Source: a virus. Taken from it: DNA of 43,521 nucleotides. The DNA lies in the IMG/VR virus record IMGVR_UViG_3300047472_000108, positions 1 through 43,521 of that record; one strand, written 5' to 3'. Positions 1-43,521 of the stretch are shown piece after piece. The notes below the pieces were generated by a model. That model had not been told where the DNA came from. It saw only the letters and a program-made list of their open reading frames with translations, and did not search any database. Numbering within the stretch: position 1 is the first letter of the stretch; every line of letters starts with the position of its first letter. A program made the translations under genes and the position numbers.

Positions 1-99
1 GCCGCTGATTCTGTGGTGGCCGTAGCCGAGAAACCAATGCCAGTGGTGACGGTCACTGCCAAACGACTGACCGCCGCCGAGAAAACTGCACTGATCTGA
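1..99 (+). CDS. C-terminal end of an unidentified protein (partial)
   Basis: An open frame enters from the left edge and stops at TGA 97-99, giving 32 residues that end ...TAKRLTAAEKTALI. It is rich in Ala and Val, and no domain can be recognised from so short a tail. It runs in the same direction as serS, 85 bases upstream of it, so it is chromosomal rather than phage. The family cannot be named from this fragment. Confidence 0.5.
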   Translation, partial: AADSVVAVAEKPMPVVTVTAKRLTAAEKTALI

Positions 100-146
100 T
101 GGCATGGCGCCGGAAGGCGTAAAACTCGTTAGAAGTGGCGTCAACT

Positions 147-155
147 TGGTACAAT
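147..155 (+). promoter_or_regulatory. Extended -10 promoter element upstream of serS
   Basis: TGG followed by TACAAT (150-155) forms an extended -10 element about 30 bases before the serS start codon. No good -35 hexamer is visible. The position fits a short serS leader, but the call rests on motif shape only. Confidence 0.4.
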
Positions 156-166
156 TGCCCCTTTAG

Positions 167-1477
<1,311 letters not shown>

Positions 1478-1527
1478 TCAGAATTTTCAAGATTTGCAGA
1501 TTTTGCTCTTCCATTTTCGGATAACGC

Positions 1528-1536
1528 TGCTATAAT
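1528..1536 (+). promoter_or_regulatory. Extended -10 promoter for tRNA-Ser
   Basis: TGC followed by a perfect TATAAT (1531-1536) lies 39 bases before the mature tRNA 5' end. This fits a stable-RNA promoter between serS and the tRNA. The -35 region (around 1508-1514, TTCCAT) is weak. Confidence 0.6.
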
Positions 1537-1575
1537 CTTGGCTCTCAACGGCGACCACCGTTGCTAGCAGTACCT

Positions 1576-1665
<90 letters not shown>

Positions 1666-1693
1666 ACGAATTCAAAGACTTACGTCGCAAACG

Positions 1694-1720
1694 AAGCCGC
1701 CTTAACAGGGCGGCTTTTTT
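1694..1720 (+). terminator. Rho-independent terminator after tRNA-Ser
   Basis: AAGCCGCC (1694-1701) pairs with GGCGGCTT (1709-1716) across a 7-base loop and runs into TTTTTT. It would end the tRNA transcript and insulate the phage genes from serS-tRNA transcription. Whether it is host or phage sequence depends on the exact crossover point. Confidence 0.85.
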
Positions 1721-1771
1721 GTCTTTGTGCGGATTTTTTTGCCATCCATGCAGACGGCGAGCCAGCACGCT

Positions 1772-2077
1772 TCACATCTCAGCGCCGCCAACACGGCCTG
1801 GCGGCGGCACTGAAACGGACCAGTCCATGTCCGTATAGTCGGGCAGGGTGATGCCCAGCTTCCGCGCCAAGTCGCGCGCAATCACTACTGCTACCACCAT
1901 CGCGTCGTGCACCTTCACCGAAGCCGCCAGATCCTGCCGACGGATCGATTCATGAAACTCCTCCCACCATGCGCGCAGGTACTGCACGAGCTGAAGCAGC
2001 AGCTCGAGATCTTCTGACACGGGGGAGGTCTTGCCAGCATGAGATGGGCCAAGTTCGAGCCCTGTGGACTGATCCAT
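1772..2077 (-). CDS. Hypothetical phage protein next to the attachment site
   Basis: A 101-residue protein of unknown function. The start at 2077 is chosen because AGAGGAA lies 6 bases upstream of that ATG, while the longer frame has no ribosome binding site. The middle is predicted to be mostly helical (LELLLQLVQYLRAWWEEFHE), with a second hydrophobic helix VVAVVIARDLARKLGI and a Pro/Gly-rich end. No signal peptide or known motif is seen. After excision it would sit next to attP, downstream of the integrase. It is the leftmost leftward gene and is not part of the lysis operon. Confidence 0.6.
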   Translation of the reverse strand: MDQSTGLELGPSHAGKTSPVSEDLELLLQLVQYLRAWWEEFHESIRRQDLAASVKVHDAMVVAVVIARDLARKLGITLPDYTDMDWSVSVPPPGRVGGAEM

Positions 2078-2216
2078 GCAAGTTCCTCTATAACAGTTTA
2101 AGAAATTAGCCCTCATTAAGGCCCGTTTAAATGGCTCTAGGGCTTACCCATTAGCGAAAGCATTAAATCGCTGAGATGAGGATAGCAATATTTGCCGTCG
2201 TCTCGCAAGGGACCAA

Positions 2217-2238
2217 TTTGGGCCTAGTTTGGGCCTAG
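2217..2238. repeat. 11-bp perfect tandem repeat, two copies
   Basis: TTTGGGCCTAG occurs twice, at 2217-2227 and 2228-2238, with no spacer. The 11-base period is one helical turn, so both copies face the same side of the DNA, as protein-binding arrays often do. It lies about 550 bases from the tRNA, in the region that flanks attP in the circular phage. Confidence 0.8.
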
Positions 2239-2342
2239 TGCAGAATAAGCGTCTTTGTCACGGATCGTAATCAAGCTATTGTTTTAATTGAGGATTTGAA
2301 TACAGAATTATTGTACTGAGTTGGCAAAATGCAGATTTTGTA

Positions 2343-2356
2343 TTCACGAAAGTGAA
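2343..2356. promoter_or_regulatory. Perfect 14-bp palindrome, possible operator
   Basis: TTCAC-GAAA-GTGAA is a perfect 5-bp inverted repeat with a GAAA centre, in non-coding AT-rich DNA between two divergent genes. Its size suits a dimeric regulator. It differs from the TTAGGA...GCTAA repressor operators elsewhere in the phage, so if it is functional, another protein would bind it. Confidence 0.4.
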
Positions 2357-2464
2357 CATTTTGTGGATTTAGATCCATGTTTTATCGACAACGCCATGTT
2401 GTAATAATGTGACATTTATTCTATAAGATAGTCGATTTATCTTTTAGGATAGTTTTTTTCACGT

Positions 2465-2493
2465 TTGGAGATTCCCGGACTTGGCGTTACACT
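2465..2493 (+). promoter_or_regulatory. Promoter overlapping the LexA box
   Basis: TTGGAG (2465-2470) and TACACT (2488-2493) are separated by 17 bases. This is a plausible sigma-70 promoter with a start near 2500. The LexA-type box begins inside the -10, so a bound repressor would block it. This is the usual SOS-promoter arrangement. Confidence 0.5.
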
Positions 2494-2507
2494 GTATGAA
2501 GATACAG
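2492..2507. promoter_or_regulatory. LexA (SOS) box
   Basis: CTGT-ATGAAGAT-ACAG fits the CTGT-N8-ACAG LexA consensus of E. coli and beta-proteobacteria exactly. The flanks extend the symmetry (ACTGTAT...ATACAGT, 2491-2508). It sits 10 bases before the start codon of the 91-aa gene at 2518 and overlaps its -10. No other CTGT-N8-ACAG site was noticed in the window. Confidence 0.8.
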
Positions 2508-2517
2508 TACTTTTGCC

Positions 2518-2793
2518 ATGAGCGACCGATTCAGACCATCACTTACCAAGGCCGAGCTGAGCGCGATCAAAGACCGACGCGACGCTGCGGACATACCTGC
2601 CCTGCTGTGGGACATAGCCCGGCTACGCGCCGTCGCGCTCAGGGCAGATCAATTTCTTCATGGGCTCGGTCCGAAGTACGGGGCGAACATGGTCGCGCAG
2701 TTGCTTCGGGAAGAGTTGGACCAGCTGGCCTGCATTCAAGAGATGGAGGCTTTGCGGGTGGATATTGAGCGGCGGAAGCCGAAAGAAGAGTAG
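2518..2793 (+). CDS. Small phage protein under probable SOS control
   Basis: A 91-residue, highly charged, helical protein (MSDRFRPSLTKAELSAIKDR...ERRKPKEE) with no recognised domain, signal peptide or membrane segment. It is the only rightward gene in the left 30 kb and runs against the lysis operon, ending 6 bases from the Rz stop. Its promoter carries a near-perfect LexA box, so it should be made after DNA damage. By analogy with LexA-controlled genes of P2-like phages such as 186 tum, a role in induction is possible, but no similarity to Tum was recognised. The ribosome binding site is poor. Confidence 0.65.
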   Translation: MSDRFRPSLTKAELSAIKDRRDAADIPALLWDIARLRAVALRADQFLHGLGPKYGANMVAQLLREELDQLACIQEMEALRVDIERRKPKEE

Positions 2794-2798
2794 AGGGC

Positions 2799-3299
2799 CT
2801 ACGGTACCAGGCCGTTCTTGTGCAGGAAAGCCTGGCATGCCCGACCGGTGGCAAGGTCGGTTTCCACCGCCAGAATCAGCGCTTTAAGATCTCGATCAAC
2901 GTCGTCTCGAACCATCCCTTGGGGTGGATCGGCGCTGTCGCCGCTTCCGGTGCTTTGGGCTTGGGCGGGGGCGGCAGGTCTTGCACCTCCACAGATTGCG
3001 GGGCCGACGCGCATCCGGCCAGCAGCAGCAAGGCGAGTCTTGAGGTCAGCGATTTCATGGTCTTTCGTCTCCTGAATGGCGGTGCTGATGGCGGCCTGAC
3101 TGTTGGCCAGCTGCTTGTTCTCGGCGACGCGGGCCAGAACGGCGCCCGTCACAGCCTTGGCTCTGGTGCCCTCGGCGGCGTCCCACTTGGCCTGGACATG
3201 GTGCGCGCCCTTCACCCAGCCGAAAGCCACCAGGGCGAGCGCAAACGCGCACAGGAGCGCGATCCGACAGGGGAGGGGGACGACGGCACTCAGGTTCAT
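2799..3299 (-). CDS. Rz: Rz-like i-spanin
   Basis: The inner-membrane spanin subunit, which joins the outer-membrane lipoprotein Rz1 to disrupt the outer membrane in the last step of lysis. The 166-residue product has one N-terminal membrane anchor (about residues 12-30, IALLCAFALALVAFGWV), then a charged helical periplasmic part with heptad-like stretches. The start at 3299 is chosen because ATG overlaps the endolysin stop as ATGA. A longer frame upstream lies inside the endolysin gene. The Rz1 gene is nested inside it in another frame, which is diagnostic of the pair. Confidence 0.85.
   Translation of the reverse strand: MNLSAVVPLPCRIALLCAFALALVAFGWVKGAHHVQAKWDAAEGTRAKAVTGAVLARVAENKQLANSQAAISTAIQETKDHEIADLKTRLAAAGRMRVGPAICGGARPAAPAQAQSTGSGDSADPPQGMVRDDVDRDLKALILAVETDLATGRACQAFLHKNGLVP
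2876..3058 (-). CDS. Rz1: Rz1-like o-spanin lipoprotein, nested in Rz
   Basis: The outer-membrane spanin partner. The 60-residue precursor begins MKSLTSRLALLLLAGC with a clean lipobox (LLAGC, Cys16). It is followed by a short proline-rich mature part (DLPPPPKPKAPEA), the hallmark of Rz1 proteins. The whole gene lies inside Rz in a different frame, like lambda Rz/Rz1. Its small size and position after the endolysin support the call. Confidence 0.88.
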   Translation of the reverse strand: MKSLTSRLALLLLAGCASAPQSVEVQDLPPPPKPKAPEAATAPIHPKGWFETTLIEILKR

Positions 3300-3757
3300 G
3301 CCAAACGCCCTCCAGCGGCTACAAACACTTTCTGCAGGTCCGCCAGCTTGTTCTCGCGCTGACCATAGCCGGCGCCCGGCAGGCTGGCCCAGCGGCTGCG
3401 GCACTTCGCCACTGCATCGCGGAAGAAGCCCAGCTCGATATCCTGCAGCGCGTGGCATTCGCGGATCAGTTGCACGGCCCACTTATCCTGCGAGGTGGCG
3501 CTGAAGTCCGGCAGTTTGAGCTGCAGGCGGTAAGGCTCCCAGAAGCGGCCCATGAACTGGTACCTGCCAGCCGCGTCGGAGTCCTTGGCCTCGAAGCGCC
3601 GGCGTGGGTGCACCGAGTAGTCGGTGAACAGGATGGGGTGATCGGCCGTCGAACCCACGCACACGTTGTAGCCGCGATCGCTGACGGCCAGCAGGGCGGG
3701 ACCGATCTCGCTCCAGGCGATCATGTCGAGAAATGCGGTCAGCTGGACGCTCATCAT
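3296..3757 (-). CDS. R: Endolysin, lambda R-type lytic transglycosylase (GH104)
   Basis: This protein cleaves peptidoglycan glycan strands at lysis. The 153 residues align by eye with lambda R over the whole length: AFLDMIAWSE, FTDYSVHPRR, AGRYQFM and WASLPGAGYGQ are conserved blocks. The catalytic acid should be Glu17 (lambda Glu19). There is no signal peptide, so release depends on the upstream holins. The start at 3757 is preceded by GGAAAAGA; a second ATG follows directly at 3754. It overlaps the holin stop and the Rz start by 4 bases each. Confidence 0.93.
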   Translation of the reverse strand: MMSVQLTAFLDMIAWSEIGPALLAVSDRGYNVCVGSTADHPILFTDYSVHPRRRFEAKDSDAAGRYQFMGRFWEPYRLQLKLPDFSATSQDKWAVQLIRECHALQDIELGFFRDAVAKCRSRWASLPGAGYGQRENKLADLQKVFVAAGGRLA

Positions 3758-4023
3758 GGTCTTTTCCAGAGCGGGCCGCGCCTGCGGTCGAATACGAGGT
3801 ACAGTGCCGCGCCGATCAGGATGCAGGTCCAGTGGGCTCCCGGCTGAGCCTTGCCGAACAGCGGGGCAAGCAGCACGCCCAGGGCGCCCGTGGTGAGTGT
3901 GATCCAGGCCAGACGCATGCCGTGGCCGGTACCGTGCCCCATGGCGTTGATGGCAGTGAAAACCCCGTGTAAGACGATGCCGGCAGTGGCGGCCGTGTTC
4001 AGCAGCAGTAGCAGGGTATTCAT
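3754..4023 (-). CDS. Holin-like small membrane protein (second of pair)
   Basis: An 89-residue protein with three hydrophobic segments (about 3-20, 36-54 and 61-78) and a basic C-terminus (DRRRGPLWKRP). This is typical of class I holin or antiholin topology. The ATG at 4023 overlaps the upstream holin stop as ATGA, and the gene overlaps the endolysin start. Its place between another membrane protein and the endolysin suggests a holin/antiholin pair. Which is which cannot be decided from sequence. Confidence 0.75.
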   Translation of the reverse strand: MNTLLLLLNTAATAGIVLHGVFTAINAMGHGTGHGMRLAWITLTTGALGVLLAPLFGKAQPGAHWTCILIGAALYLVFDRRRGPLWKRP

Positions 4024-4382
4024 TCTGCACCGCCTTTCTTCCGGATGTAGTTGAAGGCGGCGGGGATGGCCACCTGGGCGCATAGGCCGATGCCTGCGGC
4101 GGTCGCGATCCGCATCTGGTCGCCGGTACCGGCCAGCCATGAGAAGTAGTTGACAGCGGCAATGGCGAGCACCGGAGCGAAGAAGCCGGCGGTCAGCGCG
4201 GAGGCGATCACGGTGCCGGCGATGCGCGCAATGCTCATGGCGGGGAGATATGACAACGAGACCAGGCCGCCGAAGAAGCCGGCGAGCAAGGCGTCGTAGT
4301 GCACACCGAGGATCGAGCCGGAGAGCGTAATCGTGCCTGCAGCAATGGCGATGCCAATCGTCGAGCTGGTAGGTTCGGCCAT
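4020..4382 (-). CDS. Holin-like membrane protein (first of pair)
   Basis: A 120-residue protein with three or four hydrophobic segments: IGIAIAAGTITLSGSILG, LLAGFFGGLVSLSYL, IAGTVIASALTAGFFAPVLAIAAV and a C-terminal one ending in KKGGAE. It likely controls timing of membrane permeabilisation for the endolysin encoded two genes on. The start at 4382 has AAAGGTGG upstream and lies 1 base from the tail-fibre stop. The longer frame has no such site. Confidence 0.75.
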   Translation of the reverse strand: MAEPTSSTIGIAIAAGTITLSGSILGVHYDALLAGFFGGLVSLSYLPAMSIARIAGTVIASALTAGFFAPVLAIAAVNYFSWLAGTGDQMRIATAAGIGLCAQVAIPAAFNYIRKKGGAE

Positions 4383-4383
4383 T

Positions 4384-5424
4384 TTAGTTGCCCACCTTTC
4401 TGATGCTGAAGATGTTCTGCGCCGCCGCGATTGTGCTGGTGAACGTAGCGCCAGGATAAGCATGGGGCCTCACAATATCGCCCGCTGAAAGCCGTACCAC
4501 TCTTGAGCAATTGTTCGTAGTGCTACCCAGGGGATTAATGGCTGCAAGACGATTTGCATCGGCAATCGAAGAAACGTTCGTTGTGAGCTGATTGGAGTTG
4601 ACTGACACACCCTGCCAGCCTTGCGAGGTGGGGGTGTCCGTATAAGAAATGGCGTAAAGCCCATTCTGGTTAATCGTGCAAGAGGCGCCAAGCGTCGCGC
4701 TAACAGCGCCCGTGATGGCTGTACCAACAGAGGACTGGATGGTCGTGAGTGCGCGCACGGCTGTATTGGTCGACGCCATCCCTGTACCGCCTACTATCAC
4801 CACTTCGTGATCGCCGACATTCGCCGAGGCCGCGCTTGCCGCTGCAGCGGAGGCGCTGGATGCAGCAGCAGTCGCACTACCCGAAGCTGACGTGGCATTG
4901 CCAGAAGCCGACGTGGCCGAGCTGGCTGCTGACGAGGCGCTTGCGGTGGCACTTGCAGCGCTAGCCGCTGCGACTGACGCCCCGGTGGTGATCGCGTTGA
5001 TAACCGCTGTCGGGTCGGTTTGCGTAACGCCCAGCGTGACCGACCGGCTCAGCTTTTCCTGCAGCTGCTGCACGATCATCGTCAGCTTATCGAGGGCCTT
5101 CTCGACAACCTGCGGATACCAGCCGCCTTGGTTGGGGAAGCTGGAACCTTGCGTCATTTGAACGTTGCGCAGGATTGTGACCTGGTAGCCCGTAGCCGGC
5201 GCCGCTGTCATCGTGATTGTGCCGCCTGGCGAGTTGGTCTGATCAACATTCAGGCTGACTGTGTAGTCGGTGGCCAGCGTCAGCGTAGTATCGGCACCGG
5301 CGGGATCGGTGCGAACGACCGTCAGATCCGCCGCTGCATAGCAGGCAAAGCTGATCGCGAACACAACGGTGACGCCGTTCCCAGCGTAGGGACCAGATTT
5401 GGCGGTGGAGCTGGAGATGGTCAT
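4384..5424 (-). CDS. Tail fibre protein with T7-type N-terminal domain
   Basis: A 346-residue host-recognition protein. Residues 8-130 look like the podovirus tail-fibre attachment domain: GPYAGNGVTVVFAISF, DLTVVRTDPAG, TILRNVQMTQ, and the conserved QQLQEKLSRSVTL helix at 119-131. Residues 150-202 are an almost pure Ala/Ser/Thr stretch, likely a trimeric coiled stalk. The last 140 residues form a small beta-rich tip. It is short for a fibre, so other receptor-binding parts may exist. It follows the 2057-aa gene, as gp17 follows gp16 in T7. A hairpin covers its ribosome binding site. Confidence 0.85.
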   Translation of the reverse strand: MTISSSTAKSGPYAGNGVTVVFAISFACYAAADLTVVRTDPAGADTTLTLATDYTVSLNVDQTNSPGGTITMTAAPATGYQVTILRNVQMTQGSSFPNQGGWYPQVVEKALDKLTMIVQQLQEKLSRSVTLGVTQTDPTAVINAITTGASVAAASAASATASASSAASSATSASGNATSASGSATAAASSASAAAASAASANVGDHEVVIVGGTGMASTNTAVRALTTIQSSVGTAITGAVSATLGASCTINQNGLYAISYTDTPTSQGWQGVSVNSNQLTTNVSSIADANRLAAINPLGSTTNNCSRVVRLSAGDIVRPHAYPGATFTSTIAAAQNIFSIRKVGN

Positions 5425-5427
5425 AGG

Positions 5428-5462
5428 GGGCCTCGTTTTCGCGTATTCTCAGCGCGAGGCCC
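5428..5462 (-). promoter_or_regulatory. Hairpin sequestering the tail-fibre ribosome binding site
   Basis: An 8-bp perfect inverted repeat, CGAGGCCC (5455-5462) with GGGCCTCG (5428-5435), is separated by 19 bases. On the minus-strand mRNA the second arm contains the GAGG Shine-Dalgarno of the tail-fibre gene, whose ATG is at 5422-5424. There is no U-tract, so a translational switch is more likely than a terminator. Confidence 0.45.
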
Positions 5463-5480
5463 GCCAGCACGGGCACCCCT

Positions 5481-8400
5481 TCAGTGTTGCCGCATATCGC
5501 CGTGCACGACGCCGCGCCACCAGTCCGCGATTTCCTCGGGGTGCTGCTGGCCCTGCTCAACGTCCCATAGGAATTGCGCAGTGCTGGCGGCCTGGCCGGT
5601 CGGCAGGCCAAACACGTACCCGCCGGTCGTGATGGTGTGCTTGAGCCACTTGTCGCTGACCGGTTGATCGCCTGTGCTGGCGTTCCATATGTCCTGCCCC
5701 GAGCGGCCCACGGCGTCCACCATGCTGGCGGCGGGCGTGACCGAGTAGTCTTTCCCCGCGATGTAGTGCGCGGCCAGATCGCGGACAATGGGAATACCAG
5801 CGGTGGCGGCCAGGCCGATCTCTTTTGCCGCCCACGCGAACCAGCTTTGCTCCTCGGCGTCATCCTTGGGCGGGTGCAGCATGTGGTGCATGATCTGTAC
5901 GCCGAACGTGTAGATCAGCGTGCGCATCACAACGCTGCCCAGGTCGCCGCGGAACTGCACTTTGTCGCCGGAGCGGAAGGTGGCGGGCAGCTCCTTCGCC
6001 ATCCGTGCAGTGTCGATGATGCGGTTGATGTTGTGGTTCCAGAACGTGTAGAACATGGAAAACAGCTTAAAGAACTCCGGCCCGCGCTGCACGGCCGCCA
6101 GATCCTTGACGCCGGTACCGCCGTGAGCGTTTCGTACAGTCTTGTCGGCGAAGTAGATTGCGTCCTGCTCGCTCATCTCCAGCCCGCCGTCCTTTTTGGA
6201 CGTCATGCCCTTCAGGTACGCCCCCATCCACGTCGGCAGTGCCGAAGCCATATCCAGCATAGCGATGCCCTGGTAGGCGTGGGCCTTCATGCCATCCGTA
6301 GCGCGCGCGTAGGCGCCGGTGGCCGGGTTCATGATGCGCAACTCAATCTCGCGTAGGTGTTCCCTGATGTCGCGGTCGACCTCGTTCATGCGGTTGCGCA
6401 TCTCGCCGGAGCGCTCGAAGATAAAGTCGCGATTGGCCGCCCACTGCTTCGGGTTGCTGAACTCCCTCAGTCCTTTGCCGAACCAAACGGTACCCAACTC
6501 GGCAACCGATTCCATGCCCGCGCTGGCGCCGTGCACAAGCATGGTGGAGATACGGTAGCCCAGGCCGACCATGGTTGCCCGCGTGCGAGCGCCCCTTGCC
6601 AGGCTGTTGAAGAACTTTAGGGCGCGCATGCCATCGTCACCCAGCTTGCCGTCGTTGGCGATGGACTGCAGCCAGGGCCGCAACTGGTCGTAGTGCTCCT
6701 GTGACAACGCCTTCACAATGCCGTCGCGCACGGGCGCGTGGGACAGGAACTTGTCCGCATCGATGATCGCCTCGCGAAAGGCGATGTCGTGGATGTTGTC
6801 CATGATCACGCGCGGCAGGGCGTCCAGTTCCAGCAGCAGCGGCCTGGCGTAGTTCTCGTTACGGGTGTTCAGGCGCCCAGTGTCGGTGTTGGCCCGACTG
6901 TACGTGTTCTCGAACAGTGCGTCGCCTTTCTTCGCGCTGCGCTCGGCCACGTCCTGGGCCCGGGCCGGATCGTAGATCATCGGCCAGTACCATCCCTCAT
7001 AGTCGCCATGCCGCGTGGTAAATGGGCGCGGCTCCACCTTGTCCGGCGTACTGTTGCCCAGGCGGCGGCTCATGGCCACCTGTTCCGGCCAGAGCGACTC
7101 CAGCGCGCGGCCCATGCCGGCGACGAAGTCCCAGTCGGCTTTCGTCATGTTTCGGTCAAGGAAGTCCCACACTGCCTGTTCGGGCCATTTCTCGCCCGCG
7201 ATCAGCTTAGCCACGTTGCTTTCGTTGCCCATATTCCCGGCCAACATGAGCATTTCCTTCTTCGTGAATTTCTGCGGCTCGCCGGTCAAGCCGTCCACCA
7301 GCCCGGGGGCGACGTAGATTTTCTCGCCATCCTTCGTCACGTCGGCCAGCGTCGAGTGCAGCAGCTTGTCGATCTCGGCCTTCACCTTAACGCGCAGGTC
7401 GTTCTCGCGCGTGCCGGCGTCGGCCAGGCGGCGGAACACGACTCGGTTGAACACGCCGTCCGGATTGCGGCTATCCAGCCAGTCCATCATCTGCTCCATC
7501 TTCAGCATGCCGGCCTGCGCGGTGCGTCCCCAGGACCTGAGCTTCACATACGACGCCTGCATGCGGGTCAGGCCCCGGTTGCTGTCCGGCGTGTGCTGTG
7601 GCAGCTTGGCCATCGCGTCCACGGCCTCCTGCGCCACTTCGCTCAGGTCGCGCATCCTGGCGTTGTCGCGCAACGTGTTCTTGAGGCGGCCCAGGTGCTC
7701 GATGGACTTGACCGCGTCGACCAGGCCTCGGAATTCCTCGACCGTCATCTGCAGGTAGTGCTTCTGTTCCAACTCGTTGAGCAGCTTTTCCGGGATGTTC
7801 GGCTCCAGGCCCCTGGCCGCCTGCTGTTCGATCCAACTGGCCAGCGATTCGCGGCGCGCAATGTCGGTCTTGGTCACACTCTTGCGCAGGTCGAAGCGCT
7901 CGAGCAGGGCGTCGATCTGGTCGCGGTAATCCACGTCGATCTTCTCGCGCACGCTGGGGCGATCCAGCTTCTTCAGGTACGACACGCCCTTGGCCACTTC
8001 CGCCAGTGCGGTCTGAGCGGCCCGGGCCAGCTGGTTGTTCAGCAGCTGCGAGCGCTTTTCGACAGCGGCGGCCTGCACATCGTTGCCCGCCATCGCCTTC
8101 TCGGCGTTCTTGGCCGCACGGGCTTCGGCTGCGGTATACATGGCCGGACGCAGGGCGCCGATCACCTTTCCGGCGATCGAGTATTCCGCAGCGGCTTTGG
8201 CGGCACGGGCGATCAACTGGGCCGGGCCGGCGGCTTTGCTCAACGCCTTGAACTCCGTGGCCACGAAGCGGCCGCGCACCTCGTTGTGGATGGCTTGTTC
8301 GGCCGCGCGCTCGATGGCTTCCGGCGTGGATAGCTCGCCATAGCGCGCGAGCATGCGCTGGTCGGTCAGGCCCTCGATCTTTGCCTTGGGATCTGATTCC

Positions 8401-11400
8401 AGCAATGCCTGCACCAGATCGCGCCCGTCTTTGAAACCGAATAGTTCGGCGGCGATGTCGGGGTCCATCCCGCGTTCGCCGGCGATGCCGTTCTTGCCGC
8501 GCGCGAGATAGCGCCACTGGGCGGCAGGGCCGTCGCCGTACATTCCCTTCAGCCTATCGATATCCAGCTTCGTGCTGCCGCCAGCGGTCGTGTCGAGGGC
8601 CTTACGATCCTTGTTTGTGTGCGGCTGCTCATCCAGCTCGCCGTACTTGAAGAAGCGGCGCGCCCGCTCGACCGGCTGAGCGTTGACCTCTTTGGTCACG
8701 GCTTCCTTCAATTCCTTGCGGCGGGCAGCGGCCAGGGCCTGCATCTCACGCAGCGCGCCTTTTTTGGCGTTGGCCAGCCACTTCATGTCGCGGATCGACT
8801 TGGCTGCCAGTTCGGTGACAGCCTGCCGCGTGGCGTCGGCGCCCAGCGCCTGGTATTCGGAAAACTGCTCGGGCGTCATGCCAGCGGCTTCGGCGGAGCG
8901 GAAGAGGGGATCAAAGCCGCGCACCGCTTCTGCGGCGCGGATCGTGTCTTCGGTGGCCAGCATGCGGTCCATCACACCGCGCACGTCTGGCATCAGGTTC
9001 ACGTTCAGGCCGGTCAAATTCTTGTACACCGACAGCAGCCAGGTGCGGAAGCGGGCGAACAGGCTGGCCATGTCGACGTTCGGGGCCTTGCCTTCCATCA
9101 GGTACGATTCGAAGCCCCGGGCGAATTTCTCATGCGATTCGCGCTGTTGGTCCAGGCTCATGCGGCTCCAGGCGTCCTTGTCTGGGACGCCGAACCAGTC
9201 CATCAGGGTCTGGAAGTCGCGGCTGATCTCGGCCGGTGCATCTGGCATGCGGGCGATGCGGTCGTAGGTATCAAGGAAGAAGTGGCCGGATTCGTGCAGG
9301 AAAGTTGAAAGATCAGCATCTTTCAGCAACGAAATGGTGCGCTCGGCTGGTGCGTAGGCGCCACGCTGCGTTTTCTGGTCTTGGTAGAACTTGTCCAGCT
9401 TTTGGACTACACTCTCATGCGAGGCCTCGGTGGGGCTAGCTGTGTCATCCCTGCCCTCGAAACCGGTAGTGTCTGTCCTAGTATCGGTTGGGCCTCCCTC
9501 CTTCCGCTTCTCGAACGCCGTCATTAGCCATTTCTTGGCTTCACCATCCCACGTCAGTCGCACGCCAGCCCGGTGATCTGCGGATTCCAGATTCACGCGG
9601 TTATCGCTGCGTGTCTTGACGATCATGGAAGACAGGATGTTTTGCAGGTCATCCACTACTTCGGGGTGATATTTCACCAGTTTCGCCAGGCCATAGCCGT
9701 CGCTGCGGCTTGAGCCTTCTTTGCCCCATACCAGGTCGATGTCGCCAATTTCCGGGTGGTAAAGCGCACCAGTCGCTTCACCATCCTGCTGCGCTTTCAG
9801 GTGCTCAATGGCGCCGGCGGCATCGCCTTTGAAGTCGGTCGAGATCGGACCGAATGGGCCGGTGCCGCCAGGCTCGCCCTGGGAGAATCCGCGCCCCAGG
9901 TCCTCCGCCACGATGCGTGCGCCGCCCAGCTTGGCATACGCTTCTTCCGGGCTGATGCCGAACTTCGCGCCCAGCGTCTCGAAGAAGCTGGCGTGCAGGG
10001 AAGCATATGCGTTCGCCACCTCGTCGCGCACGCGGCCCGTGGCCCGGATCTGCTCCTGCACCTGGTCGTGCACTGCCTCTTTCGAGAGCTGCAAGGCGCC
10101 GTCGGTAACCTTCTCGGTGATGATCTTGGCTACTTCGGCCTGCAGCTGTTCCACCTGCGTCTGGAAGAACACTTGGCCTTCGTGGTACGTCATGCCCTCG
10201 GGATCGGTGCGCATGTGCGGCAGAATCTGGGCATCCATCTCAGTGCCGGCCAGGTGCGTGGCGTAGTCCGCCATAGGGATACACACCATGCCGCCAGTTG
10301 CTGCTGCCTCGTCCAGCTGGCGCGCCACGTCGGGCATGGTCTTGTTCAGGTCTGCGGCGGTGACGCCGGATTGCGCGAAGGCTTTGGTCAAGTTGTGCGC
10401 ATCAATGTAGAGGTCCGGCGCTTCCTTGTCGGCGGTGATGTCGCTGACGAACTGGCGGAATAGGGTGGGGTCGCGCTCGCGTAGCGCGCTGGCGGCGGAA
10501 ACCTGGCTGACCAGCTGCAGCTTGCCCAGATCCTCCTTGGAGATTTCGGCCTTGGCCGCGTCCTTGAACCAGCCGCCCGTGACATTGCCAGCGCCGCGTG
10601 CGGTGAAGATGGCATTCAGCCCCCAGTTGAACAGGGCGTCACCTTGCTGCGCCGGCGTCAGCTTGTCCCAGTTCTCCAGATCCTGGAAGGGATGCTTGCC
10701 GGCGGCGGTATCGAGCGTTGCCGTCACACCCAGGAAGCGGGGAATCGCCTGCAGGATGCCTTCACCAGGCAGAAGGCGGCCAGCGGCGCCAAATACCGCA
10801 CCTGTCTCAGCGCCCGACTTCGTCGCTTCGGCGATCTTGGCCAAGCCGGTACCGATGTCAGGGGAGTCCAGGGCCGCGCCCGCCGCCGCGCCGCTGGCCA
10901 GCCCCAGTTTGGCGGATTGGACACCCACGTCTTTGGCCAGCGCCTTGGCGAACGATTCACCGGCAACGTGCTCGAAGGCTTCGACGCCGGCCTTCTCCAT
11001 CACATAGTCAGCAGCTTTGATCGGGCCACCCATCAGGAAGCCCGCCAGCGCGCCGCCAGCGCCGGCTATCGCGCCCGATGTGTTCTGTGCTTCACCAGCT
11101 ACGTCGGGGATCAAGCCAAACGAGCCGTAGTGATACAGCTTGCTGCCGAACTGGCGCAGTACCTCTTCGCCGCGCCCGGGCATACCAGCCTTGAACTGGT
11201 CAACGCTCACGCCTTCCTTGCGCGCTTGCAGCTCGATGACAGCGCGTGCCTGCTCCGCTTCGTTCACGCCGAAACGGTCACGCAACCAGGCCGATATGCG
11301 CTGTCCGAGATTCGGCTCAGGCAAGCCCACCGCCATCTCCACGTCTTGCGTGTTGGGGATTGCATCGTGCAGCAGCTTGGTGTTGTCCTGATCGGTCAGG

Positions 11401-11654
11401 AGCCTGGCCGTGTGCGGGGTGGACTGCACCAGGCCATCGGCATCGAACTGTCTCAGGGTGGCCGCCGTGCGCACGCTGCCTTCGTTCTCGCGGATCGATT
11501 CGATCGGAATGCCCGTGGCGTCGCGTAGCTGGCGCAGACCGGCTTCCTGCGTGGGATTCGCGTCCAGGCTGAACTGCAGGTTGTTGCGGATCTGCTTTGC
11601 CTGATCGTTCTCAAGCAGGCCTTTGGCATTGTCGTACCAGGTGTTGTCGGTCAT
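5481..11654 (-). CDS. Large polyvalent virion protein with nuclease and zincin domains
   Basis: A 2057-residue protein in the position of T7 gp16, between internal virion proteins and the tail fibre, so it is likely packaged and ejected into the host. Residues about 185-310 are Gly/Ala-rich and may be membrane-active. Residues about 622-718 match the phage barnase/colicin E5-like endoribonuclease family: ALYHPEIGDIDLVWG, GYGLAKLVKYHPEV and WLMTAFEK. Residues 783-800 hold a zincin motif, HESGH (H787, E788, H791), with a likely further ligand in ARGFESYL (E849). A charged helical stretch (about 940-1500) and hydrophobic segments near the end (MRTLIYTFGVQIM, AATAGIPIV) follow. Its ATG overlaps the previous stop. 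Confidence 0.85.
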   Translation of the reverse strand: MTDNTWYDNAKGLLENDQAKQIRNNLQFSLDANPTQEAGLRQLRDATGIPIESIRENEGSVRTAATLRQFDADGLVQSTPHTARLLTDQDNTKLLHDAIPNTQDVEMAVGLPEPNLGQRISAWLRDRFGVNEAEQARAVIELQARKEGVSVDQFKAGMPGRGEEVLRQFGSKLYHYGSFGLIPDVAGEAQNTSGAIAGAGGALAGFLMGGPIKAADYVMEKAGVEAFEHVAGESFAKALAKDVGVQSAKLGLASGAAAGAALDSPDIGTGLAKIAEATKSGAETGAVFGAAGRLLPGEGILQAIPRFLGVTATLDTAAGKHPFQDLENWDKLTPAQQGDALFNWGLNAIFTARGAGNVTGGWFKDAAKAEISKEDLGKLQLVSQVSAASALRERDPTLFRQFVSDITADKEAPDLYIDAHNLTKAFAQSGVTAADLNKTMPDVARQLDEAAATGGMVCIPMADYATHLAGTEMDAQILPHMRTDPEGMTYHEGQVFFQTQVEQLQAEVAKIITEKVTDGALQLSKEAVHDQVQEQIRATGRVRDEVANAYASLHASFFETLGAKFGISPEEAYAKLGGARIVAEDLGRGFSQGEPGGTGPFGPISTDFKGDAAGAIEHLKAQQDGEATGALYHPEIGDIDLVWGKEGSSRSDGYGLAKLVKYHPEVVDDLQNILSSMIVKTRSDNRVNLESADHRAGVRLTWDGEAKKWLMTAFEKRKEGGPTDTRTDTTGFEGRDDTASPTEASHESVVQKLDKFYQDQKTQRGAYAPAERTISLLKDADLSTFLHESGHFFLDTYDRIARMPDAPAEISRDFQTLMDWFGVPDKDAWSRMSLDQQRESHEKFARGFESYLMEGKAPNVDMASLFARFRTWLLSVYKNLTGLNVNLMPDVRGVMDRMLATEDTIRAAEAVRGFDPLFRSAEAAGMTPEQFSEYQALGADATRQAVTELAAKSIRDMKWLANAKKGALREMQALAAARRKELKEAVTKEVNAQPVERARRFFKYGELDEQPHTNKDRKALDTTAGGSTKLDIDRLKGMYGDGPAAQWRYLARGKNGIAGERGMDPDIAAELFGFKDGRDLVQALLESDPKAKIEGLTDQRMLARYGELSTPEAIERAAEQAIHNEVRGRFVATEFKALSKAAGPAQLIARAAKAAAEYSIAGKVIGALRPAMYTAAEARAAKNAEKAMAGNDVQAAAVEKRSQLLNNQLARAAQTALAEVAKGVSYLKKLDRPSVREKIDVDYRDQIDALLERFDLRKSVTKTDIARRESLASWIEQQAARGLEPNIPEKLLNELEQKHYLQMTVEEFRGLVDAVKSIEHLGRLKNTLRDNARMRDLSEVAQEAVDAMAKLPQHTPDSNRGLTRMQASYVKLRSWGRTAQAGMLKMEQMMDWLDSRNPDGVFNRVVFRRLADAGTRENDLRVKVKAEIDKLLHSTLADVTKDGEKIYVAPGLVDGLTGEPQKFTKKEMLMLAGNMGNESNVAKLIAGEKWPEQAVWDFLDRNMTKADWDFVAGMGRALESLWPEQVAMSRRLGNSTPDKVEPRPFTTRHGDYEGWYWPMIYDPARAQDVAERSAKKGDALFENTYSRANTDTGRLNTRNENYARPLLLELDALPRVIMDNIHDIAFREAIIDADKFLSHAPVRDGIVKALSQEHYDQLRPWLQSIANDGKLGDDGMRALKFFNSLARGARTRATMVGLGYRISTMLVHGASAGMESVAELGTVWFGKGLREFSNPKQWAANRDFIFERSGEMRNRMNEVDRDIREHLREIELRIMNPATGAYARATDGMKAHAYQGIAMLDMASALPTWMGAYLKGMTSKKDGGLEMSEQDAIYFADKTVRNAHGGTGVKDLAAVQRGPEFFKLFSMFYTFWNHNINRIIDTARMAKELPATFRSGDKVQFRGDLGSVVMRTLIYTFGVQIMHHMLHPPKDDAEEQSWFAWAAKEIGLAATAGIPIVRDLAAHYIAGKDYSVTPAASMVDAVGRSGQDIWNASTGDQPVSDKWLKHTITTGGYVFGLPTGQAASTAQFLWDVEQGQQHPEEIADWWRGVVHGDMRQH

Positions 11655-13870
11655 TTGTGCATACGCCAGTAGAGTTGCAGGATGTCGCTATCGGTCGGGT
11701 TCTTGATGCCTTTGTCGATGTAGGCCTTCTTGATGCTGGAGTAGACATCGCTCGGAATGTCGTTGACCTTCATCGTCAGCATCTTCTGCGAGCTGGTGCC
11801 GGTCGAGATTCCCATGAAGGACGTGCGGAAGTTCACGTCTTTGGAGAAGGTCGCATCCACATATCGGCTCATTTCGTCCTCGGTCATTTTTCGGCCGAGC
11901 TGGGCCTGTTGCTCGAGCACGCCTTTAGCGAGGAAGGCCTTGATGTTGTCGACCTGCTGCAGGCCGGCCAGATCCTTGCTGCCTGGGCTCGGCTTGATGC
12001 CGATGTTGGCAAGGCGCTCGGATGCCAGTCTGTCGAGAATCTTGTGGTTGATGCCGCCGGCGGAAGCGTCTACTTTGCCATTGAGGTAGTCCTCGCGACG
12101 CTTGGCGACATCGTCCCATTGGGTGCGCGGGAAGTTACTGGTCTGCCACTGCAGGAATTCGGCGTCGCTCATGGCCCCCAAGCGCTCGGGATGGAAGATG
12201 GAGGCGTTCAGCGCGGCGGGGTTGAGTTCGACGTTCTTGCCTGCGGCCTGGTCCGCGATCGTTTTTGAGAATTTGACAACGTCGTCATACTTGTTCGGGT
12301 CCAGGCGCATTAGCTCCATCTTCAGCCCGGCGTCCACTTGGTTGAAATCGCCGCCCTTGGCCACCACGTCACGCAGAACGTTCTGGTAAGCGCCGTCGGC
12401 CTGCTCCTTCATCGACTTGACGATGATGCCGTACTGGTGTTCTGCCCCAATCCGGGTCTGTTGCAGCAGACTCGGGCGAGGTGATGGACCGAGGGTTGCT
12501 ATGATGTCGGCCACGAATTCCTGTTCGGTCGGCATCTGCGGTGCGCCCTGACCGGTACCGAATTTCTTCATGCCGTCGGTGACGTAGGCCTGAGTCTCCT
12601 TGGGCATGGCCCCCAGCCAGGCTTCTTTCTTGTCGGCGAGGGCTTTATCGACGGCGCCCGGGCCCGCGTTGTAGGCGGCCAGCGCCTGAGCGACGTTGCC
12701 ATACTTCTCGACCAGCTTGCCCAGATATTCACGGCCAACGCGGTTGTATTCGCCCGGCGTGTCGTCCGCTACTGGCCGAATGCCAAAGCCTGGATTCTTG
12801 GCCGTATCGGGCATGACCTGCATGGCGTATTTCGCGCCCTTGGCGCTGGTCAACGGCTTGCCGTCGTCGGTCATGTCTTTGCCGCCGGATTCGAGACCGG
12901 TGACGATCGAAGTGAGACGGTCTAAGCCGGAAGGGACGAATTGCGAGGTATATTTCTTTACACCGGCTGAAATCGCTCGCTGCGAGATGCCACTATCAAG
13001 GGTTTGATTCAACGAACCCTGGAAGTGCAAGATGTCGTCGGCCCGCATACCGCCGTCCATCATCCTTGCGTCAGGATCATCCTTCGGCACTACCTGGCTC
13101 TTGCTATTGACGTAGATCGGGTCCTTGTGCGTCTGGAAATACAGGTCCGCATACTGGGGGTTGTTGTTCTCCAGTGCGGCAGCAAGCACCTTGGCGTGCA
13201 CCGTGCTGGAGGCAATGCGCACCTGTGCTTCAATTTCCGCCGGAGCCTTCCCTTGGAGTGCGCCCGCGTTGGCGATCGCGGTCTGGGCTTGCAGGAGGTT
13301 GCGCTGTACAGCCACCGGGTCCTTCCAGTTACGGGCCGCATCGTCCACGTTGAGCTTGAGCTGACCGTCCAGGTTCGACAGCTGGTAGTTGCGGAACTGG
13401 CCGAGCGCGTGTTTCTGGGTTTCCTGCTGGATTTGCAGCGCAATGTCAGAGGCGTGCGGCTTGAGCATGAGGCGCTGGCGGTCGTTGTCCAGCCCCTTCA
13501 TCACTTCGTCCATGCGCTGCTGATATCGGTCGGTGTAGACATCGGCGAGGCTCTTGCCGTCTTCGGGTTTCAAGGCATCCAGGCCCATGCGCGACAAATA
13601 GCCTTCCTTCGGATCGTCGGCCAGCACGCCCTTGAACTGGGCCAGCTGGTTGCGGGCGTCCAGCACACGGGACTGGTTGATCTGGTCCTGAAAGTCGATG
13701 GCGATGCGCGATACCTCGCCGCCCATATTCATCAGGCCTTGTCCGACCTGCTGCATTTGGCGCCCTGGTGCTGCGGCAAGGTCTGGCGAGATGCCGGAAT
13801 CGAGCCGGAACGGCTGCACGGCGCCGGCGTCGGCCATGGGAATGTAGTTGTCTGCTGGGATGCGGGGCAT
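11651..13870 (-). CDS. Internal virion protein with SLT lytic transglycosylase domain
   Basis: A 739-residue structural protein that probably opens peptidoglycan locally during genome entry. Residues about 315-438 form a soluble-lytic-transglycosylase domain. It shows the catalytic GLESGG (Glu327), AKYAMQVMPDTA, AYNAGPG (399-405) and ETQAYV (425-430). The N-terminal 300 residues are helical and Gln-rich (NQAQ, QDQINQSR), and the C-terminal 300 look similar. In T7 this activity lies in gp16; here it is a separate protein preceding the giant gene. The start at 13870 has GGAG 8 bases upstream. Confidence 0.88.
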   Translation of the reverse strand: MPRIPADNYIPMADAGAVQPFRLDSGISPDLAAAPGRQMQQVGQGLMNMGGEVSRIAIDFQDQINQSRVLDARNQLAQFKGVLADDPKEGYLSRMGLDALKPEDGKSLADVYTDRYQQRMDEVMKGLDNDRQRLMLKPHASDIALQIQQETQKHALGQFRNYQLSNLDGQLKLNVDDAARNWKDPVAVQRNLLQAQTAIANAGALQGKAPAEIEAQVRIASSTVHAKVLAAALENNNPQYADLYFQTHKDPIYVNSKSQVVPKDDPDARMMDGGMRADDILHFQGSLNQTLDSGISQRAISAGVKKYTSQFVPSGLDRLTSIVTGLESGGKDMTDDGKPLTSAKGAKYAMQVMPDTAKNPGFGIRPVADDTPGEYNRVGREYLGKLVEKYGNVAQALAAYNAGPGAVDKALADKKEAWLGAMPKETQAYVTDGMKKFGTGQGAPQMPTEQEFVADIIATLGPSPRPSLLQQTRIGAEHQYGIIVKSMKEQADGAYQNVLRDVVAKGGDFNQVDAGLKMELMRLDPNKYDDVVKFSKTIADQAAGKNVELNPAALNASIFHPERLGAMSDAEFLQWQTSNFPRTQWDDVAKRREDYLNGKVDASAGGINHKILDRLASERLANIGIKPSPGSKDLAGLQQVDNIKAFLAKGVLEQQAQLGRKMTEDEMSRYVDATFSKDVNFRTSFMGISTGTSSQKMLTMKVNDIPSDVYSSIKKAYIDKGIKNPTDSDILQLYWRMHK

Positions 13871-13872
13871 GC

Positions 13873-15021
13873 TTACGCTCCTGCTTTGTCAGTGGGGTAC
13901 CAATTTCTTGCCACCTGGCCAGCGCCGCTGAGGATGGAGGAAAATGCGGCCATCCCGGGCGAGATGCCGTCGGCTAGGGCGGTCTTGACTGCGGCGGCCG
14001 CGCTGGAGTTCTTGACCAGCACGTCGGCCATCGTGTGCTTGTACTGCGCGGCGGCCTCCGCCTGCAGCATGCCCGCGTGCGCCATGGCTGCCGTCCAGTC
14101 GCTTTGGGACTGCGCGATCTTCAGGTCGAATTCGGCGCCCATGTCGGTCAGGGCGGACTTGAGCGCGGCCTGCTGCGTCATCGCGTTGGCCTGCAGCTGG
14201 GCGAGCGTCACGGCGCCGGATGCCGCCGCCTCGGCCAGCGTGATCTCGGCCTTGTTCTGCGCGGCGCTGACCGCCAGCACACCCTGTGCCTGGGCATGCT
14301 TGAGGGCGGCGTCCAGCTGAAGGTTGGAGGCCTGCTGGCGTTGGCCGAAGGCCTGCATCAGCGTGTCCTGCTGGATCATGATGGCCGCGCGCTCTGACAT
14401 CACATCGATGCCGACCCGCATCTGCAGCGGCGTGCCCTCGCTCAGATCGAGGTTGCCGCGCGCCATCTGCACGGTGGCCCGGCTCTTGGCCTGGGCGTAC
14501 TGAAGGCGGGAATCCTGTTCGCGCCACTCGCCATGCAGCATGGTCGACTGGGCCTGCAGCTCGAGCAAGCCGGCATTCATCTGGGAGATTTGCGCGCCCA
14601 CGTCGAGCGCCTGGCTCTGCATACCTGCCTGGATCTCGTTCACCGCGGCGCGGCCGTAGGCGTTTGTCAACGTGAGCGATGCCTGGGTGCCGGCCTGGAG
14701 GATGGTGGCCGCTGACGCTGTCGTCGCGTTCAGGGTATTCAGCGCCGCGCCGCTCTTGGCGTCGAAGATATTGCGCTCGGTGCCAAGCATGTTCATCGAG
14801 GCACCGAACTGCATAGACTCGAAGCCGGCCTTCGCATTCATCAGGTCCAGATCGGCCTGGCCATTCATTGCCATGGCCGTAGATCGGGCGTTGATCTTGT
14901 CGAGTTCGGCCTGGGCCGAGAGCGCTTGCTTTTGTCCCTGCGCGCCGTAGTACGCGCCAATTGCCGAGCTGGCCATGCCGACAATCTGCAACCCCATACC
15001 GAAACTACCAAAGCCAGCCAT
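13873..15021 (-). CDS. Internal virion protein (T7 gp14-like position)
   Basis: A 382-residue, Ala/Gln/Met-rich helical protein. The N-terminus (FGMGLQIVGMASSAIGAYYGAQGQ) is a Gly-rich hydrophobic segment like those of ejection proteins that enter the host membrane. The rest is a long run of amphipathic helix with repeats such as QAELDKINARS and AAQNKAEITLAEAA. No enzyme motif is seen. Placement between nozzle and transglycosylase protein matches T7 gp14. GGAGG lies before the ATG, and the gene ends 2 bases before the next start. Confidence 0.75.
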   Translation of the reverse strand: MAGFGSFGMGLQIVGMASSAIGAYYGAQGQKQALSAQAELDKINARSTAMAMNGQADLDLMNAKAGFESMQFGASMNMLGTERNIFDAKSGAALNTLNATTASAATILQAGTQASLTLTNAYGRAAVNEIQAGMQSQALDVGAQISQMNAGLLELQAQSTMLHGEWREQDSRLQYAQAKSRATVQMARGNLDLSEGTPLQMRVGIDVMSERAAIMIQQDTLMQAFGQRQQASNLQLDAALKHAQAQGVLAVSAAQNKAEITLAEAAASGAVTLAQLQANAMTQQAALKSALTDMGAEFDLKIAQSQSDWTAAMAHAGMLQAEAAAQYKHTMADVLVKNSSAAAAVKTALADGISPGMAAFSSILSGAGQVARNWYPTDKAGA

Positions 15022-15023
15022 GA

Positions 15024-17210
15024 TTATCCTCCGATGGTTATGTCAAGCGACAAGCCTGTCAGCGTCAGCGGGAGCGGCGCTGTCTGCCGGATACAGATCT
15101 GACCGTTCGGTCCCCATGACGGAGTGATGCTGATCTGGATTTCGTCGGTCTTGAGACTGGGTGGCGTGCCATAGGGTTCGGTCGTGCGCTGCTTGACCTC
15201 GGTGAGCGCGTCAAAGCGCGGGCCGACAAAGATGCCGCCCGACTGGAATACGCGCAGCCAGGCATTGTTGATGTTTTTAGGACGTCCCTGACCATAGCCC
15301 TGGATCTCAATCGCCAGCGGCAAGGTTTGCAGATCGGCGGTGATGGGCAGTCCGACCTGCGCTTTGCTGACCGGCTGATCCAGGGTGATGCTACCGCCGC
15401 TCACTGTCCGCTGCGGCATCACAGCCCCGTCTCCCAGAATGCTGACGGTCTTGCCTTCGAGATGATTTAGGCCGGTGATCGTGGAGGTCGGTGCGCCACT
15501 GTAGGTCAGACCACAGTCCACGAAGAAGGCGTCGGCCTGGGTGGCGAACTGGCGTGTGTGCAGGCACTCGATGTAGCGCTTCTGCGCGCCGTTGATCGTG
15601 CGCTTCACCACGCAATACAGCACGTCCTCAGCGCCCTCGGCAACGATGCAGCAGGATTCGAAGGTGCCGTCGGTGTCGTGCTGGTGCCAGGCGCCCACCT
15701 GCTGCTCGGGAATGTAAGTCAGGCCCAGCAGCTTGCCGGAGCTGCTCACGCACCAGATTATCGGGTAGGGCGCCTTCTGGTAGGCCATGTCCTTGATGTC
15801 GAAGAAGTCAAACAGGTGTGGCGCACGCAGGCACAGATCGCCGGAGACGTAGCCGTTCGCCTGGTAGGCATAGGCCATCTCGCGTACATGGCCACCCCGG
15901 GCGGCGCAGTACACCAGGTTGTTAGCGATGATGACCGGTTGCACCATCGACGCGCCCACGTAAGACTGCGGATCGACCGATACGGTGTTGGGCGTAACGG
16001 CGTCGCTGTTGATCGATGTCACGGCCCACTCGGCACCCGAAGTGAGCAGGACCAGGCGCCCCAACGGCACAATATGGCGTATGGTGTTGGCCTCGCGTGC
16101 GGCCACGCGGAACTGGATGGAGTCGTCGTCGCGCAGCGGCAGGCAGTAGTTCATGTTGCTCTCGGTGCCGCTCTTGGTCATCCACAGGTTCTGAGGCTTG
16201 TTCAGCGTGCCGGCGAACACACGGCGCTGTTCGAAATAACTGACCGCGCCCGGGTAGTCGTTTGCGGCGTTGAAGAGTGGCTGGCTGATGGGCGGCGTGC
16301 GGCTCATATCGGCCGCGATATTGTTGTCGACGAAGCTGAGCTGATCGGTCTGCCCAATGTAGCCCCACAGGCCACCGGACTTTTTGTAGACGAAGTAACG
16401 ACTCGCGCCAGCGGCTGCGGACCAGCTGATCGTGTTGAACGCGGCGGTCGTGAACAGGTTGCCGTTGCAGGTGGCGCTGGACGAGACCAGCGATTCGTCG
16501 GTGTTGAGTGCGCCGACGCTGGTGACACGGTAGTCGTAAGTCGTGCCGGTACCACCCGTCGCAACAGCGCCGACGCCTGTGGGTGGCACTTGGCTGGACT
16601 GGAAGGCTGGCGTGCTCAGCTGCCAGTTGGTGGCGCCCACGCGGCGAAGCTCGCGCGGCGCATACCCGGTGTGCGTTAGGGTCAAGACGTCTGCGGACTG
16701 GACGAAGTGGATGTCCATTAGGTCGGCAGCGGCGTAGGGATTCGGGATCTCGTAAATATTCGGATTGCTCGGCATCGCGTACCACTTGCCGGCGGCCAGA
16801 TCGGTGGCAAAGGTGCCGGAAGTGTGTACGGCGGTGCAGTAGTAGTTGACGCCGCCGTTCGACCGCAGATCGCCGACAGCGTATGGCGTGGTGGTGGCCC
16901 AGGCGGCGGGCGTGGAGTACAGCAGCGTCGCGGCCGTAGTGTGAAAGCGGAAATAGCCGGCGCCGACCTCGATCACCATGGTCTGGGTGGTCGAGTAGGT
17001 GAAGGGAATGGCGCGCGTGACCGCTGCGGAATTCTTCACCTCGCGCACAAACAGGAAGCCCGGGCGGTTCTCTGCTGGCCCCTGCGGCTTCAGGCGGAAG
17101 TTGCGGCATAGGGCGAGGCCAGTCTGGAAGCGCGCGTCATCGATGCGCGACCACATTTCGGGAGTGATCTCGCCGCCGCCAAAGGAGCGTTGAAGGGTGC
17201 GCATGCTCAT
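15024..17210 (-). CDS. Tail nozzle protein (T7 gp12 / tubular protein B-like)
   Basis: A 728-residue protein forming the distal tail tube of the podovirus. The N-terminus RTLQRSFGGGEITPEMWSRID...QTGLALCRNFRLKPQGPAENRPG is the typical opening of this family, with a beta-rich body. ATG at 17210 is chosen over a GTG at 17219 for two reasons: it overlaps the adaptor stop as ATGA, and AGGAG lies about 10 bases upstream. Confidence 0.88.
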   Translation of the reverse strand: MSMRTLQRSFGGGEITPEMWSRIDDARFQTGLALCRNFRLKPQGPAENRPGFLFVREVKNSAAVTRAIPFTYSTTQTMVIEVGAGYFRFHTTAATLLYSTPAAWATTTPYAVGDLRSNGGVNYYCTAVHTSGTFATDLAAGKWYAMPSNPNIYEIPNPYAAADLMDIHFVQSADVLTLTHTGYAPRELRRVGATNWQLSTPAFQSSQVPPTGVGAVATGGTGTTYDYRVTSVGALNTDESLVSSSATCNGNLFTTAAFNTISWSAAAGASRYFVYKKSGGLWGYIGQTDQLSFVDNNIAADMSRTPPISQPLFNAANDYPGAVSYFEQRRVFAGTLNKPQNLWMTKSGTESNMNYCLPLRDDDSIQFRVAAREANTIRHIVPLGRLVLLTSGAEWAVTSINSDAVTPNTVSVDPQSYVGASMVQPVIIANNLVYCAARGGHVREMAYAYQANGYVSGDLCLRAPHLFDFFDIKDMAYQKAPYPIIWCVSSSGKLLGLTYIPEQQVGAWHQHDTDGTFESCCIVAEGAEDVLYCVVKRTINGAQKRYIECLHTRQFATQADAFFVDCGLTYSGAPTSTITGLNHLEGKTVSILGDGAVMPQRTVSGGSITLDQPVSKAQVGLPITADLQTLPLAIEIQGYGQGRPKNINNAWLRVFQSGGIFVGPRFDALTEVKQRTTEPYGTPPSLKTDEIQISITPSWGPNGQICIRQTAPLPLTLTGLSLDITIGG

Positions 17211-17845
17211 CGTTCCCACACTCCTGGTGCGCAGGTGTCGCGCACTCTCAGATGTTCTGGATTGTGCGTCAAAGTTACCTTTCGTTGTGATGTATCGGAT
17301 TCAGTGGCCTTGGCCAGCATCACTAAGTGCAGTTGTAGGCACGATTGCGACATCTTCACGCCTTCCATGCCCTTGACCACAGGCCCGGCCAGATAGGCCA
17401 TCAGGCGCAGCACCAATGCGTCGACAAACAAGGCCGGATACTTCGCCGGATCGTCCACGCGTACCGTGTAGCGGGCCGCGGCGTTCTGGACGTTGGTGTA
17501 GATGACGGTCGTGCCATCATCCAGCGCTTCGACCTCGAAGGGCTGCGGATTCTTGTCGTCAGGTGCGCCCGGCAGGTAGATGCCGATGATGTCATTGCAT
17601 TTGTTCGGCTCGGCGTAGGCATAGGTCCAGCCAAAGGCGGGCGCGGCGGACAGGAGTGCCAGGGAGCCGCGCACGGTGCAGAAGCTCCAGTAGTGTTCGT
17701 CCAGGCAGGCATCCAACGCCATCGGGTAAAAGCGTGCGCAGTGCGTCGCCTGGACGCTGCCTTCCGGTGGATCGATGCTGGAGACAGTAGCCTCATCCCC
17801 AAGACGGGAGAGGGCAAGATTGCAGATATCAACGACAGTTGGCAC
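17207..17845 (-). CDS. Tail adaptor protein (T7 gp11 / tubular protein A-like)
   Basis: A 212-residue protein expected to join the portal ring to the nozzle. It opens VVDICNLALSRLGDEATVSSIDPPEGS and continues with CARFYPMALDACLDEHYWSF, both typical of the adaptor family. A C-terminal helical stretch LFVDALVLRLMAYLAGPV is also family-like. The start is GTG at 17845 with a strong AGGAGG upstream. It is coupled to the nozzle gene by a 4-base overlap. Confidence 0.88.
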   Translation of the reverse strand: MPTVVDICNLALSRLGDEATVSSIDPPEGSVQATHCARFYPMALDACLDEHYWSFCTVRGSLALLSAAPAFGWTYAYAEPNKCNDIIGIYLPGAPDDKNPQPFEVEALDDGTTVIYTNVQNAAARYTVRVDDPAKYPALFVDALVLRLMAYLAGPVVKGMEGVKMSQSCLQLHLVMLAKATESDTSQRKVTLTHNPEHLRVRDTCAPGVWER

Positions 17846-17911
17846 GGTGCGGCCCTCCTAAGACTACGGGGGCACTTGGCCCCCGCATGGTCACAACAAG
17901 TACGGCAGGCC

Positions 17912-18250
17912 TTAGCTTTGCTGGTCGGTCTGCTGCTCCGCTGCCTGGGTTTCGGCCAGCTGGCGGGCGGCATCAGCTGCAGCAGCTTCGGCGGTCAGGC
18001 GTTCCTGCTCCTGCGGTGGGGCTGGGATCATGCCTTCGCCGGCTTCCCGAAGCGCGCGTGCTTCTGCTTCCTTGCGGTTGGCTTCGACGCGGGCGGCTTC
18101 CTCTTCGGCTGCAGCCTTGCTTGCCGTCTTCGCGGTCTTGTCCAGCGGCTCCCAGTGGGAACCGGGCTTCTCGTCAGATTCGATTTCGTCGCCTGGCTGG
18201 ACCAGCTTGTTGCCGATGAATGACAGTTCGTTGATGCGATAACGTGGCAT
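17912..18250 (-). CDS. Small phage protein between adaptor and cement genes
   Basis: A 112-residue protein of unknown function. Residues 1-35 are a small beta-like segment (RYRINELSFIGNKLVQPGDEI). From about 38 on it is a very Ala/Glu/Gln-rich charged helix (EEEAARVEANRKEAEARALR), likely coiled coil. It has a good GGAG before the ATG. Similar short proteins are common beside capsid genes of BPP-1-like podoviruses, and a minor structural or assembly role is inferred from place alone. Confidence 0.65.
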   Translation of the reverse strand: MPRYRINELSFIGNKLVQPGDEIESDEKPGSHWEPLDKTAKTASKAAAEEEAARVEANRKEAEARALREAGEGMIPAPPQEQERLTAEAAAADAARQLAETQAAEQQTDQQS

Positions 18251-18262
18251 GTCGTTCTCCGG

Positions 18263-18736
18263 TTAGAGGACAGCAAAGCCGCTCGGGTAGGCCTTGAAGT
18301 CCTCGATGCCGTCGCCGAAGTCGGTGAAAAAGGTGCCAGCGGAGCCGGTACCGATGATGTTGTAGCGTGCGCCCAGGTAGCGCTGGCCCTTACTCTGGAT
18401 CCGCGTATTGAGCTCCACCTCGAAGCGGGCGCCGGCGACCAGACTGGCCAACGGGATGGCACCGGACGAGCCGATGACGGTCACGTTCGTGGACAGCGCT
18501 GCATCGTCGGCCACGATCGCCTGGATCTCGATCGACGTGGCGCCGGCGACGGCGGTACCAACTGCGGAGCGCAGGCGGGTGTAGTCCGTGCCGGCGCCGA
18601 TGTCGCGTGCGACGCCGAGGTCGATGGTGTTGGTCGAGAGCACCGAGGTATTGGTGCCAGTGACCGTTTGGAAGGAGACCGCGCCGGCGGCGGTGATGCC
18701 GCCCGACACGACCAGGTTGTTGTCTACATAGGGCAT
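18263..18736 (-). CDS. Bbp16-like capsid cement protein
   Basis: A 157-residue, beta-rich protein directly downstream of the major capsid gene. The stretch IDLGVARDIGAG, RSAVGTAVAGATSIEIQAI and QRYLGARYNIIGTGSAGTFF looks like the cement protein family typified by Bbp16 of Bordetella phage BPP-1, which clamps capsomers from outside. Identification is by memory of the family, not alignment. A GGAG site precedes the ATG. Confidence 0.72.
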   Translation of the reverse strand: MPYVDNNLVVSGGITAAGAVSFQTVTGTNTSVLSTNTIDLGVARDIGAGTDYTRLRSAVGTAVAGATSIEIQAIVADDAALSTNVTVIGSSGAIPLASLVAGARFEVELNTRIQSKGQRYLGARYNIIGTGSAGTFFTDFGDGIEDFKAYPSGFAVL

Positions 18737-18770
18737 GATTTGCTCCAGTCGTTGAAGGATGGACCGCCGC

Positions 18771-19793
18771 TTAGACCACGCGGGCTTCGGTGTTAAGCAG
18801 CTGGTCGACGCGGCGCAGCGGCACGCCCATGAACGAAGTCCACTTGGTCGGGGTGCCGAATTGCGACAGGCCGGCTTCGATAGCCAGTGCAGTGTTCGAC
18901 TTGTTCAGCGCGGCGATGCGCAGCAGGGATGCCACGGTCTTGTTCATGTAGAACGCCGCCTTACCGGCGCCCAGGAACGGCACGCGATCCAGGGCGCGAG
19001 ACATCAGGTAGATGATTTGAGTTGCGGCGGTCGATGCCTGGGTACCCGACTGGGCCAGCAGGTCGGTCACGTTGATGTTGGCGATGCGGACCACGTAGCG
19101 CCAGTCTTTGACCACCAGGCCGTTCTTCCACTGGTAATGGGTCTGGTAGGCCTGATACGGGTTGCCGTTCGGGTCGTAGATGGTCAGCTCACCCTGATCC
19201 TGGTGCTGCAGACCAGCCTTGGAGCCTTTCGGGAAGGTGCAGAAAACGCTCTTTTCACCCCAGACGAACAGCCAGATCGAAGTATTGTTCGAACCGGTAC
19301 CGCCAGCATCGAGGATGTTTTGCGCGTTGCCGGCGCCTGAGATGGTGCCGAAGCGAGCGCCCATGCCCATGTACTGGCGTGGGTCCGTCGCAGGGTTCCC
19401 GTAGAACAGCGTTTGCGCCTGGGTCTGGTTCATCGCTTCCAGGAAGGCGCTGTCTTCCGACAGGCGGAACTGCGCGGTGTTGCCGTTCAGCAGAGCCAGG
19501 TCCTTGTCCACTGCGGCGTAGGCTTCCAGCATGCCGCAGGACTCGTCCACCTGTGCGGTGGTCGATTTCGAGCGCGGCACGCCCTGGTTGAGCGAGCGCC
19601 AGTAGACGGTCGGCAGGCCGGTGCGGATGGTAACGCGGTGGCCGGTGGGCAGGTTGCCTTCGGTGAAGATTGCGTCTTCCAGAATTTCATTGGTCTGGGA
19701 CAGCAGTTCGGCCACGACCGGCACAGTGCCATCGGGATCGATGCGCTTGGCCCAGTCAGCCAGAGTCAGGTAATTGGATACGAGGGTTGCCAT
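18771..19793 (-). CDS. Major capsid protein (BPP-1-like)
   Basis: A 340-residue shell protein, presumably HK97-fold. It starts MATLVSNYLTLADWAKRIDPDG and includes NEILEDAIFTEGNLPTGHRV and YWRSLNQGVPRSKSTTAQVDE, which are recognisable in capsid proteins of BPP-1-like and related podoviruses. It follows a scaffold-like gene and precedes the cement gene. An AAGGA ribosome binding site lies 8 bases before the ATG. Confidence 0.9.
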   Translation of the reverse strand: MATLVSNYLTLADWAKRIDPDGTVPVVAELLSQTNEILEDAIFTEGNLPTGHRVTIRTGLPTVYWRSLNQGVPRSKSTTAQVDESCGMLEAYAAVDKDLALLNGNTAQFRLSEDSAFLEAMNQTQAQTLFYGNPATDPRQYMGMGARFGTISGAGNAQNILDAGGTGSNNTSIWLFVWGEKSVFCTFPKGSKAGLQHQDQGELTIYDPNGNPYQAYQTHYQWKNGLVVKDWRYVVRIANINVTDLLAQSGTQASTAATQIIYLMSRALDRVPFLGAGKAAFYMNKTVASLLRIAALNKSNTALAIEAGLSQFGTPTKWTSFMGVPLRRVDQLLNTEARVV

Positions 19794-19821
19794 GATTCAG
19801 GTCCTTTTCGTTGTAGGGGGG

Positions 19822-20550
19822 CTATGCGGTTGCTTGATTCGGATACAACGCACTCGCGGCATCGGCCTTGACAGGCTTGTTGCCCGAGCCGCCGGCGACG
19901 AAGCGAGTGTCCTGGCTGATCGCCTTGCCCGCGCGGTAGAAGGCGCGGATCAGTTCCGGGTGATTGCCGAGGCGCGACTCGTTCAGCAGCTGCTTTAGTT
20001 CTGGCGTACCGAAGGCCTCCACGGCCTTGTTGGCAATCGCCAGGTTCTCTTTGAGCTTGTCGCCCCCGAACTCCTTGTCGCTGGGCAGCTCGTCCAACCA
20101 TTTCTTCGTTTGCGCATTGACCGCGTCGAGCTGGGACTGCGCACGCTTTGCGTCCAGGTCAATGAGTTTCTGCGCCTGTTCCTGCGTCAAATCCAGCTCC
20201 TTCGCCACGGCCTTAAATTCCGTGGTCGTGGCCTCATCCAGTAGGTGGCCTTCCGGACGAGTGAAATCGGCATACTCGGCTGGAGCGCGCGGCGCAGGCT
20301 TGTTCTCGTCGCCATCCTTTTTCGCCTCACCGTCGGTGCCAGCAGCGGTGGAAGCTGCTGCGGCTGCGGCTGCAGCATCACCACCTGCAGGGGCCGCGGC
20401 GGGAGCAGCAGCTGATGCATCGCCAGGCGCGGCGGTCAGTGCAGTGGCGCCGGCATCTGCGGCCGGAGCGGCGGCGGCCGCTGCTGCTGCGGGGGCTGCT
20501 GCAGATGCTGCGTTAGGTGCTGCTGTCGCTGTCGTCGCTTGGTCGCTCAT
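19822..20550 (-). CDS. Capsid scaffolding protein
   Basis: A 242-residue protein. Residues 1-95 are an almost continuous Ala/Pro/Gly/Thr stretch. Residues 95-225 are charged helix (EFKAVAKELDLTQEQAQKLIDL, QLDAVNAQTKKWLDEL), as in helical scaffolds. It sits directly upstream of the major capsid gene, and no protease motif is seen. The first 38 bases overlap the end of the previous gene in another frame. Confidence 0.8.
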   Translation of the reverse strand: MSDQATTATAAPNAASAAAPAAAAAAAAPAADAGATALTAAPGDASAAAPAAAPAGGDAAAAAAAASTAAGTDGEAKKDGDENKPAPRAPAEYADFTRPEGHLLDEATTTEFKAVAKELDLTQEQAQKLIDLDAKRAQSQLDAVNAQTKKWLDELPSDKEFGGDKLKENLAIANKAVEAFGTPELKQLLNESRLGNHPELIRAFYRAGKAISQDTRFVAGGSGNKPVKADAASALYPNQATA

Positions 20551-20845
20551 GCTTTTCTTTCATCATCAAGGTGTAGGACTCGGGGCAGGATTCGTTGATC
20601 TGGGCCATGAGCATCAGGCCCACATTGCGCTCGCCCTCGCGGAAAAAGGTCTCGTTGTCGCCCGTGAAGCTGCTGCGGTAGACCCCGGTCCGCTCGAGCA
20701 GGCGCCAGACGATCCGGCGGCCACGCTTGGTCCCCATCAACCACTTGATGTCTTCGCTGGCGAGATAACGCTCAGTGCGAAGCTGCCTTGCCCGCTCGCG
20801 GCGGGCTTCCTCGTTGGCAGTCAAGTCGGTGGGGTCGTGTTGCAT
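20513..20845 (-). CDS. Bbp19-like small protein
   Basis: A 110-residue protein with the block IKWLMGTKRGRRIVWRLLER followed by TGVYRSSFTGDNETFFREGERNVGL. This matches the Bbp19-type protein found beside capsid genes of BPP-1-like phages, whose role is not established. It overlaps the scaffold gene by 38 bases, so the two are probably translationally coupled. Confidence 0.75.
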   Translation of the reverse strand: MQHDPTDLTANEEARRERARQLRTERYLASEDIKWLMGTKRGRRIVWRLLERTGVYRSSFTGDNETFFREGERNVGLMLMAQINESCPESYTLMMKEKHERPSDDSDSST

Positions 20846-20887
20846 AGGACCGGATCATGCAACCGGCCCCGAAAGGTATGGGCACCC

Positions 20888-21214
20888 TTAGGTGCCTGGG
20901 TAGAGCGCGGAGGCGGCGGAGGACTGGGAATCGGACTGGGTGCTGCTGCATTCGAGGTCGGTGATCTGCCAGGAGGACGACAGTTCGGGATCGCCTTTCA
21001 TGCTTTGGTACTGGCTCGCGCTGGTGACGACCACGCGGGCCGTGATCATCATCGTCGTACCGACGGCGGGTGGCGCCGTGATGCCCAGCTTGGCCAGCGT
21101 GTCCTCGTTCAGGGACAGCGACAGTCCGTATGGGTATTCCGGCGGATCGGAATCGACGCAGCAGCTATTTTCTTTGGCCTCCTTGGCCGTCTGCTTCATG
21201 CTTACGAGGGACAT
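20888..21214 (-). CDS. Capsid staple protein
   Basis: A 108-residue protein starting MSLVSMKQTAKEAKENS, with PYGLSLSLNEDTLAKLGI, PAVGTTMMITARVVVTS and WQITDLEC. This pattern is that of phage capsid staple proteins, which brace adjacent capsomers. The ATG at 21214 follows AAAGGAG, and the longer frame lacks a site. It is encoded between a beta-rich structural protein and the Bbp19-like gene. Confidence 0.78.
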   Translation of the reverse strand: MSLVSMKQTAKEAKENSCCVDSDPPEYPYGLSLSLNEDTLAKLGITAPPAVGTTMMITARVVVTSASQYQSMKGDPELSSSWQITDLECSSTQSDSQSSAASALYPGT

Positions 21215-21225
21215 GGTGATCTCCT

Positions 21226-21984
21226 TTAACCTGGCAGCAGTTCGAGCGTGTAGCCTTCCAGGATCACGTTGTCGGCCGTAGCGCCCACATTGACCTGGAA
21301 AGCCCAAACCTGGTCGACCGCAGTGTTGACGCCGATCTGTTTGTAGTTACCGCCCAGGCTGGTCCCAGGCACGACCGAATTGGCCAGACCCTGGACGTTT
21401 TGTGCGCCACGGTTGCGGATGGAATAGAGTTGCGCATCGCACACGCTCGTGGTGCGCGCACTGGTGAACAGGTTGGTTCCGCCAAAGTTCGTCATGAGCG
21501 ATTTGGCGTTACCCGAGTTCGTGAAGGTCCAGTCGATCGAGGCACGCAGTGAGCCGTTCGGGCCCATGGAGCCACCGGGAACGTTGATCGTGGCCAGCGT
21601 GACAGTACCGATGCCGCTGGCGTAGGCGCCCGGCGTGATCCCGTTCGGCGTGAGGGTACCGGCGGCATCCGTGTACAGCTGGCAGGCACTGGTGCTGCTG
21701 AATCGGGCGTAGTACAGGCCAGCTGCCAGCCCGGCCTGCGCGAAGCAGTACACCTGCACGACACCGGATGGCGTGGCGATCAGTGGCGTGATGCCTGAGA
21801 TGGCGCCGGTGGCGCTGATGCTGGTGCCTGCCGACAGCAGGATGACCGGGGTGCCAGACTGGCCGAGAATGGCCGGCAGCATGCACTCGTTGCCGGCGGA
21901 ATCGCAGAACCCTGCCACGCGGCCGCTGATCGGATCAGTCAGCTGCCCGTTTGCTCCTACCTTGTAGCGAGATGCCATGGTCAT
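21226..21984 (-). CDS. Beta-rich structural protein of unknown role
   Basis: A 252-residue protein rich in Gly, Ser, Thr and Asn, without charged helices, suggesting a beta-sandwich fold. The N-terminus MASRYKVGANGQLTDPISGRVAGF opens like a virion surface protein; the rest (PGGSMGPNGSLRASIDWTFT, DNVILEGYTLELL) resembles fibre-tip or head-decoration domains. It lies between portal and capsid staple, so a head or collar decoration role is likely. The ATG overlaps the portal stop by 4 bases. Confidence 0.65.
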   Translation of the reverse strand: MTMASRYKVGANGQLTDPISGRVAGFCDSAGNECMLPAILGQSGTPVILLSAGTSISATGAISGITPLIATPSGVVQVYCFAQAGLAAGLYYARFSSTSACQLYTDAAGTLTPNGITPGAYASGIGTVTLATINVPGGSMGPNGSLRASIDWTFTNSGNAKSLMTNFGGTNLFTSARTTSVCDAQLYSIRNRGAQNVQGLANSVVPGTSLGGNYKQIGVNTAVDQVWAFQVNVGATADNVILEGYTLELLPG

Positions 21985-23669
21985 ACTCCTGTGGGGATTT
22001 GTTGGGGAGTGCTGTAGCCGGAGAACATCTGCATCACGTCGGTCATACGTGCAGGGTCCACCTGGCTCAGGTCTTTGGCAGCGGCAGCAGCCTGCGGCGC
22101 CTGTGCAGCGGCAGCTGCGGCCTGCTGGGCTTTCGCCCGCGATTCGCGAATGAGCGCCACCTGGTTCGACGGCACGATCAGCTGCGGATCGACGCCCAGC
22201 ATGTCGGAGTAGGACTCGGCCCAGTAGTCGGAATCGAACTTGTCCAGTACGTCCGGCTTGTACTGGGCGATCGCACCGAGGTTGCCCACGAAGCGATCAG
22301 TGGCGTTCGTGCCGACGGCGCGCTGGGCCTGCGCCAACATCGACATGTACTCGATCTTCAGGTCTTGGCCGGCCAGCTCGGGTGGAGGGGGAGGGATGAC
22401 GCCAGCGGCCAGCAGACGGGCGAACGTAATGTCGATGATCGGGTCCAGCATCTCGTTGTGCAGGCGCTCCAGCACCGGGCCCAGCATCAGCAGCTTCTCT
22501 TCGTGGCGTTCGGCCACCTCCGTCGCCGTCATGCGTGGGTCTGCCTGGTTCGACAGCATCAGGAACAGATCGGCGTAGAACGAGCCGCGGATGCGCTCGC
22601 GCACGTCCTGCACGTCCATCAGCAGGTGGTTCAGGTCCAGGCGCACTTCGAACTGCGTGCGGATGCCGCCAGTCGGAGGCCCGTCCACGAAGCTGATGCC
22701 ACCCGGGAGCATGTCCAGTTCCTTGTTCTTCATCGAGGTCGGCGCCTGCAGAGGTGGCCGGGTCATGAAGTCGATGGCCTGGCCCTTGCGTAGCTGTTCC
22801 TGCTGCAGCTGCTTGATGTCGCCCAGCGCTTCCATGCCCGGGCTGTTGCCGTAAATATCGCCTCCCAGGCCGGCCCAGCGCGGGGACAGGCCCGGATAGT
22901 GATCGAAACCGCTTTCGCGTAGGTACTTGTCCGGCTCGCCGCCCAGTTCGAAGTAGCACGACTTCCACGCCATGTTCAGGTTGTCGCGCTTCGTCGGGTC
23001 GCGATCGGAGCGCGGCTCGATCGCGTGCACGATGGTGACCCAGGTGTCGAGCGAGCCACGGTCGTAGAGGTTCTGCACTGTGTTGCTGCACTTGTCGCGG
23101 CCGAACTCGCCGACCATCTCCGCCACGGTCTTCTGGAATTCGCGATACAGCGTGTTCACCTGGCCCCGGTAGTCCGTGGCGATGCAGTACTCGCCAGTGG
23201 TCAGCGGGTAGTGGCGGATCACATCGGTGAAGTCCTCCATCACGATCGACGTGGCCGTGCCGAAGGCGCCCAGCTCTTCGTACATCGAGTGGAACGCGCG
23301 ATAGGTGTTCGATTTGGCGAAGACCTCGCGCATGATGCCGGTGACCTGGTCGAGCCAGACGCGCACGGCGCCGGACTTGGCCAACTCGGGATCGCGGGTG
23401 CTGAGGCGGAACCAAGGCCGGGCAGGGCTGGTCATGCCGGACATCATGCCGGCGGCCAGCGTGCGCAGGGCCCGGGTACCGGTGTTGTCGTAGATGGCGT
23501 TGTGGCGCTTTTGGCCTCTGTTGCTGTCTTGCACGAAGAAGCGGCCATTGCGCGGCAGCAGGTAGGTCGAGATCTCGCGCCAATGGCCGAACCAGCTTGC
23601 GCGCTCGGTCTTAAGGGCGCCCCAGCGAGTCTGGAGCAACTGGCGCTGATTCAGCTCGGCCATGGTCAA
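21981..23669 (-). CDS. Portal protein (head-to-tail connector)
   Basis: A 562-residue protein of the podovirus portal family, the ring through which DNA is packaged and released. Typical blocks are WREISTYLLPRNGRF, TRALRTLAAGMMSGMTSPARPWF, YEELGAFGTATSI and MTATEVAERHEEKL near the C-terminal third. The last 60 residues are Ala/Gln-rich. The ATG overlaps the preceding stop as ATGA. Confidence 0.93.
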   Translation of the reverse strand: MTMAELNQRQLLQTRWGALKTERASWFGHWREISTYLLPRNGRFFVQDSNRGQKRHNAIYDNTGTRALRTLAAGMMSGMTSPARPWFRLSTRDPELAKSGAVRVWLDQVTGIMREVFAKSNTYRAFHSMYEELGAFGTATSIVMEDFTDVIRHYPLTTGEYCIATDYRGQVNTLYREFQKTVAEMVGEFGRDKCSNTVQNLYDRGSLDTWVTIVHAIEPRSDRDPTKRDNLNMAWKSCYFELGGEPDKYLRESGFDHYPGLSPRWAGLGGDIYGNSPGMEALGDIKQLQQEQLRKGQAIDFMTRPPLQAPTSMKNKELDMLPGGISFVDGPPTGGIRTQFEVRLDLNHLLMDVQDVRERIRGSFYADLFLMLSNQADPRMTATEVAERHEEKLLMLGPVLERLHNEMLDPIIDITFARLLAAGVIPPPPPELAGQDLKIEYMSMLAQAQRAVGTNATDRFVGNLGAIAQYKPDVLDKFDSDYWAESYSDMLGVDPQLIVPSNQVALIRESRAKAQQAAAAAAQAPQAAAAAKDLSQVDPARMTDVMQMFSGYSTPQQIPTGV

Positions 23670-24337
23670 GCCCCCAGCAGGGTGGTCTTACCGAGCATGA
23701 GCTGGCTCATGTCCACGCCGTTCGATCCGGTCAGCATGGTGCCGGACTGGCCGCTCTTGCCCTGCTGCTGGTTGTTGGCGGTGATGGCGCCGGTATCGGG
23801 AGCCTTCTGGTTGGCGCGGTTCATCTGTTCTTCCTGCTGCTTGTACAGCTTTTGGGCGGCGGCCAGTTGCGCCTGCATCGCCTGTGCCTGCATCTGAGCG
23901 GCTTGTTGTTGCGCGGCCAGCTGCGCCTGCGCTGCCGTCTGCGCAGCGGCCATTTGTTGATCGGCGATGGCCTTCTGCTGCGCCAGCTGGTCGGCCGCGT
24001 TCTTCTGCGCTTCGGCGAACGTAGTGTTGAACTGGTTCTGCTGCGCGGCCAGTGCGGCGTTGGCCTGATCCAGCCTGTCCTGGTCGGCCTTCTTCTGCTC
24101 AGCGAGTGCCGCGTCGGCTGCGGCCTTTTGCTGTGCAAGCGCATCTTGCTGAGCCTGGAGCGCAGCTTGACCTTGCTGTTGCTGCAGGTCGTAGGCGTTC
24201 TGTGCCGCATGATTTGCGTCGCTGGCCTGTTGGGCTTGCGAACCTAAGGCAAAGCCGGCGGCGGCACCCGCTGGGCCACCCACAAAGAAGCCCGCAACCG
24301 CACCGGCGATAGGTTTGAGGATAGAGCCGCATCCCAT
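23666..24337 (-). CDS. Coiled-coil phage protein upstream of portal
   Basis: A 223-residue protein. Residues 8-33 are a Gly/Ala-rich hydrophobic segment (IAGAVAGFFVGGPAGAAAGFAL) that could insert in membrane. Residues 35-170 are a Gln/Ala-rich continuous helix, strongly coiled-coil. The conserved-looking tail is SGTMLTGSNGVDMSQLMLGKTTLLGA. Proteins with this tail are often found next to podovirus portal genes, and their function is unknown to me. It is coupled to the portal by a 4-base overlap. Confidence 0.7.
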   Translation of the reverse strand: MGCGSILKPIAGAVAGFFVGGPAGAAAGFALGSQAQQASDANHAAQNAYDLQQQQGQAALQAQQDALAQQKAAADAALAEQKKADQDRLDQANAALAAQQNQFNTTFAEAQKNAADQLAQQKAIADQQMAAAQTAAQAQLAAQQQAAQMQAQAMQAQLAAAQKLYKQQEEQMNRANQKAPDTGAITANNQQQGKSGQSGTMLTGSNGVDMSQLMLGKTTLLGA

Positions 24338-24339
24338 GG

Positions 24340-24825
24340 TTATGTCCTTTCTGCTTTCTCACGGGCCAGAGCAAGCAAGTAGCCCTCGAACCCTTCGTCG
24401 TGCCACATGCGGCGGATTGTTGGCGTCACCTGGCGCGCCCAGTCGTAGCCACCGATCAGGGCTGCGGAGTGCGTGACCAGGTTGCAATACTCGGAGCGCA
24501 GAATGAAGGCGATCTGCTTGTCGGCCACCTCCGGCGTGGCCTCCATGGCGTTGGCCGCGTGCCAGTTCTGGATCGCGTTGGCGAACAGGGTGGTGAAGTC
24601 CGCCGCGTGCGCCTGGTAGAACCGATTGCGCGGCAGCTCGACCAGCACCCACCACATCGTGCGGTTGATCGTCTCCGGCGCCACGGGCTGGTCACGGTCG
24701 ATCAGGTCGTCCCAGCAGTGCAGCGAGTGGACAGCACCCTGGAGGAAGGCGAACGCGTCCGCGTCGCCCTTCACGGCGTCGTGAACTACTTGCCAAAATG
24801 CATCATGGCCTCCATTGATCTGCAT
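24340..24825 (-). CDS. All-helical phage protein with a DDLID motif
   Basis: A 161-residue, predicted all-helical protein between terL and the portal block. The start at 24825 is chosen because AAGGA precedes it and it lies just after the terL stop. Residues 36-45 read HCWDDLIDRD, so D39-D40-x-x-D43 fits the DDxxD signature of class I isoprenoid synthases. The second Asp-rich or NSE/DTE motif of those enzymes is not evident, so the match may be structural chance. Similar genes occur near terminases of other podoviruses. Function is unknown. Confidence 0.65.
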   Translation of the reverse strand: MQINGGHDAFWQVVHDAVKGDADAFAFLQGAVHSLHCWDDLIDRDQPVAPETINRTMWWVLVELPRNRFYQAHAADFTTLFANAIQNWHAANAMEATPEVADKQIAFILRSEYCNLVTHSAALIGGYDWARQVTPTIRRMWHDEGFEGYLLALAREKAERT

Positions 24826-24835
24826 ACGAGGGTCC

Positions 24836-26407
24836 TTAGCTGAACTGGTACGGATCGTATTCGCCGCGCCCGGGGGTACGGGCACCCACCAGCACCTGCA
24901 GCTGGACGGCCCGTTTCGGCGTGTCCATCAGGCCCAGAATGTAGGCGCTGCCCACGTCGGGCGAGCGGCCAATTCGCTTGACGATGTCCTCGCGGCCCTC
25001 GACACGGATGGACGAGCTGGAAAGCGACCAGGTTGGCGCGCACAGATCGGCCAGCACCTCGGGGTTGGGCGGCAGGCAGATGCCCGTGTTGTTGGTCGGG
25101 TCCAGCGCCTCGCGCATGCGCCACCATAGTTCGCTGCGCAGGTTGAAGAAGGTCAGGCGTCCCGACTTGTCCGTGGCATAGGACTTCTCGGCCACGTTCA
25201 CGCCCAGCACCTGCTGGCCAGCCTGGTCGAGGAAGTCGTAGGGCGATGCACCCACGCCGATCACGTCCAGGTGGATCGGTGCACGATCGCGCAGCGCGGT
25301 AACCACCAGGCCGGCCACGGTGGGCCCGTCAGGTGTGTCTTTGCCCGGGTACTTGAGCGGCCTGTTGAACCACATGGCATGGCGCCGGGCCAGCACTGTC
25401 GCATCGCGCCCACCGCGCGCCACGTCCACGCCCATGCTGTCCATCGGCGCCAGCTTGGCCGGCAGCGTCCAGCGGGCCTGGGCTGCTTCGACCCATGCGG
25501 TGGGAATGACCTGCCATGGGTCATCCTTGATGCCGGCGGTGAAGTCGCCATACAGCATCTGCGAGCGCAGCGGCTCGGGCAGGGATTGCAGCGTTTTCAT
25601 GTAGCCACTCGCCATGTAGTAGGTGTTGTCCGTGATGCGAGCCGGGATGAACGTGCGGCTCTTCGGCTCGATGATGTCCTCGGGCCGGTACCGGGCCGGG
25701 TCGTAGTCGTAGACGAAGCTGCCATCCTCGGCCAGCACGAAGGGGCGGCCGTCTTCCACTTCGTAGTCCTGGTTGTCGCCGATGGTGGTGAACCAGCGCA
25801 GCTCCCCGGGCTTGGCCGGGTTCGGGTGCTTTTTGTCGAGCCATGGTGCAAAGAACTTAATGACCCAGCGCCCCTCGGTGGTGGTGGGCGGATTGAAGGT
25901 CATGAGCACGCGACAGCGTTGATTCGGGTCTGGGCTGCGGTTCCATCCCATGATGAAGCGCACCTGCGCCTCGCGCTGCTCGGTCACTTCGTCGAATGCC
26001 TTCAGGTCGTGCGGGCGGCCCTGCCACCGGCGCTCATCGCCCAGGTTGTCCAGGCCGCCGAACTCGATCAGCGGGCACTTGCCGACCGACGTGCGCCAGC
26101 TGGACTTCTGGCTGTTGTAGCCGGCGTTGTTGCCGATGATCTCGCCCAGGCGCTGGATGATGCCCTCGGTCTGGGTCTTCTCGCGGCGGATAATGAGCGC
26201 GCGCTGGTGCTCCATCAGGGCCAGGCCGGCAACCAGGTCACTCTTGCCGCCCCCCGCTGCACCACCGTAGCCGATGATGTCGGCGAGCGACGTGGCCGCC
26301 ATGTTTTGCGGGCCGGGCAGGGAAGTCCAAGGGGTGCGGCGCCGCAGCTCGCGGGCCAGCAGGAGGGCGCGGGTCAGCTTCTCCCGCTCAGTCAGACTCT
26401 GGGCCAT
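24836..26407 (-). CDS. terL: Terminase large subunit
   Basis: The packaging motor ATPase and headful or cos nuclease. Of 523 residues, the N-terminal ATPase has Walker A GGAAGGGKS (48-56), Walker B LKAFDE (Asp139-Glu140) and the coupling motif LMTFNPP. The C-terminal RNase H-like nuclease shows MGVDVARGGRDAT (Asp328). It overlaps the end of the small-subunit gene by 20 bases in another frame. Confidence 0.95.
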   Translation of the reverse strand: MAQSLTEREKLTRALLLARELRRRTPWTSLPGPQNMAATSLADIIGYGGAAGGGKSDLVAGLALMEHQRALIIRREKTQTEGIIQRLGEIIGNNAGYNSQKSSWRTSVGKCPLIEFGGLDNLGDERRWQGRPHDLKAFDEVTEQREAQVRFIMGWNRSPDPNQRCRVLMTFNPPTTTEGRWVIKFFAPWLDKKHPNPAKPGELRWFTTIGDNQDYEVEDGRPFVLAEDGSFVYDYDPARYRPEDIIEPKSRTFIPARITDNTYYMASGYMKTLQSLPEPLRSQMLYGDFTAGIKDDPWQVIPTAWVEAAQARWTLPAKLAPMDSMGVDVARGGRDATVLARRHAMWFNRPLKYPGKDTPDGPTVAGLVVTALRDRAPIHLDVIGVGASPYDFLDQAGQQVLGVNVAEKSYATDKSGRLTFFNLRSELWWRMREALDPTNNTGICLPPNPEVLADLCAPTWSLSSSSIRVEGREDIVKRIGRSPDVGSAYILGLMDTPKRAVQLQVLVGARTPGRGEYDPYQFS

Positions 26408-26846
26408 GGTCCGTCGCAGGCGCCCCGGCCATCCCTGCCGTCAGTGCCGCCAGCTCGGCCTTGATCTCGTCTTCGGTCATGTCTGTAATGGCCACCTGGC
26501 CAGCCAGCTCGATCTTGCTGTTGTCGCGGTACTTCTCGGGGTTGTGGGCCTTGAGCAGGAAGATGGCCAGCGTGTCGCTGTACTTGCGCATGGTGCCGCA
26601 CTCTTTGCCCTTGTGGAACACGGGCTCTTCCACGCCATCGAAGCCGCGGCGGTGCGCCTCGTCCTCCAGGGCGGAGACGCCAATGCGCATGGCCCCATCC
26701 CAGCGGGCGGCGAAGTCCGGATCTTCGTGGCGCCACTCGTAGGCTGTCTGGCGGGCTATGCCGACGGCCGCACATGCCTTGCCAACATTGCAAGTCTCAG
26801 CAAGGGCAGCGCAAAACGCGGTCAGCTTTTCGGGTGTCAGTTTCAT
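26388..26846 (-). CDS. terS: Terminase small subunit
   Basis: This protein recognises phage DNA for packaging. Of 152 residues, the first 45 form a helix-turn-helix (KLTAFCAALAETCNVGKACAAVGIARQTAYEWRHEDPDF), and residues 85-108 read MRKYSDTLAIFLLKAHNPEKYRD, a common small-terminase block. The acidic C-terminus (MTEDEIKAELAALTAG) would contact TerL. It lies directly upstream of terL and overlaps it. Confidence 0.88.
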   Translation of the reverse strand: MKLTPEKLTAFCAALAETCNVGKACAAVGIARQTAYEWRHEDPDFAARWDGAMRIGVSALEDEAHRRGFDGVEEPVFHKGKECGTMRKYSDTLAIFLLKAHNPEKYRDNSKIELAGQVAITDMTEDEIKAELAALTAGMAGAPATDHGPESD

Positions 26847-26864
26847 GGGAGGGATTCTCGTTGG

Positions 26865-27074
26865 TCAATCGGCCAGCACGGGCACCACGGCCCGCCGGAT
26901 GCATTTCACGATCTTGGCCACGCCGCCCTTGCTCATCTCGAACGCTTCGGCCAGCTGGGCATAGGACCACCCGGCGTCGGCCATGTTGCGCATCTGGTCG
27001 ACTTCCTGGTCAGTCAGCTTCGCCCGGGGATGATCCGCGCCGCTGCGCAATCCGTTTGGGTGGGGGAGGGGCAT
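26865..27074 (-). CDS. Small helix-turn-helix phage protein
   Basis: A 69-residue protein: a short N-terminus (MPLPHPNGLRSGADHPRAKL), then a helix-turn-helix reading EVDQMRNMADAGWSYAQLAE followed by FEMSKGGVAKIVK. This resembles small DNA-binding proteins seen upstream of terminase genes. It may bind packaging-site DNA or regulate late genes, but that is inferred from place. It overlaps the end of the next upstream gene by 65 bases in another frame. Confidence 0.65.
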   Translation of the reverse strand: MPLPHPNGLRSGADHPRAKLTDQEVDQMRNMADAGWSYAQLAEAFEMSKGGVAKIVKCIRRAVVPVLAD

Positions 27075-27219
27075 AGTCGTCAGGGTGGAAGTGGTCGGGG
27101 AATTCGCGCTTGCACCAGGCAATCGCCTTGTCGATCGCGATCCGACGGGGCATGACATCGCCGTCGACCACTGGTGTGGCCGCTGCTGCCTTGAGTCGGG
27201 TCGCGATCTGGTCGTTCAT
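27010..27219 (-). CDS. Hypothetical phage protein
   Basis: A 69-residue soluble protein (MNDQIATRLKAAAATPVVDG...) with a central block MPRRIAIDKAIAWCKREFPDHFHPDDY and a Pro-rich, basic tail. No family is recognised. The ATG at 27219 overlaps the stop of the membrane-protein gene as ATGA, which supports this start. Confidence 0.6.
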   Translation of the reverse strand: MNDQIATRLKAAAATPVVDGDVMPRRIAIDKAIAWCKREFPDHFHPDDYAPPPPKRIAQRRGSSPGEAD

Positions 27220-27374
27220 GCGGCGGTTTCGTGCTGCTCGAACTCGCTGCAACTGGTGTCTGCCGTCGGGTCGGTTTCGCACAGAGGATCTATCGGGAAC
27301 AGCACGGCCACCAGGCACAGGCCGATTGGGATCGCGGCCAGCAGGCCGGTACCGACGTAGAACAGGGTGTCCAT
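27216..27374 (-). CDS. Small single-span membrane protein
   Basis: A 52-residue protein with one hydrophobic segment (LFYVGTGLLAAIPIGLCLVAVLF) and an acidic, Cys-containing tail (CETDPTADTSCSEFEQHE). The start at 27374 follows GAGGAG. It is too small to assign. It is co-transcribed with the resolvase gene and coupled to the next gene by a 4-base overlap. Confidence 0.6.
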   Translation of the reverse strand: MDTLFYVGTGLLAAIPIGLCLVAVLFPIDPLCETDPTADTSCSEFEQHETAA

Positions 27375-27384
27375 GGCTTTCTCC

Positions 27385-27864
27385 TCAGAACGGAACTGCG
27401 GTTGCTTGCTGCTCGAGCGTGCAGGCCAGCGATAGGATGGCCAGCGCGTCCGCATGGTTGTCGTCCACCGGGCTGAAGCCCTTGGCCACGGCGGCGACGA
27501 TCATGGCGTTCTTGTCCGCATTGCCCTTGCCGGTCCAATGCTTTTTGATCGTGCCGAAGCCGACGCCGACCATGCGAACGTTGTTGAGCGCGCACCAGGC
27601 TTCGAGATGCGCGAGGAAACCACCGTAGACGTGTGCCGCGATGGTGCCGGCGTGCATCTTCACGTCCTCGAAATACACGGCGTGGATCTCGCCACCGGCT
27701 GCTACGCGCTGATCGGACAGGAACTGGCGGAACTTCAGCCAGCGCTGACCTGCAGCTTCCATGCGCTTGGGTGCAAACTTCTCGCTGCCGCCGACTATGG
27801 CGCCGTCGCGTGCGGAGCGGGCCCAGCCGGTGGTGGTGCCGAGGTCGATGGCGAGGATGTTCAT
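27385..27864 (-). CDS. RuvC-like Holliday junction resolvase
   Basis: A 159-residue RNase H-fold endonuclease, expected to resolve branched replication and recombination DNA before packaging. It opens MNILAIDLGTTTGWA (Asp7), has a second acidic site YFEDVKMHAG (Glu66) and ends with DDNHADALAI (Asp134/Asp139). These are the acidic residues expected for the RuvC-type active site. Place between replication and terminase genes suits the role. Confidence 0.85.
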   Translation of the reverse strand: MNILAIDLGTTTGWARSARDGAIVGGSEKFAPKRMEAAGQRWLKFRQFLSDQRVAAGGEIHAVYFEDVKMHAGTIAAHVYGGFLAHLEAWCALNNVRMVGVGFGTIKKHWTGKGNADKNAMIVAAVAKGFSPVDDNHADALAILSLACTLEQQATAVPF

Positions 27865-27868
27865 CGGG

Positions 27869-28153
27869 TTACTCGCGGTTGGCGTGGCCAGCGGAACAGC
27901 AGACCGAGGCCGTGTTGAACTGGGCTTCCTCGATCGTGCCGGTGGACCAGCTCACGAAGCCGTTGACCGAAACCGACACGTCCTTGCTGTCGTCGTCGGC
28001 CAGCAGGTCGATGACGGTGTTGGCATTGGCGAGGACAGCTGCGCGGTCACGGGCGTGAACAGGCTGGCTTGCGACGACTTCATCGAACTTCGCGGTTACT
28101 GCTTCCTTGGCCGCTTCCTTGGTTGCTGCTTTCACTTGGAACGAATAGCTCAT
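27869..28153 (-). CDS. Hypothetical phage protein
   Basis: A 94-residue protein: MSYSFQVKAATKEAAKEAVT, then a helical segment and a beta part DVSVSVNGFVSWSTG ending in CCSAGHANRE. It has the look of an alpha/beta phage protein whose function is unknown. A GGAAGAG site precedes the ATG. It lies 5 bases from the resolvase start and is co-transcribed with it. Confidence 0.65.
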   Translation of the reverse strand: MSYSFQVKAATKEAAKEAVTAKFDEVVASQPVHARDRAAVLANANTVIDLLADDDSKDVSVSVNGFVSWSTGTIEEAQFNTASVCCSAGHANRE

Positions 28154-28198
28154 GGTTCTCTTCCTTCGGGTTGATGCCCTTGCGGGCGAAATCGTTGG

Positions 28199-28393
28199 TC
28201 AGTCGTTCAGCAGCAGGACGCGAGAGGGCTCGTCCTTCTGCACTTGCATGGCTTCGATCATGTCCAGGGCGGCGCGCTGCGCCGGTGTGATTGATGGCAG
28301 TGGCTGGGATGGGTTCATCTGCGGTTCCGAGATGAGGGAGACAGCGACGCCGCCTTGCTGATCGTCGGAGACGGTGATGACGACAAGTGCCAT
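28199..28393 (-). CDS. Hypothetical phage protein
   Basis: A 64-residue protein (MALVVITVSDDQQGGVAVSL...) with a beta-like start and a C-terminal helix ITPAQRAALDMIEAMQVQ. AAGGA lies 6 bases before the ATG. No family is recognised. It is part of the leftward early operon. Confidence 0.6.
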   Translation of the reverse strand: MALVVITVSDDQQGGVAVSLISEPQMNPSQPLPSITPAQRAALDMIEAMQVQKDEPSRVLLLND

Positions 28394-28421
28394 GGTTGTC
28401 CTTTCGGTGGTGGTTAATCGG

Positions 28422-28880
28422 TCAGGCCCAGTCGGGCAAGATCTCGGACGCCTTCTGCCAGGTGTCCTTCTCGCCCAGTGGCTGCTGCATAGGTGCTTCG
28501 ACTTCGGCCAGCACCTGGTTCTCCAGTTCGGGCTCGACGCGGTTCAGCCAGCGGCGGATGTTTTCCGAATTGACCTGCAGGCAGAGATCCGGGCGGCCGT
28601 TGTCGCGCAGCAGTTTCTGGGCCTTTTCGTAGCGATCGCGGGAGCCGGGTACGGCAGGGACAACGGTAGCCATGAGGGTGATGGCATCGGCCAGCCAGCG
28701 GCGACGGTTGATGGCGCTCGTGATGGCCTGCATTGCTCCAAACTCGCGCCCGTGGTGCAGGCCGCACCACCAGTCACCGCCTGTCGTGCTGTCTGATCGC
28801 GTGCCGCGCAGCGGGCAGCCATACGCGGTGCACATACCGGGCTGATGCTCGGCGACTCGGTCGTCGTGGGAATGCGTCAT
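28422..28880 (-). CDS. Zinc-finger-like phage protein next to the replication gene
   Basis: A 152-residue protein. The N-terminal 45 residues carry C17, C22, C39 and H42/H43 (GMCTAYGCPLRG, DWWCGLHHG), likely a zinc site. The rest is helical with INRRRWLADAITLMAT and ENIRRWLNRVEPELENQVL. The ATG overlaps the stop of the replication gene as ATGA. Its place after a replication initiator suggests a helicase-loader-like or accessory replication role. This is inference, as no DnaC/P similarity was seen. Confidence 0.65.
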   Translation of the reverse strand: MTHSHDDRVAEHQPGMCTAYGCPLRGTRSDSTTGGDWWCGLHHGREFGAMQAITSAINRRRWLADAITLMATVVPAVPGSRDRYEKAQKLLRDNGRPDLCLQVNSENIRRWLNRVEPELENQVLAEVEAPMQQPLGEKDTWQKASEILPDWA

Positions 28881-30121
28881 GGGTAGGCTCCTTGGCCGCC
28901 GGGCGCGGCTTTGCGTTTATCGATGGCCGCCTGGATCCGGGCCGCGAAGTCGTGGTAGCTCTCGCCACCGCGGGCGTTCATGCCCATTTCGCGGCCCTTG
29001 CGGTCAATGCCTTCGTTGGACTTTCGCCAGGCCCAGTCGTCGGATTTCTTCGACTTCAGTTCAGGCGGTGGTGCGTCCTGCTCTTCGAGTAGGGACTCGA
29101 CCACGCGGGCCAGGTACTTGACGGGGATCTGCTCTTCGGGCTTGGCAGACTTGGAGCGGGCAATGGCGACATTGAGCACGTCGTCGGTGACCTTCGGATT
29201 GTTGGCCCAGGTCACGCAGACGATGGGGTGCTGCGCTGTGGCCTGCACGTTCTGCGCTCGCAGAAGCAGCGAGATCTGGACATTTCGGGCTTGTGGCAGT
29301 GGAGGCTGCAGCGATTCGCCGGCGCATTGTGCGTCACCATCCGCGTCACCAGCTATAGGCGATAGTTGCGAGTCGATGACAGGATTTTGAATTTCTCCTT
29401 TCCTATCCTCTCCACTCCTCTCCACTCCATTCGACTCGACTCGACTCGACTCCCTTGACGAGTCACCGTCGAGGACTTTTGTGTCACCTTGTGTGTCACC
29501 TGCGTCACCTGCCGGTTTTTTTGTGTCACCACGCTTTACAGAGCGCTTGCAGGCCGGGCAGATCAAACGCAAACTGTTGATATCGTTGGAGTTTTCTTCG
29601 CCCCCTGGCGCCAGCGAATGAATGGACAAATTCGGCGCGTCACCACAGAGGTGGCATGCGTCACCATCGCGGTCACGCAGCTTGCGCAAAACGATCTGGC
29701 GTTGTTTTCCGCCCAATCTCTTGTAACTCTGACTAGTGACGCGGGTGACACCGTCACCTTTTGTGTCACCTGTGTCACCTGCGTCACCTTCCGTGTCACC
29801 TGTCGGGTGACGGTAAGTAGGCTGGTCGATGCGCTGGTGACGCCGCCAGCCGGTAACCCGCCAGTAGCGGCGGTCTTCAACGTCGTATTCCTCGACAAGC
29901 CCTTGCTCGATCATTTCGTCAACCAGCGACATGACCTGGTCCGCAGAAATGTCGTCGCCGGGGAAGACTTCGGCTTTCAGTGAAATCGCGCTGGCTGGGT
30001 GGATGCCGTTGTCGTCGCAGAAGGTCCACAGGCCGATGAACAGCAGCCGCGCGTCGCGCGACATGTTCATGACCTGTTCGGAAGTCCAGTATTCGGGTTT
30101 GACGCTGCGGATGCGGGCCAT
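28877..30121 (-). CDS. Phage replication initiator with embedded HNH domain
   Basis: A 414-residue protein. Residues 1-105 are a winged-helix domain of the phage replication-protein type (MARIRSVKPEYWTSEQVMNM, LLFIGLWTFCDDNGIHPAS, VEDRRYWRVTGWRRHQ). Residues 150-192 form an HNH-like zinc domain with CHLC (156-159), SIHSLAPGGEENSNDIN (His168) and CPAC (188-191). Gly-Asp-Thr repeats flank the HNH part on both sides (108-124, 198-215). The C-terminal region (about 275-414) is helical and Lys-rich. The repeats correspond to iteron-like DNA, so the origin may lie inside this gene as in lambda O. Confidence 0.8.
   Translation of the reverse strand: MARIRSVKPEYWTSEQVMNMSRDARLLFIGLWTFCDDNGIHPASAISLKAEVFPGDDISADQVMSLVDEMIEQGLVEEYDVEDRRYWRVTGWRRHQRIDQPTYRHPTGDTEGDAGDTGDTKGDGVTRVTSQSYKRLGGKQRQIVLRKLRDRDGDACHLCGDAPNLSIHSLAPGGEENSNDINSLRLICPACKRSVKRGDTKKPAGDAGDTQGDTKVLDGDSSRESSRVESNGVERSGEDRKGEIQNPVIDSQLSPIAGDADGDAQCAGESLQPPLPQARNVQISLLLRAQNVQATAQHPIVCVTWANNPKVTDDVLNVAIARSKSAKPEEQIPVKYLARVVESLLEEQDAPPPELKSKKSDDWAWRKSNEGIDRKGREMGMNARGGESYHDFAARIQAAIDKRKAAPGGQGAYP
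29411..29450. repeat. Low-complexity tandem repeats in the replication gene
   Basis: A 10-bp unit TCCACTCCTC repeats nearly twice (29411-29430), then TCGAC repeats four times exactly (29431-29450). They extend a strong pyrimidine run that begins near 29388. On the coding strand they specify Ser/Arg/Glu-rich linker. The asymmetric composition next to the GTCACC clusters resembles the unwinding side of lambda-type origins. Confidence 0.7.
29462..29530. repeat. GTCACC iteron-like cluster, left of HNH
   Basis: Five GTCACC copies on the plus strand, at 29462, 29483, 29495, 29504 and 29525. Most are part of TGTCACCTG-like units, with some at 9-base spacing. They lie within the replication gene and encode Gly-Asp-Thr/Ala repeats. 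Confidence 0.8.
29744..29811. repeat. GTCACC iteron-like cluster, right of HNH
   Basis: Five direct GTCACC copies (29753, 29765, 29774, 29783, 29795) are bounded by inverted GGTGAC copies at 29744 and 29806. Spacing is mainly 9-12 bases. This is denser than needed for a protein repeat and suits binding sites for a replication initiator. Two lone copies lie between the clusters, at 29639 and 29660. Confidence 0.8.
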
Positions 30122-30181
30122 GTCAGGCCCCCATCGCAGTCGAGGTGCGCGCGGCTGGCGCCGCGGCTAAGTGGGGCGGAC

Positions 30182-30373
30182 TTAGTCCTTCAACATGAGA
30201 AGGATTGCTTCCGCCATTTCGGTCGCCGTAGCAGCCGGCAGCGTCACGGTGACGTTTTCCAGCTTGTCCATTCCGTCGGCCATCTGCCACACGTCGATTT
30301 CCACCTCGCCATTGTGAACCACTTTGATGTTCACCGACGGCCTCGCCGGGATGTAATGCTCGTCGTTTGCCAT
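30182..30373 (-). CDS. Hypothetical early phage protein
   Basis: A 63-residue protein (MANDEHYIPARPSVNIKVVH...) with a beta-like core NIKVVHNGEVEIDVWQM and a C-terminal helix ATEMAEAILLMLKD. The start at 30373 is chosen for the GGAAAGAG upstream. No family is recognised. It lies between a rightward moron and the replication gene in the leftward operon. Confidence 0.6.
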   Translation of the reverse strand: MANDEHYIPARPSVNIKVVHNGEVEIDVWQMADGMDKLENVTVTLPAATATEMAEAILLMLKD

Positions 30374-30535
30374 TGCGCTCTTTCCATCCTGCCCGGGAGT
30401 CGGATGGGGTATGCGTCGTCCGGCAGGCGTCGACGGCGCACCAGTGCGCACTGGCTACCCCGGCGGAAATTATACGGCTGAGCTGGGTAGCTATTTTGAA
30501 AGCCTGGCTAAAGCGGGTCATGTTATTCTTTCGAC

Positions 30536-31213
30536 ATGAGAAAAAATGCCGGAATGCGGGCTATCGAGGCCCTTTGCTGGACCTTCTTCGCTGGATGTCT
30601 GCTGCTCATATTTCACGAGCTGCTGCTGGCTTTGTTTAAGGAGCACAATTGGAAGCCACCGGCTTCTGGTGATTGGGCAACGTGGGCGGGCGCATTGGGC
30701 ACCACAATCGCGTTTGCGGGAACTATCTGGATAGCCACTGAGGAGTGGAGACAAAGGCGAAGCGACGCACACACTGCTGCGCGGATTACAGCTGCAAATG
30801 TGTATTTCCAGGCTGTGCACAACGGGGCACACACTACCGGTGCCATTCAGGCACTGCAGGCGGCTTTTAATGGAAATCTGCATTCCAGTGCACCTGCTCA
30901 GGACATTTTGAAAATGGCGTCTATTGCCGTAGTTCGCCTTAAAAACGTGCGACCGATAAACGCTCGAGACCTTCAGACGCTCTCTGTACTTCCGGATGAC
31001 CGAGCCGTTGATCTCGCCACCGCACAAGCCCGCGTGGCCTCTGTAATGGCTTTGCTTAAAGGAGCGCCCACATTCGAAAATGATCTGCCGACGCTGATCC
31101 CACACCTTTTCGAACACCTGCGACAGTTGAAGGTCGCCGAAGCTTCGTTTTTGCGTGGAAGCCGGGCTCTTGGTGAGATGGTCGATCTGGTGGGAGTATC
31201 CCCTCCGCAATGA
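30536..31213 (+). CDS. Two-span membrane protein, probable moron
   Basis: A 225-residue protein, transcribed against the surrounding early operon and lower in GC. Two N-terminal membrane segments (about 10-34, ALCWTFFAGCLLLIFHELLLAL; 45-67, TWAGALGTTIAFAGTIWIA) precede a basic stop-transfer (EEWRQRR). A helical cytoplasmic part of about 155 residues follows. Its plan matches the gene at 41679-42302. No Shine-Dalgarno is visible, and a weak -10 lies so close that the mRNA could be leaderless. Superinfection exclusion or another lysogenic function is possible but unproven. Confidence 0.7.
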   Translation: MRKNAGMRAIEALCWTFFAGCLLLIFHELLLALFKEHNWKPPASGDWATWAGALGTTIAFAGTIWIATEEWRQRRSDAHTAARITAANVYFQAVHNGAHTTGAIQALQAAFNGNLHSSAPAQDILKMASIAVVRLKNVRPINARDLQTLSVLPDDRAVDLATAQARVASVMALLKGAPTFENDLPTLIPHLFEHLRQLKVAEASFLRGSRALGEMVDLVGVSPPQ

Positions 31214-31248
31214 GTGGTTCGTCAACGGGTGCGTGAGGGCGTCGCGCT

Positions 31249-31428
31249 TCATGCTGCCGCCGCAGTCTTGCCTTCGTTAGTCGCCAGCTCGCAGCGGTCC
31301 CACTCGTCCTGCCAATGCTGCAGGGCGGCGGCGTGCCAGTTCATGTTATGGTCGTCGCGGCCGTGGCCAGCGGCGTGTGCCTCGCGGGCCTTCGCGCGGA
31401 TGCTGTCGATGCTTACGATGGAATGCAT
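31249..31428 (-). CDS. Small early phage protein
   Basis: A 59-residue hydrophilic helical protein (MHSIVSIDSIRAKAREAHAA...). The start at 31428 has a strong GGAGGT upstream and lies 3 bases from the end of the previous gene, so the two are coupled. It is rich in His and Trp (HNMNWHAAALQHWQDEWDRC). No family is recognised. Confidence 0.65.
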   Translation of the reverse strand: MHSIVSIDSIRAKAREAHAAGHGRDDHNMNWHAAALQHWQDEWDRCELATNEGKTAAAA

Positions 31429-31430
31429 GA

Positions 31431-31643
31431 TCAGACCTCCAGCAGCTGGCGGATGCGCTTCACGGGGAACACTTCCGGCGCCATTTCGTGCAGGCGCACG
31501 ATATACGTGGGGCCGAAGGGGATACGGCCGCGACGCAGATTGCTGATCGCAGGCGGCATGACATCGAACAGGCGGCAAACCGCCGCGTCGTTCTTGCACT
31601 TGAAGTGCGCGGCGACGTGGTCCAGCAGGTGACTTGCGGACAT
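31431..31643 (-). CDS. Small helix-turn-helix regulator
   Basis: A 70-residue protein with a helix-turn-helix (DAAVCRLFDVMPPAISNLRRG) typical of Cro/YdaS-like folds, ending KRIRQLLEV. It is the third leftward gene after cro and cII. It may be a further early regulator, but its target cannot be inferred. A GGAGAAAC site lies before the ATG. Confidence 0.7.
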   Translation of the reverse strand: MSASHLLDHVAAHFKCKNDAAVCRLFDVMPPAISNLRRGRIPFGPTYIVRLHEMAPEVFPVKRIRQLLEV

Positions 31644-31682
31644 GGTGTTTCTCCTTCCTGGTTGTGGTGAAATCGGGTGAAA

Positions 31683-31985
31683 CTATTCGAAAGAAAGCTG
31701 CCCCGGCGTTTCAAGCTGGTTCAGGTGATCGCGTGCCAGCGAAAGCAGGATCTGGATCTTCTCGGGCGGATAGCACTGCATGTCGGCAGGGACAACCTTC
31801 AGGCCCACGATGGCGAGCGCCAGCAGCACCTTCTCCAGGTCGCCGTTGACCAGGCGCGAAATGGTGGCCTCGGACGTGCCCATCTGCTCCGACAACGACT
31901 TCTGCCCGGTCGATGAAATGCGCTGAAGCGCCAGGCTGAGGAACTTCCGTGATTTTTCAGCGTCGGAAGACGATATTGGTTTCAT
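31683..31985 (-). CDS. CII-like transcription activator
   Basis: A 100-residue protein resembling lambda CII. Its N-terminal helix is EKSRKFLSLALQRISSTGQ, its helix-turn-helix KSLSEQMGTSEATISRLVNG, and its next block KVLLALAIVGLKVVPADM lines up with the lambda MLLAVLEWGVVDDDM region. In lambda this protein promotes repressor and integrase synthesis for lysogeny. The gene order cro-cII-replication is kept. No clear TTGC-N6-TTGC site was found near by, so its target sequence may differ. Confidence 0.72.
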   Translation of the reverse strand: MKPISSSDAEKSRKFLSLALQRISSTGQKSLSEQMGTSEATISRLVNGDLEKVLLALAIVGLKVVPADMQCYPPEKIQILLSLARDHLNQLETPGQLSFE

Positions 31986-32002
31986 GGTGTTGCCTTCCAG
32001 TT

Positions 32003-32236
32003 CTAGGCGTTTGCTGCAGCAAGTTCGGGCCAGATATCGGACCAGTCATTAGGGCGCAAGTCGCGCCGCGAGACCTTGCCGTCAGTGGCTCGCTCGATAG
32101 CAGGGGCCAGGCGAATCAGCTTGTCGTCCGGGATGCCCCCGGTGCGCCAGGCATGAACGCTGGGCGGTTTTACATTCAAGAGCTTGGCCACGGCGGTAGT
32201 GCCGCCCAAGGTGTCGATCAGTTCGCTGGGGGTCAT
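32003..32236 (-). CDS. Cro-like repressor (YdaS-type helix-turn-helix)
   Basis: A 77-residue DNA-binding protein: MTPSELIDTLGGTTAVAKLL followed by NVKPPSVHAWRTGGIPDDK gives a Cro/YdaS-type helix-turn-helix. It is divergent from the repressor gene and is the first gene of the leftward early operon. Transcription starts from TTGACA-17-TAATAT, within which three of the four operators lie. It would compete with CI for these sites to favour lytic growth. Confidence 0.82.
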   Translation of the reverse strand: MTPSELIDTLGGTTAVAKLLNVKPPSVHAWRTGGIPDDKLIRLAPAIERATDGKVSRRDLRPNDWSDIWPELAAANA

Positions 32237-32255
32237 GGGTATCGGGCCAAGAAAT

Positions 32256-32336
32256 GTAGAAGTAGCTAAATATTAGGAGTAGCTAACCGAGATGTCAATA
32301 GCCACTCCTAATGCTTGAATTGTTAGGATGCGCTAA
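32256..32336. promoter_or_regulatory. Repressor operator cluster (OR equivalent, four sites)
   Basis: Four 14-bp sites resemble TTAGGAGTAGCTAA: 32256-32269 (12/14), 32273-32286 (14/14), 32298-32311 on the minus strand (12/14), and 32323-32336 (11/14). The last reaches the A of the repressor ATG, so bound repressor could shut off its own gene. The first two cover the -10 and start of the cro promoter; the third touches its -35. Confidence 0.8.
32270..32298 (-). promoter_or_regulatory. Early leftward promoter (PR equivalent)
   Basis: Read on the minus strand, TTGACA (32293-32298) and TAATAT (32270-32275) are spaced by exactly 17 bases, a near-consensus sigma-70 promoter. Repressor operators cover or touch both hexamers. 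It drives cro, the CII-like gene and replication genes. Confidence 0.85.
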
Positions 32337-33046
32337 TGACACTCTCTGATCGAATTCGCTGGGCAATGAATGAGGCCGGCATCACCCAGGTCGAGCTGGC
32401 GCGACGCGTCGGTATTGCTCCGCCCAGCGTGCATGGCTGGCTAACTGGTAAAGCTAAATTCCTACGTGGAGAAAATTTGCTACTCGCAGCGAGGGCCCTA
32501 AACGTGAACGAAGATTGGCTTGCGACTGGGAAGGGGGAACCAAACGCCCCGTATACAGTGAATGCGATTGACCTTATGGCGGCACTTGGGGCTCAGTCGG
32601 TGGCCATTGCCGACCCGGATAACCCTGATCTAATCTTGATTCAAAAAGTGAAGCTGAAACTTTCCGCAGGCATTACTGGTTTTGAGACAGTACCTGATAG
32701 AAGCGAGAGCAGCATGGTCACGGTCCCACGCCGCTGGATTGAGAAGAACGACTACTTACCCGAGCGCCTGGTGGCTATTGAGATCAGGGGCGAAAGCATG
32801 GAGCCGGCCCTTTATGCTGGAGACACAGTGATCGTTAACACAGCCGACACAAAGCCAGTGGATGGCGCAGTCTTCGCGGTGAACTATGAAGGCGAGGCGG
32901 TGATCAAGCGCCTGGTGCGCGACCATGGCATGTGGTGGCTAGCTTCCGACCATTACGACCAGCGTATATACGCACGCAAGCGTTGCGAAGGAGCTATGTG
33001 CATCATCGTTGGTCGAGTCGTGCGCAGAGAGAGCGAACGAATTTGA
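32336..33046 (+). CDS. CI-type repressor with S24 self-cleavage domain
   Basis: A 236-residue lysogeny repressor. Residues 1-60 are an HTH_3 domain (TQVELARRVGIAPPSVHGWL). The C-terminal half is a LexA/CI peptidase: the cleavage site is Ala111-Gly112 (KLSAGITG), the nucleophile Ser154 lies in IRGESMEPAL, and the base is Lys191 in EAVIKRLV. RecA-stimulated self-cleavage after DNA damage is therefore expected. AGGA (32325-32328) serves as ribosome binding site and lies inside an operator. It heads an operon with two rex-position genes. Confidence 0.92.
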   Translation: MTLSDRIRWAMNEAGITQVELARRVGIAPPSVHGWLTGKAKFLRGENLLLAARALNVNEDWLATGKGEPNAPYTVNAIDLMAALGAQSVAIADPDNPDLILIQKVKLKLSAGITGFETVPDRSESSMVTVPRRWIEKNDYLPERLVAIEIRGESMEPALYAGDTVIVNTADTKPVDGAVFAVNYEGEAVIKRLVRDHGMWWLASDHYDQRIYARKRCEGAMCIIVGRVVRRESERI

Positions 33047-33135
33047 TAGCAATTCCCACGTGACAATCCGTGAGACTCCAACCAGGCTGGGCCGCTAGAA
33101 TGAATATGGTTCCAGTGCGACGTGTGGAGGATTCA

Positions 33136-33342
33136 ATGACTGTCTACGGCGCCATCGTTCTTATCGTTTTTATAGTCCTCTGCTGCCAGAGGTGGTTCTG
33201 GATGTTAGTGTTTGGGCTTTCGGCGCTGGCTTCCAGCTTCACCGTCTTGGCTTCGATTATTCACTTCCAAATCCTCAATGCAGTTGGATTTTCCGTCCTT
33301 ACCGTGATCCTGTTCACGATCCTTGGGGCAATCTCAAAATGA
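33136..33342 (+). CDS. Small membrane protein in the rex position
   Basis: A 68-residue protein made almost wholly of two or three hydrophobic segments (VYGAIVLIVFIVLCC, FWMLVFGLSALASSFTVLASI, GFSVLTVILFTILGAI). The start at 33136 is fixed by GGAGG 7 bases upstream. It lies between cI and the right operator set, in the cI transcript, like lambda rexB, which is also a membrane protein. There is no sequence similarity to RexB that I can see. It ends with an ATGA overlap into the lipoprotein gene. Confidence 0.75.
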   Translation: MTVYGAIVLIVFIVLCCQRWFWMLVFGLSALASSFTVLASIIHFQILNAVGFSVLTVILFTILGAISK

Positions 33343-33878
33343 GTAGAGCGATCCTGGGTGTGATATTTGCGGCGCTGACTTTAGCTGGCTGCGAGAAAAA
33401 AGTCGAAGTAGGTGAAGGCGGAAAGCCGATGCCGGCAGGCGACGCGTATGCGCAGTCCATAAACAGCATCGAGCAGGACAAAAAGAAGCTTGAACGCCTT
33501 ACGCCAGAAGGCCGTATGTTGGATGCCTCTCTGCAATCCAGTGAATGCGAAGCCTTTCTTACTACGGCAAAGGATGGCGATCAAACAGTTCCTCTTGAAT
33601 TGGCCAGCGATGCTGAAGAGTCCTGCTTGAAAACACTACATGCTGCAGCCTTTGACGTGTTTAACAATGAACTACGCGCCGCATGGGTCTCAAAAATTCT
33701 TGAGGCACGGCGCTCAGGTAAGGTCGAGACCGCAATTTCTGAGCGCGCCAAGCGGGACGCTGGGCTCCAAAGACTCGCGAGGCCCCAGGCTGAAGAAATT
33801 CCCAAACTTCCACAGGAAGTGCCGCCCCTGAAGGCTCCCGTGGCCCCAGCGGATGACAAAAAACATAGGGCCATCTAA
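33339..33878 (+). CDS. Lipoprotein in the rex position
   Basis: A 179-residue predicted lipoprotein: MSRAILGVIFAALTLAGCEK has a clear lipobox (LAGC, Cys18). The mature part is hydrophilic and helical, with two further Cys (SSECEAF, EESCLKT) that might pair, and a Pro-rich C-terminus. ATG overlaps the stop of the membrane-protein gene. Co-expression with cI would put it on the lysogen's envelope, where it could alter phage adsorption or host surface. That role is inferred. A terminator follows at 33921. Confidence 0.8.
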   Translation: MSRAILGVIFAALTLAGCEKKVEVGEGGKPMPAGDAYAQSINSIEQDKKKLERLTPEGRMLDASLQSSECEAFLTTAKDGDQTVPLELASDAEESCLKTLHAAAFDVFNNELRAAWVSKILEARRSGKVETAISERAKRDAGLQRLARPQAEEIPKLPQEVPPLKAPVAPADDKKHRAI

Positions 33879-33920
33879 CTCACCCGCTAAAGTTAGTGTA
33901 GCAATCGTGCACAAACAAGA

Positions 33921-33942
33921 CCCGCTTCGGCGGGTTTTTTTT
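33921..33942 (+). terminator. Terminator of the cI operon
   Basis: CCCGC-TTCG-GCGGG with a stable UUCG-type loop, followed by eight Ts. It lies 43 bases after the lipoprotein stop and just before the second early promoter, so it separates lysogenic from lytic transcription. Confidence 0.92.
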
Positions 33943-33959
33943 CGGCCAAAGAAAAAATA

Positions 33960-33998
33960 TTAGGAACTCCTATTGACAGTCAAATTAGCTAGTCCTAA
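33960..33998. promoter_or_regulatory. Second repressor operator set (OL equivalent)
   Basis: The site at 33985-33998, read on the minus strand, is TTAGGACTAGCTAA, 13/14 to the consensus seen upstream of cI. A second, poorer site at 33960-33973 contains the perfect palindrome TAGGA-AC-TCCTA. They flank the -35 and -10 of the rightward early promoter, 1.6 kb from the first cluster. Confidence 0.78.
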
Positions 33999-34001
33999 TA
34001 T
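33973..34001 (+). promoter_or_regulatory. Early rightward promoter (PL equivalent)
   Basis: TTGACA (33973-33978), 17 bases, TAATAT (33996-34001): the same hexamers and spacing as the leftward promoter. The operator at 33985-33998 lies in its spacer and -10. It drives the recombination operon starting at 34029. Confidence 0.87.
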
Positions 34002-34028
34002 GTGCTTATAGACACCCCGGAGCACACC

Positions 34029-34322
34029 ATGTCCGCCCTCAGCCATCAGCCACAGATCAAAAGCCAGCACTTCGTGGCGCAGTACGACCACAGCGAACTG
34101 CTGCTGAACGTGTACGGCCAGTTCGATGCCGACGGCAACTTCACCCTGGAAGGCATCGGCTTGGCCGGCACCACCGTAGACATCAGCGACCTGATCTCGG
34201 ACGAGCTGGACGCCGTGATCATCGGCTGGGCCGAGTTCATGGCGCCGACCTGGAAGCGCGAAAGCGCGGAGCAGCAGCGCATCGACCACCGCCTGTGGCA
34301 CGAGATGGCGGTGGCGTACTGA
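34029..34322 (+). CDS. First gene of the rightward early operon, hypothetical
   Basis: A 97-residue acidic protein (MSALSHQPQIKSQHFVAQYD...). The start at 34029 has CGGAG 7 bases upstream. It has beta-like segments (LLLNVYGQFDADGNFTLEGI) and a C-terminal helix. No family is recognised. Its place directly after the early promoter resembles that of lambda N or anti-host genes, but nothing suggests an antiterminator (it is acidic, not Arg-rich). Confidence 0.7.
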   Translation: MSALSHQPQIKSQHFVAQYDHSELLLNVYGQFDADGNFTLEGIGLAGTTVDISDLISDELDAVIIGWAEFMAPTWKRESAEQQRIDHRLWHEMAVAY

Positions 34323-34475
34323 GCACGACGTTGGCGCCGGTGGCCTTCGTTAAATCCCCGGCTTGGCCTGGAGTCGGCTCAAGAAATTGACCCTGTGGGA
34401 TCAGCATGCCTCGCTCGCTCTGCGTCAGGAGCCGCCTCACCCACGTTACGGGTGGCCACAACCAAAGGAGATGTC

Positions 34476-34646
34476 ATGAAAACGATCCAATGGCAGGTAA
34501 AGAAGCCGGAAGACTCGCACTGGCTGAACGTCCCCGAGAAGCTGGTGGACAACATGCGCGACCGCGGCTTCCTGGTGAAGGAGCTGGTCGACCGTGACGA
34601 CGCGCAGCAGGAAATCGAAGCTGCGCGCGAACTGGAGGCAGCGTGA
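34476..34646 (+). CDS. Small early phage protein
   Basis: A 56-residue charged protein (MKTIQWQVKKPEDSHWLNVP...) with a helical, Glu-rich C-terminus. It is preceded by AAAGGAG. No family is recognised. Its TGA overlaps the next ATG by one base, so the two are coupled. The 153 bases before it hold no gene. Confidence 0.65.
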   Translation: MKTIQWQVKKPEDSHWLNVPEKLVDNMRDRGFLVKELVDRDDAQQEIEAARELEAA

Positions 34647-34855
34647 TGCCTCGCCTGACGAAAGAGCGGCTGCTGGCCGCCGCCAAGGTGCACACGATCT
34701 TCGTGCACCGCTTCTATTGGTCGCACGACGAGCGCCGCCGGATGGCCCGCCGCCTGTGCGCCGACGGCCTGCTGGTCATGGTCGAGAAAAGCCGGGAAGG
34801 CTTCCGGTACCGCGCTGCCGAAGTGGAAGACAAGCGCGCGGGAGCTGGAGCATGA
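34646..34855 (+). CDS. Small basic early phage protein
   Basis: A 69-residue, Arg/Lys-rich protein (MPRLTKERLLAAAKVHTIFVHRFYW...RRMARRLCADGLLVM). It may have a winged-helix-like fold, judging by the helix-strand pattern ending EGFRYRAAEV. ATG at 34646 is preferred over GTG 34643 since GGAGG lies 7 bases before it. It overlaps both neighbours by 1-4 bases. Confidence 0.65.
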   Translation: MPRLTKERLLAAAKVHTIFVHRFYWSHDERRRMARRLCADGLLVMVEKSREGFRYRAAEVEDKRAGAGA

Positions 34856-34992
34856 AGCGGCTGCGCCAGCTGGCCGCTGACCTGGTGTACGTGATCGACA
34901 CCTATGGCTGGGTGCCCATGGCTCTGGTGCTGGTGCTGCTGACCATGGGCGGCGCGATCGATAACCCCGTTCTCAATCCACAGACTTTCTAA
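34852..34992 (+). CDS. Very small single-span membrane protein
   Basis: A 46-residue product: MKRLRQLAADLVYVIDTYGW then a hydrophobic span VPMALVLVLLTMGGAI and a short polar tail. The ATG overlaps the previous stop (ATGA), and GGAG lies upstream. The AAGGAG for RecT follows its TAA. Its role is unknown. Confidence 0.65.
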   Translation: MKRLRQLAADLVYVIDTYGWVPMALVLVLLTMGGAIDNPVLNPQTF

Positions 34993-35000
34993 GGAGTCAT

Positions 35001-35993
35001 ATGAGCAACGCCCTCTCCATCGTCACCGGCGCGATTCAGGAAGCCCGCGATGACTTTTCCCGTGTGCTAGTCGACCGTTCGATTTCTTTCGAGCGCGAGT
35101 CGGGCTTTGCCATCCAGATCCTGCAGAACAACGACTACACGATGAAGATCGCGATGGGGGATAAGACGTCCCTGATCGCTGCCATCACCAACATCGCTGC
35201 CATCGGCATCAGCTTGAACCCCGCGCGCAAGCAAGCCTACCTGGTGCCGCGCGGCGGGAAGATTTGTCTGGACATCAGCTACGTCGGTCTGCTGGATATC
35301 GCGATCGCGTCGGGCTCCATCGTCTGGGGCCAGGCCGAGCTGGTGCGCGAGAACGATGCATTCCGCAAGGTTGGCATGGACAAGCAGCCGGTTCATGAGT
35401 TCGAACCGTTCGGGAAGGACCGCGGCGCAATCGTCGGCGGGTACGTGGTCGTGAAGCTGCACAACGGCGACTACCTGACCACCACGATGGACATTGAAGA
35501 AGTGTTCAGCATCCGCGACCGCTCCGAGTCGTGGAAGAAAAAGAGTGGTCCGTGGAAGACGGACGAGGGCGAAATGATCAAGAAGACCGTGATCCGCCGC
35601 GCCTACAAGCTCTGGCCGAAGACCGAGCGCCTGGACAGCGCGATGAATCAGCTCAGCGAAAACGGCGAACGTCTGGTCGACATCAATGAAAAGCCGGACA
35701 GCTGGATCGACGTGGCGCCGATGATCGCTGATGCATTGTCCACCCGCACTGATGCGGATGCTCTGGCCTATTGGAAAGCGAACAACGGGCGCCTGGCCCA
35801 CCAGCCGTCCGACCACAAGCGCCTGAAGGATGCGATCGCCACGCACCGTCAGGCCCTGCGCGATGCTGCAGCTGCGGCGAACACCGTTGATGCTGAGATG
35901 CGGCCGGTAGTGGAGGAGCCGCCAGCCCCAGCTGCGGAGCGCGAGCTGAGCGACGAAGAGAAAGACTTCCTGCGCACCGGAGGCCAGCAATGA
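35001..35993 (+). CDS. recT: RecT-family single-strand annealing protein
   Basis: A 330-residue recombinase that anneals complementary single strands made by the exonuclease encoded next. The RecT core spans about 30-225, with SLIAAITNIAAIGISLNPARKQAYLVPR and ISYVGLLDIAIASGSI as clear family blocks. The C-terminal 80 residues are Ala/Glu-rich. AAGGAG precedes the ATG. Its stop overlaps the exonuclease start. Confidence 0.92.
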   Translation: MSNALSIVTGAIQEARDDFSRVLVDRSISFERESGFAIQILQNNDYTMKIAMGDKTSLIAAITNIAAIGISLNPARKQAYLVPRGGKICLDISYVGLLDIAIASGSIVWGQAELVRENDAFRKVGMDKQPVHEFEPFGKDRGAIVGGYVVVKLHNGDYLTTTMDIEEVFSIRDRSESWKKKSGPWKTDEGEMIKKTVIRRAYKLWPKTERLDSAMNQLSENGERLVDINEKPDSWIDVAPMIADALSTRTDADALAYWKANNGRLAHQPSDHKRLKDAIATHRQALRDAAAAANTVDAEMRPVVEEPPAPAAERELSDEEKDFLRTGGQQ

Positions 35994-36754
35994 AATTCAT
36001 CGAATGCGCCCAGGGTACGGCTGAATGGCTCGCCGCGCGCTGCGGCAAGATCACGGCGAGCGAGTTCGCCACCGTCTGCATGCTGGTGGGTGGGCTCACC
36101 GCGCAGCAGCTGCAGTACGTCAACGCAGTTCGCGCCGGCATGGCAGCGAAAGAAGCGGCGGCGCTGGCCGGCTACAAAGCTACGCCCACGGCGGATGTCA
36201 TTAAGCGCGCCCTGGCTGGCGAGCGCACCCAAGACTTCTCCGACACCGCGAAGCGTTACGCGGCCGACCTGTCGATTGAGCGCATCAGCGGCTACCCGCA
36301 CGGCGAGCCGCCGAAGGCCTGGGTGCTCGAACGCGGCCACATCATGGAAGAGCAGGCGCGGCGCTTCTACGAGGGACGGACTGGTGCCTTCGTAACCGAG
36401 GCCGGCATCTGCCTGACCGACGACGAAGTGTTCGGCTACAGCACCGATGGCTTGGTCGATGACGACGGCCTGATCGAGATCAAGGCGCCCATCGACAGCC
36501 TCAAGATCCGCGCCATGCTGGAAACCGGTGACACGTCCGAGTACGACCACCAGATGCAGGGCGGCATGTGGATCACCGGCCGCAAGTGGTGTGACTTCAT
36601 CATGTATGTGCCTGACCTGGCCAACGCCAGCAAGGACCTGTTCGTCAAGCGCGTGATGCGCGACGACGCGGTCATCGACTCGATGGTGGCCACCCTGGCG
36701 CAGTTCGACCAGCTGGTGGTCGCGAACGAACACTTCTTCCGCAAGGCGGCCTGA
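35990..36754 (+). CDS. YqaJ-type 5'-3' exonuclease (lambda Exo family)
   Basis: A 254-residue nuclease that resects double-strand ends for RecT. Family motifs are GTAEWLAARCGKITAS (residues 9-24), GHIMEEQARRFYE (116-128), the catalytic STDGLVDDDGLIEIKAP with Asp153, Glu163 and Lys165, and HQMQGGMWITGRKWCDF. The 4-base overlap with recT is the usual pairing. Confidence 0.93.
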   Translation: MKFIECAQGTAEWLAARCGKITASEFATVCMLVGGLTAQQLQYVNAVRAGMAAKEAAALAGYKATPTADVIKRALAGERTQDFSDTAKRYAADLSIERISGYPHGEPPKAWVLERGHIMEEQARRFYEGRTGAFVTEAGICLTDDEVFGYSTDGLVDDDGLIEIKAPIDSLKIRAMLETGDTSEYDHQMQGGMWITGRKWCDFIMYVPDLANASKDLFVKRVMRDDAVIDSMVATLAQFDQLVVANEHFFRKAA

Positions 36755-36785
36755 TCGTCTTGGCTCACATCACCTGGAGATATAC

Positions 36786-37193
36786 ATGCTATTCAACGCA
36801 ATCGAGGCTGGAAAGCTCACTCAAGACCAGGCCGTCACCAAATATTGGGGCGGTACTATCGAATCCACGCCACACCCGAAATATCGATACGGATGCGATG
36901 CCCACCCGCATGGCTGGACCGAGATCACCCAGGAAGAATTCGCGCAGTCGGACTTCTTCCGGTATAGCCCCTATGCGACGGGCTGGTCGCGCACGCTGCT
37001 CGGCGATGCCCGTATGTTCTTCCTACCACGCGACGTCGGCTATGCGCTGATCGGAGACTACTGGGAAAAGACTGTCCGCATCTTCAAGTTCGGCTGCCAG
37101 CACGAAAGCACGAGCAAGGAGGTCGGCCGTTGCCTGACTGAGTACACCTGCAAGAAATGCGGGTATGTAGAAGTGATCGACTCGTCTGATTGA
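36786..37193 (+). CDS. Phage protein with C-terminal zinc-binding motif
   Basis: A 135-residue protein of unknown function. The C-terminus has CQH, C, and CKKC (GCQHESTSKEVGRCLTEYTCKKCGY), likely one zinc. The middle is aromatic-rich (DFFRYSPYATGWSRTLLG). GGAG precedes the ATG. It lies in the recombination operon. Confidence 0.7.
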   Translation: MLFNAIEAGKLTQDQAVTKYWGGTIESTPHPKYRYGCDAHPHGWTEITQEEFAQSDFFRYSPYATGWSRTLLGDARMFFLPRDVGYALIGDYWEKTVRIFKFGCQHESTSKEVGRCLTEYTCKKCGYVEVIDSSD

Positions 37194-37195
37194 TC

Positions 37196-37432
37196 ATGGC
37201 CATCCAGCGCATCAGCCAATGGCTCGCCCTCCGCTGCAAGGAAGCGCAGTTCCAGCGCTTCCTGCGCGTGCCGGACGAAGCCACGGCGGTGCACAGCGTG
37301 CGTGCCATCTGCGAGGTGAAGTCACGAGGCGAGATTGACCGCGATGCGCGGGCGCAGAAGCGCTTCCACGACTTCATCCGTCTTCCTTACATCCAGTTTT
37401 CCAACGACCCGAAGAACCTGATCAAGGAGTAA
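37196..37432 (+). CDS. Hypothetical recombination-operon protein
   Basis: A 78-residue protein (MAIQRISQWLALRCKEAQFQ...) with a basic helical centre and an aromatic end (RFHDFIRLPYIQFSNDPK). ATG at 37196 is preferred to an upstream TTG at 37190. Such proteins recur beside phage recT/exo pairs, but no function is known to me. The weak spacing from the previous stop implies coupling. Confidence 0.65.
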   Translation: MAIQRISQWLALRCKEAQFQRFLRVPDEATAVHSVRAICEVKSRGEIDRDARAQKRFHDFIRLPYIQFSNDPKNLIKE

Positions 37433-37437
37433 TGCCC

Positions 37438-37977
37438 ATGTTCGAAATCCGCAATCTGCCGGTGAAGCTGGCATCCGTCAACGCCCGCGCCGAGTTGCAT
37501 GGCGAGGAGAAGAAGCCAGCCTTCGACCTGAAGCTGGAAGCCAATCTGTCAAACGATGCGCTGATCGAATTCCATTCCGAGCTGCGTCAGATGCTTTACA
37601 AGAAACCGGACGATCCTGACCTGGCCGAACAGGGCCAGCCTGCTGAGGCGCTGACCGCGCTGCGGTTCCCGAAGTTGGGCGCCCTGAAGTGGGACTTCGA
37701 ATCCGAAGGCTACAGCGTGCGCGTGGCCTACGGCATCGGCGGCAAGAGCGACATCAACCTGGGTGAGTGCAAGGTGCACAAGTTCAGCTTCCAGCCGCAG
37801 AACGGCGGCACGGTGGCCGTGGGCCTGACCGTGATCGCGCACCCGGAGACGGCCGACGTGGGTCGCCTGTGCGAAATGATCCAGCAGACGGTGGAGATGG
37901 ACGTGCTGCCGCCGGAGCCGAAGACCGTGCAGGAACTGTTCGGCGACAAGCCAAAGAAACAGAAGAAGGCGGCCTGA
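37438..37977 (+). CDS. Hypothetical recombination-operon protein (possible accessory)
   Basis: A 179-residue alpha/beta protein (MFEIRNLPVKLASVNARAEL...), beta-rich in the centre (SVRVAYGIGGKSDINLGECK, TVAVGLTVIAHP) with a Lys-rich end. ATG at 37438 is chosen over ATG 37432 because AAGGAG gives proper spacing of 8. Proteins of this type often accompany recT/exo. A role in single-strand binding is possible but not shown. Confidence 0.7.
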   Translation: MFEIRNLPVKLASVNARAELHGEEKKPAFDLKLEANLSNDALIEFHSELRQMLYKKPDDPDLAEQGQPAEALTALRFPKLGALKWDFESEGYSVRVAYGIGGKSDINLGECKVHKFSFQPQNGGTVAVGLTVIAHPETADVGRLCEMIQQTVEMDVLPPEPKTVQELFGDKPKKQKKAA

Positions 37978-37979
37978 CC

Positions 37980-38093
37980 ATGCGACCGATCAAAGCCCTG
38001 GGCCCGCACCGCTGCGTTTGCTGCGGCCAACCTCAGGGTGCGCCGCACCTGGCCGGCTGCCGGTTCGCCAAGTTCGCCGCTATACCGAAGTAG
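37980..38093 (+). CDS. 37-residue cysteine-rich protein
   Basis: MRPIKALGPHRCVCCGQPQG followed by APHLAGCRFAKF has CVCC and H-x4-C, a small zinc-knuckle-like pattern. ATG at 37980 overlaps the previous TGA region (CCTGACCATG). It is too small for prediction programs to favour, but the spacing and Cys pattern support a gene. The function is unknown. Confidence 0.55.
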   Translation: MRPIKALGPHRCVCCGQPQGAPHLAGCRFAKFAAIPK

Positions 38094-38123
38094 GGAGTAA
38101 CGATGTTGCAGCTACTCGTTAGA

Positions 38124-38762
38124 TCACTGGGGTTCATCTTCACGCCGTGCGCGTGCGGCCCGCACTTGCTCTGGCAAGGTATAGATGTAAGTGAACAGCG
38201 CGCGGCAGAACGTGCGCATCTGATTGACGACGTCTTCCGTGATTTCGTCTTCGTGGACGGCATCATTGCCATCCAAGCGCAATTCGTGTGCCCAGTCTTT
38301 AATGTCTGCAGTGATATGACCTGCAGCGAACATCTTGTCGATGCGTTTTTCGATCTTCCAGGCGTCGATATCCGGGGAATACGCCTTGAGTCCCTGCTCC
38401 ATGGCTTTCCTGTACATGGCAGCCGCTGCGTCAAATTGCTTGCCCTAAAGGGAATGCTCGGCCTGCTTGAATGCCCGCGCTACCGGTTCGGGAACGTGGG
38501 CAGGTATGTCTATGGTTTGCGGCGCTGGATAGATGCACAAAAGCATAAACGCAGAGGAACGTTCAGCAATCTCACCCGGATGCAGTCTGGGGTCGTTGGT
38601 CCCCGACGCCTGGATCATGAAAGAGGCGGGCATGTAACAGGATGAGCACACGCCGAACCCTAGCCAAATACGAGAATTCTGCGGGTGCTGTATCGCTGCA
38701 TTCAGCGGGAACGAACTCCGCTTTGCGTCGCAATGCGGGCAATCGATATTGATAACAGCCAT
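38124..38762 (-). pseudogene. DUF4145-like gene interrupted by an in-frame amber codon
   Basis: A leftward frame of 213 codons encodes a zinc ribbon (C8, C11, C39, C42: CPHC...CSSC), a linker PETIDIPAHVPEPVARAFKQ-type, and a helical DUF4145 domain (MYRKAMEQGLKAY, AAGHITADIKDWAHELRLDG, NDAVHE). A TAG at 38445-38447 cuts it after residue 105 with no frameshift: reading resumes GKQFDAAAAMYRK in the same frame. CAG to TAG is the simplest cause. GGAG precedes the ATG. It lies against the operon direction, so it is a moron. It may be dead, or two polypeptides, or read through. Confidence 0.78.
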
Positions 38763-38831
38763 CTCTACTCCTATACGAATTTGACATTCAAAAGTATCTC
38801 ACATGCTTGAAGTGTTTTTAGAAAGGCTGAT

Positions 38832-39308
38832 ATGAACGATTTTATTAGGAGCAACCAACGCGCCAAGTTCGAAGCCTGGGCCCGGCGCTTGCAACTGGAC
38901 CCCGATAGCACTGAGCTTATCGTGGTGACGGCCCTGTCGGCGTGGCAAGCTGCTCTGGTAGCAGCGCAAGCTGAAGCCAGTATGCCGGATGAAAAGCGCG
39001 AGCGAGGCCGCCTGCAAGGCCTGCGCGACGCCATTAATATCATCGACCTACTGGACGACGGCGAGCAATCGGAATACAGGGCGTGCAAAGAGGGGATTCA
39101 GCTGGTGATCAACGGTGCCACAGCACGCCTGAGGGCTGCGATGCCGAATGCCGACTGCAGCGGCGAGCCCGCGAACTGTCCGGACAACGAAGGCCACGGC
39201 TGCGCCTGCAGCGCTACGGCCTTGGCTGGGAGCCAGTGCGAGGTCTGCGCCGACACGGGCGTCACGTTCGGCAAGCAGTGCGCGTGCAAGACGGAAAGGG
39301 TGGGGTGA
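38832..39308 (+). CDS. Phage protein with Cys-rich C-terminus
   Basis: A 158-residue protein. The N-terminal 105 residues are helical (QRAKFEAWARRLQLDPDS, LSAWQAALVAAQAEA). The C-terminal 50 hold eight Cys (CSGEPANCPDNEGHGCAC, CEVCADTGVTFGKQCAC), like a DnaJ-type or zinc-finger tail. GAAAGG precedes the ATG. No family is assigned. Confidence 0.68.
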   Translation: MNDFIRSNQRAKFEAWARRLQLDPDSTELIVVTALSAWQAALVAAQAEASMPDEKRERGRLQGLRDAINIIDLLDDGEQSEYRACKEGIQLVINGATARLRAAMPNADCSGEPANCPDNEGHGCACSATALAGSQCEVCADTGVTFGKQCACKTERVG

Positions 39309-39312
39309 TCCT

Positions 39313-40527
39313 ATGACCACCATCGCTTCCAAGGTCGACCTGCGTTACATCGACACGCCGATCCTGAATCAGGCCCCGCTCAACACCTGCAGCGAGAACA
39401 CGCTGCAGACCACCCTGGACATCATGATGAGGCTGGCCGGCCACGAGATCGCGCCGATCAGCCGCATGCAGTCCTATTACGACGCCCGTGTCGAAGCCGG
39501 CATGCTCGGCCCGCAGTACGGCGATATCGGCACCGTCTCCCAGACCATGCTGGACGTGGCCAAGACCAAAGGCCTGGCGCCGGAAAGCCTGTGGGACTAC
39601 AGCCCCGCCAAGCTGTACGACGTGCCGACGCAGGCAGTGTATGACGTGGCGGCGCAGCACAAGCTCACCGGCTACACCACCATCGCGACCAATCAGAACC
39701 CGGGCAGCCTATACCACGTCTTCAGCCAGGCGCTGGCCGAGGGCAAGCCGATCCTGCTGTCCTTCAATACCCGGGGCTACCTGTACAACGAGCAGGGGCC
39801 GCTAGAGACGATTGATTCCGGTGGCGGCGGCCCGCAGATGGGTGGCCACATGCTGGCGATCGTCGGCAAGTCCGCGGCGCTGGGTGCCTACATTGTGCAG
39901 AACTCGGGCGGTACCGGCTGGGGCGACAACGGGTACGGCTTGATCAGCTATGGCCAGCTGGTGGCCTATCCCGATGACTTCAAAGCGGCCTATGTGCTCG
40001 ACGGCTTCGATGGTCTGGACTTCAAATGGACCGATGCCCGGGTGAACGTGGCGCAGCATTACGCCGCCGTGCTGGGCCGCGCCGCCGAGTTGCCCGGCCT
40101 CGACTGGTGGGCATCGACGGGCTTGTCCGACGTGGCGCTGACCGGCGGGCTGCTGGGCAGCGCTGAAGGCGTCGCCAGGTACGGCGCCCTGAACGACGCC
40201 CAGTTCGTGGAAGCGATGTACGACAGCGTGTTGAACCGGCACAGCGACCCGGGCGGCCTGTCCTTCTACACCGGCCTGCTTGCCCAAGGCATGAGCCGCG
40301 CCGACGTGATGGGCGGCGTGATCAATGCGGTGGATACGCCTGGTGCCGAAGCTGCCGCGCACGACTACCTGCTTAACTTGACCAATTTGTCGAGTTTCAT
40401 CTCTATCACCATGCAGTACGGGGGAGGACACGACACGGTGACGGCGGCCGCGCTCGATGCCGTGACCGCAAGCGCCGATGCAGTCGAGATCATCAAGACC
40501 GGCCTGCCCGAGCTGCTGCACGGTTAG
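39313..40527 (+). CDS. Papain-like cysteine peptidase fused to DUF4214
   Basis: A 404-residue protein. Residues 1-230 show a C1-type peptidase: Gln20 and Cys26 in NQAPLNTCSENTL, His179 in GGHMLAIVGKS, and Asn197 in QNSGGTGWGDNGYGLI. Residues about 248-342 are DUF4214-like (FVEAMYDSVLNRHSDPGGLS, FYTGLLAQGMSRADVMGG), a domain otherwise known from large secreted proteins. No signal peptide is seen, so secretion would need type I or lysis. The start at 39313 is the first ATG fitting the peptidase. It lies in the accessory right arm, with no role in phage growth evident. DUF4214 function is unknown. Confidence 0.82.
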   Translation: MTTIASKVDLRYIDTPILNQAPLNTCSENTLQTTLDIMMRLAGHEIAPISRMQSYYDARVEAGMLGPQYGDIGTVSQTMLDVAKTKGLAPESLWDYSPAKLYDVPTQAVYDVAAQHKLTGYTTIATNQNPGSLYHVFSQALAEGKPILLSFNTRGYLYNEQGPLETIDSGGGGPQMGGHMLAIVGKSAALGAYIVQNSGGTGWGDNGYGLISYGQLVAYPDDFKAAYVLDGFDGLDFKWTDARVNVAQHYAAVLGRAAELPGLDWWASTGLSDVALTGGLLGSAEGVARYGALNDAQFVEAMYDSVLNRHSDPGGLSFYTGLLAQGMSRADVMGGVINAVDTPGAEAAAHDYLLNLTNLSSFISITMQYGGGHDTVTAAALDAVTASADAVEIIKTGLPELLHG

Positions 40528-40817
40528 ACAGGGTAGGCTCGAAGCTCGCCTTGCCAGGGTTCGTCCTTCAGGTCGATCTGGCACTGCGATGTGACGGCAC
40601 CAGCAGCAGGAAGAAATTTCTTGATCCCGATACGGCAAAGCTGCTCTTGCTGGCTCTCGGTAAAAGTCTGTGTGGGGTTCTGGCGCAGGATGCCGAAGTA
40701 ATGAGTTCTAGTTTCGCTGCCCCGGCCTTGAGAGACCTGAACTTCGGCAGTAAATCCATCGGATTTGAATCTTACAAAGCCGGATTCAATACCGTGTTCA
40801 TCAAATTCGAATTGCAT
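40524..40817 (-). CDS. Small moron-like protein
   Basis: A 97-residue protein starting MQFEFDEHGIESGFVRFKSD, with a beta-like first half and a helical middle (TFTESQQEQLCRIGIKKFLP). The ATG at 40817 is chosen for GGAG 6 bases before. It faces the peptidase gene tail-to-tail, overlapping its end by 4 bases. It is AT-richer than its neighbours. Its function is unknown. A competing rightward frame here looks like a shadow. Confidence 0.55.
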   Translation of the reverse strand: MQFEFDEHGIESGFVRFKSDGFTAEVQVSQGRGSETRTHYFGILRQNPTQTFTESQQEQLCRIGIKKFLPAAGAVTSQCQIDLKDEPWQGELRAYPV

Positions 40818-40915
40818 ACACATCTCCATTTGAAAAAGAAGCAGCATGCTAGCACGTTGATTTTTGGGGGCCTGGGTCCTACGCATTTTTCGAACATACC
40901 TTTGAAGGAATACCC

Positions 40916-41386
40916 ATGAACACTATCGATACTCACGATCCCTTCAACCAGCTCAGCCGCCGCGCGAATGGCGTAGACGCGGCAGCAGCGGAAGCATTGG
41001 AGGACGAGCTGCACCCACCGGCCAAGGAACAGGTGCAGGCCCAGGCCGAGCCGAAGACGAAGCGGCCATACGTCCGCCGCGCGCCGGTCGCGCCTCGTGC
41101 CGCGAAGCCTAGCGAAAAACCGGAAGTGCAGGCCGATGTGCCCCTGGTGCTGGGCTTCTTTTCCACTGGCGTCCTGTGCATCCAGCAGGGCGCGACGAAG
41201 ATGGAGCTGACGCCGACGCAGCGTGAGCAGCTGGAGCAGTTCCTCGCTCGCGTGTCGCCGAGGGAGGCGGTCACGTCGTTGTCGCCGAATACCAGGGCGC
41301 GTCGCAAGTGTCGGGTGTGCCAGGAGCGCCGGGGCCTGACCAAGTTCGACGGTGACAGCGATGTCTGCAGGGACTGCTCTAAGTGA
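40916..41386 (+). CDS. Zinc-ribbon phage protein
   Basis: A 156-residue protein with a Pro/Ala/Lys/Arg-rich linker (residues 35-70, KTKRPYVRRAPVAPRAAKPS), a helical block PTQREQLEQFLARVSP, and a C-terminal treble-clef-like zinc finger CRVCQERRGLTKFDG followed by VCRDC. AAGGAA precedes the ATG. It is probably nucleic-acid binding, but no partner can be named. Confidence 0.68.
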   Translation: MNTIDTHDPFNQLSRRANGVDAAAAEALEDELHPPAKEQVQAQAEPKTKRPYVRRAPVAPRAAKPSEKPEVQADVPLVLGFFSTGVLCIQQGATKMELTPTQREQLEQFLARVSPREAVTSLSPNTRARRKCRVCQERRGLTKFDGDSDVCRDCSK

Positions 41387-41666
41387 GTCTCGGCCAATCG
41401 TGGATGCACAAGTTTCTCAGATCTGCGTTATGTTGCAGCAGGCGCAGGAAGTCGGTTTTTGCCGCGTCGATCGCATCGCGTCGGCTGAATTGAAACGCTG
41501 ACAGACGATAGAGCTCATGATTCAAAGCCGCGAAGATCATTACTGTTTCAGCAGGGGCGTCGCCTACTGCTCTACAGAAGCGGGCGTCCCAAAGGCGTGC
41601 GCCAAATTGCCTTGCCTCAATCCAAATACGGATGCCTTCGACAATATGAGATTCTGGGTCATGCAC
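41379..41666 (-). CDS. Hypothetical protein paired with a membrane protein
   Basis: A 95-residue helical protein (MHDPESHIVEGIRIWIEARQ...) with AGGAG about 10 bases before the ATG. It lies 12 bases downstream of the two-span membrane protein on the same strand, so the two likely form an operon. It overlaps the end of the zinc-ribbon gene tail-to-tail by 8 bases. No domain is recognised. Confidence 0.6.
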   Translation of the reverse strand: MHDPESHIVEGIRIWIEARQFGARLWDARFCRAVGDAPAETVMIFAALNHELYRLSAFQFSRRDAIDAAKTDFLRLLQHNADLRNLCIHDWPRLT

Positions 41667-41678
41667 GAGAAACTCCTA

Positions 41679-42302
41679 TCACTCGCGCCACTTAATATCA
41701 GCACTGCTCATGCCCATGCGTGCGCCATAGAGTTGTTTTCGAGCTTTGTCGCAAAATTTCTGAAGCAACTTCAACCGTTCGTCACGACTTTTCGTGCTCA
41801 GATTTTCCGCCGCGGCAACGCTTGCTTCAAGCATCGCCTTCGCTCCGTAAAGTGTAGACATGCCTTGCGCAAGATTAAGGGCGCACCTGTTGGGCAGTGG
41901 CGCCAACCTCGCGATTTCTTCCACTGTCCAGTAGGGCCAATCATTTGTGTGATCGAGCAGTGTTTTGAAGTCGCCGGGATCAGAACCTCTCTCCATTGCG
42001 AACTCTGCCGTGTTTTTTATGGCGTTCAAGTGAAGCAGAAGCATGTCTACTTGGATATGCATTTCTATGGCGGCAACGATCGCCACAGCATGGCGCTCGT
42101 CACGCCTTTCACGAGAGTCCCTATGAGCGACCCAAATTGCAACACCTATGGCGGCGACCGCTCCTATCGCCTGAGCCCAGCCGGAATCGATGTTCGACCA
42201 CGTGATGAACTCAATGGCCCATCGGATGACCACCAGAGTGCAGACGAAGATGATTACAGCCAGCGCTGCAAAGCCGAGTTTTTGCCAAGCGCTTTCGCTC
42301 AT
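41679..42302 (-). CDS. Two-span membrane protein, probable moron (second of its kind)
   Basis: A 207-residue protein. Spans at about 9-30 (LGFAALAVIIFVCTLVVIRWAI) and 41-58 (GWAQAIGAVAAIGVAIWVA) are followed by RDSRERRDERHA and a helical cytoplasmic part. The same order, with a basic stretch after the second span, is seen in the gene at 30536. GGAG precedes the ATG. Transcription opposes the operon, and GC content is low, as for a moron. Superinfection exclusion is a reasonable guess. Confidence 0.72.
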   Translation of the reverse strand: MSESAWQKLGFAALAVIIFVCTLVVIRWAIEFITWSNIDSGWAQAIGAVAAIGVAIWVAHRDSRERRDERHAVAIVAAIEMHIQVDMLLLHLNAIKNTAEFAMERGSDPGDFKTLLDHTNDWPYWTVEEIARLAPLPNRCALNLAQGMSTLYGAKAMLEASVAAAENLSTKSRDERLKLLQKFCDKARKQLYGARMGMSSADIKWRE

Positions 42303-42411
42303 GTTTCTCCTTTGAAATTTGCGGGAATACTAACATGAGGCGCGACAAGGTCATGCACCCCGGGGTTGAAGGTGAGCAGTTGATGTGCAAACAATGTAAG
42401 AGGAGGGAAAG

Positions 42412-42756
42412 ATGATCAACGCCAAGGCCGCTGCGGCGATGCTCGGTATTGACCAGCGAACAATGTATGACCTGGCGGCGCCATTAGGGCCGATCCCGTG
42501 TCACCGGATGGGGAAGAAGTGCATCCGTTTCGAAGAACAAGACATCCTCGACTACAAAGCAAAATGCCGATACGTTACGATCAACGCAACCGTCGCTGGC
42601 GATTTGAGTTTAACAAAGTCATCCAAGGCGAGCGCGTTCGCGCCTCAAAACTGCTTCCAACGGCTTGGGGTCGCGACGAAGCCCAAGCGTTCGACCAAAG
42701 CGAAAGCGCCCGCATCTACGGCGTTGCAACTGGTGCCATCAAAGCGCGCATCCTGA
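42412..42756 (+). CDS. Excisionase-like helix-turn-helix protein
   Basis: A 114-residue protein. Residues 1-50 are a MerR/excisionase-type winged helix (INAKAAAAMLGIDQRTMYDL, GKKCIRFEEQDILDY), which fits a directionality factor for the integrase. The C-terminal 60 residues are basic and Ser/Ala-rich, and are encoded in DNA that also encodes the integrase N-terminus. GAGGAGGG lies 5 bases before the ATG. Confidence 0.72.
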   Translation: MINAKAAAAMLGIDQRTMYDLAAPLGPIPCHRMGKKCIRFEEQDILDYKAKCRYVTINATVAGDLSLTKSSKASAFAPQNCFQRLGVATKPKRSTKAKAPASTALQLVPSKRAS

Positions 42757-43521
42757 TCCAATCGGCGGTTGATCTCTATGTAGATTATCGCTGCCCGCAT
42801 TTGAAGACTGGCGATGCCATCATCAAAGAGCTGGCGCTGATCCATGGCTACTTCGATGGCCGCTACCTGGACGAGCTGGCCGACGTGGCGAAGGAAATCA
42901 CCGATGCAGAAACAGACTGGGCGCCAGCCACGCTGAAGGCCCGCCTGTCTTACCTTCGCTCAGCTTGCAACTACGCGCGCGCCATGCACGGCCTGGGCGA
43001 CCAGAACGCACGCTATTCCGTCCCGATGCCGATCGTGCGCAATGAGCGCCACTTCTATGAGGGCCGCGCGGCAATGCTCAAGATCGCGCGGCGGTGCAGT
43101 GACCGGCAGGCGAGGGCGCTGGTGCGCATTTCGTTCTATAGCGGCATGCGCCTGGGCGAAACTCTGAGCTTGGGCGGGGAGGGGCAGATCCACGACGATG
43201 GCTTCATCCTCACCGATACAAAGAACGGCGAAAGAAGGTTCGTGCCGATGCACCCGCGCGTGCGCGTGCTCTTGCGTTACCTTCCGTTTAAATGGGGGAA
43301 GTTGTGGCTCCAGCGGCTGATCCGGCGCGCCATGACCGAGGCAGGCTTCGACTACCTGCACCTGCACGACCTGCGTCACAGCACGGCTAGCGAGATGGTG
43401 AATAACGGGGTGGACCTGTACACGGTCGGAGGGGTCCTTGGCCACAAGGACAAGAAGACGACGCAGCGATACGCGCACCTGGCGCGCGGCACGTTGGCCG
43501 ATGCGATCAAGAAGGTAGGCT
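42564..43521 (+). CDS. int: Tyrosine integrase (runs off the window)
   Basis: At least 319 residues. The start at ATG 42564 gives the family N-terminus MPIRYDQRNRRWRFEFNKVI, and the middle is a SAM-like core-binding domain. The catalytic domain has Arg196 (SGMRLGE), Lys220 (TKNGERR), His268-x-x-Arg271 (HDLRHS), His294 (LGHKDKK) and Tyr303 (QRYAHL), so all active residues are present. Only the last few residues are missing. It overlaps the excisionase-like gene by 193 bases in another frame and has a weak ribosome binding site. It would recombine the tRNA-Ser 3' end with attP. Confidence 0.93.
   Translation, partial: MPIRYDQRNRRWRFEFNKVIQGERVRASKLLPTAWGRDEAQAFDQSESARIYGVATGAIKARILIQSAVDLYVDYRCPHLKTGDAIIKELALIHGYFDGRYLDELADVAKEITDAETDWAPATLKARLSYLRSACNYARAMHGLGDQNARYSVPMPIVRNERHFYEGRAAMLKIARRCSDRQARALVRISFYSGMRLGETLSLGGEGQIHDDGFILTDTKNGERRFVPMHPRVRVLLRYLPFKWGKLWLQRLIRRAMTEAGFDYLHLHDLRHSTASEMVNNGVDLYTVGGVLGHKDKKTTQRYAHLARGTLADAIKKVG

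Follow-up and report, generated by a model that had tools for sequence, protein, structure and literature searches.

Large proteins that phages deliver together with their DNA are regarded as carriers of weapons against host defences. The gene at positions 5481-11654 (minus strand, ATG start codon) of the 43,521-nucleotide stretch of DNA analysed here, referred to below as the window, encodes a protein of 2057 aa, described in the initial annotation as a virion protein combining a barnase/colicin E5-like nuclease with a zinc metallopeptidase.

Genomic setting and the counterpart in phage BPP-1

The window is a virus record containing a prophage. It starts with a seryl-tRNA synthetase gene and tRNA-Ser, both read as host DNA, and its end falls within an open reading frame readable as a tyrosine recombinase. 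The late genes follow the arrangement of BPP-1, namely tail fibre, large protein, SLT protein, internal virion protein, tail (nozzle-like) protein, capsid, protease, and portal. The tail fibre gene (4384-5424, minus strand; PHROG 1640 and others) lies directly downstream of the large protein gene and is separated from it by 56 bases. On the other side, the large protein gene overlaps the upstream gene; encoded there are a 739-aa SLT transglycosylase, a probable ejection protein (11651-13870, minus strand; PF01464, 37.7 bits; bbp11 counterpart by position), and a 382-aa internal virion protein (13873-15021, minus strand; PHROG 418 internal virion protein, E 3e-4). The T7 gp16-like position previously proposed for the large protein is borne out by the transglycosylase frame upstream and the tail fibre frame downstream, an order identical to bbp11-bbp10-bbp9 of Bordetella phage BPP-1. 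No immunity gene for the nuclease was seen among the neighbours of the large protein gene.

The likeness to BPP-1 (AY029185 / NC_005357) extends from the gene order to the protein itself. Bbp10 has 2052 aa, compared with 2057 aa here, and consists of LPD22, then PBECR1 directly before the zincin, then the core. Identity to the protein of L061, an IMG/VR contig taken as BPP-1, is 71% in PBECR1, 55% in the zincin, and 33-51% in the core. Judged by homology along the protein and by gene order, the large protein is the Bbp10 counterpart, and it is predicted to be an ejection or internal virion protein. The gene order of the ejection block also matches that of phage AF. The attachment site of BPP-1 is a His-tRNA, whereas the present prophage adjoins tRNA-Ser. 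BPP-1 carries a diversity-generating retroelement.

Gene position and relatives indicate that the large protein is probably a virion component, injected along with the DNA. In the literature searched, no proteomic data on virions were found for Bbp10, phage AF/Ab31, phage CP2, OANV1 or another homologue; the reported mass spectrometry of BPP-1 concerned its capsid and cement proteins. Database annotations name BPP-1 Bbp10 and its Caulobacter phage homologues as lysins or crystallin-type proteins; such a function is hardly credible here, as Pfam scans revealed no domain of either kind and a transglycosylase is encoded by the neighbouring gene instead.

The N terminus contains an LPD22 domain (residues 26-107; 11334-11579, minus strand), in agreement with the polyvalent-protein setting suggested earlier; its score of 28.7 bits (PF18834) stands next to a cut-off of 28.6, and the domain scores 53-96 bits in PBECR1-bearing relatives. 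A conserved N-terminal region (residues 361-589; 9888-10574, minus strand) is 21-36% identical to that of relatives, whether or not they carry PBECR1. The C-terminal part is a conserved core of 1137 aa (residues 921-2057; 5484-8894, minus strand). PHROG 13543 matches residues 601-751, and PHROG 9880 spans residues 738-2054; thus, different phage families give the best match to the nuclease and to the remainder of the protein. A sequence search of the PDB with the profile of the whole chassis, described below, gave zero matches, the core included. DpoZ, DUF5536, and other stray family matches had scores far below the cut-off and were rejected.

The predicted nuclease and zincin-like domains

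The nuclease, residues 599-718 (9501-9860, minus strand), belongs to the PBECR1 family. The Pfam match (PF18809, residues 630-719) scores 39.1 bits in the whole protein and 44.9 bits for the isolated segment, above the curated cut-off of 27.6 bits, and so upholds the proposed barnase/colicin E5-like domain. The motifs HPEIGDIDLVWG, GLAKLVKYHPEV, and WLMTAFEK, previously noted within residues 622-718 (DNA 9501-9791), were found there, as were HESGH at residues 787-791 and a glutamate at residue 849. By these comparisons the motifs are not chance occurrences, since PBECR1 exceeds its cut-off and the active-site residues are invariant among homologues.

H663, W709, and T712 never vary across 35 aligned PBECR1 domains, nor does the stretch IDLVWG. 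H663 (9666-9668, minus strand) is the predicted catalytic histidine, located in the BECR helix region, and T712 (9519-9521, minus strand) is the predicted catalytic threonine of the last strand. The AlphaFold model of the domain, with pLDDT of about 95 over most of its length, consists of helix segments followed by four strands (94-98, 102-106, 110-118, and 121-131 in model residue numbering). H663 (model residue 79) lies in the helical part and T712 (model residue 128) in the last strand, which is the BECR active-site arrangement described by Iyer et al. (2017; PMC5512222). The ten best matches of the model in a PDB fold search were toxin-antitoxin entries (RelE type, S. pneumoniae module), none of them significant (best E 0.12). 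PBECR1 is predicted here to be a metal-independent RNase. Binding of RNA without cutting, as proposed for the C-terminal domain of Mu MuF (PMC5512222), is a precedent for another function of the domain, but it seems improbable here given that H663 and T712 are kept in this protein and in all 35 aligned domains.

The zincin-like (MPTase) domain occupies residues 756-920 (8895-9389, minus strand). In its HESGH motif (residues 787-791; 9282-9296, minus strand), H787, E788, and H791 are invariant in 114 of 114 sequences, and the same is true of E842 (9129-9131, minus strand). The third zinc ligand had been proposed to be E849 (9108-9110, minus strand), which is kept in 112/114 sequences, whereas a forced profile alignment pairs HE(842)KFA with the Peptidase_M78 motif ExxA. 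E842 is the likelier ligand of the two, because it is more strictly conserved and coincides with the ExxA glutamate in that family. HExxH is likewise kept in all the phage homologues examined, even those in which the alignment had seemed to miss it: the motif is present in Xanthomonas phages whose tblastn match starts past it, and in Usaquen, Bolivar, and 10KY502B the two halves are separated by an insert, which had interrupted the alignment.

The claim of a zinc metallopeptidase was supported in part: HExxH and E842 are conserved (114/114), but no Pfam match to MPTase-PolyVal (PF18818) was obtained by profile at E <= 1 for the whole protein or E <= 10 for the region alone. No Pfam family matched the zincin region in either search, and a search for the MPTase-PolyVal family over the window gave no match. 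With hhalign, the domain scored 31% (E 5e-4) against MPTase-PolyVal and 67% probability (single-comparison E 5e-5) against fetched Peptidase_M78 sequences, with reversed controls for these comparisons at 0.4% at most. A domain-only model (pLDDT 82) contains both the HExxH helix and the later glutamate helix. Two PDB fold searches gave no zincin match, and the domain-only model had no significant match. Sequence searches for zincin relatives in the PDB returned chance-level matches alone (TraO 0.017, lethal factor 0.59, Spartan 1.5).

Published analyses add to this assignment. Residues 700-1000 of Bbp10, the counterpart of the present zincin region, served as one of the seeds of the CLCA_X zincin family (PMC3650047, 2013). 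D795 fits the published consensus HExxHxxxD of CLCA_X, while 31/51 subfamily relatives have E at that position. Zincins are the commonest domain of polyvalent proteins (PMC5512222). Resting on conservation, the weak Peptidase_M78 match, and the CLCA_X/MPTase analyses, the zincin call is sound by conservation but weak by profiles.

Exchange of the segment preceding the zincin

Between the nuclease and the zincin lies a linker (residues 719-761; 9372-9500, minus strand), most of which has pLDDT <50. It marks a junction between cargo and chassis, homology between close relatives breaking at the zincin start. Among 65 homologues with a complete 5' end, recruited by the zincin without reference to the nuclease, one contained PBECR1. 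On this comparison the nuclease is an optional cargo, and the zincin and core are constant; PBECR1 and the zincin are therefore not a dedicated pair. A Pfam scan of 43 representative slots, i.e., the segments preceding the zincin, identified ART-PolyVal in 21 and PBECR5 in 8, with MuF_C, LPD3, LPD23, GNAT, HD, kinase, DUF3293, and others found one to three times each. RadC, SLT with M15 peptidase, and GGDEF were found in further homologues outside this 43-slot tally.

The exchange was followed in 37 pairs of close relatives with at least 75% identity in the zincin and core (75-98%). In 22 of them, homology was lost within 18 residues of the zincin start, with an unrelated segment upstream; in 13 of the 37 it continued for at least 200 residues upstream of the zincin. 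The 22 breaking pairs come from about 11 sets of related sequences and thus do not represent 22 independent events. The clearest cases are four. L202 and L210 share 95.6% identity in residues 1-708 and 95.0% identity in the part that begins with the zincin, but the segments of 528 and 833 aa between these parts are unrelated. L007 and L008 are 98% identical from the zincin onward, and their slots are unlike over most of their length. The slot of L144 contains PBECR1 and that of L148 contains ART-PolyVal (ADP-ribosyltransferase), while a GNAT cassette of 197 aa in L056 corresponds to about 5 aa in L057. DNA alignments of four exchange pairs showed breaks at the same places as the protein alignments. 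These exchanges were seen in metagenomic viral contigs rather than isolates, and assembly chimeras are a possible source, but chimeras would not repeatedly pick the same domain edge. Taken together, the alignments show that slot content is exchanged between close relatives and that the nuclease is an interchangeable cargo.

The composition of the gene would fit import of the nuclease, although it is no proof of it: GC content is 56.5% over positions 9400-9799, the lowest in the reading frame, and 59-66% elsewhere in the gene. PBECR1 domains carried by unrelated backbones come almost as close (67% at most) as the domains of Bbp10 relatives. A PBECR1 tree meant to count transfers between backbones contained too little signal, and PBECR1 may have a single origin on the Bbp10-type backbone.

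Proposed role of the protein and relation to known systems

The reading we favour, with a probability of roughly 60%, is that of a Bbp10-type ejection chassis of a BPP-1-like temperate podovirus, which carries a swappable effector in its slot, here a predicted RNase, and has a zincin that likely cleaves the protein itself. The chassis would comprise the N-terminal region with LPD22, the zincin-like domain, and the 1137-aa core, the slot being situated just before the zincin. In the virion, the large protein would accompany the SLT and internal virion proteins. Once it had been ejected along with the DNA, its slot domain would act in the cytoplasm of the new host, where PBECR1 would cut host RNA or defence RNA at an early stage of infection. 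The zincin would act at or near the junction that it borders, most likely by self-cleavage separating the cargo from the core. Self-processing is preferred as the role of the zincin because the domain adjoins the slot and all aligned homologues retain its active site.

Known proteins provide precedents on both sides. P1 DdrB is proteolytically processed, and the MPTase-bearing N4 virion RNA polymerase (vRNAP), which among proteins of comparable layout has been studied best, is packaged unprocessed (PMC5512222), so that a zincin located beside a cargo need not cut it. It is also conceivable, though unlikely, that the zincin is an effector directed at a protein of the host, such as one involved in defence, which it would cleave, and that nuclease and protease are two independent weapons. 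Such a function is allowed for polyvalent MPTases by Iyer et al. (PMC5512222), and the active-site residues are kept throughout; against this, the zincin stays constant while its slot neighbour is exchanged, which makes it look like a part of the chassis rather than a subject of arms-race turnover, and its position at the exchange border suggests a role at the junction. Retention of the zincin fold for structure or assembly, with nothing cleaved in the normal pathway, recalls N4 vRNAP, whose MPTase region is needed for encapsidation even though the protein is packaged unprocessed (PMC5512222). We consider this distinctly unlikely for the present protein: the two HExxH histidines, E788, and E842 show no variation among 114 sequences, which suggests catalysis, while a structural part should tolerate the loss of E788.

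N4 vRNAP, which is packaged and ejected and has HExxH in its C1 domain (PMC12633501), resembles the large protein in layout. N4 gp50 consists of an N-terminal domain, a large functional domain, the HExxH domain (C1), and a helical C2 of ~1100 residues, and its gene is likewise the last of the ejection-protein block. As a true homologue of the chassis it was rejected, with no pairwise match and a weak hhalign similarity around HExxH (p 0.002); hhalign of N4 C2 against the present core detected no homology (p 0.19 vs 0.09 for the reversed control). A broader scheme is possible and is offered tentatively, at less than even odds: a general phage protein-injection chassis with a fixed zincin and core, in which effector cassettes are swapped N-terminally at a precise junction and the zincin releases the cargo. 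Such a chassis would be the phage equivalent of polymorphic toxins, and N4 vRNAP would share this layout, its cargo being an RNA polymerase. The cassettes named for such a chassis are RNases, ADP-ribosyltransferases, acetyltransferases, and GGDEF- and RadC-like domains.

The pairing of PBECR1 with a zincin is not new, since PBECR1-MPTase fusions were described in 2017 (PMC5512222), the Bbp10 zincin in 2013 (PMC3650047), and Bbp10 has the same architecture. The polyvalent proteins of Iyer et al. (2017; PMC5512222), such as Moraxella prophage DR90_1081, likewise have MPTase and PBECR1 fused in one large phage protein, and their delivery with DNA is predicted, as it is here. Unlike the polyvalent MPTase proteins of that study, the present protein has a zincin missed by PF18818 and lacks an N4-type RNA polymerase. 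Domain mosaicism of polyvalent proteins is also known in general: Helicobacter jhp1044 proteins combine PBECR-type domains with domain shuffling (PMC5512222), but in the phage search the jhp1044 match was limited to the PBECR1 stretch, without the zincin and core chassis. No description of cargo exchange at the zincin edge in the Bbp10-type family was found in the literature searched. Precise and repeated exchange of cargo beside a fixed zincin makes the question of how cargo is attached and released a testable one, for instance in phages whose hosts are harmless, like Caulobacter or Pseudomonas putida, and the many slot sequences offer a source of candidate effectors of early infection.

Sequences flanking the predicted RNase and zincin-like domains

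Directly after PBECR1, the predicted RNase domain of the 2057-aa protein, lies a short TDT...DDTA motif (9402-9500, minus strand). The same motif also occurs 3' of PBECR1 in unrelated backbones that lack the zincin, for example at loci L003, L065 and L081. Two related proteins, L017:4041-7949 and L035:2-3325, match DUF3293 upstream of the zincin, the former with an additional, sub-threshold match to S-AdoMet lyase; in both, this region is possibly an anti-restriction cargo. The homologues of phages CP2 and AF (L246 and L249) carry, upstream of the conserved zincin, an extra HExxH of another sequence type (HEVLHG, HEVQHA).

Ends of the window

The left end, with a seryl-tRNA synthetase gene and tRNA-Ser(CGA) (185-1665, plus strand), is probably host DNA adjoining a prophage attachment site. 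No exact repeats of at least 14 bases were found between its tRNA region and the rest of the window. At the right end, an incomplete ORF that extends past the window edge (42498-43520, plus strand) contains HDLRHSTAS, has an ending of the TTQRYAH type and looks like a tyrosine recombinase (integrase).

DUF4214 gene

The ORF at 39148-40527 (plus strand) matches DUF4214 (59.9 bits, cut-off 23.2) and contains a papain-type region, including NSGGTGWGDNGYG, with a sub-threshold match to Peptidase_C1 (18.2 bits, cut-off 20.7). It is possibly a lysogenic-conversion gene.
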